Notes under the pieces: generated by a model
The model's input: the letters and a program-made list of their open reading frames with translations, nothing else
What the model was told of the DNA's origin: nothing
Database searches by the model: none
Made by a program: the position numbers and the translations under genes
Part shown: one piece after another, positions 1 through 64,000 of the stretch
How the letters are laid out: each line of letters opens with the position of its first letter
Position numbering within the stretch: the first letter of the stretch is position 1
Assembly (NCBI GenBank): GCA_028289405.1
Contig: JANQPP010000050.1
Span: 1 to 64,000, forward strand
Length of the DNA stretch: 64,000 nt
Source: Pirellulales bacterium
GTDB lineage: Bacteria; Planctomycetota; Planctomycetia; Pirellulales; JANQPP01
Direction: 5' to 3'

Positions 1-1027
1 TGTCCTTCTGTTTAGCGCCCAACGCGCGACGAATGCCGATTTCGCGGGTACGCTCCGTCACCGTGGCCAGCATGATGTTCATAATCCCGATCCCGCCCAC
101 GACCAACGAGATGGCGGCGATGGAGCCCATGAAGGCGATAAACATCAGCCGGGTTGTGCGTGCTTGTTCCAGCAGTTCCAAGGGGACGACGACCGCCGTA
201 TCATCGATTTCGTGGTTTAGGGAAAGCGTGTCGGTCACCAAATCGGCCGTTCGCGTGACGTTGGATACATCGTCGACGCGCAGCGTGATTTGGCTAAGTT
301 CAATGATTTCGCCTTCTCGGCTACCGCCTCGGCTGGTAAACACCCGGTCTCCCACGCGTTGCCAGAGCGTGCTGATGGGAATGTAGACGTCCGAGTTGAA
401 TTCTTGCGCGGCCAGGGAACCTCCAATGCCGGCGGTAGGGTTGCGTGGCCGCATTACTCCCACGACGCGGTAATAATCCTCCTGCACGCCGATGGTCTTT
501 TCCAGGGGATCCTCCAAAGGAAACAGCCGAGCGGCCGTATCCGCGGCGAGCACGCACACATTGACCCCGCTTTTGAGGTCCGCGGCGGTGAGGAATCGGC
601 CTTGTTCCACGTTGAGATGCATGAACTCGGCATATTCCGGAGTGCAGCCCACGAGCCTCCCGTCCAGTTGGTTGCGGCCTCGTCGAAATTGTCGCCGGAC
701 TTCACGAATGGGCAGCGCTTCGCGAATGGTGGGGATCGTGGAGGAGATCACCTCGTAATCCCGGCGGAGTACGCCGTACTGCACGAAGAAGTCGTCGCTA
801 TCCAGTTCTTCACTCGCCGGCTTCACCGTGCGGACAATGATATTGTCCGCGCCCAGGCTCTCGATCTGTTCCCGTGCTTTGCGGCTAATGCCTTCACCGA
901 TTGCCAGCAGCCAGATCACGCTGGAAACACCGATGAAAATCCCCAGCACCGTCAGCAGGGAACGCATCGGGTGCAATAGGAGGCTTTTGATGCCGATCGT
1001 CCAGGTTCGCAATCCCCAGAGGCTCAT
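1..1027 (-). CDS. ABC transporter permease, MacB/FtsX-like (3' end truncated by window edge)
   Basis: Reverse-strand reading from ATG at 1027 gives [66 protein letters not shown], a typical MacB permease N-terminus. ATGA overlap with the upstream ATPase stop. Confidence 0.85.
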   Translation of the reverse strand, partial: MSLWGLRTWTIGIKSLLLHPMRSLLTVLGIFIGVSSVIWLLAIGEGISRKAREQIESLGADNIIVRTVKPASEELDSDDFFVQYGVLRRDYEVISSTIPTIREALPIREVRRQFRRGRNQLDGRLVGCTPEYAEFMHLNVEQGRFLTAADLKSGVNVCVLAADTAARLFPLEDPLEKTIGVQEDYYRVVGVMRPRNPTAGIGGSLAAQEFNSDVYIPISTLWQRVGDRVFTSRGGSREGEIIELSQITLRVDDVSNVTRTADLVTDTLSLNHEIDDTAVVVPLELLEQARTTRLMFIAFMGSIAAISLVVGGIGIMNIMLATVTERTREIGIRRALGAKQKD

Positions 1028-1710
1028 CGAATTCGCTCATCGGATTGAAGTAGCCCGTCTCGTAACCGGATAATTCGCTTCGCCCGTTGCGCGACTTCTT
1101 CTTCGTGCGTGACCATGATGATCGTTTTGCCTTCTTGATTGAGACGCTCTAGCAGTTCGAGAATCTCGCCGGTCGTCACCGAGTCCAGGTTTCCCGTGGG
1201 CTCATCGGCCAGCATGAAGTAGGGATCATTGACGAGGCTGCGGGCAATCGCCACGCGCTGTTGCTGGCCACCGGAGAGTTGGGCGGGCCGGTGCCCGAGG
1301 CGGTCCGCGAGTCCCACCATGCCTGCCAAGTGGTGGCAGCGATCCCGGTCTTCCGGACGCAAGCGTCCCTGGTAGTACAACGGGACTTCGATATTTTCCA
1401 AAACGGTCAATTGTTGGATCAGATTGTACGATTGAAACACGAAGCCGATACGCGTGGCCCGAATCTCGGAAAGATCATCGTCTTCCATGCGGGCCACATC
1501 GTCTTCTCCGAGAAAATAGCTTCCAGCGGAGGGGCGATCGAGGCAGCCTAGCAGATTCAAGAGCGTACTCTTTCCCGAGCCGGAGGGACCCATGATGGCC
1601 ATGTAGTCCCCTTCGGGCACCTCCAGGGATACTCCCCGCAGAGCGCGGACGGTTTCCGCCCCCATTTGGTAGTATTTTCGTAAATCCTCGATACGGGCCG
1701 CCAATTGCAT
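1024..1710 (-). CDS. ABC transporter ATP-binding protein (MacB/LolD family)
   Basis: Walker [10 protein letters not shown], signature [15 protein letters not shown], Walker [12 protein letters not shown]. Confidence 0.93.
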
Positions 1711-1755
1711 GGGATTGCAACCTGTTGTAATGAACTCGGGAAAATTCTCAGCGTG

Positions 1756-3285
1756 CTATGTATCGGTGCCCGCGGATGTACGCGACGCGGGAGAGTTCGT
1801 TTCCGCCTCTGTCTGAGCGACCGTTTCCGGCGTCGTTTCTTCAGGAGTTTCAATACTCTCGGCTTCGTCGCTCGCGGATTCGGGTTTGAAGTGGTCCCAA
1901 TATTTGCGGATGTTCATGGCGACTTCATCCGACTCTTCCAACCCACTTCGCACGACCACGAACGAGTCGTTATTCGCGCCGATGTCGACGGATTGCGCGA
2001 TGAAATCTCCGCCCCTTTTGACCAGCGTGAAGTACTCCTCCGCATGCTGCATCACGGCTTGTACGGGAATTTGCAAGGCATTCGGAATTTCATCGACCAA
2101 GATCTGCGCTTGAGCCGTTAGGCCAGGCCGGATTTCCTCGCTCGTGTCCAGAATTTCCACGACCGCCAAATATTCCTTCGTGCTGGAACTCCACCCGCTA
2201 GGCTCTGGGTAGTCATTCACTTTCGTCACTCGGCCACGCAATTGCATGTCCGGAAACGCATCCACCAGCACGACCGCTGGCATGCCAACCTTGACAAGGC
2301 TGATCCGCGATTCGTTCACGCGGGTATCGACCTGCATTTTGTTGGGGTCCGGCAATCGGCAGATTATCTGTTGTTCACGAAGAACCGCCCCCGCTTCGAT
2401 AATGATGTCGTCTCCGCCCCGCCTTCCTTGTTGGTTGGCGTAAACGACTTGCCCCGCAGCCGGCGCGTGAATTTCGCAGGCATCGATTTGTCCCTGAATT
2501 TCCTTGAGCTTCGCGACGTCCAGTTTGTAACTGCTCTCGTCGGCCATCCATTTCGCTTCGGCGGTTTTGATGTCCGCGTCGAGCTGAGTCAGCATTTTTT
2601 CCTTGGTGTGGTTGCGGAGTACGTAGAGCTTCGTGTTGGCCAGCTCGAGATCGTTTTTGGCCTTATCAAGAGCATATTTATCCGCCTCGAGTTGGATCGC
2701 CGAATTGTATCCCTTGCGGGCCATGCGTTCGGAGAATTCCAGGACTTGCTCGGCCCGCCGTTCGGACTCCTCGGCCACGAAGATTTCGCTTTGAATGGTC
2801 TGCTCCAACTCACGAAATTCGCCATCCAGGTAACTTTCCTTGGCGATCACGGCCAGATCATAGACATTCTTCGACTGAATCAAGACAGATTTGCTGGTGT
2901 TCTCCACGATCTGTTGCTGGGTTAGCTCCAATTCCAAGCTGGAAGCGTCCAGGCGGCACAACAGATCGCCTTCATTCACGAAAGTTCCCTCGGGCACGAT
3001 GGAAAGAATGGTCGTGCCCGTGGTGTTCCGGCTCTTCACCTGGCAGCGAATGTCCACATTGGTGCTGCTGCTGATCTCTCCCCGCTCGGTCACGATCTGA
3101 GAGAAATCACCGCGCGATACCCGATGGAGCATGACATCGTCCATGGATACCTGCTCCGGCGCCGCCGCCAGGCGATACCAAATTCCGGCTCCCAATGCCG
3201 TGACGACGGCAATAGCGAACACGATGATGCTGACCGCGATGCCACGAGGAGGTTTCTTCGAAGTCAACCTTCGCGAATGGGTCAT
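1756..3285 (-). CDS. HlyD/MacA-type efflux periplasmic adaptor subunit
   Basis: N-terminal TM, biotinyl-lipoyl-like and long coiled-coil regions; next to the MacB-type ATPase and permease. Confidence 0.85.
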   Translation of the reverse strand: MTHSRRLTSKKPPRGIAVSIIVFAIAVVTALGAGIWYRLAAAPEQVSMDDVMLHRVSRGDFSQIVTERGEISSSTNVDIRCQVKSRNTTGTTILSIVPEGTFVNEGDLLCRLDASSLELELTQQQIVENTSKSVLIQSKNVYDLAVIAKESYLDGEFRELEQTIQSEIFVAEESERRAEQVLEFSERMARKGYNSAIQLEADKYALDKAKNDLELANTKLYVLRNHTKEKMLTQLDADIKTAEAKWMADESSYKLDVAKLKEIQGQIDACEIHAPAAGQVVYANQQGRRGGDDIIIEAGAVLREQQIICRLPDPNKMQVDTRVNESRISLVKVGMPAVVLVDAFPDMQLRGRVTKVNDYPEPSGWSSSTKEYLAVVEILDTSEEIRPGLTAQAQILVDEIPNALQIPVQAVMQHAEEYFTLVKRGGDFIAQSVDIGANNDSFVVVRSGLEESDEVAMNIRKYWDHFKPESASDEAESIETPEETTPETVAQTEAETNSPASRTSAGTDT

Positions 3286-3846
3286 CGTTTACTCCTTGTC
3301 GCTTTCACGCGGAGCGAATGGGTGGGGTTGGCTCGTTGCGGAGGGAAGCAAGCTCACTTTTCACGTCCAGACGAGGATACGCCTCCACAGTCGGACCACT
3401 TGCCAAAATAATTCGCTCAAGGTGAGCTTGCCCCAAGTTTGCGTTGAGTGCCGTCGCGCTAAGCGAAGGCCGCCTGAAGCGGCGATGCGGCACATTCTTT
3501 CGGCAGGTAATGGAATTATAGTCGCTGGCTAGACAGGTGTCACTTCGTACTCCATTCCTCTCCGAAACCCATGAGTGGCAGGCATGCCTTTCTCAACGAA
3601 GGGGAGCGCGCACCATACCCCGGGTTTCGTAACAAACTTAAACCCCTGTCAAAGTGGAAGGTGTTGGGCAAATCCAAAGGCTTTCCATCGAAATCGCGGC
3701 GAGCGGCTCGGGCGCCGGGTGTTTCGCGCCATAACGGGAGCCGCAGTGGAGACGTACGTTTCTCTGAACGGTGTTCGTGAGTGGCGTTCAGGCGCAACGT
3801 GTTTGCGTATCATGCGTTAAGGCTCAAGGCATCCGTTCGCCGTTGC

Positions 3847-3875
3847 TTGACAGCGCCTTCCAGGCTGTCTATTAT
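3847..3875 (+). promoter_or_regulatory. Putative sigma-70 promoter (TTGACA-N17-TATTAT) with an internal GACAGC/GCTGTC dyad
   Basis: TTGACA at 3847-3852, 17-nt spacer, TATTAT at 3870-3875; about 160 nt upstream of the 4038 CDS. Inverted repeat GACAGC (3849-3854) / GCTGTC (3864-3869). Confidence 0.5.
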
Positions 3876-4037
3876 CAATTCTGCTAAATACATAAACTTT
3901 TCTTCCTTCGCCCATCGTTAACAGGCGCTTGCCTGGCTTTCGGCTGGCGAAATCACCGAGGCTTTCTCGTCCCATCGAGCTAAAAGTGCCGGTGCAGCAA
4001 AACTGTCTTTCCTTGTTGGAAGGGATCTCCGAAGCCG

Positions 4038-5324
4038 ATGAGTCTCGCCAGTAAGATTTTGCTCGGGTGCGTTTTTGTCGCCATGTTATTGGGCTATTTT
4101 TTGGCCGCGCGGACGATGAGGACGCACGAATCATGGGGCACGCAAGCTCAACAAGCCGCGACGGAATTCGAACGCCTCGAACGGGATAACGCGGATTTGC
4201 GGAGCTCCGCGGCGGATTCACAAGCCGTGGCCGACCTCGGAATTCGCCAACTGCGAACTCGGTTGGATGCCGGTCTAGTCGATCGCGGGCGAGTATGGTT
4301 TCCCGTGGCCCACCCCAACCCGCCGGACGCCAACGGCACCGTGCGGGCCGTGGCGTTGCCCAATCCGCCTCCGCCCGAACAATCGCTCTTGCCCGTGGTC
4401 CGTTTTCCCCAGGGCGTGACACCGGGGCTCGTGCTGTACGCGTTTGAAGCGGGGCCAGGACCGGACAATCGCTTCGGCGCCGCCAAAGATTACTTGGCGG
4501 AATTCAAAGTGCTGGAAGCGAACGAAAACGAGGCGACGTTAACGCCCACAAAACAACTCTTGCCCGAAGAGATTGCCCGACTGGCGCAAAGTGGCCCGTG
4601 GATTTTGTACGAGCGGATGCCGCAGGACAGCCGGGAGATCATGTCCGGATTGGCCCCGGAGAATCTCGCCGGATTGCTGCAACCTCCGGATGCGCCGCCC
4701 GCGTTCGCCCCGGATGAATTGAACGCGAAGGTGGAGGCCTATTTGAGAGAAGGTCAGGCCGCGCCGCCGGATGCCCCGCCGCAAATCGTGACTATTGAAT
4801 TGCGCTTTCGCCAGAATTACCAAATCCCTCGTGAAGAAGGAGAACCGATCACGTTCGCTCCCGGCGATCAAGCGAAGTTTGACGGCATGACCGCCGTGCA
4901 GCTCATCCAAAGTGGAGCCGCGGAAGAAATCAATCGCGAATTTGCTCGTCCCTTGAGTGACTACGGCTATCTTCTCAGTGAATTGCATCAAGAGCGTCGC
5001 AAACTGATTGGGCAACTGGAGCAGGCTCAACGTGACAACACCGCCATTGAAGAGGCGCTGGCCGACGCTCAACGGGAACTGGAATACCGCCAGGCGGAGC
5101 AGCAGGCGCTCCAGGCCGACCTACAGCGGTTCCGCGAGGAGCGAGACGCATTGGTCAATTACGCGGCGGCCCTTGAGCAACAAGTTGCCCAAAATCGGCA
5201 GGAAATCGACGCCACTTTGGACGCGAATCGCCAACTGTCCAATGAAATTGCTGCCAGCCAGCTACAAGCCGCCGAGGAAATCGATTCCCGGACAGGTACG
5301 ACCACCAGCAGCGGTGAAGGGTAG
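4038..5324 (+). CDS. Hypothetical membrane-anchored coiled-coil protein
   Basis: N-terminal TM (KILLGCVFVAMLLGYFLAA), Pro-rich middle, C-terminal coiled coil. Confidence 0.7.
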   Translation: MSLASKILLGCVFVAMLLGYFLAARTMRTHESWGTQAQQAATEFERLERDNADLRSSAADSQAVADLGIRQLRTRLDAGLVDRGRVWFPVAHPNPPDANGTVRAVALPNPPPPEQSLLPVVRFPQGVTPGLVLYAFEAGPGPDNRFGAAKDYLAEFKVLEANENEATLTPTKQLLPEEIARLAQSGPWILYERMPQDSREIMSGLAPENLAGLLQPPDAPPAFAPDELNAKVEAYLREGQAAPPDAPPQIVTIELRFRQNYQIPREEGEPITFAPGDQAKFDGMTAVQLIQSGAAEEINREFARPLSDYGYLLSELHQERRKLIGQLEQAQRDNTAIEEALADAQRELEYRQAEQQALQADLQRFREERDALVNYAAALEQQVAQNRQEIDATLDANRQLSNEIAASQLQAAEEIDSRTGTTTSSGEG

Positions 5325-5744
5325 GAAAGTGCGGACAAAATGGTCCGCTCGTTGGCTAGGTTTGTCGTGAGATCATCCTGAATACGCCGTTGGGTGATCG
5401 GAATACGGCTTTCTTCCCGGTGTCTGCATCGCGTCTCGCTTTGTAGGATTTCCGTTTTGAGCGGTTTGGGTACTCCTTTATTCTTGCTCGCCACTTGCGA
5501 TGGCGTCGGAGTGTCATTCGGGCCGAATCCAAGAACGGAGATCAATTTGGCGTCGCGCCGGGGTGCCGGTAATATGATGTAGGGAGAAAGGTGAGCTATG
5601 TGTTAGCTCGTCCGTCACGTCGCATCGCGGGACTTCACACCGATATTTCCGCTATCTATAACCAAGATGCGTCGGAGGTTACTTTTCACCAAGGGACGCG
5701 AATTAGCCTGGAGGGAGCCCGGCAGATTGCCGTGGGTTCAAGGG

Positions 5745-6593
5745 ATGGGAATATACGATCGCGGCTACTACCGGGAAGAAACCTCCGCTGGATTCGGCGG
5801 CGGCCCTCGGTCCTTGGTTGTCAACCTGATCATCATCAATGTTGGCATCTTCTTAGCCAACGTACTCCTGCTTGATAACCGGCTGAACGGCTGGATGGCG
5901 CTCTCGTCAGATATATTCACTCGGCCATGGAACGCCTGGCAGTTACTTACTTATGGCTTCGCACATGATGACGAGAAATTCGCACACATATTCCTCAACA
6001 TGTTCGCCCTGTTCATTTTTGGTCGGGACGTGGAGGGAATCTACGGCAAACAGCGTTTCCTGCAGCTTTATCTGTCTCTGATCATCTGCTCCGGGCTGGT
6101 CTGGGCGATCTTGGAAAGCCTTTCCCCCGGTCCCGCTTCCATGATCGGTGCTTCGGGGGCGATCATGGGCATTCTCGTAATCTACGTGATGCATTATCCC
6201 CGGCGAACGTTTTACGTGTACGCCATCCTGCCCGTGCCAGCATGGTTGCTGCTGGGTTTGTATCTGTTGCTGGACTTGTCGGGTGCGGTGTCGCCTGGAG
6301 AAAGCCGAGTCGCCTTCACGGCGCATCTCGCCGGCGCCGCGTTTGGCTTTCTGTTCTACAAGACGGGATTTCAATTAGGCGGGCTTCTCCCGCAAGATTT
6401 CTCGGGATTCTTCAAGCGGCGTCCCCACCTGCGTGTGCATCGCGGATCGGATTCTTCGCCGAAGGAAAATCTTTCCGAGGAGGTGGACCGAATCCTGGAA
6501 AAGATCAGCCGTTCCGGTGAAGCCAGCTTGACTTCCCGGGAACGTGACACGCTGGAAAACGCCAGCCGTCGATACCAACAGCGTCGGCAGTGA
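5745..6593 (+). CDS. Rhomboid family intramembrane serine protease
   Basis: GASGAIMG Ser motif, HIFLNMFALFIFG, C-terminal His in HLAGAAFGF. Start taken at MGIYDRGYY within ORF 5667..6593. Confidence 0.9.
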   Translation: MGIYDRGYYREETSAGFGGGPRSLVVNLIIINVGIFLANVLLLDNRLNGWMALSSDIFTRPWNAWQLLTYGFAHDDEKFAHIFLNMFALFIFGRDVEGIYGKQRFLQLYLSLIICSGLVWAILESLSPGPASMIGASGAIMGILVIYVMHYPRRTFYVYAILPVPAWLLLGLYLLLDLSGAVSPGESRVAFTAHLAGAAFGFLFYKTGFQLGGLLPQDFSGFFKRRPHLRVHRGSDSSPKENLSEEVDRILEKISRSGEASLTSRERDTLENASRRYQQRRQ

Positions 6594-6636
6594 AGGCGTG
6601 CGAATACCGCCAGCGAACACAATTCCTCGTTTGATC

Positions 6637-7938
6637 CTATGCGAAATCAGGATACTCCCAAGGACCTCGATATTCGCGTTGCAGATGGCGATTGGCTTCG
6701 TCATCACCGACCACCAATTCCCGCTCTCCATCCCACTCAATGCTGCGGCCCAGTTTGAGCGACAACATCCCCAACAGGCTCATGTTCGTCGACCGGTGTC
6801 CGATTTCAATGTCGCACGCGGGGCGACGATGATTTTCAATCGCGGAGAGAAAATCGGCCCAAAGCTCACGGATGTTCTGCTGGTCCGGTTCGTGCAGTTC
6901 AGGATCTTCATGGATGACTTTTTGTGACTTGATGTTGTTAGGGTAAAAGGTCCAGCCATCGCGCCATCCCATGTGGAAGGTCCCCTTGGTGCCGTAGAAA
7001 TAGCAGCCGATGTTCGTGCTTTCCGCGTTGTTCGCGCCGTACTGCCGATGTTCCCAAGCGGCGGTGAAGGAATCGAATTCGAAACTGGCGTATTGGGTAT
7101 CGGGCGCGGTGGTGTTGTCTTCCTTGATGTGCCGTCCGCCGGTGGAAAAAACCCGCCGGGGATACTTTTCCTCCGTCCACCAGAGGATTTGGTCCATCCA
7201 GTGAATGCCCCAGTCTCCCAGCGTGCCATTGGCATAATCGAGAAACTGGCGGAAACCCTTGGGATGGAGCTTGCTGTTGAAAGGGCTTAGCGGGGCGGGA
7301 CCGCACCACATATCCCAATCAAGTCCTGTTGGCGGTTCCGAGTCGGGCGTTGGGCTGCCCGGACCGCCTGGATAATGCACGAATGCCCGCACGGCACCGA
7401 TTTCTCCAGCGTTCCCCTCTTTCAAGAATTTCATCCCCGAAACGTTGTGCGGCGAGACTCGGCGGTGCGTGCCCACTTGCACTACACGGTCCGTTTCTCG
7501 GGCCGCCTTGACCATGGCCCGACCTTCGCGAATGGTATGGCCGACCGGTTTTTCCACGTAGACATGAGCGCCAGATTGGACCGCCGCGATGGTGATTAGC
7601 GGATGCCAATGGTCAGGCGTGGCCACGATCACGATTTCCGGCCGCGTCTCGTGGAGCAGTTCGCGATAATCGTGGAATTTCTTGGGCTGATCTCCGGTCA
7701 ATTCCTCGACCTTGGCTGTGGCGAGGTCAAGCTGATTCGTGTCCACATCGCACATGGCGACGACTTTGGAGCGCTGGGAGCGCATCGCCTCGCCGAGGAT
7801 GTTCATTCCCCACCACCCCGTGCCAATCAAGGCGGTGCGGTAGGTCTTGTTTTCGGCGGAGCGGAGAATCCGCGGCGCGCCCAAAGCAAGGCTCGTGGCC
7901 AGAGACGATTGAACAAATTCCCTTCGAGTGAGCGTCAT
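6637..7938 (-). CDS. Gfo/Idh/MocA family oxidoreductase with N-terminal signal
   Basis: LTRREFVQSSLATSLALGAPR (Tat-like), Rossmann region ALIGTGWWGMNILGEA, EKPVGHT motif. Confidence 0.9.
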   Translation of the reverse strand: MTLTRREFVQSSLATSLALGAPRILRSAENKTYRTALIGTGWWGMNILGEAMRSQRSKVVAMCDVDTNQLDLATAKVEELTGDQPKKFHDYRELLHETRPEIVIVATPDHWHPLITIAAVQSGAHVYVEKPVGHTIREGRAMVKAARETDRVVQVGTHRRVSPHNVSGMKFLKEGNAGEIGAVRAFVHYPGGPGSPTPDSEPPTGLDWDMWCGPAPLSPFNSKLHPKGFRQFLDYANGTLGDWGIHWMDQILWWTEEKYPRRVFSTGGRHIKEDNTTAPDTQYASFEFDSFTAAWEHRQYGANNAESTNIGCYFYGTKGTFHMGWRDGWTFYPNNIKSQKVIHEDPELHEPDQQNIRELWADFLSAIENHRRPACDIEIGHRSTNMSLLGMLSLKLGRSIEWDGERELVVGDDEANRHLQREYRGPWEYPDFA

Positions 7939-8107
7939 GACGTGGGACTCCAGCGTGGAGGGAAGGCTCGATACACAAATTCAGCGCTCTGATTCTAGTG
8001 ACCCGAATTGGGGCATACAACGCGCGGCCGGTGAAGGATTCTTTTGGAGCTGAGACTTTCCGTTTTCCCACCGTGAAAATGTTTCCCCAAGAAAATGGCC
8101 CGATGCG

Positions 8108-9439
8108 GTGCGTTTTCGGGCAAAACCGATTATGATGTGCGTCGGGATCAGCGGCTCCGCGGCTCCCAATATCTTATCAAACGAACCGACTTCGATCGCG
8201 CATAGGTTGGGAAGCATGCAGCCGGAAGGTAGTGGGAAAGGCTATGCTCGCGGCGGCGAATACCAGCTTTCCGCGCCTGCGCCGGGGTCGCGGCAAATGA
8301 CGGCGCCCACGGTGAAGGCCCCACAAACTCCGCCGGCCAGAGTTCCGCCGCGCCGTCGCAAAGGACAGTGGTTCGTGGGCACGATGCTGATGGCCGTGCT
8401 GTGCTATGCCGGGTACCAGGTGTGGCACGGGTTCTTTCGCTACCAAGCTTTCGGCACCGTGGTAGGCCGGGCCATCGAGATCAGCCCGCCTTGGAATGGA
8501 ATTGTCCGTTCGGTGCATGTGACCGAAGGCGAAGTCGTCCGCCAAGACCAGCTCCTGGTCACGGTGGACAATGTGGAGCTGCAACAGCGAATCGCGAAGC
8601 TGGAAGATGAACTGCGCATCGCCCAAGCGGATTTGGAGGCTGAAGCCTCGAAACTCAAATGGCGGATGGCCCAAAATCACGACCTGCATCAGGAAACCTG
8701 GTCCGAATATTACCGCGCCCTGGGAAACCTCTACGTGGAGGAAGCCCGGCTGGGCGAAGCGAAGGTGACTCACCAGCGGATGGTCGGGCTGCATGCCCAG
8801 GATAAGATCACCAGCCAGCAAATGGAGGAATTGGCTTTTCAGGTTCAGGGATTGGAAAAGAAAGTGGACAATCTCCGGACCGCGCTGGTGGAATTGCGCA
8901 AGGGCCTTGACCTATCGAGCGACCTTTCCGCGGACGGTGCCGACCAACTCAAGCCGTTTTTCGCCCGCATTGAATCGCTGCAGACGGAGCTGGCACGTCT
9001 GCGGGAGCTGCTCACGATGGGGGAAGTCAAGGCACCCGCCAACGGTTTGGTGCTCCGGCGGCACCGCTACACGGGCGAGCACGCGCCGGTTACCAATCCT
9101 CTCTTGACGTTGGTGGAGGAAGGGTCGCTGGAAATCGTGCTGTATTGCCGGCAGCACGCGGTGGGAAATATCGAAGAAGGGGATGTGTTGAAGGTCGTTG
9201 TCGAACCCGAACCCGATCCCATTCGCTGCCGCGTGGCCCGCATTGGGGACCAGTACGAAGCGGCCCCCGCCCATATCCAACGCAATTATTACGCGCGAGA
9301 AAACTTGCTTCCTGTATATTTAAAGCCGTTGGTCAGCCACCCGCGATTAAAAATTGGCGCCACCGTGAAACTCCCGTACAGCGATGAACGAGCACCCTTT
9401 GACACCGTGGAATTGGGGGGAAACATCCCAGGCCGATGA
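8108..9439 (+). CDS. HlyD-family membrane-fusion-like protein (Alg44-like periplasmic part); start uncertain
   Basis: One N-terminal TM, lipoyl-like halves IVRSVHVTEGEVVRQDQLLVTVDN and VKAPANGLVLRRH around a coiled coil. Stop overlaps the start of the next ORF (ATGATG at 9436). In-frame alternative ATG at 8216 or later. Confidence 0.75.
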   Translation: MRFRAKPIMMCVGISGSAAPNILSNEPTSIAHRLGSMQPEGSGKGYARGGEYQLSAPAPGSRQMTAPTVKAPQTPPARVPPRRRKGQWFVGTMLMAVLCYAGYQVWHGFFRYQAFGTVVGRAIEISPPWNGIVRSVHVTEGEVVRQDQLLVTVDNVELQQRIAKLEDELRIAQADLEAEASKLKWRMAQNHDLHQETWSEYYRALGNLYVEEARLGEAKVTHQRMVGLHAQDKITSQQMEELAFQVQGLEKKVDNLRTALVELRKGLDLSSDLSADGADQLKPFFARIESLQTELARLRELLTMGEVKAPANGLVLRRHRYTGEHAPVTNPLLTLVEEGSLEIVLYCRQHAVGNIEEGDVLKVVVEPEPDPIRCRVARIGDQYEAAPAHIQRNYYARENLLPVYLKPLVSHPRLKIGATVKLPYSDERAPFDTVELGGNIPGR

Positions 9440-10290
9440 TGCCACGACGAACACCCGCTGAAGAGCAGGCCGCTTCTTCTCCAGTTCGCCGCGATTCTCC
9501 TTCGACATTTCCGCCGCTTTCCGACATTCTTGTCTTCCAGAAAGACGAGGTGTTGGCGCGCGTCGCGAAGGTGCGCGGCTGGCTGGTCGAGGTGAGCTCG
9601 CGAGATATTGAACTGGAATTTCAAACCAGCGTCCGCTTTCCCGAAGATGACCATCTCGTCTTCGGCATGGACGCTTTGAATGGGGAGACGCAGTACGCCG
9701 AGATCAACATCGATAATTTCTACCGTTCCTCCTCGGGCAAAGTGCGGGTCGTGGGCCACTCCGCCGGCGTGGTGCAGGATATTCTGAATCAGCCCTTGCA
9801 CGCGCCCTATTTATGCCCGAAGACGCATACGTTTCGTTTCGCTCATCCGGAATCGCTGCTGCGGCAACTTTGCGGCTTGGGCATCGTCGAGGAAGCATTT
9901 TTGGATCGTGTGGAGGTTTGTCCGAATTGTTCCGGCCTGCCGACATTCCGTCCCGGCTGCCAGCATTGCGGATCTCCGAGAACTACGCTGGACCGGCTGA
10001 TCCACCATTTTGCTTGCGGCTACGTCGGATTCGTCTCCGAGTTCGAGGATGCGGGACGAATCATTTGCCCCAAGTGCCGCACGAAGGATTTGGTCGTGGG
10101 CGCGGATTTCGAATACATCGATGGAGCCCACCGGTGTTTCGATTGTGCCCAACATTTCGAGAAGCCCGAACGGATTGGCCACTGTCTCGGTTGTGATTTC
10201 CGTTTCCCCGCGCAGCAAGCCGATTTGCATGATCTCATGGGATTTCGCCCTAAACGGCTGGACATTTTGGCTTTCAGCCCTGCATCGTGA
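9436..10290 (+). CDS. TackOD1-type zinc-ribbon domain protein
   Basis: CPNCSGL-RPGCQHCGS-HHFACGYVG-CPKCRTKDL-CFDC-CLGC series matches my memory of the TackOD1 metal-binding output domain (C-x2-C pairs with HHFxCGYVG and CPKC). Confidence 0.7.
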   Translation: MMPRRTPAEEQAASSPVRRDSPSTFPPLSDILVFQKDEVLARVAKVRGWLVEVSSRDIELEFQTSVRFPEDDHLVFGMDALNGETQYAEINIDNFYRSSSGKVRVVGHSAGVVQDILNQPLHAPYLCPKTHTFRFAHPESLLRQLCGLGIVEEAFLDRVEVCPNCSGLPTFRPGCQHCGSPRTTLDRLIHHFACGYVGFVSEFEDAGRIICPKCRTKDLVVGADFEYIDGAHRCFDCAQHFEKPERIGHCLGCDFRFPAQQADLHDLMGFRPKRLDILAFSPAS

Positions 10291-11530
10291 CGAGCTGTGG
10301 TGGACCATGGGGGGGCTGCTCCTGGTGGATGGCCCTCGGTACGCCCTCAGCAAGGCGGTGATGTTCTTGTGGGACGCGCTCACCGGCAACTGGCCCTTGA
10401 AGAGCGTGCAAGATCAAGAGATCGAGGACCGCTACGAGCCGAGCGTGTGTGTCGTGCTTGCCGGCTACAACGAAGCGGAAACCGTTGAAGCCACGCTCAC
10501 CTCAATTTGGGGCACCTATCCCCGCTTGGAAATCATTGTCATCGATGATGGTTCCGAAGACGACATGCACTGTGTGGCGCAAAATTTCGCCCAGGATCAC
10601 GCGGGGATTTTGGTGCTCCGGAAGCCCCAACGAGGGGGCAAATCTTCGTGCATCAACTTCGCGCTGAAGTATACCGAGGCCGAAATTGTCGTGGTGGTCG
10701 ATACGGATTCGCATCTCGCGCCTGACGCGTTATGGGAAATCGTGCAGCCATTAGCCGATCCGCAAGTCGGCGCCGTGTCCGCCACGGTCCTGGCCCGCAA
10801 CACGACCACCAACCTGATTACGTGGCTACAAGCCGAGGAATATCTGCATAGCATCTTCGTGGGACGGATGCTCGCCGAACGTTTGGGCATCGTCAGCGTG
10901 GCTTCGGGAGCGTTCGGTGCCTTTCGGCGCGAGGCCGTGCAGCGCGTGGGCGGTTGGGATGTCGGCCCTGGAGAGGATGGAGATATTACCCTAAGGCTAC
11001 GAAAAATGGGCTACGACGCGGTGTTCGCGCCTTACGCGGAGTGTTTCACCAATGTTCCGGAAAGCTGGCCGGCGTTGTTCCGTCAGCGGCGTCGCTGGAA
11101 CCGGGGCACGATCCGCTACAAATGCCGCAAGCACGTCGACATGGCGTTCTTTTGGTATCCCAATTTTCGCTTCAGCAACCTGTTACTGCTGCTGAACGTG
11201 TGGTTCTTCAATATCGTCTGCTTGTATGGCTTTTGGATTTACGTCCTGGGGTGGCTGATTGCCCCGCCCGATGATCTGTTCTTTTTCCTGTGGACGACCT
11301 ACGTGGCCTATCTGATGTTCCACGTGCTGCAAGTCGCCGTGGCGCTCGCCTATTCGCGGAACCTGCGCCGGGACGCCGCCACCAGTGTCGTGCTTCCTTT
11401 CGTTCCCATCTACCAGCTTTTTCGCAAATGCGCGCGGCTGATCTCCGTCACGGAAGAATTGTTCTTCCGACGGTCTTTTGACGACAACTACGTCCCCTGG
11501 CATGTCCGCGAGGCAACCTGGCATTGGTAA
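10229..11530 (+). CDS. GT2 family processive-type membrane glycosyltransferase
   Basis: VLAGYNEAETVEATLTSI, DDGSEDD, DTDS, GEDGDI and RQRRRW motifs plus multiple TM helices. Start inferred at MISWDFALNGWTFW (10229); alternative ATG at 10307. Confidence 0.88.
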   Translation: MISWDFALNGWTFWLSALHRDELWWTMGGLLLVDGPRYALSKAVMFLWDALTGNWPLKSVQDQEIEDRYEPSVCVVLAGYNEAETVEATLTSIWGTYPRLEIIVIDDGSEDDMHCVAQNFAQDHAGILVLRKPQRGGKSSCINFALKYTEAEIVVVVDTDSHLAPDALWEIVQPLADPQVGAVSATVLARNTTTNLITWLQAEEYLHSIFVGRMLAERLGIVSVASGAFGAFRREAVQRVGGWDVGPGEDGDITLRLRKMGYDAVFAPYAECFTNVPESWPALFRQRRRWNRGTIRYKCRKHVDMAFFWYPNFRFSNLLLLLNVWFFNIVCLYGFWIYVLGWLIAPPDDLFFFLWTTYVAYLMFHVLQVAVALAYSRNLRRDAATSVVLPFVPIYQLFRKCARLISVTEELFFRRSFDDNYVPWHVREATWHW

Positions 11531-11548
11531 CGCCGCGCGCGACAAGCA

Positions 11549-13606
11549 CTACTTCCCTAACTCCTGCACGATGCGTTCGGCTCCGTAGATGTTGGCGAGC
11601 ACTTCACGGATCGCGCTGGAATGCACGGAAACCGCGCGGGCCACGATATCGGTGTAGATGTAGTCGCTGGTGAGCGAATGGATGTTGCCGTCGAAGATCA
11701 GGCCGACCAATTCGCCTTCCTTATTCACGACGGGACTTCCCGAATTGCCTCCGATGATGTCCGCGGTGCAGACGAAGTTGAAAGGCGTGGAAAGATCGAG
11801 GGCGTCCCGCTTCTCATGCCAACTTTCAGGAAGCTGCCAAGGATCCGCCGCGCCGTGATGCTTTTCATGGGCGAAGGCGCCGCTCAGATCGGTCCAAGGC
11901 GGAATCCGCTGGCCTTGTTCCTCGTAACTTTTCACGGTGCCAAAGGCGAGCCGTAATGTGAACGTGGCGTCCGGATAGGTCGAAGTGCCGCGCAAAGCGA
12001 ATAAGGCATCCGAAATTTTGGCGTACATCTGCTGCTCTATCTCATTGATTTCGTCCAATTGCTTGCGGATCCGTCGGCTATGCTCGTCAAGCTGCCGGGC
12101 AAAACGGACCAGCGGGTCGGACGAAGCCTCGATCGCCTCGCTGCCGCCTTCGGCCAGTTCGCGGCGTTTCTCCACATCGAACAGTTCCGTCCCTTGAATG
12201 AGTTCGGCCCCGCGCTGCTGCGGGTTCTTGCCGTCCAACAACTCGCGAAAGAGCAGGCTGTCCACGCCCATTTGCTCCACGGCGTTTTCCAGGGATTCGG
12301 CCAGCTTCACTTGTTCCAAGTCGGCGTAGATGGGAGCGGTGGAAAACAACTGCTGCTCCAAGGAGGGGCGTCCCGATTCGCGGTACTCCGGCAGGCGTTC
12401 CGCGTTCGGTTTTTGATCCTCCTCGGCCAGCCGGACCAGATGCCGGGCAATGCCGAACAGCGTGGAATAAACGCGGAAGCTCTCCTTCGACAGCCGCTTT
12501 TTTTCCTGTTGTGCCGCCGCGATGGCTTCCCAAGCCGAGAGATACGACGTGAAGCGTTCGTCTTCTTGTAGGGCACTCTTGAGCGCCAATTCCTCTCGCC
12601 GCTTGGCTTCCATGAGCAGCGGGTCCTGCAAACCGCGCAGCATGCCGGTGAGCGCCTTTCGGCTATTCTGCACGGAAAACAGGTCATCCTGCCCCCGGCG
12701 GCGGGCTTCAGGGCCATCGAGGCTGAATTGTTGCAGCGCGATTTCCAAGCGGCGAATGATGTTCAAGCGGTCCGGCAGTTGCACGTCGCGTTGATGTTCC
12801 AACGCCGCGACGGTATGGATGCGATTCGTGCGGCCTGGATTCCCGGAAACGAAGACCAGTTCACCGTCTTCGGCGCCATTTTTCGACCATGCCAAATGGT
12901 GTTCCAACTCGGCCGGTTTGCCGTCCACGTAGACGCGAAATAGGCAGGCGTCGAGGCAATAGCGTGGATATTCGAAATTGTCCGCGTCGCCACCAAAGAA
13001 GGCCGCGGCCGCTTCGGGAGCCCAGACCAGCCGCACGTCCGTGTATCGTTGGTAGCGATAGAGGTGATAACGTCCGCCGCCGTACAGCGTGACCACATTG
13101 CTCCGCAATCCCGTCCGATCGAAGGATTCCTTCTCGATCTCGGCGATCACGGCATTGCGGGCGGCAAACGCCTCGCCAGGAGACATTTCCGCTTTCACGG
13201 CGGCATTCACCCGCTCGGTGACATCCTCGATCTCCACCAGTTGGTTCAATTCCTCATCGGGCGCGGGAATCTCCTCCTCGAGTGTCCCGGCGTAAAACCC
13301 GTCGCGATAGTAGTTATTCTCTGGCGTGGAGAGCTTATGCAAAGTTTCCGCTCCCACGTGATGATTGGTCAGCACGAGCCCCTGGCTGGAGACAAATGAA
13401 CCGGAGCCGCCGGAGTTGAAACGCAGCGAGGACTTCATGATGTGCTCGGCCCAATCATTAGACGGCGTGAAGCCGTACCGCTCTTGGAGCAATTTCCGGG
13501 GCAGGTCATTGAAGATCCACATACCTTCGTCACCACGCACGTCGCTCAGTCCCATCATGCCTCCCACGCACGCCAAACTCAGACAAACACTTCGCCACTG
13601 GTTCAT
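11549..13606 (-). CDS. S46 family serine peptidase (dipeptidyl-peptidase 7/11-like)
   Basis: MWIFNDLPRKLL, LVLTNHHVG (His), GGNSGSPVVN (Ser), signal peptide. Confidence 0.92.
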   Translation of the reverse strand: MNQWRSVCLSLACVGGMMGLSDVRGDEGMWIFNDLPRKLLQERYGFTPSNDWAEHIMKSSLRFNSGGSGSFVSSQGLVLTNHHVGAETLHKLSTPENNYYRDGFYAGTLEEEIPAPDEELNQLVEIEDVTERVNAAVKAEMSPGEAFAARNAVIAEIEKESFDRTGLRSNVVTLYGGGRYHLYRYQRYTDVRLVWAPEAAAAFFGGDADNFEYPRYCLDACLFRVYVDGKPAELEHHLAWSKNGAEDGELVFVSGNPGRTNRIHTVAALEHQRDVQLPDRLNIIRRLEIALQQFSLDGPEARRRGQDDLFSVQNSRKALTGMLRGLQDPLLMEAKRREELALKSALQEDERFTSYLSAWEAIAAAQQEKKRLSKESFRVYSTLFGIARHLVRLAEEDQKPNAERLPEYRESGRPSLEQQLFSTAPIYADLEQVKLAESLENAVEQMGVDSLLFRELLDGKNPQQRGAELIQGTELFDVEKRRELAEGGSEAIEASSDPLVRFARQLDEHSRRIRKQLDEINEIEQQMYAKISDALFALRGTSTYPDATFTLRLAFGTVKSYEEQGQRIPPWTDLSGAFAHEKHHGAADPWQLPESWHEKRDALDLSTPFNFVCTADIIGGNSGSPVVNKEGELVGLIFDGNIHSLTSDYIYTDIVARAVSVHSSAIREVLANIYGAERIVQELGK

Positions 13607-13759
13607 CGTTGACCACCCGCGCCAAATCGCCTATAGGAATGCCAGTTTCGCCCGGCCCGCTGGCCACGCATAGCGCGTGAGTCTATCGGCGTCGGCGAAG
13701 ACACGCAACCAATCCCGCCAGCAGCGCGGTCTCTCTTCTTTAGAAAGCGGAATCGCAGC

Positions 13760-15706
13760 ATGACGACACCTGCCGCCCCGCAAAGCGTCGCCGAGATCAC
13801 CGTTCGGGCCGTGATTTTGGGGATTGTGCTTTCAGTGGTGATGGGCGCGGCGAATGTATATCTGGGCTTGAAGGCGGGCATGACCGTCTCCGCTTCGATT
13901 CCGGCTGCCGTCATCGCAACCGGAATTCTGCGAGGGATTTTCCGCAACGGGACCGTGCTCGAAGCCAACTTGGTGCAAACCTCCGCTTCGGCGGGCGAAT
14001 CGTTGGCGGCGGGGATTATCTTCACGGTCCCGGCGTTGGTACTGCTAGGGCTGTGGGAAACTTTCGATTTCTGGACCACGACCTGGATCGCCTTCGCCGG
14101 CGGGCTGCTGGGGATCCTGTTCATGATTCCCATGCGGCGGGTGTTCGTGGTGGAACATCCCGATCTTAGATTTCCTGAGGGCATCGCTTGCGCGGAAGTT
14201 CTGACCGTGGCGGAACAAGATGCCGAGGCCGCCTCCGGAGGCGCCTCCAGCGGGATCCGAAACGTCGGCAGTGGGATTCTCGTCGGTGCAGTGATGAAGT
14301 TCTTGGAGAAATTCCTCGGCCTGATTCAAGATCCGGCCAGTTGGGCCACGCTCCAGGGACGCCATGTTTACTACTTCGGTCTGCACATTTCGCCCGCCTT
14401 ACTTGCCGTGGGATATATCGTGGGGCTTTCGGTGGCCGTGCAAATCTTCGCCGGTGGGGCCATCGGCTGGCTGATTGCCATCCCGCTGCTCGACGCCAGC
14501 AATGTTACTGGGGACTCCGCCGCCGACATCGCCGGCAAGCTGTGGAGCACCAAAGTGCGGTACATGGGCGTGGGAGCGATGGTCGTCGGGGGTATGGTCT
14601 CGATTTGGAAGGTCCGGCAAGGGTTGGCCATCGCCGGGCGCGAGGTCTTTTCCTTGATGACGAACAAATCCGATCACACTGTGCCCGATACGGAGCGGAA
14701 TCTGGGTGGCGGTCAGATCTTGGCACTCACCCTATTGTGCGTTGGGGCCATTGCTTGGCTGTATTTCACGCTGCTGCACCACGTGATTGGTGTTACCATT
14801 CTGACCACGACGATCATGATCGTGATGGCCTTCTTTTTCACGGCGGTCGCTAGCTACATTGTGGGGCTGGTGGGCAATTCCAATAGTCCAGTTTCTGGTA
14901 TGACCATCACGGCTTTTCTGGGGACGGCCGCGCTGCTCCTGCTTTTCGGCTACGGCGGAACCGACGGCATGTTGGCCGCGTTGGGCGTCGCCGGTGTCGT
15001 GTGCTGCGTGGCCTGCACGGCTGGGGATGTCTGCAACGACCTGAAGACGGGGCATCTGGTCGGGGCATCGCCGCGCAGGCAGCAAATCATGCAGATTGTC
15101 GGCGTGACGGTTGCCTCGGTGATCATGGCGCCGGTCATGAAGGTCCTGCACGAAGGCTCCGACGGCCTGGGCAGCACCGACTTTCCCGCTCCTCAGGCGC
15201 AGTTGTTCAGGTCGCTCGCGGAGGCTTTCTTCGGGGAGGGTGATATTCCCTGGACGATGGTGGGCTGGGGGGTCGGCGTGGCCGGATTGCTGTTGCTTGT
15301 GGATCTTGTGCTGGCCAAGCAGAACTCAACTTTTCGCATCCACGTGATGCCGGTGGCCGTCGGCATTTATTTGCCCTTCGATATCGCGGTCCCCATTCTG
15401 TTCGGGGGACTCATTGCCTGGACGGTAAAGAGGAGAAAGGCGGGCATGCCCGAGGATGCCGCCGCAGGACAGCAAGGCGTGCTGGTCGCGTCGGGACTGA
15501 TTGCCGGAGAATCACTCATCGGCGTGTTGCTCGCTTTCCTCGCGTATTTGGGATACAAGAATTATCACTTTGGCGAGAACCTGCTAACCAGTCTGGGCAT
15601 TCCCGAAGGCCAGATTTCATTCACCATGGCCATTATCTCCACGTTGGTCTTATTGGCCCTGGGAGCCTGGCTTTTCCGTCGGGCTACGCGCCAAAACCAG
15701 CAATAA
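13760..15706 (+). CDS. OPT family oligopeptide transporter
   Basis: About 15 TM helices; GAANVYLGLKAGMTVSASIPAAVIATGILR and FPEGIACAEVL motifs. Confidence 0.92.
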   Translation: MTTPAAPQSVAEITVRAVILGIVLSVVMGAANVYLGLKAGMTVSASIPAAVIATGILRGIFRNGTVLEANLVQTSASAGESLAAGIIFTVPALVLLGLWETFDFWTTTWIAFAGGLLGILFMIPMRRVFVVEHPDLRFPEGIACAEVLTVAEQDAEAASGGASSGIRNVGSGILVGAVMKFLEKFLGLIQDPASWATLQGRHVYYFGLHISPALLAVGYIVGLSVAVQIFAGGAIGWLIAIPLLDASNVTGDSAADIAGKLWSTKVRYMGVGAMVVGGMVSIWKVRQGLAIAGREVFSLMTNKSDHTVPDTERNLGGGQILALTLLCVGAIAWLYFTLLHHVIGVTILTTTIMIVMAFFFTAVASYIVGLVGNSNSPVSGMTITAFLGTAALLLLFGYGGTDGMLAALGVAGVVCCVACTAGDVCNDLKTGHLVGASPRRQQIMQIVGVTVASVIMAPVMKVLHEGSDGLGSTDFPAPQAQLFRSLAEAFFGEGDIPWTMVGWGVGVAGLLLLVDLVLAKQNSTFRIHVMPVAVGIYLPFDIAVPILFGGLIAWTVKRRKAGMPEDAAAGQQGVLVASGLIAGESLIGVLLAFLAYLGYKNYHFGENLLTSLGIPEGQISFTMAIISTLVLLALGAWLFRRATRQNQQ

Positions 15707-15747
15707 GCTCGGCGCTTTTCGCATGCCTATCCCATCGACCGTGATCC

Positions 15748-16530
15748 ATGCCCACATCACCTTTGCTGCCGCCGAATTGGGATTTGCCCGAGGAGATTGT
15801 CAACCGCCTTGGCAGACGGGCCGGCAGGCAGCGGGCCATGTTCGCCGATGGACACCTGTTGCTCATTCTGCACCGCGTGCCGGGGGAAGAGCATTTGGAA
15901 CGCAAGTCGCGTTTCTTTTGGCGGTCGCCCGAGGGCATCTGGAGCAGCAGCGATTTGGGGCCCGGCGTGGAGGCCGTGCAAAAACACCTCAATGAGTACG
16001 CCACGGCCAAGGACACGTACGAAGACGCCATGGAAGCGGCCCACACCGCAGAGGGTTTTTTTCACGTCTTGGAGGACCTGGCTCCCGTGCTTCGTTCGTC
16101 CCGAAATTTGCACGCGGCTCTCCAGGAAGCACGCAACCTAGACAAGACCGACCGCGACATCATCAGCCTCCGGGACCAGGCCTACGATGTGGAGCGGGCA
16201 TTTGACCTGCTGTACACGGAAACCAAGCATGCCCAGGAATTGGCGGTGGCCCGGCGGACGGAGGACCTGGCTCGGGCCAGCCATGCGATGTCGGCCTCTG
16301 CCCATCGCTTGAATATTTTAGCCGCCTTCTTCTTTCCCGTGGCGACGTTGGCCACGATCTTCGGCACGAACCTGCAACACGGGTTCGAGGCGATGTGGGC
16401 CCCTGGCCCGTTCTTGTTAATGGTCCTTTTGGGCTTGCTGACCGGCCTCGCGCTCAAATCCTGGATTGCGGGCAAAAGCAAATCGTCGAATGGCGTGGTC
16501 GCCAAGAGTTATGCGTCGCGACGCTGGTAG
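15748..16530 (+). CDS. CorA-like divalent-cation transporter family protein (divergent)
   Basis: Long helical N-domain and two C-terminal TMs; NILAAFFFPVATLATIFGTNLQHG resembles the CorA TM1-GMN region. Confidence 0.65.
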   Translation: MPTSPLLPPNWDLPEEIVNRLGRRAGRQRAMFADGHLLLILHRVPGEEHLERKSRFFWRSPEGIWSSSDLGPGVEAVQKHLNEYATAKDTYEDAMEAAHTAEGFFHVLEDLAPVLRSSRNLHAALQEARNLDKTDRDIISLRDQAYDVERAFDLLYTETKHAQELAVARRTEDLARASHAMSASAHRLNILAAFFFPVATLATIFGTNLQHGFEAMWAPGPFLLMVLLGLLTGLALKSWIAGKSKSSNGVVAKSYASRRW

Positions 16531-16634
16531 ATGTGCCTGGCGTATAGCGTTCCGCTTTCGACACGGCAGATGCTCTTTGGGCACGTGAGGCGAATTGTTA
16601 TAAATCGATTCGCGATGCACCTTTCCCCGCAGTT

Positions 16635-17657
16635 TTGACATGGAAGTCCAATGCGATGACACGATATGCCTTATTTGACCGTGACCGGCTCAAGCTCATG
16701 GATCTGTCCCAACGAGGACACGATCTCACCGCCGAGCAATGCCGATCCTTGGAGGCTCCGTCCACGCCGTATGAGCATGCGGAATTTTCCCTGCTCATCA
16801 GCGCGATTCAACGGGCAAGGGAAGCGGGAAGACCGGTGATCCTGATGATGGGGGGACATCCCATCAAGCTGGGGCTGTCGCGGTTCCTCGTCGATTTGAT
16901 CGAGCGTGATCAGATCACGCATCTAGCCACCAATGGCGCGGGCATCATTCACGACTTCGAACTCGCCTTGCGGGGAGGCACGAGCGAGAACGTCCGCAAA
17001 TGGATTCAGCGCGGGCAATTTGGCTTGTGGCGGCCGACCGATCGCTTGAATGACATCATCCGCACCGCACACGCACGGGGTGAAGGGCTGGGCGAGGCGG
17101 TGGGCCGAACGATCGTGGAAGAGGCGTTTCCTCATGCCGAATTGAGTATCGCGGCGGCCGGCTGGCGGTGCCATGTTCCCGTCACCAGCCACGTGAGCGT
17201 GGGGAGCGACATTATTCATGCCCATGCCAACTGTGATGGCGGGGCCTTGGGGCAAACCAGCTACACCGATTTTTTGATCTTTGCTCACGCGGTCGAACAG
17301 CTCGAAGGAGGTGTCTACTTGAATGTCGGCTCCGCGGTCACGGGACCGGAGGTCTATTTGAAAGCCCTTTCCATGGCGAGAAATGTCGCACGGCAAAACG
17401 CAAAGGAGATCTGCCGCTTCACCACGGCGGTCTTCGATCTGGCCCCCTTGCCCCAGGATTTTCGCGGCGGTCCGCCTGGCAAGTCGCATCCGCTCTATTA
17501 TTATCGCCCCTGGAAAACGATTCTGCATCGTACCGTGGCCGATGGCGGCGAGAGTTACTATTTTTCGGGCGACCACCAACAGACGCTTCCCACGCTCTGG
17601 TGGGAGCTTAGTCGCCAGCAGATGGCAAAACAGCAGGGAGCAGAGCGCGCAGCCTAG
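16635..17657 (+). CDS. Deoxyhypusine synthase-like family protein
   Basis: MMGGHPIKLGLSRFLVDLI, HLATNGAGIIHDFELALRGGTSENV, HVSVGSDIIHAHANCDGGALG resemble bacterial DHS-like proteins. Start may be a later ATG at 16653. Confidence 0.65.
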   Translation: MTWKSNAMTRYALFDRDRLKLMDLSQRGHDLTAEQCRSLEAPSTPYEHAEFSLLISAIQRAREAGRPVILMMGGHPIKLGLSRFLVDLIERDQITHLATNGAGIIHDFELALRGGTSENVRKWIQRGQFGLWRPTDRLNDIIRTAHARGEGLGEAVGRTIVEEAFPHAELSIAAAGWRCHVPVTSHVSVGSDIIHAHANCDGGALGQTSYTDFLIFAHAVEQLEGGVYLNVGSAVTGPEVYLKALSMARNVARQNAKEICRFTTAVFDLAPLPQDFRGGPPGKSHPLYYYRPWKTILHRTVADGGESYYFSGDHQQTLPTLWWELSRQQMAKQQGAERAA

Positions 17658-18726
17658 CTCGCAGCAATTCCTCGCCCACCGTGACACGCACGCCGACTTG
17701 TAGGGCCCAAAGTGGAAGCGGCCCCAACTCGTCCGTTTTCACTTTGACCAGATCCTTGTGCGTGCAAACCACTGATGATACGTCCAAGCCGTAGGCCCAA
17801 GCCGACAGGCGCTGGACATCCTCGTCACCGTATGAGTGATGGTCGGGGAATTCGCGAAACCCCACTACCTTGGTTCCAAGTGCTGCCAGCGTGGCCTGAA
17901 AAGCGGCGGGGTTGCCGATGCCCGCGAAGGCCGCGACGCGCTGCCCGGCCAGCATCGAGGGGGCGGATTCTTCCCCACGTACATCGCGCAGTGCGATGGG
18001 AGCATGCTCAACTTCCAACCAGATGGCTTGGTTTATCCAGGGTGCCACGCGTTCCCGAATTCGATGCCGCTCAGCTTCATCGACCAGGCTGCGGCGGCTC
18101 AAGACGACCACGTCCGCGCGGCGCAATGACGAGATCGGCTCACGCAGGAGACCCCGCGGAAACAAATGTCCATAGCCGAACGGCACCGTGGCATCGAGCA
18201 ACACGATATCCAAGTTCCGCGCGAGGCGGCGATGCTGGAAGCCATCATCGAGGATGATCAATTCCGCGTTGTATTCCTCGATGGCCAGGCGAGCGCCAGC
18301 GACGCGGTTCCTCATCTGCACATGCGGCACATCGGGCAACCGCTGTTCCAATTCCAACGCTTCATCGTTGCGAGCGCCCGCTTCGGCACCGTAACCCCGG
18401 CTCAACAGGACGACGCGGACACCTTGCGATCGAAACCAACGGGCCAAATACTCCACGAAGGGCGTCTTGCCCGTTCCTCCGAGGGTCAGGTTGCCCACGC
18501 TAATGACGGGCACGCCCACTTTTTCCACGGCAGTGGGCTTTGTATCGAAGCGGCGGTTGCGAAGATACACCCCGCAGGCGTAGGGAACCGCCGCGCACCG
18601 CAATCCCGCTCTTAGTAACGAAGCGGAGAGGCCCCGTTGCTGGCCACTGACGATCTGGTGAAACTTTTGGGCCGAACTCAAAGCGAAAAACTCCGGAACC
18701 TCTTCCGTCTGTGGTGCGCCGACCAA
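17608..18726 (-). CDS. lpxK: Tetraacyldisaccharide 4'-kinase
   Basis: VPVISVGNLTLGGTGKTPFVEYLARWF, VVLLSRGYGA, ILDDGFQHRRLARNLDIVLLDA. Start inferred as TTG at 18726 with AGGAG upstream; the ORF itself extends to 18924. Confidence 0.9.
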   Translation of the reverse strand: MVGAPQTEEVPEFFALSSAQKFHQIVSGQQRGLSASLLRAGLRCAAVPYACGVYLRNRRFDTKPTAVEKVGVPVISVGNLTLGGTGKTPFVEYLARWFRSQGVRVVLLSRGYGAEAGARNDEALELEQRLPDVPHVQMRNRVAGARLAIEEYNAELIILDDGFQHRRLARNLDIVLLDATVPFGYGHLFPRGLLREPISSLRRADVVVLSRRSLVDEAERHRIRERVAPWINQAIWLEVEHAPIALRDVRGEESAPSMLAGQRVAAFAGIGNPAAFQATLAALGTKVVGFREFPDHHSYGDEDVQRLSAWAYGLDVSSVVCTHKDLVKVKTDELGPLPLWALQVGVRVTVGEELLRARLRALLPAVLPSAGD

Positions 18727-18909
18727 AACCGGTTCACTCCTTTGCAATCGGGAACGTGAGATTAACAGATGGCTTTGCGCAACGGCAATGCGAGAAGGGG
18801 TTTGCGGCGGCGGTAATTTCGCGCGTTTGTGTAGGCATCGCCAGGGCGCTAAGATGGTGCGGCATTCGCCAGATGATTCTCTTGACTTGTAAATTCCCCT
18901 GAGAGTTCG

Positions 18910-19890
18910 ATGCAAACTATTCATCTTTCCAGGCGACGTTACCAGATTTTCTTAAGCAAGTTTTCTGCATGGTGGCTCGCCTGTGCAGCCTGCTTGATGC
19001 TCGGTGTTGCTATTTCAAGAGCTGCGGAAAGCGATGAGACATTATTTCCGGACGAATTGGTATGCTTCGTTCCTGCTCCGAAAGAGCCCGTGTTTACCGG
19101 CGCGGGGCCGGGGCATTGGGACGTAAGAATTCGCGAGCGGGGATGGATCTTGCGGGAAGGCGGCACGTATCGCATGTGGTACACGGGCTACGATGGCACT
19201 CGCGAGGGCCGCAAAAAATTGGGGTATGCCACTTCGCCTGACGGCATTCATTGGCAACGGGCCGAGGTGAATCCGCTCTATGCAGAACATTGGGTGGAAG
19301 ACATGATGATCGTGCCGCATGAGGACACCTACTACATGTTCGCCGAAGGGGAACGGGACCAGGCGCATTTGTTGACCTCATCGGATGGCATCCAGTGGAC
19401 TCGCATCGGTCCTTTGGATATCCGCAACCCGGATGGTTCACCGCTCTCACCGGGTCCTTTCGGCACGCCGACCGCGTTCTGGCATGACGGCAAGTGGTAT
19501 CTGTTTTTTGAGCGTTACGACCAAGGGATTTGGCTCGCTACTTCCGAAGATTTGGCCCAATGGACACTCGTTCAAAAGGATCCGGTCCTTTCTCTCGGGC
19601 CAGCGAATTACGATGGGTTAATGATTGCGCTCAACCAGATCGTGCCCTACAACGGCCGCTTCTATGCGTATTACCACGGTTCGGGAGATGCCGAGAAACC
19701 TCGGCGATGGGCACCCGCCGTTGCCGTTTCCGAGGACTTGATACACTGGCAGAAGTATTCCGGCAATCCGCTACGCCCCGTGGAGGAAAACAAATCAAGC
19801 GGGATCGTGGTGGCCGATGGCGAAGGCAGCTTCCGCTTCTACACCATGCATGACCGCGTTCACGTGCATGTTCCCAGTCAACACGAATAG
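18910..19890 (+). CDS. Secreted glycosyl hydrolase-like beta-propeller protein (GH43/GH32/GH130-like)
   Basis: Signal peptide; repeated blades such as YRMWYTGYDGTREGRKKLGYATSPDGIHW and GKWYLFFERYDQGIWLATSEDLAQW. Confidence 0.75.
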   Translation: MQTIHLSRRRYQIFLSKFSAWWLACAACLMLGVAISRAAESDETLFPDELVCFVPAPKEPVFTGAGPGHWDVRIRERGWILREGGTYRMWYTGYDGTREGRKKLGYATSPDGIHWQRAEVNPLYAEHWVEDMMIVPHEDTYYMFAEGERDQAHLLTSSDGIQWTRIGPLDIRNPDGSPLSPGPFGTPTAFWHDGKWYLFFERYDQGIWLATSEDLAQWTLVQKDPVLSLGPANYDGLMIALNQIVPYNGRFYAYYHGSGDAEKPRRWAPAVAVSEDLIHWQKYSGNPLRPVEENKSSGIVVADGEGSFRFYTMHDRVHVHVPSQHE

Positions 19891-20239
19891 AGTTTGTCGG
19901 GCACTTTTGGGAATTCGAAGAATAATGAAGTGATCGGCAACTCTCCAATCCCGACGTGTTTCCCAGCAAACACAGTCCCCATAAACCATCTCGCATAAGC
20001 TCTCCAAGCTCGCGTCTTGAGCGTCATTTTCATCCCAAAGAAATGGCCATATGCCACGTCGGGCGACAACCCCCACCGCCGAATTCGCATTGCACGCGGT
20101 GCCTTCAAGGGCCGCTTGTGGGGGACGCTGGCTAAATTGGCCTGGGCGCACTAATCGTGGCGGCAATCACACTCGACAGTTTTTCATGATGAGTTCTGTC
20201 CGCCGACGATCGGAACCTAGACTTTCGCCCCGCAGATGG

Positions 20240-21619
20240 TTAACCAAGCGTCAAACCCTTTAGGCTCGACTTGCCTCGGGGCAGATCTATGGCCATGATC
20301 ACACGCCCCTGCTCTTCGCACCAACTTCCGTCTCGAAGGAGTTTTCGATCGTTTACCCGCCGCAGTCGGAGCATCGTAGTGGCGGTTTGGAAGATCGGGT
20401 CCGAAGTGGCATGGCCCTCGAATTCGAGCGTAAACCGTGGCGTGGCGAAAGGCGCATCCAACTGCAAGGTGTTCGCGGCGGGTTGAATGGACGTCAGTTC
20501 CTTCGCGGCCCAGTACCGTGCGATCTCCGACAGTTTCATCCACAGCAGGTGGTCGTAACGCGTGTGCAACCGCCGCACGACTTCCTGGAAAATGCGAAAT
20601 CCGAGCAGTTCTCCGTTGTAGTAGATGCCCGGCCAGTGGCAGACCAACACCGCCGGCTCCCCACGATCGATTACCTCCGGCAACCGCCCTCCATCGAGCG
20701 TCGGTGTAATGAACCGATCGACGGAACCGAGGGTCAAGCCATCCCAGCCGCCGAACCAGTCTCCCGTGCAACCGATAATGGAGACCACACACTGAGGATC
20801 GTCGGTGTCGAGCCCGCTTGCATATTCCACGCGAGGGGCGACGCTGCGGTCGTCGGTGAAAAGATGTCGAAAGTAATGTGGTATCTCCGTTTGGAACACA
20901 TCGCGGCAAGCCTCGAATGTGGCTTGGGATAATTGAGGTAAGACGCGATTGCCAAACCCGCCAGGTGTGGTGATTCCCTCGCACGGGAGACCCACATTCC
21001 GCAGTATCCGCAGCGCGTAGGCCAGGTAATCGGCCAACTCGTCGACCGACTTGCCATCGGTCCAACGCCAGTTCTCCATGAAGTGTTCGGTACGTTCGGG
21101 ATACGGTCGGCCCGTCTTGGTGTCAATCACCCACGTGTGACTGACCATCTCGGGATGGATGTCCCAGTCGGGAAGTGCCAGGTTCCGCACCAGAGCAAGG
21201 CTGTTGTCGAGTTCCCGCCGCGACCAGCCGGGTAGATCCCGGTCGATCCACCCCACGCAAGCCGGATAAGGAACGATACTGTATTTTCCCTTGATGCCGG
21301 ATTCATGGCACCACTCCAAAAACGTCCGCACGAAACTGTCGGGGATTTCACGCGGCAAACTGCGCCAATCCTGCAAGTAACGGTCGGGGAAGACCTCATG
21401 GAACTGCGGAATGGCGAAATGCGCCAGGTTCACCAGGCAGGTGGAGTCGTCGATGATGAAGCTCAGCGGCACGCGCCCGAGCGGATTGAGAACTCGTACA
21501 TTCGCCGGTCGCGCCGGGCGTTCCCCTGACTCTTGTGCCGGCGAAAGTCGTGTTGTCGCCAGCCCGGGGATTCCCGCTAGCGTCCCGACACTCGTGGTCA
21601 AAAATTGACGCCGGTCCAT
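20240..21619 (-). CDS. Secreted (Tat-like signal) protein related to polysaccharide deacetylases
   Basis: MDRRQFLTTSVGTLAGIPGLA leader; LSFIIDDSTCLVNLAHFAIPQF and WDIHPEMVSHTWV are reminiscent of the NodB fold; family assignment tentative. Confidence 0.55.
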   Translation of the reverse strand: MDRRQFLTTSVGTLAGIPGLATTRLSPAQESGERPARPANVRVLNPLGRVPLSFIIDDSTCLVNLAHFAIPQFHEVFPDRYLQDWRSLPREIPDSFVRTFLEWCHESGIKGKYSIVPYPACVGWIDRDLPGWSRRELDNSLALVRNLALPDWDIHPEMVSHTWVIDTKTGRPYPERTEHFMENWRWTDGKSVDELADYLAYALRILRNVGLPCEGITTPGGFGNRVLPQLSQATFEACRDVFQTEIPHYFRHLFTDDRSVAPRVEYASGLDTDDPQCVVSIIGCTGDWFGGWDGLTLGSVDRFITPTLDGGRLPEVIDRGEPAVLVCHWPGIYYNGELLGFRIFQEVVRRLHTRYDHLLWMKLSEIARYWAAKELTSIQPAANTLQLDAPFATPRFTLEFEGHATSDPIFQTATTMLRLRRVNDRKLLRDGSWCEEQGRVIMAIDLPRGKSSLKGLTLG

Positions 21620-21839
21620 ATATTGGCTCCGTATTTGCCGTACGACTCTTCAGTGTTGCCCGCAACGTAGCCGTTTTTCGCCAGCAACGCCACCAAAAAT
21701 CGTGAGCTTCACTCGATGAGCCGAGGATCGTCAGAAGCGAATTTTCCTGGCCAAGAAATAACGCATACGGATCACAAGGCAGGCAAACGGTATTCCGGCC
21801 TTCCTCGGTGGCCAAACATGGCGACAACGTCAAAACCGC

Positions 21840-22244
21840 TCAGTCGTCTTCCGTCGTGCCTTCTTTCCCCAGCGCGAGGGCATAGGCCGTGGCATGGCTG
21901 CGGCAATGGGAGATGCTAATCAAAATCTCTTGAATCTGCAGACGCTCCAGGACTTCGCAAATGCCGCCCCGAAACGCGGCCACCGGTTTGCCGCTGGGCT
22001 CGTTGCGAATCTCGATGTCCCGCCAACTGATGCCCCGCACCCATCCCGTCCCGATGGCCTTGAGCGTGGCTTCCTTGGCGGCCCAGCGGCCCGCGAAGTG
22101 TTGCGTGGACTGCTTCCGCGTTTGGCAGTATTGGATTTCCACGGGAGTGAACACACGGTTGATGAACAGGTCGCCGTGCCGTTCGATCATCTGCGCGATC
22201 CGCAGGCATTCCGTGATGTCCGTTCCGATTCCCAATACACGCAT
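21840..22244 (-). CDS. acpS: Holo-[acyl-carrier-protein] synthase
   Basis: MRVLGIGTDITECLRI, FTPVEIQYC, FAGRWAAKEATLKAIGTG, ISISHCRSHATAYALA. Start at ATG 22244. Confidence 0.93.
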   Translation of the reverse strand: MRVLGIGTDITECLRIAQMIERHGDLFINRVFTPVEIQYCQTRKQSTQHFAGRWAAKEATLKAIGTGWVRGISWRDIEIRNEPSGKPVAAFRGGICEVLERLQIQEILISISHCRSHATAYALALGKEGTTEDD

Positions 22245-22547
22245 TCGAAATCCGCGTCCCGCTAGGTAATCCGAGGCCGACCGACCAACCCGCCGATCAA
22301 AAGTTCGGCAGAAAAACGATAGGCGGAATGCTGCCAAGAAGCAAGCCAGGGTATGGCGGCCAACGGACATGGCCGAGAAGTGTGGACATGCCGCATTCGT
22401 TGCCAGAAGACACTTTGCACTGAATCTCAGACAAATCGCTTGCCACGCTTGATTTTCGTTGCTAGGAATAAAGTTGGTGGATATGTCTGCCCAGGAACAG
22501 CAGACGCACGCGCGAACAGAGAATTCTAGTCGGTACGGAGAAGAGCC

Positions 22548-25520
22548 ATGAAACGTGCATGCCATGGTACTAGGCGATCTGGTCGCCTCGCCCTTGAGCC
22601 CTTGGAAAACCGCCGCTTGCTGGCGGTCCAGCCGGTGCTCGTCGCGGATCTGGAAACGGCACCCGTCGAGCACTTAGCCGCGGGCATCTCGTATTACCAA
22701 CAGACCGAACTGGTGGCCGGGCAGAGCCAGGCCTTCTTTCAGAACTGGAATGCCGCGACGGGCAACGAGCTGTGGCGGACCGATGGCACACCCGAGGGGA
22801 CCTTCCTGGTGGCGGACCTCTTGCCGGGTGGTGCCAGTTCCTCCCCGACGGAGCTGACGACGATCGGGGACCGTGTGTTCTTCATCGCCGAAGACCAAAT
22901 CGGCTTCGTCCAACTCTGGACCAGCGACGGCACCGCGGAGGGCACGCTGCCGCTCACCGATTCCGCCAGACGAGATCGGCTGGACATCACTTTTCCCACC
23001 GTCCTCGGCGATACGCTTTACTTTGCCATGGAGACCCGGGAGACGGGCCGCGAGTTGTGGAAAACGGACGGCACGCCAGAAGGTACCGGAATCGTGGCGG
23101 ACATCGTGCCAGGCATGGGCAGTTCGAATCCGGCATTCTTGACTGCAGTCAATGATGAGTTGTTTTTTTCGATCCAGGTCGAGAACGACTGGCAGCTCTG
23201 GCGGTCCGATGGCACCGAATCGGGCACGCAATTCGTGGCCGAAATCGGAGTTACGGAGAATCTCCCGTTGTGGCTACTTGACCTGCATCCTCAATCCTTT
23301 ACCCCGGTGGGGGAACAGCTTTTTTTCACGACGTATGACTTGGAGTCCGGCCGGGAGCTATGGGTCAGCGATGGCACGCAGGCTGGCACGAGCCGTGTTA
23401 AAGACATCGCGAAGGGGTTGGCGAGTTCGGACCCACAATCGCTCACGGCTTTGCATGGTCGGCTCTACTTCACCGCAGACGACGGTATCTTAGGAAGAGA
23501 ACTATGGATCAGCGATGGTACCGAAGCGGGTACCAGCCGCGTGGCTGACATACGTCCCGGGACGGAAGGTGCCTCGCCGGAATTACTGACCACGGTTGGG
23601 AACGCGGTGTACTTCACCGCCGATGATGGGATTCATGGCCTTGAGTTGTGGCGGTGGCGTGCCGGTACCAGCCCGGCCCAACGGATGGCCGAAATTGTCC
23701 CCGGCCCTATTGCCTCGCGGCCGGACAACCTCACGGCACGGAACGGCGAGCTCTGGTTCACCGCCGATGATGGTGATGCCGGGCGAGCCCTGTTTTCCTT
23801 CTCCGGCGACGAAGTGCAACGCGTAGCCGGGCTCGGGGTCCCCGGCAGCGAACCCAAGCTGGTCTCTCCGGCTTTGATGGAAGAACGCCTATTGTTTACC
23901 ACCGTCGACGAAGATGCTGGTTGGGCACTCTGGTCCTCCGACGGCACGGAAACGGGTACGGCTCCAATTTCCGAAATTCGGCCCGGTAGTCTCGGCTCCT
24001 TTCCCGAGCGATTGCTCCGCGGCAGCAACACTCTGTATTTCGTCACCAATGGCTTCACCGGCGAAGGGACCCTGTGGCGAAGCGACAGCGAAGAGGGTAC
24101 ACCGCGGCCGGTCACGGGGCCCGAACTGAACGTCCACTTCGATTCCCCGGATGACATCCTGATTGTGGGAGATACGGCCTATTTCGTGGCAGAGGATACG
24201 TTCCACGGCCGACAACTCTGGGTCGCTCGGAACAACCAAACGCAGCGTTTGACCGATCTACGGATTTTTGAAGATGAACATGCCGTGAGCCTGCAAGGTG
24301 TGGTAGGGGAGACGGTGTACTTCGCGGTGTGGAATTCGCCGGAGCGCGGACTGTGGAGAACGGACGGCACACTCGAAGGCACGATCAGGGTTTTCGAGGA
24401 CGTCGTGCCTCAGGGAAATACTTCTGCTGGATTGGCGACGATCGGCAACGTTTGGTTTTTCGCCGGCAATGATCATCCCATACGCGGTGATGCGGGAACT
24501 GGCACTGGGCTGTGGCGGACCGATGGTACCCCAGAAGGCACTTTTCTGGTGAAGGACATCCTTCCCGGGTATCGCAATGCCGTACCCCAGAATTTTGTCG
24601 CGGTGAGCGAGGTCGTCTATTTCACAGCGATTTCCACGGAGTTCGGCAATGAATTGTGGCGTACGGATGGAACTGAAGAGGGGACCGTCCGGCTGACCGA
24701 TATCTATCCCGGAGAGGAAGGCTCGATCATTGATGTCCATATTATGGCCAATGGCGCGATCCTACTGGCGGCGAACGATGGTCAGAGAGGCACGGAACTT
24801 TGGAAAAGCGACGGTACGCCGGGCGGATTCGAACTCGTGGCGGACATCTGGCCCGGTTCCGAGAGCGGGCGTCCCAGTCATTTCCACGAGCTCGACGGCG
24901 TGGTCTACTTCCGCGCGGAGACGCAGGAATCCGGGAACGAGCTCTGGCGGACCGATGGCACGACCGCGGGCACGTATCAGATCGTGGACATTTTTCCCGG
25001 CGAGGAAGACTCCACGGTGAAATTCGGAGATGTTATTTTCGATCTGGTGATCGTGCGGGAAATGATCTTCTTCGCTGCAATGGATGATGAGCATGGCGGG
25101 GAACTTTGGATGAGCGATGGGACAGCCGAGGGGACGACGCTCGTCAGCGACCTCGTGCCGGGGATTGGCAGTTCCGTTCCGCGTGACTTGATCGCGGCAA
25201 ATGGGACGCTGTACTTCACCGCCGACGATGGCATTCATGGCCGCGAACTGTTCCGGCTGGAGACTCCCGAGGGGGACACGAACTTCGACGGCGTCGTCGA
25301 TCTGGCCGACTTCGATCGGCTAAAAAGATCCTTCGGTCAAAAAGGGGCGGACCTGGCAGGCGATGTGAACTTCGATGGTGTGGTGGACCTGTTGGATTTT
25401 TCGGTCCTTAAATCGACCTTTGGCAGCGGCGTCACACCGGTTCCGGAACAGGGCGTGTCGGATTCGGCATGGATTGCGGCGACCGATCGTGCCTTTGCCA
25501 GCAAAGAGTCCGACGCGTGA
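22548..25520 (+). CDS. ELWxxDGT-repeat exported protein with LEPR-XLL-type N-terminus and C-terminal dockerin type I module
   Basis: LALEPLENRRLLAV N-terminus; about 17 units of E/QLWxxDGTxxGT, several degenerate; GDTNFDGVVDLADFDRLKRSFG and GDVNFDGVVDLLDFSVLKSTFG dockerin-like calcium loops. Confidence 0.9.
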   Translation: MKRACHGTRRSGRLALEPLENRRLLAVQPVLVADLETAPVEHLAAGISYYQQTELVAGQSQAFFQNWNAATGNELWRTDGTPEGTFLVADLLPGGASSSPTELTTIGDRVFFIAEDQIGFVQLWTSDGTAEGTLPLTDSARRDRLDITFPTVLGDTLYFAMETRETGRELWKTDGTPEGTGIVADIVPGMGSSNPAFLTAVNDELFFSIQVENDWQLWRSDGTESGTQFVAEIGVTENLPLWLLDLHPQSFTPVGEQLFFTTYDLESGRELWVSDGTQAGTSRVKDIAKGLASSDPQSLTALHGRLYFTADDGILGRELWISDGTEAGTSRVADIRPGTEGASPELLTTVGNAVYFTADDGIHGLELWRWRAGTSPAQRMAEIVPGPIASRPDNLTARNGELWFTADDGDAGRALFSFSGDEVQRVAGLGVPGSEPKLVSPALMEERLLFTTVDEDAGWALWSSDGTETGTAPISEIRPGSLGSFPERLLRGSNTLYFVTNGFTGEGTLWRSDSEEGTPRPVTGPELNVHFDSPDDILIVGDTAYFVAEDTFHGRQLWVARNNQTQRLTDLRIFEDEHAVSLQGVVGETVYFAVWNSPERGLWRTDGTLEGTIRVFEDVVPQGNTSAGLATIGNVWFFAGNDHPIRGDAGTGTGLWRTDGTPEGTFLVKDILPGYRNAVPQNFVAVSEVVYFTAISTEFGNELWRTDGTEEGTVRLTDIYPGEEGSIIDVHIMANGAILLAANDGQRGTELWKSDGTPGGFELVADIWPGSESGRPSHFHELDGVVYFRAETQESGNELWRTDGTTAGTYQIVDIFPGEEDSTVKFGDVIFDLVIVREMIFFAAMDDEHGGELWMSDGTAEGTTLVSDLVPGIGSSVPRDLIAANGTLYFTADDGIHGRELFRLETPEGDTNFDGVVDLADFDRLKRSFGQKGADLAGDVNFDGVVDLLDFSVLKSTFGSGVTPVPEQGVSDSAWIAATDRAFASKESDA
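22735..25260 (+). repeat. Tandem ELWxxDGT protein repeats
   Basis: ELWRTDGTPEGTF, QLWTSDGTAEGTL, ELWKTDGTPEGTG, QLWRSDGTESGTQ, ELWVSDGTQAGTS, ELWISDGTEAGTS through ELWMSDGTAEGTT. Confidence 0.85.
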
Positions 25521-25610
25521 CACCGCCCCGCGCGTCTCTGCAATACTTTGCCAACGGTACTGCGAACCGGTAGCATGGCTCTCGCTTCCGAAACGCCGAG
25601 GGTCATCATC

Positions 25611-27056
25611 ATGAAAAGATACCGGTTCGCGAGTGGGTTGCTGGTACTGGTGGGATGGATGACGGGTTCGGTTTTGCCCGGCGTGGCGGCGCCACCGAAT
25701 GTGCTGTTCATCGCGGTCGACGATCTGAATGATTGGATCGGCCCGCTCGGAGGGCACCCGCAAACGGTGACGCCGAACCTGGACCGTCTGGCAGCGCGGG
25801 GCATGATCTTCACCAACGCACATTGTGCCGCGCCGGCCTGCAACCCTTCCCGTGCCGCGCTGATGACCAGCATTCGTCCCTCGACTTCGGGCGTGTATCA
25901 CAATCCGCAGCCGTGGCGGGAAAGCCCCGTATTGCGGAACGCGATCACCCTTCCGCAATACCTGCGACAGCATGGATATGTGGCGCTGGGGAGTGGCAAA
26001 ATCTACCACGGCTCGTTTCCCGACGCTGCCAGTTGGGATACGTACTGGCCGGACCAGAGGCGGAATCGCCCCGGCGACCCGCAGCCGACTGGCCGGCCGC
26101 TCAACGGTATTCCTCGAACGGCCCATTTCGATTGGGGGCCCGTCGAGGCGGAGAATTCTGCCATGGGAGATTGGCAAGTCGCCCAATGGACGGCGGAGCA
26201 ATTGCAGCAACAACACGACCGGCCATTCTTTCTGGCTTGCGGTCTGTATCGGCCGCACTTGCCGTGGTATGTGCCTCCCGACTATTTCGCGCGGTTTCCG
26301 CTCGACTCGATTCGCCTGCCGGAGGTTCTCGAAAACGATCTGGCGGATGTGCCGCCGCTCGGCGTGCGGATGGCCCGACCGGACGGGGATCATGCCAAGG
26401 TTTTGGCCCACGATCAGTGGCGAAATGCGGTGCAAGGTTATTTGGCGAGCATCGCCTTCGCGGATGAATGCCTAGGAATCGTGCTGGATGCCCTGGATGC
26501 CGGCCCGCATCGTGACAACACGATCGTGGTCCTCTGGTCCGATCATGGCTGGCATCTCGGCGAAAAGAAGCACTGGCGAAAGTTCGCCCTGTGGGAAGAG
26601 GCGACCCGCGTGGTGCTCATGTGGGCTGTGCCCGGCACGACTCATCCCAATACCCGCTGTGACGCTCCGGTGAACCTGCTGGACATTTATCCTACGCTGG
26701 TCGATTTGTGCGACCTCCCTCCGCGCGAAAAACTGGAGGGTGTGAGCCTACGGCCACTGCTGGAAAAGCCGGAGAGTGAGTGGAGCCGCCCCAGTCTGAC
26801 CACGCATGGCCGAAACAACCACGCCCTTCGTTCCCAGCGCTACCGCTACATCCATTACGCGGACGGTACCGAGGAACTCTACGACCACGAAAGCGATCCC
26901 CACGAGTGGCACAACCTGGCCGGCCATTCCGAGCACACGGTCGCCCAGGCGGATTTGTCGGAGTGGCTGCCCAAGGAGAATGCCGAAGAGAGCCATACCC
27001 CGCCCCGTCCGCGACAAAACCGCCGCCGCCAACGCCGTGAGAACCGCGCTCCGTAG
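25611..27056 (+). CDS. Sulfatase (iduronate-2-sulfatase-like), Cys-type
   Basis: NVLFIAVDDLNDWIGPLGGHPQTVTPNLDRLAARGMIFTNAHCAAPACNPSRAALMTS; CxPSR FGly motif; VLWSDHGWHLGEKKHW. Confidence 0.92.
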   Translation: MKRYRFASGLLVLVGWMTGSVLPGVAAPPNVLFIAVDDLNDWIGPLGGHPQTVTPNLDRLAARGMIFTNAHCAAPACNPSRAALMTSIRPSTSGVYHNPQPWRESPVLRNAITLPQYLRQHGYVALGSGKIYHGSFPDAASWDTYWPDQRRNRPGDPQPTGRPLNGIPRTAHFDWGPVEAENSAMGDWQVAQWTAEQLQQQHDRPFFLACGLYRPHLPWYVPPDYFARFPLDSIRLPEVLENDLADVPPLGVRMARPDGDHAKVLAHDQWRNAVQGYLASIAFADECLGIVLDALDAGPHRDNTIVVLWSDHGWHLGEKKHWRKFALWEEATRVVLMWAVPGTTHPNTRCDAPVNLLDIYPTLVDLCDLPPREKLEGVSLRPLLEKPESEWSRPSLTTHGRNNHALRSQRYRYIHYADGTEELYDHESDPHEWHNLAGHSEHTVAQADLSEWLPKENAEESHTPPRPRQNRRRQRRENRAP

Positions 27057-27173
27057 CATCTCACCGCCGCAGCCTTTCTCGAATTGTCAGCATTTCGCGG
27101 TATGATTCGCAAATTCGTCTGAAATTTGTGATAATGCCTGGCCGGGGGCAATCGCGATAGGAGGCCGCGCGAA

Positions 27174-28313
27174 ATGCGGTTATCGAAGGGTTTCACGCTG
27201 GTCGAGCTACTCGTGGCCATGGCGATCATCGGCGTGCTTGTGGTATTGCTCTTGCTGGCCGTGCAATCGGTCCGCGAAACGGCCCGGCGGGCGCAGTGCA
27301 TGAACAATCTCAAGCAGCTCGCGCTGGCGGCCATTCAACATCATGATCGCCACGGAACGTTGCCACCTTTGGGGGTTCTGCCTTTGCCGGAAAAGGTTAC
27401 GGATCGGCTTTGGCTCAATCCGTGTCCTCCCAAGGTGAATACGATCATTTCCAGCCACTCTTGGCGATCAATTGTGCTACCTCTCATGGAGCAACAGCGC
27501 GTCCACGATCAGATTCGTTTTGACCTGCAGATTTGGGACGAGGCCAACCAGCCGGCTCTTCAATCCGTGATTTCCACCTTCATTTGCCCCTCGGTGACCA
27601 ATGAATCGTGGGATGGCAGGATCGAATTCCCGGAAACAGATTCGTCTGGTACCGACCAAATGAAAATCGTCATGGTCGGCGAACCGATCCAGAGCAGCAG
27701 CCGCCATGTCGTGCCGGGCCTGGTCGTATTCAAGAAAAAGAACCTACTTGAATGGCATATGAATCTTCGCGCCGCACGAAACGATTACGAGGCAAACGTG
27801 CCGGGCAGTGGCTGGATGTCGACAACTGGGGAGCGGCGCGAGGAATTTTATGGCCCATGGGGTGCTTGGATCGCCAACATCGCGAGGACTCCTTTTCCAA
27901 AAGACCGGCTCGGTTCTTTGGCGGAAGTGACGGACGGCTTGTCGTCCACGGTTTTGCTCATAGAACAGGCGGGGCAGCCTGACCACTGGACGAACAATTG
28001 GCCATGGCACAATCGTTTTGTTCCCTTTGCTTCAAGTGGATGGGCGAATGGGAACGATGGCCGTTGGGCGGTTGAACCCCATTGCGGCGGGACGGTGACC
28101 GCGCCCATCAATTTCGACGATCCATGGGTGGTGAACAGCCCAAATTTTGAGACAAATAACTTTAATGCCTTTAGTTTCCATGGCAACGGGGCCAACATGG
28201 CGTTGTGTGATGGATCGGTGCGCTATTTTGGTGAAGGCTTCGATCGGGCCGTTTACGTCGCTCTGCTCACTCGCGCCGCGGGAGATGTCGTACCCGGGGA
28301 GATCCTCCGCTAA
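27174..28313 (+). CDS. DUF1559 domain protein with type IV pilin-like N-terminus
   Basis: [49 protein letters not shown]-terminal [18 protein letters not shown] at 27159-27164. Confidence 0.95.
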
Positions 28314-28504
28314 ACAGCCCAGGTATTGTCCCAATACACATGTTGGGGCGACTGACTACCCGCCACACCAAGATTTGACGGAGAGTCCAGTCGCGACTTG
28401 GGCCTGCGATTGGTGGCTTATCTTTTCTCCATCGCGTGGCACGTTATGATGCAGAGAGACCATAACGGGCACACGAACGCAACCGCTTACAGCGAGCATC
28501 CGAC

Positions 28505-29452
28505 ATGGATCCAGATCGACCCTCGATTCCCACCGCCACGGAGGCCATGTTGGACTGGGGCCGAAAAACCTGGGGTGGCAGCCAATTCTGGTCAGATCTT
28601 CGCGTGGCGCATGGTTGGCGGATTCAACGCAATACCGTGACGGGGCATTGCCGGATGTTGGACGCGGAAAACCGGCGCGTCGTGTCCGGTTCGTGGCAAA
28701 AGTGCTTGGCCCGGTTCGAGCTGGAGCGGGCGCAAGGGCGAATTCCGCCGGTGAAGGGCGCCGTGGTCATCGTCCTGCATGGCCTGTTTCGCACGCGCCG
28801 CTCCATGGTGCCCATGTGTGAATTTTTAGAAAAACAGGGCGGGTACACCACGATCAACATCTCGTATCCGTCGACGCGGGCATCGGTAGCGGACCACGCC
28901 GAATGCCTGGCTGGAATCGTGAACGACATCCCCGAGGCCGAGGAGCTTTCGTTCGTGGCCCACAGCCTGGGAAATCTGGTGATTCGCCGCTATCTCGCGA
29001 AAGCGGCTCGTCCGGATGGGCCGGGGATCGACCCGCGCTTCCAGCGGATGGTCATGCTGGGGCCTCCCAACCAAGGTGCGGAGTTGGCGGAGAAGATCGG
29101 CAAGAATAAGCTTTTTGAATGGGTCGCCGGGGATTCCGGAAACTCGCTAGCGCGGGACTGGAACGGCCTGGAACAGCACCTGGCCGTGCCGCCGTTCGAA
29201 TTCGGCATCATCGCGGGCGGCAAAGGAAGTCCCAAAGGCATGAACCCGATCATCTCCGGGGACGACGATTTCATCGTGTCGGTCTCCAGTACAAGGCTGG
29301 CCGGAGCGCGGGACTTTCTGGTGTTGCCCGTATTGCATACGTTTTTGATGAGCGATCCACAGGTACAGCAGCACACGCTGCGATTTCTAAAGCACGGCTA
29401 CTTCACTTCCACGGAAGCACGGCAGCCGATTACGGATCAAGAAGCGAACTGA
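28505..29452 (+). CDS. Alpha/beta hydrolase (lipase/esterase-like)
   Basis: VIVLHGLFRTRRSM and FVAHSLGNLVIRRYL nucleophile elbow. Confidence 0.82.
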   Translation: MDPDRPSIPTATEAMLDWGRKTWGGSQFWSDLRVAHGWRIQRNTVTGHCRMLDAENRRVVSGSWQKCLARFELERAQGRIPPVKGAVVIVLHGLFRTRRSMVPMCEFLEKQGGYTTINISYPSTRASVADHAECLAGIVNDIPEAEELSFVAHSLGNLVIRRYLAKAARPDGPGIDPRFQRMVMLGPPNQGAELAEKIGKNKLFEWVAGDSGNSLARDWNGLEQHLAVPPFEFGIIAGGKGSPKGMNPIISGDDDFIVSVSSTRLAGARDFLVLPVLHTFLMSDPQVQQHTLRFLKHGYFTSTEARQPITDQEAN

Positions 29453-29456
29453 TTGC

Positions 29457-29915
29457 ATGGCAGGCAAGAATTTGGTTGGAATTGACTACGGCACGGTTCG
29501 CATCGGCATTGCCACGGCGGATGTCGAATTGGGAATCGCCGTGCCGCTCACCGTCTATCAACGGCGCAACCGCGCTCAAGACGCGGAATTTTTTCGATCC
29601 CTGGCAAAGGAACAGCGCGTGGCGGCCTTCGTCGTCGGGCTTCCCGTGCACGGGGATGGAAGTGAAAGTGCCAAATCGAGCGAGGCTCGCGCGTTCGGAG
29701 CCTGGTTGGCGGAAACGACAGGTGTCGAGGTACATTACGTCGACGAACGTTATACGACACAGTTCGCAGATCACGCGATGCGTGACGCGGGATTGAAAGC
29801 GAGCCAGCGAAAAGGACTACGCGACAAGTTGGCCGCTCAACAGATTCTCAGTGGTTACATCGAGCGCGGCCGCCGCTCTGAAAACTGTCCCACGGCTCTG
29901 GATGACCGATCATGA
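29457..29915 (+). CDS. ruvX: Putative Holliday junction resolvase RuvX/YqgF
   Basis: LVGIDYGTVRIGIATADVELGIAVPL, VVGLPVHGDGSES, VHYVDERYTT. Confidence 0.92.
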   Translation: MAGKNLVGIDYGTVRIGIATADVELGIAVPLTVYQRRNRAQDAEFFRSLAKEQRVAAFVVGLPVHGDGSESAKSSEARAFGAWLAETTGVEVHYVDERYTTQFADHAMRDAGLKASQRKGLRDKLAAQQILSGYIERGRRSENCPTALDDRS

Positions 29916-30799
29916 GGGCACTGGTCTTCGGTTGCGGCTACCTGGGTTCGCGGGTCGCACATCGCTGGCGAGAAGACGGGCACGAAGTGTTCGCCGTTAC
30001 CCGTTCCCCGCGCAGGGTCGACGAATGGCAGGCAGAGGGATTGCGACCGCTGGTTGCCGATGTGACCGATCCGGCTTCCCTCGCGGCGCTGCCGGAGGTT
30101 AATCAGGTGTTGTTTGCCGTGGGATATGACCGCCAGGCGAAGCATTCTCAGGAGGAGGTCTACGTCGATGGACTGGCACACGTACTTTCGGCACTTCCCG
30201 AAGGTTTGGAACGATTCATCTACATCAGTTCCACGGGGGTTTACGGTCCCGGCGATGGCGGCGAGATCGATGAACGCACGCCGCCGGCTCCAACCACGAC
30301 GGGAGGACGCGCTTGCCTCGCCGCGGAGAATTTGCTGCGGCAAAGCCGGTTCGCGGAACGGTCGATCGTGTTACGGCTTGCCGGAATTTATGGTCCGGGG
30401 CGGCTCCCGCGTTCACGGGAACTTCTCTCGGGCCAGCCCCTGGCGATTGATCCGGCCAGCTACTTGAATCTGATTCACGTTGAGGACGCGGCGGGCATCG
30501 TCACCGAAGTGGCGCGGCAGATTCCTACGCCCGCGCTCTTTTGCGTTTCGGACGGCAATCCGGTAACACGGGAAGAATACTTGGGGCTTTTAGCGGAGCT
30601 GTTGCAAGCCCCGAGGCCAGTATTCGATCCGCCAGAAAAGATGGCCCTTCAACGTCGCGGAGGAAACAAACTCGTCTCCAACGCGCGTCTCGTTCGTGAG
30701 TTGGAATACGCGTGGAAGTACCCGTCTTACCGGGAGGGGCTCGCAGCGCTAGTGGAGGCGGGTGAATTCAACGGCCGTCGGACTGACACGGCGAAATGA
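29912..30799 (+). CDS. NAD-dependent epimerase/dehydratase-like SDR protein
   Basis: ALVFGCGYLGSRVAHRW, YISSTGVYGPGDGG, LRLAGIYGPGR. Confidence 0.85.
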   Translation: MRALVFGCGYLGSRVAHRWREDGHEVFAVTRSPRRVDEWQAEGLRPLVADVTDPASLAALPEVNQVLFAVGYDRQAKHSQEEVYVDGLAHVLSALPEGLERFIYISSTGVYGPGDGGEIDERTPPAPTTTGGRACLAAENLLRQSRFAERSIVLRLAGIYGPGRLPRSRELLSGQPLAIDPASYLNLIHVEDAAGIVTEVARQIPTPALFCVSDGNPVTREEYLGLLAELLQAPRPVFDPPEKMALQRRGGNKLVSNARLVRELEYAWKYPSYREGLAALVEAGEFNGRRTDTAK

Positions 30800-30852
30800 A
30801 ACACATGCCGGCGATGGCATGATCGCCACTGCGAGAACACCCCGCTTGGACG

Positions 30853-31560
30853 TTACGCCGCGCCGCTTTCGGGTGCCACGAGCTCCGCGACGCGGATGCA
30901 GAAATTGTCGTTCATCACGAGGACCTCCCCGTGGGCCACGAGGCGGCCATTAACATAGATGTCCACGGGATCTCCCGCGAGCTTGTCCAGCGGGACGACC
31001 GAGCCCTTCCTGAGCCGGAGCACATCTTCTAGATGCATGTGCGTGCGGCCCAGTTCGATCTTCAAATCGAGTTCGACATCGCGGACCAATTCCAGGGTAG
31101 CCGACTCTTCGCTGGGGGGAGCCCCCCGCAATTCCTCGAAAGAAAAGGCTTGGGCTCCCTCGGGCAGTTCGTGTTCGGCTTGATCAAAGGAAGCCAAAGC
31201 GGCTTCCGCTTGATTGAACAGCATCTCTACGTCGGCCGGATTCACATCCGACTCGTCAGCATCCTGCCGTGACGGAGCGGAAGGAGCAGGTTTGGCCGGA
31301 GCGGCAGGTTTCGCTGGCGTCGACTGCTGTAACAGCGCTTCAATCTCGGACTGCTGGAGCACGCGATCGCCGTCCTCTTCAGATTCGGCGGACGCCTGCG
31401 AAGGCTGATCGGCAGCCTCCGCCGGCGGCTCAGGTTTCGCTTGCTCCGCTGGGGGCGCCTCGCCAGAAGATGGAGCCGGCGCGGAGGAATCTCCCCTCGC
31501 CTCGGCCAGCAGCTTCTCGATCTCGTCTTGGCCTATTTGCTGGCTTTCTTCCTCGGCCAT
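30853..31560 (-). CDS. fliN: Flagellar motor switch protein FliN (extended N-terminus)
   Basis: C-terminal SpoA domain: [72 protein letters not shown]. Confidence 0.93.
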
Positions 31561-31641
31561 GAGAACTCCATTTCTCCGACAAATGCGATTCGAATGGGTT
31601 TACTCCGGTGGGAGTACTCGGATCCAATTCCGAGCCGCGAA

Positions 31642-32193
31642 CTACTGCTCCAGAAAGCTGAACTGGGTGACCAGCAATTCGGTGACCAAAGGCTTGCCCA
31701 AGATGCGATTGACTTTGTCCAAAATCTTCCTTTTGATCAAGCCCAATCCAGGCTCGTGTAGTTCGTTCAAGTCGGCACTGCGGATGATCACGAGCACTTG
31801 TTCCGCCACGGCATTGCGGTGTTTTTCCAGCGCTTCGGTCATTTCCTCTTGACGTTCCTTTCCCACGATCGCATGCAAGTGGAAATTGATTTGGAGTGTC
31901 GTGTTGCGTTGCGGTTGGGAGAGGGTGATCCGATGGTCGCCTAAATCGATCTCGATCGTATCTTCCGGATTTTCCAGTTCGTCCAGCGCCACATCCGGCA
32001 GACTGTCGAGCTGCTTCATTTTTTGCCGTTCTCGCGCCATGGCGAGCGTCTCGTCCTCCGAGGGCAGAAAAAAGTAGGCCAAGACGCATTCAACCGCCAA
32101 AACCAACACGACCACCACGAGGATTTTGATCTTTCCAAAGAGCCCCGATTTCTTCTCGGGTACCGGATCGGCATTTTCTTGTTCATCAGCCAT
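31642..32193 (-). CDS. fliL: Flagellar basal body-associated protein FliL
   Basis: Single N-terminal TM; RNTTLQINFHLHAIVGKERQEEMTEALEKHRNAVAEQVLVIIRS; position after motB. Confidence 0.78.
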   Translation of the reverse strand: MADEQENADPVPEKKSGLFGKIKILVVVVLVLAVECVLAYFFLPSEDETLAMARERQKMKQLDSLPDVALDELENPEDTIEIDLGDHRITLSQPQRNTTLQINFHLHAIVGKERQEEMTEALEKHRNAVAEQVLVIIRSADLNELHEPGLGLIKRKILDKVNRILGKPLVTELLVTQFSFLEQ

Positions 32194-32302
32194 GGTGACT
32201 TTGCTTTCTGAATATGCATGCTGGACGATGCAGCCATCCCCAAGCAAAGGTGCCTGGGAAATCGCCGTGAGTCAAAAAAGCTTTAAGCCGTCCATGGCCA
32301 GG

Positions 32303-33034
32303 TCAGTTTGCCGTATTGCTCCCTTGCAAGTCTTCCACGAAAACGTCCAAGGGGTAGAGCTCCACCCTCGAATTTTTGCGAAGTTCCAGCGGATTGGTGC
32401 CCGTATAGATGGCTTCATGCATCCCCGCGTTCGAGAGACGCAGGCGTTCCGGATGAATGTTCAAGGCAATGAGCTGGTCCATTACCGCGCGGCAGCGATC
32501 GTAAGCCAAGTCCCAATTGTCCTTATAGGGTGAGTTGGGAGGGACCGGTTTGCGGCTCGTGTGGCCCCGCACCTCGATTTTCTGCGGTTTGCCGACGTAC
32601 AGTCGCGCGAAAGCGGCTAATTCCTCCAAAGTGGCCTGCGTCAGCTCGCTACTCCCTTCTTCAAAAAAGACCACCGCCGCGATATTCGGGTCTTTTTTTG
32701 GGCGGACCGACTGAACGAGTGGTTCGTCACCAGTGGGAGCCTTCACTTTGTTTCCCCCCTGCATGATGTCGAGCCGTTGGGCACGTCCCATTGTGTTGTT
32801 GACTTGCATATTCGAATTTTGCGGAAGGGAGTCGCCGGGAACGACATTCAGCCGGGAAAGTTCGTGTCCGAACTTCTGGCGTAGAGATTCCGTGACGGCG
32901 TCGTAAATCTCGTCTTCCTTGATCTCGCTCATGGAGACTAGCATGATGAAAAATGTCAACAACAGGGACATCATGTCCCCAAATGTGACAACCCATTCGG
33001 GGATTCCAGCCGGAGGATCTTCTTCAATGGCCAT
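32303..33034 (-). CDS. motB: Flagellar stator protein MotB
   Basis: WVVTFGDMMSLLLTFFIMLVSM plug/TM with Asp; OmpA-like IEVRGHTSRK domain. Confidence 0.93.
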   Translation of the reverse strand: MAIEEDPPAGIPEWVVTFGDMMSLLLTFFIMLVSMSEIKEDEIYDAVTESLRQKFGHELSRLNVVPGDSLPQNSNMQVNNTMGRAQRLDIMQGGNKVKAPTGDEPLVQSVRPKKDPNIAAVVFFEEGSSELTQATLEELAAFARLYVGKPQKIEVRGHTSRKPVPPNSPYKDNWDLAYDRCRAVMDQLIALNIHPERLRLSNAGMHEAIYTGTNPLELRKNSRVELYPLDVFVEDLQGSNTAN

Positions 33035-33035
33035 G

Positions 33036-33809
33036 TCACGCCGCCTCCGCTTCCTCGGTCCGGTACTTGGGCGGAACGAATGTATTCAGCTTTTGTTGGA
33101 TGACCCGCGGATTGTCCCCTGCCTGTATGGCCATGATGCCACGGACAATGATCTCCATCGTCAGCAATTCCCGTTTGCTTAGAAAGCCAAGCTTTTCGGC
33201 GAAAGGGAGAGCGACCACATTGGCCACGATCGCGCCATACATGGTCGTGAGCAAGGCGACCGCCATGCCAGGGCCGATCGCCGCCGGATCATCCATGTTA
33301 CTCAACATGATCACGAGCCCAATGAGCGTGCCGATCATGCCGAAAGCTGGCGCGAATCGTCCCATCTGGTCGAGCGCGAACTTACCTTCTTTGTGCCGCG
33401 TGGCCACGGCATCCATTTCGGTTCGCATGATGTCTTCGATGGTTTCCGGCCGCGTGCCATCCACGGCCATTTGAATGCCCAAGACAACGAAAGGGTTTTC
33501 AATCTCCTCGATCCGGCTTTCCAATGCGAGCAGGCCGTCCCGCCGAGCCGTTTCCGCCAGGCTCACGATTTGCGTGACCAGGTCGGGAACGCTTTCCTGT
33601 CTGTTGAGAAAGACCTTCTTAACCACTCCAAATAGGCCGATCACGGTTTTCAATGGACAGCACATCAATGTGGCGGCGATAGCGCCGCCGATCACCACCA
33701 TCAAGGAAGGAGCATCCACGAAACCGCTCATGGACGCGCCCGCAATGATGATACTTAGAATGATTACGGTGACGCCGGCACCCAAGCCGGCAATCGTGGC
33801 AATGTCCAT
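33036..33809 (-). CDS. motA: Flagellar stator protein MotA
   Basis: MDIATIAGLGAGVTVIILSI, MIGTLIGLVIMLSNMDDPAAIGPGMAVALLTTMYGAIVANVVALPFAEKL. Confidence 0.95.
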   Translation of the reverse strand: MDIATIAGLGAGVTVIILSIIIAGASMSGFVDAPSLMVVIGGAIAATLMCCPLKTVIGLFGVVKKVFLNRQESVPDLVTQIVSLAETARRDGLLALESRIEEIENPFVVLGIQMAVDGTRPETIEDIMRTEMDAVATRHKEGKFALDQMGRFAPAFGMIGTLIGLVIMLSNMDDPAAIGPGMAVALLTTMYGAIVANVVALPFAEKLGFLSKRELLTMEIIVRGIMAIQAGDNPRVIQQKLNTFVPPKYRTEEAEAA

Positions 33810-33822
33810 CCGTCGTGCCTAT

Positions 33823-34059
33823 TCATGTCTCCAACGGAGCATCTGGAAGTGGTTGGTACGTGCGAGCGGGCACGGGAATCAAATGCTTCGATCTTTGATA
33901 ATCGACGGCCCGGCGCATGACCTCTTCCATGCTTTCCTGGACGACGATCCGTTCGCCGGAAACCAGCGAGACAAAGGTGTCAGGACGCTTTTCGACATAC
34001 CGAATCAGGTCGGCATTGAGGATAAACGCCTCGCCGTCGAGTCGCGTGAGTTGGATCAT
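33823..34059 (-). CDS. flbD: FlbD family flagellar protein
   Basis: MIQLTRLDGEAFILNADLIRYVEKRPDTFVSLVSGERIVVQESMEEVMRRAVDYQRS. Confidence 0.9.
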   Translation of the reverse strand: MIQLTRLDGEAFILNADLIRYVEKRPDTFVSLVSGERIVVQESMEEVMRRAVDYQRSKHLIPVPARTYQPLPDAPLET

Positions 34060-34235
34060 GTAGACGGGTCCTTTCCTTGATCGGGACCGCCGTGATTATC
34101 GGACTAAACAAACATAGGATGCGATTACGTACACCAGGTCACGTTTCGGTCATGTCACACGGCATTTTCACGTTTTGGTCTCGGGGCTTACAACGCCGCG
34201 GGCGCTACCGTCCTCGCGAGGCATCCCAAGGCGGA

Positions 34236-37010
34236 TTAACGACGTAGGTTGAGCAATTCATCGAGGAGTTGTTGGGCCGCCGTGATAACACGCGTATTAC
34301 TACGGTACTGCGTGGAAGCCAAAATCAGGTCGATCAGGTTTTGCCCCACATCCGTATTGGAGAGTTCCACGGCGCCTCCAATTACCGAACCGATTCCTTG
34401 TTGACCGGGGTCTCCTTCGATCGGTAGGCCGGAGTTGACGCCGGCTCCAAACAGGTTTTCCCCCCGTTGCTCCAAACCGGCATTGTTGGCGAACCGCGCC
34501 AGGCGGATCTGCCCCAGATCACGGCTCACGCCATTCGAGAATACCCCGACAATCCTGCCATCCTCTCCAATAATGAAACTTGATAGAGACCCGGCAGCCG
34601 AACCATCCTGTCGCGCCGCCGCGAGCGTGCTGTCGTCCGTGGAGAGTCCCGAAAGCGCGCTGAAATCCAAGTCGAATTGCAGCGGCGTGGCGGAAGAGAC
34701 ATTTTCTCGATCCACCGAGACGGAAGAGTTGGTCACGTCGAAAACATTTCCTTCTCCATCGAAGAGAATGAGCCCGGTACCAATGGCGATTTCCGCTCCC
34801 GTGAGAGGGTCGTTCTGCGGTGACTCCGCGAACCACCGGTAGGCCGTGGTGGTACTGTCCCGGCTTTCCAGTACCGCCGTCACGCGGACATTGATGGGAA
34901 TACCCAAGGTATCGAACACGACGAAATCGGCTTGGGCACTTTCGCCCACGGCTTCTTGCACGGAACCGAAGGCGAGATTCACGGTCTGGACTCCGCCGGT
35001 CGTCTCCAACTGAAAAGCGTCCAAGCGAACCTGCACGGCGTTGCCGGTCCCGTTGTTGCCCACGAGTTCCAAGCGGCTGTCGGCGGTGACCCGGCCTCCC
35101 GGGTTACCTGGGATGGGGTTGGTCGGATCAGGGCTGACTTCCTGGATTCCCATGGAATCTTCCATGAAGTTGATCAGCTCTTGAACTGTCGTTTGGGAGG
35201 TGATCTCCAACTCTTGGGTACCGAGCTTCGATCCACCTTTGTGGCCGGTGAATGAGAGAGTGCCTTCCTGGAAGACATTGTTGTATTCGGTGCCGTCGCG
35301 GCGGACGACATCCACGAGCCGCAGTCCGAAACTGATCGGCGGCCCTTCGAGATTGATCGTCGAGTTGGATGAGATGTCGGAATCGGCCGCGGCATCGACA
35401 TACACGGTTTCGCCGCCAGTGAGGGTGGACAACAAATGAAAACTCTGGTCGTTGCTCGCGAGATTCCGATAGATCCGTACCTGATCAAATTCGCCACCAA
35501 CGGTAGGCTGGGGGATATTTTCGATGCGAATTCGCCGGCCATCAATGGTAATGGGCTCCGGGCCAATCAAGGCCGTGGGGCGGCTCTCCAAGCCATTTCC
35601 CGAGTTGAAGAAGGTCACGTAATACGAATAGTTCCCCACGGACAGGGAGGAGGTGTCGAGCGAGGAGCCCGCAGTCCCGTCATCGATAAACACGTCATCG
35701 GTTGCCGTGAGATCGCCTCCCACTTGGAGGTAGGGCCCGCCGGGGACTCCACTGGAAACGGTTGAGCTACGGAAGACGCGTTTGGTCCACCCCGCAGGGG
35801 CGTCAGGAAGATTACTCAAGGTAACCTTCGTGCCGGGCGCTCCTCCGGCAATGTTCACCACGCCGGGGATCACCGAAGGTGGCCCTTCATTCCCCTGCGG
35901 ATCGACAAAGGCGATTTGGTAATTCACCTGCGCGGGAGAAGGAGGCGCCGTGGCGGGCGAGGCGGACTCATCCAAAAATTCTCCGGCAACCGTTTGCGTG
36001 CCATTATCGAAAAAAGACGTGGCTGCCGCACCGATCGCCGGTCCGGCCAATTCAAAGCTTCCCGCGGCGCCGGTCAACGAACGGTAAATCCGAGTCGCGG
36101 TAAATCCTCCTGGAACCGCCGGCGGATCATTGAGCGTCACCGCGTTGTTGCCGCCACCGATTGTGGCCGTGTATGTGGCGGAAGGCATGCCTTCATTGCC
36201 ATTGGCGTCCACATGCACGAATTTGTAGAAGACATTGCCCGGCGCGAGCACTCCGGCAGGGTCGAACGAATCCGTATCCGTGACGGCCGGCGGGCCGGTC
36301 AGAGAGGGGACCGTGGCATCCACTCCCGCCGCCGTTGAACCGAGCGTCGCTGGGGGCGCGATGCCGGTGATGTCGCTCGTGGCGAGATCCGGCGGGACCT
36401 CGATTGTGCCGTCGCTCAATATCGCCGACTGGATAATCTCTGGTGTGGAGGCCACATCACCCGTTGGTGACAAGTTTCCCTCCATCGTGACCGTTTGCGT
36501 AGCTTGCGCCACGGCGGCCTGGCCCAGTGGAATGGTGAGTGCCGTCAATTGGGTCCGCTGGATCTCGAACTGGTCATCCACCGAATGGCCCAATAGCCTT
36601 TGGCCGTTGACGGTCACCAATTCATTGTTCGCATTGGTCTTGAAGATGCCGTTACGCGTGTATTGTTGTTCCCCTTGCGACCCCTCGACGATGAAGAAGC
36701 CATCCCCCTGAATCGCCAAGTCGGAGGCGTTGGAACTGATTTCAATCGTGCCTTGGGTGAAGTCAGGCGTGATCTCGGCTATTTTGGTTCCCAAACCGAT
36801 CTGGCGAGGGTTGGTTCCACCGCGTGACGCCGTGGGCGCGGAACCCAGCCCTTGCGTTTGCAGGAACTGCGTGGCGAAAACGGCTTCGGATGCCTTGAAG
36901 CCCACGGTTCCGGCGTTCGCGACATTATTTCCCACGACGTCGATCGTGGCTTCGGCGGCCGTCAACCCAGTGAGCGAGGTGTTCAATGCGGATGCAAGAC
37001 CCATGGCCAA
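34236..37010 (-). CDS. flgE: Flagellar hook protein FlgE with large inserted repeat region
   Basis: N-term MGLASALNTSLTGLTAAEATIDVVGNNVANAGTVGFKASEAVFATQF; C-term GAVELSNTDVGQNLIDLILASTQYRSNTRVITAAQQLLDELLNL. Confidence 0.92.
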   Translation of the reverse strand: MAMGLASALNTSLTGLTAAEATIDVVGNNVANAGTVGFKASEAVFATQFLQTQGLGSAPTASRGGTNPRQIGLGTKIAEITPDFTQGTIEISSNASDLAIQGDGFFIVEGSQGEQQYTRNGIFKTNANNELVTVNGQRLLGHSVDDQFEIQRTQLTALTIPLGQAAVAQATQTVTMEGNLSPTGDVASTPEIIQSAILSDGTIEVPPDLATSDITGIAPPATLGSTAAGVDATVPSLTGPPAVTDTDSFDPAGVLAPGNVFYKFVHVDANGNEGMPSATYTATIGGGNNAVTLNDPPAVPGGFTATRIYRSLTGAAGSFELAGPAIGAAATSFFDNGTQTVAGEFLDESASPATAPPSPAQVNYQIAFVDPQGNEGPPSVIPGVVNIAGGAPGTKVTLSNLPDAPAGWTKRVFRSSTVSSGVPGGPYLQVGGDLTATDDVFIDDGTAGSSLDTSSLSVGNYSYYVTFFNSGNGLESRPTALIGPEPITIDGRRIRIENIPQPTVGGEFDQVRIYRNLASNDQSFHLLSTLTGGETVYVDAAADSDISSNSTINLEGPPISFGLRLVDVVRRDGTEYNNVFQEGTLSFTGHKGGSKLGTQELEITSQTTVQELINFMEDSMGIQEVSPDPTNPIPGNPGGRVTADSRLELVGNNGTGNAVQVRLDAFQLETTGGVQTVNLAFGSVQEAVGESAQADFVVFDTLGIPINVRVTAVLESRDSTTTAYRWFAESPQNDPLTGAEIAIGTGLILFDGEGNVFDVTNSSVSVDRENVSSATPLQFDLDFSALSGLSTDDSTLAAARQDGSAAGSLSSFIIGEDGRIVGVFSNGVSRDLGQIRLARFANNAGLEQRGENLFGAGVNSGLPIEGDPGQQGIGSVIGGAVELSNTDVGQNLIDLILASTQYRSNTRVITAAQQLLDELLNLRR
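35376..36245 (-). repeat. Three tandem ~85-aa repeats inserted in FlgE
   Basis: Each unit has Y-x-fVDxxGNEGxPS ... tRIYRsltgaxGsfxL ... fxDNG; residues approx. 256-336, 360-444 and 457-545 of the 924-aa product. Confidence 0.75.
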
Positions 37011-37073
37011 TCCTTTCCTGTTGGATTCCCGCGCTCGGCGCGGCAGCCCAGCTCTGTTCGTCAGTTTTTTGAG

Positions 37074-37544
37074 TTATTCATTCGTCGGGGTAGATCCCGC
37101 TTCTTCGTCCGTGGATAGCGCATCCTCTTCCGTGGCGATCTGAGAAATGTTTCGCGAATTGATGCGGTGCTGCCCCACATGCAGGATCACGTCTTCTTCT
37201 TCCACGGAAACGCGGTCCACCTTCCCCGTAACAAAATCCGCTTTGTCGTTGAGCGCGTGCACGTACTTACCGAGCAAACCGCTCGCACCGGAGAGATTTT
37301 GCGACAGCGCCAGTCCCTCCAACGTGCTCTGCAACTGATCCGTGGCCCCGATTTCGCGAATCTGGCTGATTTGTTGGAGCATTTGAGCATTATCCATCGG
37401 GTTCAGCGGATCTTGGTTTTGTAGTTCCGCGATCATCAGCTCCAAGAAGTCCTGCATTTGGACGTCTCCCAGCGGGTTGGATTCCTCTGGGGATGAAGTT
37501 GGCTGCGAGTTTCCTACTGAATTGGTCCCTTGAATGCGTGTCAT
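37074..37544 (-). CDS. flgD: Flagellar hook assembly protein FlgD
   Basis: QMQDFLELMIAELQNQDPLNPMDNAQMLQQISQIREIGATDQLQSTL. Confidence 0.9.
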   Translation of the reverse strand: MTRIQGTNSVGNSQPTSSPEESNPLGDVQMQDFLELMIAELQNQDPLNPMDNAQMLQQISQIREIGATDQLQSTLEGLALSQNLSGASGLLGKYVHALNDKADFVTGKVDRVSVEEEDVILHVGQHRINSRNISQIATEEDALSTDEEAGSTPTNE

Positions 37545-37594
37545 GCCGGAATGCTCCGTTAAATTATCACCTGACTGGCGTATTTTTCCTGTCG

Positions 37595-39427
37595 TTAGAC
37601 GACCACGTTCACATGCCGTAACTCTTCCGGCGTGGAGATTTTTTTGGGAGTCGAGGAAGCCTCCGCCGAATGGTCGACGAGCTTCTTCCCGAAAGCCACG
37701 CGTCGGACGCCTGGATGCGTGTGTTGTGGAGAGTCCTCGCGGCCCTCCTGGTGTTCGGCGAAGTTTCCTTCCGGCTGATCTCGTAGCACAATCTCGAACT
37801 GTTCCACGCGGACATCTTGCGCGGCAAGGCGTTCACGCAGTGCCGGCAAGTGGTCCGTTAGCATTTGTTGGGCTGCCAGCGTTTCGGCTTCGAGCCGGGC
37901 GAACATGACGCCATCTCGCAGTTGCACGTCTAGCCGAAGGTGTCCCAATTCCGGCGGACGTAGGCGTAGTCGGAGTTGCCCGCCACCTTCGGGAATTTCT
38001 TGAAAAGCCCGTGCCACGCGCTGCAGAAATCGCGCCGGATCCACTCGAGAGGCATTCTGTAAGTCCCGATTCGCGGTAACCGAATCATGACGAACATCGG
38101 AAGCCGCTTGTCCCTGTAGACCGCCATTCGATGAGATGCGGCCCTCCCCGCCCCCTTCGCTGCCACGGGACTCCAATCCCGTCGTTTGAGCGCCCTCGGT
38201 GTTAACCTGGTTACGCGGCAGTGTTTCAGCGGCTTGAGCGGCGGCTTCTCCGGCGGGCAAGCTCGCGCCCGGAGTTGGTGGCGCTTCCTGCCCGGTCGGC
38301 GGGGCGTTTTGCAGCGAAGCGGTCTTCGTGGCGTTGCGAGCCGCGCGATCACCTGGAGCGTTCAGATCGAAGTGCTGTGGCTTGTCCCGTGATGAACCTC
38401 GCTCGTCACGGGATGAATTGGCCTCTTCGGGAATCAAGTTCTCTTGATTTTCCGCCGAGAGCCCGTCATCCACGATGGACTGCACAGAAGATTTCGCGAT
38501 ATCCTGTTCGCCGAAATTCGCATTGTCCTTGGGTTGGGTTTCCGCCGTCACACTTTTGGCGGCGGATTTCTTACGAGAATCACCTTCGCCGGTCGGGAGT
38601 GCCGTTTGGTCCATAGCAACTCGAGAGGCGGTTGCTTCTGGAGCCGATTTAGCTTTTTGCCCCGGATCGCCATCGCGCTGCCGATCTAAAGCTTCGAGCT
38701 TGGAGTCCGCGAGACTTTCCGCCGCGTTTTCAGGCTTTGCGGACTGACCTGCCGCTTGTTCGTCGCTTCCTCCACCATCAAGAGAAACTTCATGGAGCGG
38801 CTTGTCGGCGAGGGATTTCGTGGCCTGTTCATTACCTTGCGGGTCACTCGGGAGATCAGGCAAGGCTTCGCCGGCGGAAGTGAGCGGCTGAGGAGAATCA
38901 TCGATCGGTGGAGCTTCTTCGTCCGTAGGCTTCTCATTCTCGCGAGGCGGTTTGGAAGAGTCGGTTGGAGCATCGCCTTCCGCTTCGCCACGTTCGCCAT
39001 TCTTGTCGGCGTTGTCGCTGGCGGAATCTTGACGAGAGTGAACTTGTCCATCACTCTTCGAAATAAAGCCGTCATCCGAGGAACTGTCGTTTTCGCGAGG
39101 CTGATCTCGGAGTTTGGCCTCAGGGTCGTGATCCGACCGGCGGTTGGAGGTAGACCTTCTCAATTCGTCGTTAAAGGGTCCCTGTTCTTGCCGGTAAGAG
39201 TCCGATTCACGAATGCGGGATGTCGGAGTGAAATCATCCAGGCCCGGCGAACTAGGCAATGTGGTTAAACGGATCTCGCTCACCTTCCACTCCTCCCTGA
39301 ATATACCTTGTCCACGCCAGTCGACCACCTTGCCAAGGATCGGCAAAAGGGCGCAACCGCGAACTTCCCCAGACGGCCAACGTGACGCGTCCGCCACGAG
39401 TTTTGGAACGTATGCCCCGTAAAACAA
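37595..39427 (-). CDS. fliK: Flagellar hook-length control protein FliK (start uncertain)
   Basis: Long low-complexity polar region, then C-terminal GGGQLRLRLRPPELGHLRLDVQLRDGVMFARLEAETLAAQQMLTDHLPALRERLAAQDVRVEQFEI (Flg_hook domain); position between fliJ and flgD. Confidence 0.85.
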   Translation of the reverse strand: MFYGAYVPKLVADASRWPSGEVRGCALLPILGKVVDWRGQGIFREEWKVSEIRLTTLPSSPGLDDFTPTSRIRESDSYRQEQGPFNDELRRSTSNRRSDHDPEAKLRDQPRENDSSSDDGFISKSDGQVHSRQDSASDNADKNGERGEAEGDAPTDSSKPPRENEKPTDEEAPPIDDSPQPLTSAGEALPDLPSDPQGNEQATKSLADKPLHEVSLDGGGSDEQAAGQSAKPENAAESLADSKLEALDRQRDGDPGQKAKSAPEATASRVAMDQTALPTGEGDSRKKSAAKSVTAETQPKDNANFGEQDIAKSSVQSIVDDGLSAENQENLIPEEANSSRDERGSSRDKPQHFDLNAPGDRAARNATKTASLQNAPPTGQEAPPTPGASLPAGEAAAQAAETLPRNQVNTEGAQTTGLESRGSEGGGEGRISSNGGLQGQAASDVRHDSVTANRDLQNASRVDPARFLQRVARAFQEIPEGGGQLRLRLRPPELGHLRLDVQLRDGVMFARLEAETLAAQQMLTDHLPALRERLAAQDVRVEQFEIVLRDQPEGNFAEHQEGREDSPQHTHPGVRRVAFGKKLVDHSAEASSTPKKISTPEELRHVNVVV

Positions 39428-40117
39428 TCAAGGGCCAGCAGCGCCACCTTCCAGTCCAGCGCGCGTTCGATCAACTAATTCGACAGCGGCGTCTCCTTTC
39501 TTGAGTTCGCGTAGAACTTCGGCAATGACTTTCTCCTCATCTGGAGCTTTGAAACGCTGGATGATCTTCGCACGCGCGTCTGGGCGGATCGTTTTCAACA
39601 GAAGTACCACGTCTTCGATGCCGTCCGCTGCCTCGGACATCCGCATCAACTGGTCTTTCGCCTGTGTGTCCTTCATGTTTTCCAACAAAGTAGCAATCGT
39701 CTTGATGCCCTCGGTGGCCGCCGCGTCACGAATCTGCTGCAATTCTTGTTCAAATTCGTTTCGTAGGTTTTCCAGCCGTCCGACTTTTTCATCGAGTTCT
39801 TTTTCAAGCATATGAAGCGTTTGTAGGCGATTGTTGAGGCTGGTCTCCCGAATTTCCAAATCGCGATTCAATTTCACTCGGAACTGTCCCACGCGCTCCA
39901 GCGCCGAGTCTTGTCCTTGGGCGGCTTCGTCCGATTTTCCTTCTTCCTCCAACATTGGGTCGATATCGTAAGCGACTTCCAGAAATTGCACGACTTTGTC
40001 CGATGTCAACCAGCCCTGATTCCACGCATAAGCGAGCCCGACCATCACCGCCAAAGATGTACCCACGCAGGCGTAGACGAAGAGGAAAGTGCTCAGACGA
40101 AAAAGCTTCCCAATCAT
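39428..40117 (-). CDS. MotE-like protein (MgtE N-domain fold) in the flagellar operon
   Basis: TM + coiled coil + MKDTQAKDQLMRMSEAADGIEDVVLLLKTIRPDARAKIIQRF; directly downstream of fliJ. Confidence 0.7.
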   Translation of the reverse strand: MIGKLFRLSTFLFVYACVGTSLAVMVGLAYAWNQGWLTSDKVVQFLEVAYDIDPMLEEEGKSDEAAQGQDSALERVGQFRVKLNRDLEIRETSLNNRLQTLHMLEKELDEKVGRLENLRNEFEQELQQIRDAAATEGIKTIATLLENMKDTQAKDQLMRMSEAADGIEDVVLLLKTIRPDARAKIIQRFKAPDEEKVIAEVLRELKKGDAAVELVDRTRAGLEGGAAGP

Positions 40118-40569
40118 GAAAGCATCCCTTCTTGACTGTGCCTTCTCGCGGCAATCTCATCCAATTCCTTGGCCTCTTGCAGGGCCAACTCGTATTCGTG
40201 GGCTTCCCGTTGTTTTTCCTCCAAACGCTCCAGGGCACGCACTTGCCGGTCCGCCTCCACGAGCGCACGCCTCCGCTTTTCGATTTCTTCCCGCAACGTG
40301 GCCTTATGCAGGTCCAATTGCGATTGTTGAGCCCTTAACGACAATTCGAAGCGGGTATCATCCAACAATCGGTCGACTTGTAGTGTTCTGTCTTTAGCCT
40401 TCTCGCGGCGATTGGTCATTAATTCCTGAAGTTGTGTTTGCAATTTCTGTTCATGTTCGAGAGTGATCCGTTCGGCTTCAAACGCTTCCGCCAATCGAGA
40501 TCGCGCTTCGTCCCGATGTTGTTCACGGAGGCGGAGCACAGGGGCTAAGCGAAACTGAAATTTACGCAT
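40114..40569 (-). CDS. fliJ: Flagellar export protein FliJ
   Basis: MRKFQFRLAPVLRLREQHRDEARSRLAEAFEAE; follows fliI. Confidence 0.88.
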   Translation of the reverse strand: MRKFQFRLAPVLRLREQHRDEARSRLAEAFEAERITLEHEQKLQTQLQELMTNRREKAKDRTLQVDRLLDDTRFELSLRAQQSQLDLHKATLREEIEKRRRALVEADRQVRALERLEEKQREAHEYELALQEAKELDEIAARRHSQEGMLS

Positions 40570-40651
40570 GCGGGGAACTTTCGCTGGCCGGTGTTTGTCC
40601 GGGGGAAAGGCGAGTTGTGCAACGAAATCGTTTCATTTCATCGGCCCCAGT

Positions 40652-41971
40652 TTAGGACCCTTTGCCAGCCGCCTTGGCCGCCCAAGCTACCAAGGCTTTC
40701 TGCGTCTGTTCGAGACCGGCGGGATCGGACACTTTTTGCTGCAAGAATTGGTCCATTTCTTCTTTGCATTGGATCGCCATGTCGACCGTGGCGTTGCTCC
40801 CCCGCCGATACGCTCCGATGGAGATCAGATCTTCATGCTCGCGGTAGGTGGCTAGCAGACGGCGAAACACTCCCGCCGCCTGCACCAGTTCAGGAGGCGA
40901 GATATCTGGCATCAGCCGGCTGACGCTTTCCAGCACATCGATGGCCGGGTAATGCCCGGCGCTGGCTAGGCGACGTGATAACCAAGTATGTCCGTCGAGC
41001 AGGCCGCGCACGGTATCGCTGATCGGTTCGTTGGCGTCGTCCCCTTCCACGAGCACCGAATAGAACGCCGTGATGCTGCCGCTGGTCGTCCGCCCGGCTC
41101 GCTCCACGAGTTTGGGCAGCAGCGAAAAGACCGAGGGAGGATAGCCTCGGGTTGTCGGTGGTTCGCCGGTGGAAAGCCCGATTTCTCGTTGGGCCATGGC
41201 GACGCGCGTCAAGGAATCCATGACCAGCAGCACGTCCTTCCCCTCATCGCGGAAATACTCCGCGATAGCCGTTGCGGTAAATGCTGCTTGCACTCGGGAC
41301 AGCGGAGATTCGTCACTGGTCGCCACGACGACGACACTCTTTTGCAGGCCCTCGGGTCCCAAATCTCGCTCAATGAAATCGTTAACTTCCCGGCCGCGTT
41401 CACCGACCAGTGCGATGACGTTGACATCGGCGGCCGTGTTGCGGCAAAGCATGCCGAGCAACACACTCTTCCCGACACCCGATCCGGCGAAAATCCCCAT
41501 GCGTTGCCCACGTCCGCAGCTTAGCAGTCCATCCACGGCCCTCACGCCGGTGGATAAAGGCTCGTCGATTCGCGGCCGCGAGACGGGGGGCGGTACGGAC
41601 TGATGCAAGGGCACCCGGCGAGGAAGTATCGGCACCGGTTGCTCGTCAATCACCTTGCCATGCGCATTGATGGCGCGTCCTAGGAGGCCTGCTCCCACTT
41701 TTAGCCATCGGCTGCCGCGCGCGAGGCGGACAGGCGCCCCTCGGCGGACACCCTGTAACTTCGCGAGGGGATAAATCACCGTGAGATCTTGTTGAAATCC
41801 GACAACATCCGCCAGGACCGGGTCACCTGACGGCAAGGCGATTTCGGCTACTCCGCCGACCGGCGCTGGAAAATCGGCCACGGCCACGGCCATGCCGGTG
41901 GTCCGCGCCACGCTGCCACGAATCGTCGTGGACGAGACGGTATCGAGTTGGGCCAGGTAGTCGTCGATCAT
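40652..41971 (-). CDS. fliI: Flagellar protein export ATPase FliI
   Basis: GIFAGSGVGKSVLLGML, LVGERGREVNDFIERDLG, LLVMDSLTRVAMAQREIGLSTGEPPTTRGYPPSVF. Confidence 0.96.
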   Translation of the reverse strand: MIDDYLAQLDTVSSTTIRGSVARTTGMAVAVADFPAPVGGVAEIALPSGDPVLADVVGFQQDLTVIYPLAKLQGVRRGAPVRLARGSRWLKVGAGLLGRAINAHGKVIDEQPVPILPRRVPLHQSVPPPVSRPRIDEPLSTGVRAVDGLLSCGRGQRMGIFAGSGVGKSVLLGMLCRNTAADVNVIALVGERGREVNDFIERDLGPEGLQKSVVVVATSDESPLSRVQAAFTATAIAEYFRDEGKDVLLVMDSLTRVAMAQREIGLSTGEPPTTRGYPPSVFSLLPKLVERAGRTTSGSITAFYSVLVEGDDANEPISDTVRGLLDGHTWLSRRLASAGHYPAIDVLESVSRLMPDISPPELVQAAGVFRRLLATYREHEDLISIGAYRRGSNATVDMAIQCKEEMDQFLQQKVSDPAGLEQTQKALVAWAAKAAGKGS

Positions 41972-42020
41972 GAGTTTCGAGCAGATGCGAGGATAGCTGC
42001 CGCCATTCCCAGGAAAGTCG

Positions 42021-42689
42021 TCAAGAACCGTTAATTTCTTCTTCGATGCGTGCCAAATGCGACTCGATTTGTTGGTCGATCTCGCCGAATTGGGAGGTCA
42101 AGCGACAGCCTGATCTGGTGACCTTGTCATCCGCGGTGAGCGTGACTTTCAAATGCGGGTGAAGCTGCCGCGCAAGATCCTGAGCCTTGGCTCCCAGTGA
42201 TTCGAGATCTTCCGGGTGCAGGTGAATATTCACGTGCGGAGTTGCCGCCGCCAAGGCGAGTGCTTCGCGGACCCAAACGGTAGGCAAACTAGCATCGGTC
42301 GCGACCTCACGTCGGATCACATGTTCGGCAATCTTTGTTGCCAGGTGGACAGCATTGCCTTCCCATGCTTGCAACCAGGTTTGGCGTTCCTGTTCAATCT
42401 TCTGAGCAGCTTGAGCCAAAGCCGGTAATACCGATTTCATCTGGCGATCTATCGCGGATTCGACTTGTTGCTCTGCTTGACGGCGAGCATCTTCCGCTCC
42501 GTCTACCGCCGCCTTCTTTCGGATCTTCGTGGCTTCCTGCCGTGCGTCGTGAAGAATCTTCGCGGCTTCCTGCCGGACTTGGTCCAAGTAAGTCCGAGCT
42601 TGGACCGCCATGTCCTCAAAATTGAAAGCCACGGTCGAGCGTGCCGGCCGCTCGCGACCAATCTCTCGAGCTTTCAATACGGTTCCCAT
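42021..42689 (-). CDS. fliH: Flagellar assembly protein FliH
   Basis: Coiled-coil region and C-terminal VREALALAAATPHVNIHLHPEDLESLG; between fliG and fliI. Start at MGTVLKAREI (42689). Confidence 0.85.
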   Translation of the reverse strand: MGTVLKAREIGRERPARSTVAFNFEDMAVQARTYLDQVRQEAAKILHDARQEATKIRKKAAVDGAEDARRQAEQQVESAIDRQMKSVLPALAQAAQKIEQERQTWLQAWEGNAVHLATKIAEHVIRREVATDASLPTVWVREALALAAATPHVNIHLHPEDLESLGAKAQDLARQLHPHLKVTLTADDKVTRSGCRLTSQFGEIDQQIESHLARIEEEINGS

Positions 42690-42729
42690 GGCGTTCTCTC
42701 CGATTAGGCTTAAACGTGACGTTTGCCAA

Positions 42730-43737
42730 CTACGCTGCCAGCAAGACACCTTCCAAGGCATTCAGTTGAATCTTCCCTTGCTCGGCTAGTCGTAGCGCGG
42801 TCTGCACGACATGTTGTTGCGCCCTCTCGACATCCCGCAGGCGTATCGGCCCCACTTGTTCCAAGCGGAGACGCAGCAGGCGCCGTTCGCTGTTGGAAAG
42901 TCCGGTGACCAAACGCTCGTATAACGCGGGGCTGGCGCCGGCGAGCGCCAGCATCGCGAGTTCTGGGTCACAAGCGGACAAGATGGCGACCAGTTGCCGT
43001 CCCTCCAGTCGTTGCAGGTCTTCAAAACTCCAGGCCGGTTGGTGTTCGAAGTCTACGGAGAGCTTTTCGTCGGCTTCCTGGAAACCATCATCACTCCCAA
43101 GATTCGGTGCCGCTTCACTGCTCTGAGAGGTGTGGTCTTGAGCCGCGGCGAGGATGCGAGACAAGGTTTGGATTCCCGCCATCTTTCGGTGTTGTACGCG
43201 TTGGCGGTCGTGAGTCCGGGCTTCGAATATTCGTTCGACTTCACGCACGGCTTCCGGGTGGATTTCATCCAGTTGAGCCATGCGCCGCATCACCTCGGCT
43301 TGCATGTCCTCCGGCAGTCGAAACAGGTTTTCCGCCGCTTGCTTTGGATCCAAATGTGACATGACCAATGCGGCAACCTGAGGGCTTTCCGATTTGAGCA
43401 ACTCCGACAAGTCGTCCACGCCGACATGCCGCAAAAAGTGAAACGGTGCCGCGTGATTGTCTGTCGATTCATCTGCTTCTACAGCGACCGAGGTATCGTC
43501 GCTGATGGCGGACTCCAATTCCAAAGCGACTGCCTCGGGATCGCGAGCAGCCCGATGCGCACCAAGAAACTGCTGGATTACGTCGTCTTGCTCCTCGGCG
43601 TCCACGCTGGAAAGTTCCAAGATCTGCCTGCGCAACTCGTGAGCCGCATCAGGGTCCAAGCGGGACAGTAAGGCGTCGGCCATTTGCCGGTCCATGCTGG
43701 AAATCAAAACGGCGGCCTTGCGGAGGTCTTCAATCAC
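42730..43737 (-). CDS. fliG: Flagellar motor switch protein FliG
   Basis: LRKAAVLISSMDRQMADALLSRLDPDAAHELRRQI; ESPQVAALVMSHLDPKQAAENLFRLPEDMQAEVMRRMAQLD. Confidence 0.92.
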   Translation of the reverse strand: MIEDLRKAAVLISSMDRQMADALLSRLDPDAAHELRRQILELSSVDAEEQDDVIQQFLGAHRAARDPEAVALELESAISDDTSVAVEADESTDNHAAPFHFLRHVGVDDLSELLKSESPQVAALVMSHLDPKQAAENLFRLPEDMQAEVMRRMAQLDEIHPEAVREVERIFEARTHDRQRVQHRKMAGIQTLSRILAAAQDHTSQSSEAAPNLGSDDGFQEADEKLSVDFEHQPAWSFEDLQRLEGRQLVAILSACDPELAMLALAGASPALYERLVTGLSNSERRLLRLRLEQVGPIRLRDVERAQQHVVQTALRLAEQGKIQLNALEGVLLAA

Positions 43738-43858
43738 GGGCCATCCTTTCGCCTAATGCCCACGGAAAAAAATCACGGTCTCGTTCGCCCCTCGGCGTTT
43801 CATGGACGATCATTTTCAAACTCGGCTCTCACCGAGACGTTGGTTCCCACTCCGCTCT

Positions 43859-45493
43859 TTATCTTACGTCCCCGATCCAACTTCGCAGCACGGCAGCGGC
43901 AGCATCCGGGTCTTCTTGCACCAATTCCGAAAGTTCCGTACGGAGATCCGATTTCGTGTGGGTCCGTCGTAACGGCGCCGCATCCTCCTCCTCGACGTCT
44001 TCATCCGGGCCAACGGTGGCGAACAACGAGTCGGGAAATAGCCCTTCCTGCGAAGTGGCCGCTGGACTGGCTCGCAACAAGGAACGCATCATCAGGATGC
44101 TGATGAGCACGAGGCCCAACATGGCCAGCGTTCCCCAATTCACGTCAAGCCAACTCAAAATCTTGTCGAACGATGTCGGACCCGTGATCGGGTTTTGCAC
44201 TACCTTGGCGAATTGGGTCACGGAGATTCTGGATAACGGATCGGCCCCTCCCACCACCTTCGGAAGCAAGTTGTTCACCGCGGCTTTGATCTTCGTTGTT
44301 TCAAAATTCTCGATCGTGGCCAAATCGCCGGGCGTCGGTTCGGCATCGGCGGCAGCCTGAGTCTGGGTGCGCCACAGTTCAACGAAGTAATTGCGAGGCA
44401 CACTGACCGACACGCTGACTTCCTGAGGAGTATGGCCCGTGTATTCCGTTTCCACGGTACCACTGGCGACGACACTGTTGCGTTCCGAAGAGCTCTCCTC
44501 GGCGTTATTGCTCGGACCCTGCACATTATTGAGCGCCGCGGGAGCGTTGGGCTGCTGCGCCACGACGCCGGGGCGCCCAGCGGGTGCCGGCTCTTGGCTA
44601 TTGGTACTGCTGGATTCCTCCTTGACCTGCACGGCCACCGTATTGTCGGGGTCGTAGTTGGTCTTCAATTCCTGACGCCGCTGTTGCGTATCCAGAGTCA
44701 CGGCCGCTTTGACGATGACGCCGGGTATGTAGTTGAGAGCTTCGCGGATATCCCGTTCAAACGAGTTTTGCCAATTTCGGGTGAGGTAGAGATAGCTGCC
44801 ATTGCCGGGAAATCCAAACTCATTGCCAGGAGTGGGGTAGGTTCCTTGCTCATCGGAGATCTGGATGTTTTCAAGCTTCAGCCCGGCGAACGCGCCCTGC
44901 ATCACCGAGCGAATGCTTTGCACGAGATTTTCCGGCAACCGCTGCCCGCCGAGGGTTTTGAGGCTGACCGTGGCGGTTCTTTGCTTTTCCCGCCCGAATC
45001 CTGGCCGGTCCGCTTCATCAAACAGAACCAAGGCTTGTTCCACTCCGGGGAGCATGCCAAACCAGGATGAGAGTTCTTGAAGGATGGCCGCCTCTTTCAT
45101 CTCTTTCTGGTGCCAATTCGTGGTGAAGGCACCGGAGGAAGAGAGCGACTTCGAGATGTGATCGCCAAACCGCTTGGGCAGCGCGTCCGCTTGTACCAGG
45201 GCCGCCATGTAGGCCGATTTTTGCCCTCGGGGGACACGAATGGAGTATCCGACCGTGGTCGGTTCCGGCAGATTGTTCGCCGAAAACGCGGCCAGCATAC
45301 GGTAGTATTCGTTGGGCGTGAAGGATTGTCCGCCGAGCAATTCTTCCTCACCGCCGACGTATTTACCCTGAAATAAAAACCCCAGGCTGATGACCACCGT
45401 GGCCAGCAGGAGCGCGGAGGTGATCCGCGCGCCGACGGTCATCGACTGGAACAGATCCTGGAGTTGGGCAATCGAACGGTTAAGAAAATCCAT
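43859..45493 (-). CDS. fliF: Flagellar MS-ring protein FliF
   Basis: TM near each end, YscJ-like VRVPRGQKSAYMAALVQADALP, C-terminal ISRIS/VTQFAKV region, FliG-binding tail. Confidence 0.92.
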   Translation of the reverse strand: MDFLNRSIAQLQDLFQSMTVGARITSALLLATVVISLGFLFQGKYVGGEEELLGGQSFTPNEYYRMLAAFSANNLPEPTTVGYSIRVPRGQKSAYMAALVQADALPKRFGDHISKSLSSSGAFTTNWHQKEMKEAAILQELSSWFGMLPGVEQALVLFDEADRPGFGREKQRTATVSLKTLGGQRLPENLVQSIRSVMQGAFAGLKLENIQISDEQGTYPTPGNEFGFPGNGSYLYLTRNWQNSFERDIREALNYIPGVIVKAAVTLDTQQRRQELKTNYDPDNTVAVQVKEESSSTNSQEPAPAGRPGVVAQQPNAPAALNNVQGPSNNAEESSSERNSVVASGTVETEYTGHTPQEVSVSVSVPRNYFVELWRTQTQAAADAEPTPGDLATIENFETTKIKAAVNNLLPKVVGGADPLSRISVTQFAKVVQNPITGPTSFDKILSWLDVNWGTLAMLGLVLISILMMRSLLRASPAATSQEGLFPDSLFATVGPDEDVEEEDAAPLRRTHTKSDLRTELSELVQEDPDAAAAVLRSWIGDVR

Positions 45494-45590
45494 GCGCGGA
45501 ACTAATCAAACAGAGAATAAATGATTCTTTGGGGTATGTGCTTCTGGCGAGTGCAACCTTCCTCGACGCTTGGTATGAGTGGCGAACGGG

Positions 45591-45908
45591 TTACACGCGA
45601 ATCTCACGAACCTCCTGATAGGCTTGCATCAGTTTGTTACGAATTTGCATCATCATGCGGAAGGCCAGATCCGCCTTTTGTACCGCGGTCAGTACCTCGG
45701 CCGGATTGGCATCTCCGCCTGTGGAAAGGCTTTCAATGGCCGAATCCGCTTCGAGCTGCATTGAATTCACTTGTTGAATGGAATCCATCAAAAACTGCTT
45801 GAAATCAGCCCCGCCGCCCGTTTCCTCCGTGGCCTGGGTGACCCCCTCGCTAATCCGTGGGGGGAGTGGTATTCCGGGAACCGAATGGGGCCCAATCGGA
45901 GTAGTCAT
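45591..45908 (-). CDS. fliE: Flagellar hook-basal body protein FliE
   Basis: ADFKQFLMDSIQQVNSMQLEADSAIESLSTGGDANPAEVLTAVQKADLAFRMMMQIRNKLMQAYQEV. Confidence 0.95.
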   Translation of the reverse strand: MTTPIGPHSVPGIPLPPRISEGVTQATEETGGGADFKQFLMDSIQQVNSMQLEADSAIESLSTGGDANPAEVLTAVQKADLAFRMMMQIRNKLMQAYQEVREIRV

Positions 45909-45930
45909 GGCCGTACCACCTCACCGTACG

Positions 45931-46341
45931 TCATGCGAGAATCCGCAGCGTTTGCTGGCCTAAGTTGTTCGTGACTTCAATCACGCCGATATTCGCTTCG
46001 TAAGCCCGCGTCGCTTCCAATGCATCGACGAACTCCGTGGTCAGGTCGATGTTGGGATAGGCCACATAACCCTGGGGATTCGCGTCCGGATGGCCGGGCT
46101 GAAACTTCATGCGCGGGGGCGAAGTGTCGAATTCCACGCTCCGCACCTTGACCCCCTTGCCGCCTCCGGAAGTCGTAAGATCATGGTCAGTCTGAAACAC
46201 GACGAACCGTGGCTGATAAGCCTCCGGCTCACCGCGCTCATTTCGCGTGGTCGACATGTTTGCCAGATTGCTCGAAATCGCGTTCAGGCGGATGCGTTGC
46301 GCGACCAGCGCGCTTGTGCTGACATCCAGAGCGGAAAACAT
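45931..46341 (-). CDS. flgC: Flagellar basal body rod protein FlgC
   Basis: MFSALDVSTSALVAQRIRLNAISSNLANMSTTRNERGEPEAYQPRFVVF; C-term VTNNLGQQTLRILA. Confidence 0.95.
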   Translation of the reverse strand: MFSALDVSTSALVAQRIRLNAISSNLANMSTTRNERGEPEAYQPRFVVFQTDHDLTTSGGGKGVKVRSVEFDTSPPRMKFQPGHPDANPQGYVAYPNIDLTTEFVDALEATRAYEANIGVIEVTNNLGQQTLRILA

Positions 46342-46428
46342 GTTTCACCTCCTCCCCGGATCGGAACCGTGATTGCTTACGCCAAGTTTTGTGGATTTCA
46401 TCAACGCACCTCGTGGTGAACCGGCAGC

Positions 46429-46857
46429 CTACGCCTGTTCAGAAATGGCGGCTTCCAGCAGGCGAAACTGGTGTCGCAGGAGGTCGATGGCCGTATTGTG
46501 ATCCCCCTGGTTCTTGGAAATCTCGGCGACCTGTTGTTCGATGCTGTCGTTGCTTTGGTCGTGGAACAGAATGCCCTTGAGCGAATCGCGAACCTTGTGA
46601 ATGGCCGATTCCTCGCGCCAGTCACTTGCCAAAGGAGAGACGGGGGTATTCGGCTCCTCCTGGCGGGCTTCGATCGCCTCTTTGAGCTTCTCATGAAAAG
46701 CTTCGGGCGAGAGGTCGCGAACCTTATACCCCGGCGTGTCCATGTTCGCGACGTTCCCGGCCAAGACCTCATGACGGGCCTTGGTGAAGTACACGACCTG
46801 CTCCAGAACTGGAATGGAGGTCGTTTCAAACATGCCGGAAATATAGCTGCCTGACAT
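46429..46857 (-). CDS. flgB: Flagellar basal body rod protein FlgB
   Basis: VLEQVVYFTKARHEVLAGNVANMDTPGYKVRDLSPEAFHEKL. Start at MSGSYISG (46857) or 46875. Confidence 0.93.
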   Translation of the reverse strand: MSGSYISGMFETTSIPVLEQVVYFTKARHEVLAGNVANMDTPGYKVRDLSPEAFHEKLKEAIEARQEEPNTPVSPLASDWREESAIHKVRDSLKGILFHDQSNDSIEQQVAEISKNQGDHNTAIDLLRHQFRLLEAAISEQA

Positions 46858-46931
46858 GACCGTGCTTCCCTTCACTTTTCGCGACTGCGGGCATCCTGCC
46901 CATGCGTCAGGTATTTCGTACTTCTACACTT

Positions 46932-46947
46932 AGCAATTTCGAGGCCA
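46932..46947 (-). promoter_or_regulatory. Putative sigma-54 (-24/-12) promoter upstream of flgB
   Basis: Minus strand TGGCCTCGAAATTGCT: TGGC and TTGCT elements in GG-N10-GC spacing versus consensus TGGCACN5TTGCW; about 75 nt upstream of flgB. Confidence 0.6.
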
Positions 46948-47024
46948 CGCGTGACGAGTGGCAGCGTCAAGGCTTGCGCGAAGCGCAAAGGCACCCATGT
47001 AGGCGGTGAAAAGCTAGATTTTTC

Positions 47025-47126
47025 ACGAAAGTTTCGTCCGCTCCCATGTTGAATTTGCCGTGACGAATTCCTCGTGCTTTGCAGGTTCGCGCAGTTTCCG
47101 CCGAAACACCGGCGAAAATTGCCGGT
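47025..47126. promoter_or_regulatory. Two dyads, candidate enhancer (upstream activator) sites
   Basis: ACGAAA-G-TTTCGT at 47025-47037 and ACCGGC-N7-GCCGGT at 47108-47126, in the gap between the NtrC-type regulator and flgB. Confidence 0.4.
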
Positions 47127-47178
47127 CCAAAATTGATGACTTGTCCACGACTCACTTCCCTAGAGATCATCCATCTTT

Positions 47179-48588
47179 TTAGGCTGCCTTGGCAACGCTT
47201 TTTCCCCTTGGCGGATGGCCGTACAGCCGCAGTTTTCCGGAGAGCGTCCGAATGCCGATTCCCAACGCTTTCGCGGTTTTGGCCCGGTGGCCGTCGAACG
47301 ACTCCAGAGTCGCCTCGATCAATTTGCGTTCCATTTCTTGTAGGCTGATGCCCACCGGCAAAGAGGCATCTCGCCCCACGGCGGGAACTTCCTCCCCGAT
47401 TAGCCAGGGCCCCAAGTCCTCGGCAGTCACCGGTCCTCCACCGTTTAGCACCGTGGCCCGCGTGATGACATTCTGCAACTCGCGGACGTTACCTGGCCAC
47501 GCATAATGGATCAAGAGATCTCGGGCGCCTGCGTCCAGCGTGCAAGGTTCGCCGTGAACCCGGGCCGCCGCCTGTTCCCGAAAATAATCGACCAACTCGG
47601 GTATATCCTCGCGCCGCTCACGTAGTGGAGGGACCACGAGGTGCAACACCGCCAGGCGATAGTAGAGATCCTCGCGAAATTCTCCTTGCTGCACGACCTC
47701 CCGCAGGTCTCGGTTCGTGGTGGCCAGCACGCGGACGTCGACTTGCCGCGTCAGGCTGGAACCGACCCGTTCAAAGCACTTCTCTTGTAGCACGCGGAGC
47801 AGCTTCGCTTGCAAGCCGACATCGATCTCGGTGATTTCGTCCAGCAGGATCGTGCCTCCATCGGCCAATTCGAAACGGCCCGTGCGTGGGCTTTCGGCAC
47901 CCGTGAAGGCGCCGCGCTCATGACCGAAGAGTTCACTTTCCAGCAACTGCGCGGAGAGGATCGGACAATTCAGGCTGACCAAGGGATGGTCCGCGCGGGA
48001 GCTTGCCGCATGCAGTGCCCTGGCGGCCAATTCCTTTCCCGTGCCACTTTCGCCCGTGATCAACACGGTTTCCGCCGTCGGAGCAAATTGTGCCAGCCGC
48101 GCGCGGAATTCCCGCATGGCCGTGCCGCTGCCAATCATGACAGGACCGCCGGCGGCATTGGGCAGTCGTGGGTTTTGGTCGATCAACCTGCCTTGCCGGA
48201 TGGCACGGGCTACAAGATGCTCCAGGTGATCCGCTTCGAAAGGTTTTTCGATGTAATCAAAGGCTCCGTGCCGCATGGCCTCCACGGCGGACGAAACCGT
48301 GCCGTAGGCCGTGATCATGATGACCTGCGCCCCATGCGGGCAGTTTTGCATGTGCCGCAAAAGATCGAGCCCGGTCATGCCAGGCATGTTGAGGTCGGTG
48401 AGCACGACGTCGTAGGTGGCTTTTTCCAACGCCTGCAAGGCTTCCGCGGCGCTGGCTACGCTTTCCACTTCATGTCCTGCTTCGGCAAGCGTGCAGACGA
48501 CCGATTCGCGGGCCGAGGCATGGTCGTCCACGACGAGCACGCGCGCGGCCTGAGTGCATTCTCTGTCCGAACGATGTACCGATTTCAT
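47179..48588 (-). CDS. Sigma-54-dependent response regulator (NtrC/FlrC-like)
   Basis: REC domain VLVVDDHASARES...LTDLNMPGMTGLDLL; AAA+ GESGTGKELAARALH, GAFTGA loop, C-terminal Fis-type HTH. ATGA overlap with the kinase (48585-48588). Confidence 0.93.
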   Translation of the reverse strand: MKSVHRSDRECTQAARVLVVDDHASARESVVCTLAEAGHEVESVASAAEALQALEKATYDVVLTDLNMPGMTGLDLLRHMQNCPHGAQVIMITAYGTVSSAVEAMRHGAFDYIEKPFEADHLEHLVARAIRQGRLIDQNPRLPNAAGGPVMIGSGTAMREFRARLAQFAPTAETVLITGESGTGKELAARALHAASSRADHPLVSLNCPILSAQLLESELFGHERGAFTGAESPRTGRFELADGGTILLDEITEIDVGLQAKLLRVLQEKCFERVGSSLTRQVDVRVLATTNRDLREVVQQGEFREDLYYRLAVLHLVVPPLRERREDIPELVDYFREQAAARVHGEPCTLDAGARDLLIHYAWPGNVRELQNVITRATVLNGGGPVTAEDLGPWLIGEEVPAVGRDASLPVGISLQEMERKLIEATLESFDGHRAKTAKALGIGIRTLSGKLRLYGHPPRGKSVAKAA

Positions 48589-49442
48589 GCGGCCGCCTCC
48601 CGACGCGGATAGGGAAGGACCAAGGTAAAGGCCGCGCCCCCTTCGGGACAATTCGAGGCGGCCACCGAACCGCCATGCACCTCGACGATGCGAGAGACGA
48701 TCGCCAGCCCCAGCCCGGTTCCGCCGCTTTTGGTCGTGAAGAAAGGTTCGAAGACTTGCTGTTTCGTAGCGGGCGACAACCCGGGACCGGTATCGGCGAC
48801 CTCCAACTCGAGGCCGTGCGGTCCAGCGTGGGCCGTGATTACAAGCTCCCCGCCCTCGGGCATCGCATCGAGCGCATTCAGCACGAGATTCACGATGGCT
48901 CGACGCAGCATGTTTTCATCCGCGGTAACTACCATCGCCGGTGGCACATCGATCGCGACTCGAATGTTTTGAGCTTCCATTTGCGGTTGTAACGCTTCGT
49001 GGACCTCTCGCACGAGACGCAGGACCGGCACGGCCCCGTAAGCGGGGTCACGATCGGACGTAAAGCTGAGCAAATCGTTCACGGTGGCCTCCAGGGAAGT
49101 GAATCCCAAGGTCATTTTGTCGAGGATATTCAGGCTGCTCATGTCGTCCGCCAGGCGGCGGCGGAGCAAGCCCAGATAGAGTTTGACGGGGACGAGGTTG
49201 TTGCGGACTTCGTGCGCGATATGCGATGCCATTTGCCCCAAATCAGCGAGCCGGCTTTTCTTGGCGAGTTCCTGATTCTTGGCCTCGATTTCCTGAGTCA
49301 GCCGCCGCACCTCCGTCCGAAGTGACTCGTGCGTTTGCTCCAGCCGCAAAGTCGCGCCATGCCAAGCCGCGAGTACTTCCCGCAACTCGGCTTCGCGTAG
49401 AGATGTTTCGCACGCACCGTCCGTGGTGGTTCGCATGGCCAA
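48585..49442 (-). CDS. Cytosolic sensor histidine kinase (FlrB/FleS-like)
   Basis: LADLGQMASHIAHEVRNNLVPVKLYLGLL H-box; N, G1 and G2 boxes NLVLNALDAMPEGG, VADTGPGLSP, GGTGLGLAIVSRI; no TM segment. Confidence 0.92.
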   Translation of the reverse strand: MAMRTTTDGACETSLREAELREVLAAWHGATLRLEQTHESLRTEVRRLTQEIEAKNQELAKKSRLADLGQMASHIAHEVRNNLVPVKLYLGLLRRRLADDMSSLNILDKMTLGFTSLEATVNDLLSFTSDRDPAYGAVPVLRLVREVHEALQPQMEAQNIRVAIDVPPAMVVTADENMLRRAIVNLVLNALDAMPEGGELVITAHAGPHGLELEVADTGPGLSPATKQQVFEPFFTTKSGGTGLGLAIVSRIVEVHGGSVAASNCPEGGAAFTLVLPYPRREAAA

Positions 49443-49456
49443 TGTTCCTTCCTGGG

Positions 49457-49906
49457 CTAGCTCGTCAGATCCAATCCGCGGTGCCCACCCGTGGTGGCGC
49501 TTTGGTAGGCGCCCCGGGTTTCCGAGGCGGTTCGCACTTCTTTAAGTTGGGATGCCATCTTGCTCTTGCGAGCTTGCATATCCTGCTCACCGCGTTCTTC
49601 CTCATGTACGATCTCCTGGAACAGTCCCTGACAGAGTGCTTCCATATGGGCACAACGTTGCCGCTGTTCTTCCGATTCCCAAACGCGGGCGCGCGGATCT
49701 TCATCGTGATATGTTGCCAGACGGGCTTCGACGTCGCGCAACCGGTCGAGCAGCTCCTGCTTGAGCGAAAGCAGCTTGAGCAATTGAGTCATCTCTCCCC
49801 TGCCGATGAAAGCAGCCTGGCGCCGCGCCAACAGTCGGATTTCCGACAGGCATTTCAGTTTCCGAGCGATCAGGTCGGCGAGTTGCCGCGTCCGTTCGTA
49901 GCTCAT
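49457..49906 (-). CDS. FlgN-like flagellar export chaperone family protein (tentative)
   Basis: All-helical small protein IGRGEMTQLLKLLSLKQELLDRLRDVEARL next to flagellar regulators. Confidence 0.5.
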   Translation of the reverse strand: MSYERTRQLADLIARKLKCLSEIRLLARRQAAFIGRGEMTQLLKLLSLKQELLDRLRDVEARLATYHDEDPRARVWESEEQRQRCAHMEALCQGLFQEIVHEEERGEQDMQARKSKMASQLKEVRTASETRGAYQSATTGGHRGLDLTS

Positions 49907-49958
49907 GATGCTTCGCTTTGGCCTCCCTGCCAGCGAATGTTCGGCCGCGTGAACTTTC

Positions 49959-52547
49959 TTACGAGGCGCTGAATTGGCGAGCTAGCCAGTCAAGCTGCTG
50001 CTCCCACTCCTCTCGGTTATGAATGGTCGTTTCCCGAAATGGTGTCTCCGGAGGGAAACGGTCCAACACGGTCCGGGCATGCAGCAGCGTGCTCAATGCA
50101 CGATCCGTTTCCCCCAGATTTCGATAGCAGGTCGCCAATTGGACAAACGCGTCCATGACTTCTGGTGTGTCTTGAAATCGGGTTGTCGTGGCATCGAAGG
50201 AGCCTGCCGCCTGTTCATAGCGGCCCAATTCAAACAGCACGGCTGCGTGCGAGAAATAGGCATTCCGCAGGAGAAATTCTTCCTGCTCCGTCAGAGGACC
50301 GTTTTGTAACGCGGCATTCAATGCATCTTTCACGTCTTCATAGTGGCCTAGTGCTTGGTCAAGGTCTGCCGCGGCCTTTTCCATGAGAGCCAGCCGTGTG
50401 GCGTCCACGAGGGTCGTGTCCAGCTTCTTCTTGGGAAGCAGAGCCATCTGCCGATGTGCCTCGGCGGAAAGAAAGCTGGCTTCCACCGTGCCGCCGGGCA
50501 CACCGCCACGTCGCAGGACTTCGTGAAATTTCGCCACCGCTTCTTCAAATCGCGGATGTGCTTTTTCCAGCAAGGCGATCATTTCAGTTCGCTGAGCGAT
50601 GGGGTCAAGCTGCATGCTTTCCGCCACAAGTACGACCCCTTGCTGATAAAGTGTCTTTCCCAAATCGAAGAGCGAAGACCGCCAAATGGGGCTGATCGGC
50701 TCCAGGCGGTCATCCACGAGGTTGGCCCGCAACATGGCCTCCGCCTTTTGGTGGTCGCCAGCTTCCCGGTGCAGCCGGCTGGCGAGCAGTCGAGCCTCGT
50801 AAATCGCTGGATCACGGGCATGCAAGTCGACTGCCGCGTCCGCCTCGCGAATGGCCTCCTCTAATTCTCCCAAGGCCGCGAGTGACTCCGCGAGCCGCAG
50901 ATGCGCCAACTGCCGGAGCTGCCCACGCGTCTCATATTCCAAATAGGTACGAAACGCTTCGGCCGATTTTTCGAAACTCTCGCCTGCCAGGTAATGGACT
51001 CCGCTCAGCCACACATCCTCTGGATAAGACTGCGTGACGTAACGCTCACGAGAAAGTTCGTGGTAATATTTTCCCGCCAGTCGCCACCGCTCCTCCGCTT
51101 CCTTTGGGGGCGGTTCATCGACGAAGCGGTCCGTGGGCGCGGTACCAGCCAGCTTGGCCCCCCATCCCGCGTAGGCATTGGCCAAATTTTCGAGCTGGAT
51201 CACCTTGGGGAAAAAAGGGAAAAAAGCCTCCGCGAGCTGGGCAGCCAAGGCGTAATCCTGTTTTTGCAGCAGGCCTCGATAGGATCTCATCACCCGCGTA
51301 CCAAACTCGGCCGCGGAGACCCATTCGTTGCTGTAATGGGAGGGGTCGGTGACGGAAGAAAGGGCCGCTCGATAGAGTTCCACGGCCTGATCGTGAGCCC
51401 CCCTTCGCTCCGCCAGCGCGGCGGCGAAAACGCGCGCCGCGAAACCCTCGGAAGTTTGGGGGAATGTCTTTTGCAGGCGATCGTATTGGAAGAGCGCCGC
51501 TTCTTCTTCTCGCAGTTCGCTGAGTGCCTGTGCGATCAATAATTGGGCTGTACGAATCAAAGAATCCGGGGGATCGGGACCGGCTTGCACTTCGCGTAGA
51601 CTTTCAATCGCCTGGCGTAGCTTTTGCGTCACATCGGAATCTTCCGTTGACGTCTCACGGCGAGAGTTCCGAGCTTCTTCTAATAGCAGGTGACCACTGA
51701 GAAGCTGCAAACGCGGCGGATCCAGACCAGCTTCGGTGAGCTGTGCAAAGGTCTCTTGTGCTTCGCGAATTCGCGACATGCCCAACAACACTCGGACACG
51801 GCGGACCAACCCTTCGGAACGCTCTTCTGGTGACAAACTTTCGTCCGCCAAATAGCGGTCTAAGAATTCCAACGCTTGCGGTAAGTTAGGATTGGGGCTG
51901 TATTGATTCGCGCCCGAGAGATAAAGATAGATTTCCGTTCGCTTTCCGCGATGAATTTTGAGAGCTTGCAACAAGACTTCTCGGCTTTCCGGAAAGTGCC
52001 CAGCCCAATACAGGCTACGGCCCAGCAGCCACAAGCCCTCTGCTTCTCGACCAGCTGGAAAACCGTGTTGCCGCGCCGCTTCCAGATACAACGCGGCCCG
52101 ACGGCAATAGGTTTCTCGGTCACCCTCCCATACGCTCGCCGCTTCGTACGCGATCGTCGCGCCCATCACGAAATCGGGCGTACTCCATTCTTGTGGCGGC
52201 CGGAGACCTTGCGTTTTCAAGACCAGTGCCATGGCTCTGGCTCGTTCCCACTCTCCCGCGTCGAGGGTAGCCAAGGCCAGCTCGGAAGTGATGTAGCTTT
52301 GGTTTGGAGGCCGTGTATTCCACCACCAAATCCCCGTCACCGACACCGGAGCCAAGATCGCACAAGTGATCAAGATGGCCGACTGCTTGGGATGCTCCGC
52401 CGCCCAAGCACGCCCTTGCCGCGTCATGGTCCTCAACGAGGATGCCGCGCGCCGCAGACGCTGGCTGAGTGAATTTCCTTGTACTGGAGCGGCGGACCAG
52501 GACATGAGCGAAAAGCATCCCTCCCAAACCCAACGATTCCCAAACAA
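49959..52547 (-). CDS. Membrane-anchored TPR-repeat protein
   Basis: N-terminal TM SAILITCAILAPVSVTGIWWW, then many helical TPR-like repeats. Start may be 52505. Confidence 0.75.
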   Translation of the reverse strand: MFGNRWVWEGCFSLMSWSAAPVQGNSLSQRLRRAASSLRTMTRQGRAWAAEHPKQSAILITCAILAPVSVTGIWWWNTRPPNQSYITSELALATLDAGEWERARAMALVLKTQGLRPPQEWSTPDFVMGATIAYEAASVWEGDRETYCRRAALYLEAARQHGFPAGREAEGLWLLGRSLYWAGHFPESREVLLQALKIHRGKRTEIYLYLSGANQYSPNPNLPQALEFLDRYLADESLSPEERSEGLVRRVRVLLGMSRIREAQETFAQLTEAGLDPPRLQLLSGHLLLEEARNSRRETSTEDSDVTQKLRQAIESLREVQAGPDPPDSLIRTAQLLIAQALSELREEEAALFQYDRLQKTFPQTSEGFAARVFAAALAERRGAHDQAVELYRAALSSVTDPSHYSNEWVSAAEFGTRVMRSYRGLLQKQDYALAAQLAEAFFPFFPKVIQLENLANAYAGWGAKLAGTAPTDRFVDEPPPKEAEERWRLAGKYYHELSRERYVTQSYPEDVWLSGVHYLAGESFEKSAEAFRTYLEYETRGQLRQLAHLRLAESLAALGELEEAIREADAAVDLHARDPAIYEARLLASRLHREAGDHQKAEAMLRANLVDDRLEPISPIWRSSLFDLGKTLYQQGVVLVAESMQLDPIAQRTEMIALLEKAHPRFEEAVAKFHEVLRRGGVPGGTVEASFLSAEAHRQMALLPKKKLDTTLVDATRLALMEKAAADLDQALGHYEDVKDALNAALQNGPLTEQEEFLLRNAYFSHAAVLFELGRYEQAAGSFDATTTRFQDTPEVMDAFVQLATCYRNLGETDRALSTLLHARTVLDRFPPETPFRETTIHNREEWEQQLDWLARQFSAS

Positions 52548-52831
52548 TCACACGTGAACGGCCCGAGACTTGTCACCGCTGGCCAAGTCGCCAGATTGAT
52601 TCAAGTCAGCCCGCTATGCTTCCGAAAACAAATCCCTAAAGCCCCAACAACCTCCTATCGATCAACCTTCGCGCCTTTCAATGAAACCGGTCTCGCGGCA
52701 CCTGCGTTGGCCTTTGTTCGATGAGCCCCGCCATCATCGGGGTTCGGTCGCCTAGCGGATAGTCTCCCACAGGCAAACCCTCAGCCTGGACCGGCCACGA
52801 CTATCCCGGCTCACAGCAGGTGGATTCCCAC

Positions 52832-52863
52832 GGAAATTGGCGGGGCGGTTGTAGCCAATTTCC
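52832..52863. other. 10-bp perfect inverted repeat (hairpin) in intergenic region
   Basis: GGAAATTGGC (52832-52841) / 12-nt loop / GCCAATTTCC (52854-52863). Confidence 0.6.
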
Positions 52864-52991
52864 CAAAACGAGGTCAATCCATGTTTCGACCTCGCCCGAG
52901 AGGCCAAAAAAGCTCTCAGCACCGCGAATGCTGAAACCCTCGCGCGCCACCTCGTCGTACCTAGAATCCGCGAAGATCACGCTCCCTTTGA

Positions 52992-54362
52992 TTATGGAAG
53001 TGACGGCAGCGGAATTCGCAGAAGGTAGATCGCGACGGTGAAGTAGATGAGGATGCCCAAGATATCCATGATGCCCGCCACGCAGGGATTGCTCATCAGG
53101 GCGGGGTCCAAGCCCAATCGGGCAAATCCCAAAGGCAGTATCGCACCAACCAGGGTGCCGCTAATCACTACGAGGATCAAAGTCAGGGGAATTACGACCA
53201 CGTCATAGGGATCTTGATGAACCAGGAGGGCAAGCGCGTAGCCGATGACGGCCAAAAAACCTCCGAGTAAGAGGCCGATCGCCACTTCTCGGCGTACGAC
53301 CGCCCACCAATCGGAGATTTTCAGATGTTGGCTGTTCAAGGCCGTGATGACCAGAGTCGCGGATTGATTCCCTGAGTTGCCGCCGCTGGAAATTACCAAG
53401 GGGATGAACATCACCAGCCACACGACCTTTTCGATCGTTGAATGAAAGCTGTTGAGTGTCAGGGCCGTGAGCAACGCCGCGATGAACATCAGCGTTAGCC
53501 AGAATCCACGCTTCCAGGCCAGGGTAAACAGCGCCGTATTGAGGTAATCGTCACCTAGGGGTTCGACGCCGGCGATGCGATGCGCGTCGGCGATTGCCTC
53601 TTCTCGAACCACGTCGATAACATCATCGTGCGTGATAATCCCCAGCATGTGGCGTTCGTCGTCGACCACGGGGATGGCCAACAGGTCGAAACGCGCGACT
53701 TCCGCCGCGACGTGCTCTTGATCGTCGTCATGCTTGACGGTCACGAGGCCGCGTTCCATCAAATCTCGGATGATGGTTTGCGGCTTGCCCATGGAAGACA
53801 CCAATTGCCGGGCAGACACCAGTCCTTGCAGATGGTTTTCTTCATCCACGACGTAAATGTAGTAAATGGTTTCCAATTCCTCCGATTGATGCGCGATTTC
53901 GTGCAGCGCATCCTGAACGGAGATGGACTCGCTGATCTTAGCGAAGTCCGTCGTCATGATGGCTCCCGCTGTCCCCTCGGGATAAGCTTGCAGCCGGAGG
54001 ATGTCTCGGCGCTCATCCGCGGGAAGCAATGGCAAGAGTTGGCTGACCGTTTCCGGCGGCAAACTGTTGAGAATATCGACTCGATCATCCGAAGCGAGTT
54101 GGGCGATGAGGTCCCCCGCCTCTTCACGGTCGATGGATTCGACGATTTCCGCCTGTTTGGCGACCTCAATAAAGCTGAAAATCTCCACGAGGCTGGGCTC
54201 TTCCGCGTGCTGTAGCACGGCCCAAGATTCCTCCGCGGTCAATCCTTCCATGAATTCCGCCGTGCGGGCCGGATGCAGAGCCGTGCAGAATTCGCGTAAC
54301 TGCTCGGAGTCCTGCTCCGCCAACATTTCACGCAGCTCGGGAAGATACAGTGTATTGCTCAT
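52992..54362 (-). CDS. mgtE: Magnesium transporter MgtE
   Basis: MgtE_N helices, CBS pair (VQDALHEIAHQSEELETIYYIYVVDEENHLQGLVSARQLV), GGNSGNQSATLVITAL TM signature. Confidence 0.95.
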   Translation of the reverse strand: MSNTLYLPELREMLAEQDSEQLREFCTALHPARTAEFMEGLTAEESWAVLQHAEEPSLVEIFSFIEVAKQAEIVESIDREEAGDLIAQLASDDRVDILNSLPPETVSQLLPLLPADERRDILRLQAYPEGTAGAIMTTDFAKISESISVQDALHEIAHQSEELETIYYIYVVDEENHLQGLVSARQLVSSMGKPQTIIRDLMERGLVTVKHDDDQEHVAAEVARFDLLAIPVVDDERHMLGIITHDDVIDVVREEAIADAHRIAGVEPLGDDYLNTALFTLAWKRGFWLTLMFIAALLTALTLNSFHSTIEKVVWLVMFIPLVISSGGNSGNQSATLVITALNSQHLKISDWWAVVRREVAIGLLLGGFLAVIGYALALLVHQDPYDVVVIPLTLILVVISGTLVGAILPLGFARLGLDPALMSNPCVAGIMDILGILIYFTVAIYLLRIPLPSLP

Positions 54363-54717
54363 GGTTTCGCCTCGACGACGGAAGCGGTCGAAATAGGTTG
54401 AAGAGCCGCATCGTGGGGATTCTCACGACGTCCGACGGAGCGGCGATCCACTTGAAAGCGAGCAGGCCATGCGATGGCGTGGAATGGACACTCTCTTCAC
54501 AATGGACCGTTAAACATACGTTATCGACAGGAAGTTGTCGTGATGTACCGGAACCCACTCGCGGCTTCCGCCATCGGATAAACCCTGGCATGCCCGTTGA
54601 CCGCTAGGCTCGGCGCCCGCAGACTGTTCCCAAGAGATTGTATTGTGCGGCTCGCGCTCACTGGTCGTGTGTGGGGGCTCTTGGTGTACCTGGCCAGTGA
54701 TTTTCAAAACTTGCCCC

Positions 54718-55740
54718 ATGCCGATTATCCAGCTTCGCGGACTAACCAAATCCTACCGCGTTTATCAAAAGTCCGAGGGACTGCTCTCCTCGATCCGCGG
54801 TCTGTTTCATCGCGAGTACCGCGAAGTGCAGGCGGTGCGAGGCATTGACTTGGATGTGGAGCAGGGAGAATTCGTCGCCTTTTTAGGTCCCAATGGGGCA
54901 GGGAAGACAACGACGCTCAAGCTGCTCTCAGGCGTGATTACGCCCACGAGCGGTGCCGCCACGGTCATGGGACATGTCCCCTGGAAACGCGAGAATGCCT
55001 ATCGCCGCCGCTTCGCACTCGTCATGGGGCAGAAAAACCAACTCTGGTGGGATCTTCCCGCCCAGGAATCGTTTCGCCTGCACCAGCACATTTATCGCTT
55101 GGACAATACGCAATTCGAAAGAACGCGCGACGAGTTGGTGGACCTGTTGTCCGTGCGGGAATTACTGGGCCAACCCGTGCGGGAATTATCCCTGGGCGAA
55201 CGGATGAAGATGGAACTGATCGCCGCGCTCCTGCATTCCCCTGAAGTGCTCTTTCTCGATGAACCCACAATCGGGTTGGACGTGGTCGCGCAACACAATG
55301 TGCAGTCGTTTTTGCGCAGCTATCAGGAACTGCATAGAATTACCATTCTGCTAACCAGTCACTACATGAAAGACGTGGCGGCGCTCTGCCGGCGGGTCGT
55401 GATGATTGGTGGTGGACGCGTGATGTACGACGGTTCCCTGTCGGATATCGTCGACCGTTTTGCCGGGCACAAGATGGTCCGTCTGCGCTTCGCGGACGGA
55501 GTGGTACCGCCGGATTTGAAGGGTTACGGAGAAGTCGTGGAGATCGAAGAGCCGCGGGCCGTGATCCGCGTGGACCGGAGAGAAGTGGCCAAGGTGCTCG
55601 CAGCCATTCTCCAGTCGCATACCGTGGAGGACGTGAGCGTTGACGATCCACCGCTCGAGGAAGTCATCGCTAGCATGTTTTCCAAGCATGCCGAAGAGCA
55701 AGAAGATTCCGCCACGACGTCTGTATCTTCCGCTTCTTGA
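54718..55740 (+). CDS. ABC-2 type transporter ATP-binding protein
   Basis: GPNGAGKTTTLKLLSG, LSLGERMKMELIAALLH, VLFLDEPTIGLD. Start at MPIIQLRGLTKSY. Confidence 0.93.
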   Translation: MPIIQLRGLTKSYRVYQKSEGLLSSIRGLFHREYREVQAVRGIDLDVEQGEFVAFLGPNGAGKTTTLKLLSGVITPTSGAATVMGHVPWKRENAYRRRFALVMGQKNQLWWDLPAQESFRLHQHIYRLDNTQFERTRDELVDLLSVRELLGQPVRELSLGERMKMELIAALLHSPEVLFLDEPTIGLDVVAQHNVQSFLRSYQELHRITILLTSHYMKDVAALCRRVVMIGGGRVMYDGSLSDIVDRFAGHKMVRLRFADGVVPPDLKGYGEVVEIEEPRAVIRVDRREVAKVLAAILQSHTVEDVSVDDPPLEEVIASMFSKHAEEQEDSATTSVSSAS

Positions 55741-55798
55741 ATTTTGAGCGTGAGCTTACTCGGTGTTCCTTGTCGCTATCGCTTACGGAGTGGCGATC

Positions 55799-57037
55799 TC
55801 AATCGAGCTGCAGGTAATGTGCCTCTTCTCGGTCTATCCGCCGTTTTTTCCGCAGGGCCTTGCGTTCAGCCTTGGTCAATTTCTTCTTGCCCGTTGTTTC
55901 CGGTGGTGTAGTTGCCGTTGTGTTGGAACCATTCGCGGCTAGCACTTCCGGAGATCCGCTTGATGCGCTCAAGCGGGGCTTGGCGTGATTCGCTGTTCGC
56001 GTCACGTTCGGCCTCGCGGCAGGAGGAGTGTTTATCTTAGGCGGCGGTGGCTCGGTCGTGGCCCGATCCACGCGGAGCATCTCTCGCGATTTTTCGGATT
56101 CCGGCGAAGGGGCGGTGGTCGCCTTCGACGCCACGTTTCGTTTCGACGATCGTGTAGCCGTTGTTTTCGTCTTGAGGACGATAATCTCGCCACGCACTTC
56201 ACGCACGACGAAACGCATATGCCAAACCATAGCCATGAGGAAAAGCTCGTGCCACACAAGCGTTAAAGCCGAAGCGCTCATTTCCAGCGGTATGGATCCC
56301 CAAACGAAGGGGTTTTCGCGGCCGAGGAAGACGGCCATGAATCCGCAGACCATCGAGCAAGCCAAAACCGTGACCGTCGTGCGGCACCGCTTCACTTCCC
56401 ACACGAGCCGCAGGAACAGTGCCAGGCCGATCAAAACTCCAGAAATCTTGAGCATCACCCATGGAGACGTTTCCCAACTGGCGGGCCAACGGCCAGAGGA
56501 CTGCACAAGTTTTCCAAGAAAAGAAAAATCCACCGCATGGCCCAAACTTATCACCATGCAAGCGAATGTCATCACCAGCCAAAACCGATAGCGTCCTCGA
56601 TAGTCGTCCAAACGATGACGGCGGAGTGCGTAAATCACCACAGTCACCGTGGCGGCGACCATGTACAGGCAAGTCAGAAACCAGTTCGCGATGGTCCCCA
56701 CGCCCAACATGGAAATTGGCTGAGGTGGCCGACTCAAATAACGAACTTGGCAAATGTACACGGCTTCCAGCCCGAGCAGGCAGGTCACCAGCAACAAGAC
56801 TACGAGTGACACCGCGGACCATGAGCAGGGAATCAAATCCGCGATGCGAAGATCCAACTGCCGGGTTGCCGCTTCGGCATACAGGGGAGCATTTTTCCGC
56901 TTGGCGCGGCGCGTCTTCTTAGCCTCGCAGATCGGTTCGGCACCGTTGATCCCTGCATCTTCCGCATCAACGAGAATGCGGCGACGACGCTCACCGGTTC
57001 GCTGCCTTCGCGTGTCATGCATGGTGTGAACAACCAA
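55799..57037 (-). CDS. Hypothetical multi-TM membrane protein with basic N- and C-terminal tails
   Basis: Five to six hydrophobic segments; Lys/Arg/Thr/Pro-rich C-terminal tail. Confidence 0.6.
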   Translation of the reverse strand: MVVHTMHDTRRQRTGERRRRILVDAEDAGINGAEPICEAKKTRRAKRKNAPLYAEAATRQLDLRIADLIPCSWSAVSLVVLLLVTCLLGLEAVYICQVRYLSRPPQPISMLGVGTIANWFLTCLYMVAATVTVVIYALRRHRLDDYRGRYRFWLVMTFACMVISLGHAVDFSFLGKLVQSSGRWPASWETSPWVMLKISGVLIGLALFLRLVWEVKRCRTTVTVLACSMVCGFMAVFLGRENPFVWGSIPLEMSASALTLVWHELFLMAMVWHMRFVVREVRGEIIVLKTKTTATRSSKRNVASKATTAPSPESEKSREMLRVDRATTEPPPPKINTPPAARPNVTRTANHAKPRLSASSGSPEVLAANGSNTTATTPPETTGKKKLTKAERKALRKKRRIDREEAHYLQLD

Positions 57038-57342
57038 TTCGAAGAGCGGGACTCAAGGCATCGAATCCAATGCGACACGGCCGTGATTTCGTGGCCTCAA
57101 CCGGGATCTGTCCCGCAGAACTTGGCCCCAAAAAATCAACGAACCAACTTGCAAATCCTATTGATGATCGGTGCTTGACGAGTGAGGGACGCCAAACTTC
57201 ATGGACATTGCATGCGGCTCAAGCGCAACGTTATCTGCACCATCGGAATTTCCCGTGGCATCCTTCAATCATGCCGGCGACGGACCGTTCGATCGACCTG
57301 CGCCGATTCGGCAAGAGTGGATGAAGAAATCGGCGAGCTGTT

Positions 57343-58206
57343 CTAAGATGGCTCGCGCGACACTGGGTTGCTCAAGACACCCAGATGCTCAATCTCTACC
57401 TCAGCCGTATCTCCGGCTTGGAGAAATACGGGAGGTTTGCGAGCGACACCGACGCCCGGCGGAGTGCCGGTGAAAATTAAATCACCGGGTAGCAACGTAA
57501 CGACACCCGATAGATAAGCCACCAGATGGGGCACGGAAAAAATCAATTGGCTGGTGTGGGAATCCTGCATGGTCTCGCCATTGAGGCGAAATTGAATACG
57601 CAGATTTCCCGGGTCGGGAATCACATCCGCCGTGACCAACTTCGGCCCCACCGGAGCGAAGGTATCGAATGTCTTTCCCAGCAGCCATTGCTTGCCAGGT
57701 TTGTTCAATTGCCAATCCCGCGCGGATACATCGTGACCGCAACAGTAACCGGCCACGTATTCGAGAGCCTCCGATTCAGAAATATGCTTCCCTTCGCGAC
57801 CGATGACGACGACCAGTTCGGCTTCATAATCGACCTGCGTGCTGAGCGAGGGAAGCTCGATGGTTTCGCCGTGCGAGCGTAATGCCGTGGGAAATTTGTT
57901 GAAAATGACGGGCTCGGGTGGCGGTTCGGAGCCCGATTCCGCGGCATGGTCGGCGTAGTTCAAACCGACGCAAACAATCTTTGCTGGATGGGGCACCGGA
58001 GGAGCGATGCGGACATCCTGCAACGGAATCGCCTCACCGGAAGCAATCGCGGCTTGCGTAGAGGACCAAATGCCACGCCCCGCATTCAGCCAGTCCCGCA
58101 TCGTGCTGGGCAAATTTGCGTCGGCATCCTGCAGGTCGATCAGGGAATCTCCACGCAGGCCAGCCACTCGGATGCCATCGTCCGCGTGGTAGCTGACGAG
58201 TTCCAT
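57343..58206 (-). CDS. Fumarylacetoacetate hydrolase family protein
   Basis: IVCVGLNYADHAAESG, DYEAELVVVIGREGKHI, GYCCGHDVSARDWQ, IFTGTPPGVGVARKPPVFLQAGD. Start at MELVSYHADDG. Confidence 0.95.
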   Translation of the reverse strand: MELVSYHADDGIRVAGLRGDSLIDLQDADANLPSTMRDWLNAGRGIWSSTQAAIASGEAIPLQDVRIAPPVPHPAKIVCVGLNYADHAAESGSEPPPEPVIFNKFPTALRSHGETIELPSLSTQVDYEAELVVVIGREGKHISESEALEYVAGYCCGHDVSARDWQLNKPGKQWLLGKTFDTFAPVGPKLVTADVIPDPGNLRIQFRLNGETMQDSHTSQLIFSVPHLVAYLSGVVTLLPGDLIFTGTPPGVGVARKPPVFLQAGDTAEVEIEHLGVLSNPVSREPS

Positions 58207-58277
58207 GTTCGATTCCTTTTCGCTGAAAGCAGGAGAGATGGGGTCGCGGTCCACCTAGGCACGAAGGTCATGCCGGG

Positions 58278-59438
58278 TCAAAAATCATACCACAGACCGA
58301 CGCCGACTTTCTCCTCCGTTTCGCGAAAAAACTCGAACTGCTCACTTTTGCCATGATAGTATTCGAACCCCACGCGGAAGATGCCGCCGTTGGGAGTGCC
58401 ACGCCAAAGCCAGCCGGCTTGAAGTACGAGGTTGCCGCTAAAATCCACCTCTTCGCGTAGGTGTCCATTGGCTGCCAGGAACGGCGCTCCGTGGAACCCC
58501 GTGCAGTTTCGCGGGCTGTACTCAATTCCGAACTGCAATTCCCAAGGTTCTGAGACATCCGTATAGAACGCCCAGCCGGCTTCGAAATAGACGCGCCAAT
58601 CGTCGTGGATGTGTTGCGAAATACCAAACACCAGCACGTCCCGGCTGTAATTGACTCGCGGAAACGTGGGGTTTCGTAACATGAATTCATCGCCAAGGTG
58701 GGAACTCAGATGATAGTAGGCAAACTTGTACTGCCGGTCGCGATTGCCCCAAGTGATGGGAACACCAAACCGGAAGTCGGCGGAAACCAATTCGCGATTT
58801 ATATCCAGGTCGAGTCGGGGAAACGCTGCCCCTTCGATATCGATTTGCCATCCTGAAGGATAGTCGGGATCCGTCGTGCCGTAACGAATGATGCCCGCTC
58901 GTCCACCCAAGGAGATGTCCCAAACATTTCCTATGGTGGATTCATGGTTCCAGACGCTGCGGAATCGGGATTCCTTGGCTCCCGCCAAATAGGATCGATA
59001 AATCAACCCGCGCGGAAGCACTTGCCAAGTGTAGGGCTCGAATTCTCTAACGTAGTATTCGGGCGCAATGCCGTCTTCCAAAAGGTCGTTTTCCAAGAGG
59101 CCGTCTCCGCCGAACGCCTCGTCGGTGAGCATTTCTTCGGACTCGAATTCCATCGCCGTATCGTCCGAGCGCGCGGAGGCCACGGTATAGACATCCACAT
59201 GCGGTGGCAAAGCGTCCTCCTCGGAACCCCAAGTCGGATCCACCAGCCCTTCTTCCGCGAAGGTAATTTGGGAGTCGTGCTCGGGCGCTTCGGCGAAGAC
59301 CGCTTCGGAATCCCAGAGGGGGGAGTGGCTCAAGCAACTCAGCAAAACCGCCACCACACAGCGTAAAACCCAGCGGCGTCTGCCCGAGACAATCCGGGAA
59401 CGCAGGCAAGCAATGGCTTGGTTATGTGGAAAATTCAT
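58278..59438 (-). CDS. DUF1207 domain-containing exported protein
   Basis: LIYRSYLAGAKESRFRSVWNHESTIGNVWDISLGGRAGIIRYGT... LEFFRETEEKVGVGLWYDF; start inferred at MNFPHNQ before a signal peptide. Confidence 0.8.
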   Translation of the reverse strand: MNFPHNQAIACLRSRIVSGRRRWVLRCVVAVLLSCLSHSPLWDSEAVFAEAPEHDSQITFAEEGLVDPTWGSEEDALPPHVDVYTVASARSDDTAMEFESEEMLTDEAFGGDGLLENDLLEDGIAPEYYVREFEPYTWQVLPRGLIYRSYLAGAKESRFRSVWNHESTIGNVWDISLGGRAGIIRYGTTDPDYPSGWQIDIEGAAFPRLDLDINRELVSADFRFGVPITWGNRDRQYKFAYYHLSSHLGDEFMLRNPTFPRVNYSRDVLVFGISQHIHDDWRVYFEAGWAFYTDVSEPWELQFGIEYSPRNCTGFHGAPFLAANGHLREEVDFSGNLVLQAGWLWRGTPNGGIFRVGFEYYHGKSEQFEFFRETEEKVGVGLWYDF

Positions 59439-59578
59439 GGCTGCGGGTACCATAGGCGCATAGCTGGATGAAAGGATCATCGGCAGCGGCTTCCGGGACT
59501 TTCCAGCGACAACCGCCGAATTGGCGGAAAGTTTCAAAGCCAAATCGGCAAGCCGTCCTCGTGATCGAAAAAGCCTGC

Positions 59579-62500
59579 CTATCTTCTTGGCAGGTCCACT
59601 TGCATTGGCCCCGTGGCAAGCCATCCGGCACGGACGCCGTCCGGTTCCATGGAGGTCACGATGAGACGCGGTGTTTCGCTTTTCCAGAATTCTCGGTCCT
59701 CATAGGCGAAGATATGCCGGGCCTTGCCGGAGGAGGAAAAGTAGGAGCGTGTCACGTGGTCCGGGGGAGGACGCAATTGTACGCGGAGAAGTTCGCGCGT
59801 ATTGGAACCCAAATGCTGTTCGGTCACGGTGACCTGATAAGCTTCCCCTTCGCGTCCAGCACGAGGTTCGATTTGCAAGGATGTGCCGGGAATATCGACT
59901 TGGGAATTCTCCGCGAGTTTTAGCGGGATTTCACGCCCGCCGCCGTCCTCGTCCCAAGAAACCCAAAGCCGCAACTCTGCTTGCAAGACTTCCTGCGGCC
60001 AAGGAGAAACACGAAAACGCAACATGGGAACCGGAAGCCCGGGCACGAATTCCACGTCCTGTAGATAAAAAACGGGTGTTCGGGCCGGCAAGGGACGAAT
60101 TTCCGCCCACACGTGCCGGGGGCGGGGACTAAACCGTTCCGCTGCGTCGTTTTGCACGGATACCCAAAATTCCATTTCCCGAGCCGCCGTGCGTCGTGGC
60201 AGGTGGGCGCCGACAAAAAAAGCCCGCGACCGGTCTTGAGGGACACGCAAATTCGACTTTTCGGTCTGCAATTCAAAATCGTACCGCAAATGTTCCAAAC
60301 GTCCCGAGGAGCGATTGAATAGAAGCTCCAACGCCTCGCCACCTTCCAACATCACGGGAGCGGCGGGCACGCGGCTATCGTGCCCCATCACACGGACCTC
60401 CAGGGATTCCGGTTCTCGAAAACGGTTCGCGACCCAAGTTTGGTTCAAGTCCAGGGCATCTCGTTCCGGTGGAGGCGGGAGGCCGGGCTCTTGGACGAAA
60501 AACTTGACCATCCGCAATGATTCCCGCAGCCGCGCCAGCAGTTCGCTGGGATCACGGGCCGTATAGAATTCGCCGCCCGAGTCCTTGGAAATCGCCTTCA
60601 AGGCTTCTTGTCCGCTGGCCCAGATGGTACGTTCACGGTCGTCTCGGAATTTCTCTTTCATTCCAAAACCGATGATATCGATCTGTGCGGGAACCCGCGC
60701 GATCGCTTCTTGCACATGTGTCCGATTCTTGCGAACGCCCACGGGAGCATCCGCCGATTGTTCGTCCACGCCGTCGGTGATGACAATCACCCGCCGTGAC
60801 GCGTCGCGCCGGCTGCTGAAGGCATCGAGCGCCGTAGTGAGCGAATAATACAACGGCGTTTCACCAAAGGGACGCGAATTCCGGGTTAGCACGAGATGAA
60901 CATCTTCGCGTAGGCGGTCGGAGAGGGGCTGAATGGGAATCACCACTTCCACGTCCGCTCCAGGATGTAGCCCTTCGTAAACCGGATTGACCCAACGCGG
61001 CTGTTTCGCCGTGGCGCTAGGCCAACCCGCCCGGTGGCCATAGAGCATGAGCCCCACCTCATAATCCTCGTCACGGAGGGATTCCAAAAATTCTTCCAGC
61101 CGGGCTTGGGCGACTTGCAGCCGATTTTGGCGCCGCCCCTCGTAGACGACTTGCTCGGACATGCTGCTGGAGCAGTCCAAAATGAACATGATCTGCATTT
61201 TCTGCGTCGTATCGCCGCGAACCTGAATCCGTGGCGATGGCATTTCCGGCTTGTGGAAGGCCACCAGCGCGTCTGGGATGTCGGTTCCCACGGAGAACAA
61301 TACGGTTCTCTGATGACCTCGAAAGACCGCCTTGGCCTCCAGCAGGCCATTACCTCGTAACGCGGAATCGATCGGCAGGAGAAAATCCCAACGTTCGGTC
61401 GATGCGGCTCTTGTCGGTAGGCCATGCCGGCGTATTTCCCGTTGATCCGAAATAGCTCGCGCGGGCCACAACCCGCCGTCGGGACGCGCCACGAACAGTG
61501 CCGAAGTTCCTGCCGGGATGGCCGAGTCGGGTTGCCACTCGACGTGCTGCCGGGCCAAGGTCTGTTCCGGCAATACGGTAATATTTTCCACGGAAATTGG
61601 CTGCCATTGGGCGGCTATCTGGGCGAGCCTTTTCGCGTCGGTTTCCAATTGCTGCCCGCCTTGGGAGGCCGAAGGATAGACTCGCCGCGCGGCCGAGGCA
61701 TGTTGTTTCACGGCCTCCAGAAAGAATGGATCTTCACCGATCGCGCGGGGTCCCCAAAAATCACTTAGCGAACGTTTCGCATGCCACAACAGCAACAGGT
61801 GTGCATCAAGCCGTGACAACCGTTGGCTCGCATCCTCCTCAAACGGCGGTCTCGCGCCGATCATGCCTTGCATCGCGCGGACGATTTGGTCGATCTCCGC
61901 CAATCGTTGCCGCTCGGAAGTGGATGTCCTAGTGGAAGCGTTGTTGCTTCCGATTTCTCCACGCAGATATTCATTGACCCAAGGGGAAATCGCGCGGAAT
62001 CTGGCCCGGAGATCTCCTCCCAATTTCGCGAGCCGGAGCAGACGCATGCGGCGAGCCGCTTCGGGCGATACGTCTCGCGTATCGAGTCGAGGCAGGGAAG
62101 GAATGGCCGGAAGAGCTTTCCGTGCAGCCGGGCCGAGATGCAAATCCAATAGCGCAAGAGAAGGATGTTCCGCCAACTGCTCGGTCAATTGCGAAAGCCA
62201 TTCGTCGTCGCTGGTCTCGCTAGTAGTAGGGCTGCTTGCCCCACGATCCACGACGTCGATCGGTTGGGAAAAGTTGGCCAGCCACTTTCTACGGAGAGTT
62301 TCCCTTTGTGGATTGGCGATGGGGACCCGCAGAGTTTGACCGATTTTTCGCGCCGTCTCCCGTACTCCACCCGCGCGGTCAGCAGCCAGTTGATTACAGG
62401 CGTCGTCATAATATGCCAACAGCGCGGACAAGTCCGCCTCCGCGCGATCCGCGATCTTTTCCAAATCTCGCGTGACGGCCAAGCTATCCGTGCTCAGCAC

Positions 62501-64000
62501 CGGCGGTTTTTCCAGCATTTCAGTGAGTTGTTTTTGGCTCCCGATCAAACTGGCGACTTGTTGGAAAATCTCGGCACGATCCCGCGACAGGTCGGGATAG
62601 GTCATGAGCCAAATGGCGAGTGCGGGAAGCTTCGCCCAGACTTCGTCCCGAATTGCATAGGCTTCGTGTGTGGTTTCGGAAATTTCTCGCACGGCCCCCA
62701 ACGACCCTTCGGCGGTCCCGTCCGTTAAGGCTGCCAGACGGTTTTGCAGAGAATCCAGCGCCACCGCGTTCCCCACAAGCAGATCATCCAGTACGTACCG
62801 GGCTGTTTCTTCCGCGTCTCCCATCGGGCCGTGGAGCCAGAATTGCGTGCGTGGATCGCGCGGACTAGCGAGTTGTTCTATCTGCCCTCGCAAGCCGGCC
62901 ACGGAAGGAACCGCTGAACTCGCGACGGGCCAGTCCAAGTGTTCCAGTAGACGCAGGAAATGAACTTCCTTGAGGTCCGCTCGCGGCGTTTGAGGGCAAA
63001 GGGCCAGGAATTCCAACACATCGTTCCGCTGTACTTCGATTTCACCGGCCGGGCTGTTGAGAATTCTCGGCCACAATGCGGCTGCCGCGTCGGCATACGT
63101 GGAGATTGGCGGCGGAACGGGCTCGGTCCGCATGGGATCCGTTCGGGCGGCACGCCACTCCTGGAATTCACTTCGGGCTTGGTCGATCGCCTCTTCGTCT
63201 TTGCCATTCAGATTCGCGAGGGACAGGCTGCCCGTGGGCACCTCAGGAATCGTCTGAAACCGGCTGATCTGCGTAAGCAAGCGGTCCACGGAGGCCGCTG
63301 TGGTGTCGAATTGCCGATCGTACGCGGAGCCGGCCAGCAACAACTCTTCCAACTTGGAGAGCCCGCCTTGGACTTCTCCCATGGCAAGTGCTGCGTGCCG
63401 CCTGCGACCAGTGCTTTCCATTTCCACGTAGCGTGACCAGAGTTGGTTCAACGCTTCGTTCCGCGCCGGCGGAGGTGAAAGCGGCTCCACGGGCGGCTGT
63501 TCGTAGCCGCTGACATACGCCACTCCAAAATCGGGGGCGTTTTCCGGCAACAACAGGGGCTGTTGGCGGGCAGTGCGATACGCATGCACCCAGGCATCGA
63601 CATGGTTTTCCAAGTAAGTGGCAAGTTCGTGAAGCCGGACGGTGCCATCGTCGTCGGCATCGGCCGCGCCGCGCAGCCCTGCCGCGACATAATAGGCGAA
63701 CACCGTTCCGCCCAATTCCGGCGCGCTCCAGCTTTGTTGGCTGCCCCGAGTGGAATGGATCACCGCCAACGTCGGGATGTCCAAACTGGTGACCAATTCA
63801 GGCAGCAGCTCGGCGAAACCATTCTGAAAGAGGCCGATCGACCAATCTTCGCGCAGCTCTCCCGTGTCCAGCACGACCAGGGTTTTCACGTCGGAATTCT
63901 TCCAACGCGGATGCCGGGCAATGTGCTCCAGCACCTCCCGCACGGGCACCCAGGTGGAGTCGTCCCAGGGCTCGGAAAACGTCATCAGCAGACAGGGCCG
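59579..64000 (-). CDS. Large protein with degenerate caspase-like N-terminal region and vWA domain (5' end may lie outside the window)
   Basis: vWA MIDAS: IMFILDCSSSMSEQ, VIVITDGVDEQSADAP. N-terminal TLVVLDTGE...STRGSQQSWSAPELGGTVFAYYVAAGLRGAADADDDGTVRLHELATYLENHV resembles a caspase-fold core. Confidence 0.8.
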   Translation of the reverse strand, partial: RPCLLMTFSEPWDDSTWVPVREVLEHIARHPRWKNSDVKTLVVLDTGELREDWSIGLFQNGFAELLPELVTSLDIPTLAVIHSTRGSQQSWSAPELGGTVFAYYVAAGLRGAADADDDGTVRLHELATYLENHVDAWVHAYRTARQQPLLLPENAPDFGVAYVSGYEQPPVEPLSPPPARNEALNQLWSRYVEMESTGRRRHAALAMGEVQGGLSKLEELLLAGSAYDRQFDTTAASVDRLLTQISRFQTIPEVPTGSLSLANLNGKDEEAIDQARSEFQEWRAARTDPMRTEPVPPPISTYADAAAALWPRILNSPAGEIEVQRNDVLEFLALCPQTPRADLKEVHFLRLLEHLDWPVASSAVPSVAGLRGQIEQLASPRDPRTQFWLHGPMGDAEETARYVLDDLLVGNAVALDSLQNRLAALTDGTAEGSLGAVREISETTHEAYAIRDEVWAKLPALAIWLMTYPDLSRDRAEIFQQVASLIGSQKQLTEMLEKPPVLSTDSLAVTRDLEKIADRAEADLSALLAYYDDACNQLAADRAGGVRETARKIGQTLRVPIANPQRETLRRKWLANFSQPIDVVDRGASSPTTSETSDDEWLSQLTEQLAEHPSLALLDLHLGPAARKALPAIPSLPRLDTRDVSPEAARRMRLLRLAKLGGDLRARFRAISPWVNEYLRGEIGSNNASTRTSTSERQRLAEIDQIVRAMQGMIGARPPFEEDASQRLSRLDAHLLLLWHAKRSLSDFWGPRAIGEDPFFLEAVKQHASAARRVYPSASQGGQQLETDAKRLAQIAAQWQPISVENITVLPEQTLARQHVEWQPDSAIPAGTSALFVARPDGGLWPARAISDQREIRRHGLPTRAASTERWDFLLPIDSALRGNGLLEAKAVFRGHQRTVLFSVGTDIPDALVAFHKPEMPSPRIQVRGDTTQKMQIMFILDCSSSMSEQVVYEGRRQNRLQVAQARLEEFLESLRDEDYEVGLMLYGHRAGWPSATAKQPRWVNPVYEGLHPGADVEVVIPIQPLSDRLREDVHLVLTRNSRPFGETPLYYSLTTALDAFSSRRDASRRVIVITDGVDEQSADAPVGVRKNRTHVQEAIARVPAQIDIIGFGMKEKFRDDRERTIWASGQEALKAISKDSGGEFYTARDPSELLARLRESLRMVKFFVQEPGLPPPPERDALDLNQTWVANRFREPESLEVRVMGHDSRVPAAPVMLEGGEALELLFNRSSGRLEHLRYDFELQTEKSNLRVPQDRSRAFFVGAHLPRRTAAREMEFWVSVQNDAAERFSPRPRHVWAEIRPLPARTPVFYLQDVEFVPGLPVPMLRFRVSPWPQEVLQAELRLWVSWDEDGGGREIPLKLAENSQVDIPGTSLQIEPRAGREGEAYQVTVTEQHLGSNTRELLRVQLRPPPDHVTRSYFSSSGKARHIFAYEDREFWKSETPRLIVTSMEPDGVRAGWLATGPMQVDLPRR

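Follow-up and report, generated by a model that had tools for sequence, protein, structure and literature searches.

The window, i.e., the whole 64,000-nucleotide stretch of Pirellulales DNA analyzed here, contains three open reading frames on the plus strand, which encode an HlyD-like protein (8108–9439), a TackOD1 protein of 284 residues (9436–10290), and a GT2 synthase of 433 residues (10229–11530). An earlier reading, made from the sequence alone, had described these genes as tightly coupled, and the coordinates confirm this: the HlyD and TackOD1 genes overlap by 4 nucleotides at 9436, and the TackOD1 and GT2 genes by 62 nucleotides (10229–10290). The features of the locus are as follows:

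8108..9439, plus strand: HlyD-like (membrane-fusion/periplasmic adaptor) gene; Pfam HlyD_3, E = 1.5e-10
9436..9439, plus strand: ATGA overlap of the HlyD gene stop and the TackOD1 gene start, read from the sequence
9436..10290, plus strand: middle gene (284 aa), PilZ-like domain followed by TackOD1 domain
9514..9789, plus strand: degenerate PilZ-like domain, residues 27–118; orthologue HMM, AlphaFold, and Foldseek
9844..10245, plus strand: TackOD1 zinc-ribbon domain, residues 137–270; Pfam PF18551, E = 4.5e-26
10229..11530, plus strand: GT2 processive-type synthase gene (433 aa); Pfam Glyco_tranf_2_3, 3e-31
10700..10708, plus strand: DxD motif (D158, D160); D158 invariant and D160 at least 90% conserved in 30 sequences
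10973..10978, plus strand: catalytic ED (E249, D250); D250 invariant and E249 at least 90% conserved in 30 sequences
11084..11098, plus strand: QxxRW motif (Q286–W290); Q286, R287, and W290 invariant in 30 sequences

The length of the GT2 is counted from the ATG at 10229. The start of the HlyD gene is uncertain, the GTG at 8108 being only the most upstream start and the ATG at 8216 also being possible. The HlyD-like protein additionally matched the NCBIfam family RND_mfp (E = 2.4e-18), with a score that falls short of the family cut-off. Because the genes on either side of the triad (6637–7938 and 11549–13606) both lie on the opposite strand, the operon probably is self-contained and consists of exactly these three genes. 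An Rfam scan of the window gave no match. Outside the triad, the minus strand of the window holds, by appearance, genes for a MacA-like adaptor, an ABC ATPase, and a MacB-like permease (2–3285).

The GT2 protein combines the DxD, ED, and QxxRW motifs with flanking membrane helices, as is typical of processive GT2 enzymes. A Foldseek search with its AlphaFold model (pLDDT 89.7) retrieved hyaluronan synthases and BcsA, with E-values of about 1e-16 to 1e-13. Only about 20 residues follow the last long helix in this model. The second-best GT2 match in the source genome is very distant, scoring 43 bits versus 1018 bits for the protein itself. Based on these motifs and on the similarity of the fold to hyaluronan and cellulose synthases, the three genes likely encode an exopolysaccharide synthase, as the sequence-only reading had suggested. 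None of the curated synthase cut-offs was reached by the GT2. The nearest was that of PgaC/IcaA (157.5 versus 422 bits, NCBIfam equivalog), and an assignment as a PNAG synthase (PgaC) was rejected on this score. Cellulose synthase (BcsA/CelA) was rejected at 52 bits versus a CelA cut-off of 699 and with a GT2 that lacks a C-terminal PilZ domain, and alginate synthase (Alg8/Alg44) with the PilZ-like and membrane-fusion parts residing on separate proteins here.

The middle protein had been assigned to TackOD1 before any profile search, and this assignment held: the score against PF18551 was 92 bits, compared with a cut-off of 32 bits, with profile positions 1–50 left unmatched by the protein. 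An alignment of 24 orthologues revealed 11 invariant cysteines in the TackOD1 domain, in addition to an invariant H190–H191 pair, and the 11-Cys pattern supports membership of the family. TackOD1 occurs above the cut-off only once in the 6.4-Mb source genome. A sequence search of the PDB with the query protein P0002 returned nothing useful. A previous study described TackOD1 in archaeal response regulators and pilus loci and called its function obscure (PMC5847659). The domain in that study resembles the one in the window in being a multi-CxxC domain with 11 cysteines, described as an output domain joined to REC, and differs from it in that a link to a synthase is not reported there. Our literature search found no paper tying TackOD1 to a synthase.

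GT2 orthologues (E ≤ 1e-60; identity 46–58%) were found in 20 genomes, the window's own included, upon searching 398 genomes of the class, with extra cases taken from G240, G770, and G820. The order HlyD, TackOD1, GT2 on one strand was present in all 24 of the orthologous loci examined that hold the GT2, which come from more than 20 planctomycete genomes, so that the triad expected from the sequence-only reading is indeed conserved in related genomes. A single TackOD1 in the source genome and an arrangement kept in 24 of 24 loci place the triad beyond chance. In a tree of GT2 sequences, the GT2s of the triad clade formed one group (support 100/100). The sister of this clade, L061, has the same gene order, but here TackOD1 is combined with a degenerate GGDEF domain. 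Two GT2 orthologues, at L100:3881-5167 and L118:4887-6181, are split into two ORFs, in L100 by an in-frame TAG, and are either pseudogenes or assembly errors.

Within the phylum, TackOD1 is present in 17 of 294 genomes, and in about half of the TackOD1 loci it adjoins a GT2 related to that of the window, usually in the form of a TackOD1–GGDEF protein. When contigs were scanned with P0002 as the sole query, a single planctomycete locus was retrieved. The TackOD1 clusters of L029 and L033 also contain HlyD and an OEP outer-membrane channel, and those of L030 and L040 contain an OEP gene; the source genome has 10 OEP and 10 GGDEF matches. The C-terminal part of the OEP protein at L029:8287-10398 weakly matches glycosyl hydrolase 18 (1.7e-5). 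On bacterial plasmids, TackOD1 and GT2 were neighbors, judged by annotation or coordinates, in 15 of the 15 records with a P0002 match. The alpha- and gammaproteobacterial plasmids with this pair, mostly accompanied by HlyD, belong to Phyllobacterium, Methylocystis, Roseibium, Aminobacter, Rhodobacteraceae, Palleronia, Plesiomonas, Photobacterium, and Aeromonas, and almost all of the longest GT2 matches in the plasmid collection are TackOD1-adjoining ones. TackOD1 without a GT2 close by was seen in L035, L041, and most haloarchaeal proteins, and a plasmid of Sinorhizobium medicae (L077) carries a related GT2 (5842–7086) followed by an HlyD-like gene, without an adjoining TackOD1. Thus, neither TackOD1 nor the GT2–HlyD pair strictly needs the other. 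TackOD1 proteins were also observed on the haloarchaeal plasmids L070, L072, and L076, the last of which (Halorussus) has a DUF2334 gene and a GT2 directly after.

None of the three proteins encoded by the triad had a Pfam match to PilZ. An HMM built from 10 orthologue N-domains, with that of the window protein left out, was used to look beyond this level of detection. It gave the window protein a score of 20.2 bits (E = 5.9e-5); among 2000 shuffled sequences, the highest score was 8.7 bits. In the AlphaFold model (pLDDT 88.9), the N-domain consists of seven strands and a closing helix. Foldseek matched this domain to BcsA and free-standing PilZ chains with probabilities of 0.93–1.00; the E-values were weak, none being lower than 0.02, and other β-rich folds ranked equal to the PilZ chains. 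Direct Pfam matches to PilZ (PF07238), all below the cut-off, were obtained for the orthologues L045 (E = 2.6e-4), L115 (0.0043), and L117 (0.063). Taken at the level of homology and fold, with the weak E-values noted, these data support a PilZ-like domain in the window protein. The sequence-only reading had named a detectable PilZ domain in one of the three proteins as grounds for its own refutation; such a domain is revealed only through homologues, as the window's own copy lies below Pfam detection. Its proposal that TackOD1 stands in for PilZ did not survive, given that the middle protein has a PilZ-like domain of its own and that the c-di-GMP motifs RxxxR and [DN]x[SA]xxG are both kept in seven of the 24 orthologues (L045, L027, L103, L104, L107, L109, and L117). 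In the window protein, EVSSRD occupies the place of [DN]x[SA]xxG and RxxxR is absent. With both motifs missing, its PilZ-like domain has probably lost standard c-di-GMP binding, judging from the sequence, which would mean that the input is altered or lost.

The N-terminal part of the TackOD1 protein varies among relatives. It is PilZ in L045 and, with weaker matches, in L115 and L117; REC and a PilZ-like domain precede TackOD1 in L027, L107, L109, and L100; and in some orthologues the N-terminus is REC alone. Three of the REC-only loci have a GGDEF gene inserted between TackOD1 and GT2, in which both RxxD and GGDEF are intact:

L060:4501-5562: inserted CBS-GGDEF gene
L108:6668-7639: inserted GGDEF gene
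L110:6335-7336: inserted GGDEF gene

More distant TackOD1 proteins often carry a C-terminal GGDEF-like domain. The GG[DE]EF motif occurs in none of the TackOD1-search proteins among the matches listed, and 18 of the relatives that have a GGDEF-like domain retain an RxxD in the register of the I-site. These relatives thereby have the PelD-type combination of a lost catalytic GGDEF and a kept I-site, which is not a feature of the window protein. Several alphaproteobacterial TackOD1 partners show no clear RxxD. The PilZ-like domain of the middle protein and the degenerate GGDEF domains of the relatives place TackOD1 beside a c-di-GMP receptor and not in its place. Since the receptors beside it change, TackOD1 has the appearance of a fixed element through which interchangeable receptors are linked to the synthase, and the simplest reading of the GT2 tree, with L061 as sister to the triad clade, is that the receptor has been swapped around a constant TackOD1–GT2–HlyD core.

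We consider it likely that the triad encodes a synthase-dependent exopolysaccharide machine in which the middle protein is the control subunit, made up of a constant TackOD1 and an exchangeable receptor. The GT2 would polymerize sugar from a nucleotide donor and pass the chain through the inner membrane, and the HlyD-like protein would span the periplasm, its probable partner in the outer membrane being a TolC-type channel whose gene lies elsewhere in the genome. The middle protein would be cytosolic. Its TackOD1 zinc ribbon, as the constant part, would engage the synthase, and the signal, ancestrally c-di-GMP, would be received by the domain joined to it, which is PilZ-like in the window and a degenerate GGDEF or REC in relatives. 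We infer the physical contact between TackOD1 and GT2, the gating of the latter, the type of polymer, and the outer-membrane partner. A regulatory role of the middle protein, already proposed in the sequence-only reading, is likely in view of the receptor-type domains beside TackOD1. More tentatively, TackOD1 could be a dedicated synthase-coupling adaptor for PilZ, degenerate GGDEF, and REC domains across bacteria, with the c-di-GMP receptor of the window's lineage decayed and the synthase gated by another input, an extended proposal that we judge somewhat more apt to fail than to hold. TackOD1 has so far had no known job, and its recurrence beside a GT2–HlyD synthase in distant bacteria, with changing receptors, suggests a testable role in passing signals to a polysaccharide synthase. 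The arrangement would define a class of synthases run by a separate cytosolic subunit, as opposed to a PilZ domain that is part of the synthase itself, as in BcsA, or of the adaptor, as in Alg44.

One alternative, which we regard as doubtful but worth serious consideration, is that the PilZ-like domain of the window still binds c-di-GMP at a noncanonical site and that regulation is ordinary. The PilZ-like fold retained in the AlphaFold model and the 10 GGDEF domains in the organism's own genome are consistent with this, as is the c-di-GMP binding of the C-terminal tail of BgsA, which has no PilZ motifs (PMC5567048); the loss of both PilZ motifs argues against it. It is also conceivable, if unlikely, that in the window's organism the middle protein does no switching and serves the GT2–HlyD complex as a structural scaffold or in its assembly. 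Such a role would agree with the constant TackOD1 core and with the degeneration of the PilZ motifs, which is seen in the window protein as well as in L113, L114, and L119, but most relatives keep receptor-type domains (REC, PilZ, and GGDEF-like). Clearly less probable is a sensor function of TackOD1 itself, in which the multi-Cys ribbon would read a metal or redox state and gate the GT2, with PilZ or GGDEF as accessories. The invariance of the 11 cysteines and the HH pair over 24 proteins, and the complete Cys set of a window protein whose PilZ-like domain lacks the c-di-GMP motifs, fit this idea; however, the invariant cysteines, arranged in CxxC pairs, fit structural zinc equally well, no conserved metal or redox control genes were seen beside TackOD1, and the recurrent c-di-GMP-type domain partners point to another input. 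The metal or redox gating put forward in the sequence-only reading gained no positive support, the 11 invariant cysteines fitting a structural multi-zinc ribbon. A GT2 that transfers sugars singly or forms a lipid-linked sugar, with the HlyD gene serving something else, is highly improbable: the closest sequence relative of the GT2 in the PDB is indeed the mannosyltransferase PcManGT, but QxxRW, the membrane helices, the fold near hyaluronan and cellulose synthases, and the clustering with HlyD and OEP genes speak for a polymer.

The preferred reading, a synthase with TackOD1 and an exchangeable receptor in its control subunit, can be compared with known systems. In BgsBA, the rhizobial mixed-linkage β-glucan synthase, which is activated by c-di-GMP, an HlyD-like gene lies upstream of the GT2 gene in one operon and the GT2 has no PilZ domain, as in the window (PMC9495663, PMC5567048). 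In contrast to the window, where the TackOD1 gene lies between HlyD and GT2, bgsBA is described as bicistronic with nothing between, and BgsA senses c-di-GMP by its own C-terminal tail, for which the short tail of the window GT2 offers no counterpart. Alg8/Alg44 shares with the window a GT2, a PilZ domain, and a membrane-fusion domain (PMC8461298), but Alg44 holds the latter two in one protein, whereas the window has two proteins, one of which combines the PilZ-like domain with TackOD1. The cyanobacterial XcsAB–TolC system likewise has a GT2, an HlyD-like protein, and a proposed TolC channel, but its PilZ domain is on the synthase and no TackOD1 is described (PMC12430437). The degenerate GGDEF receptors PelD and BcsE resemble the TackOD1–GGDEF relatives in having lost the catalytic motif and kept the RxxD I-site; Pel differs from the window in its soluble GT4, with no TackOD1 described, and the window protein has no GGDEF (PMC8461298).

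In three reports (PMC3691769, PMC7666153, PMC3409153), MxdABCD of Shewanella oneidensis is described as biofilm machinery needed for biofilm, MxdA as a degenerate GGDEF protein that binds c-di-GMP, and cells with mxdA or mxdB deleted as deficient in aggregation. The composition of this system, with MxdA as effector, MxdB as GT2, and MxdC as an efflux-pump-like protein, resembles the TackOD1–GGDEF/GT2/HlyD loci of Plesiomonas and Photobacterium, a likeness drawn from gene layout and published descriptions and not from sequence. The window differs in having a PilZ-like domain instead of GGDEF, HlyD as the first gene, and no counterpart of MxdD; a degenerate GGDEF was not found by Pfam in the window protein and is present in relatives. 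By this analogy, we suspect that MxdA carries TackOD1, and Mxd may be a studied member of this kind of synthase, which would give a possible frame for a poorly explained system.
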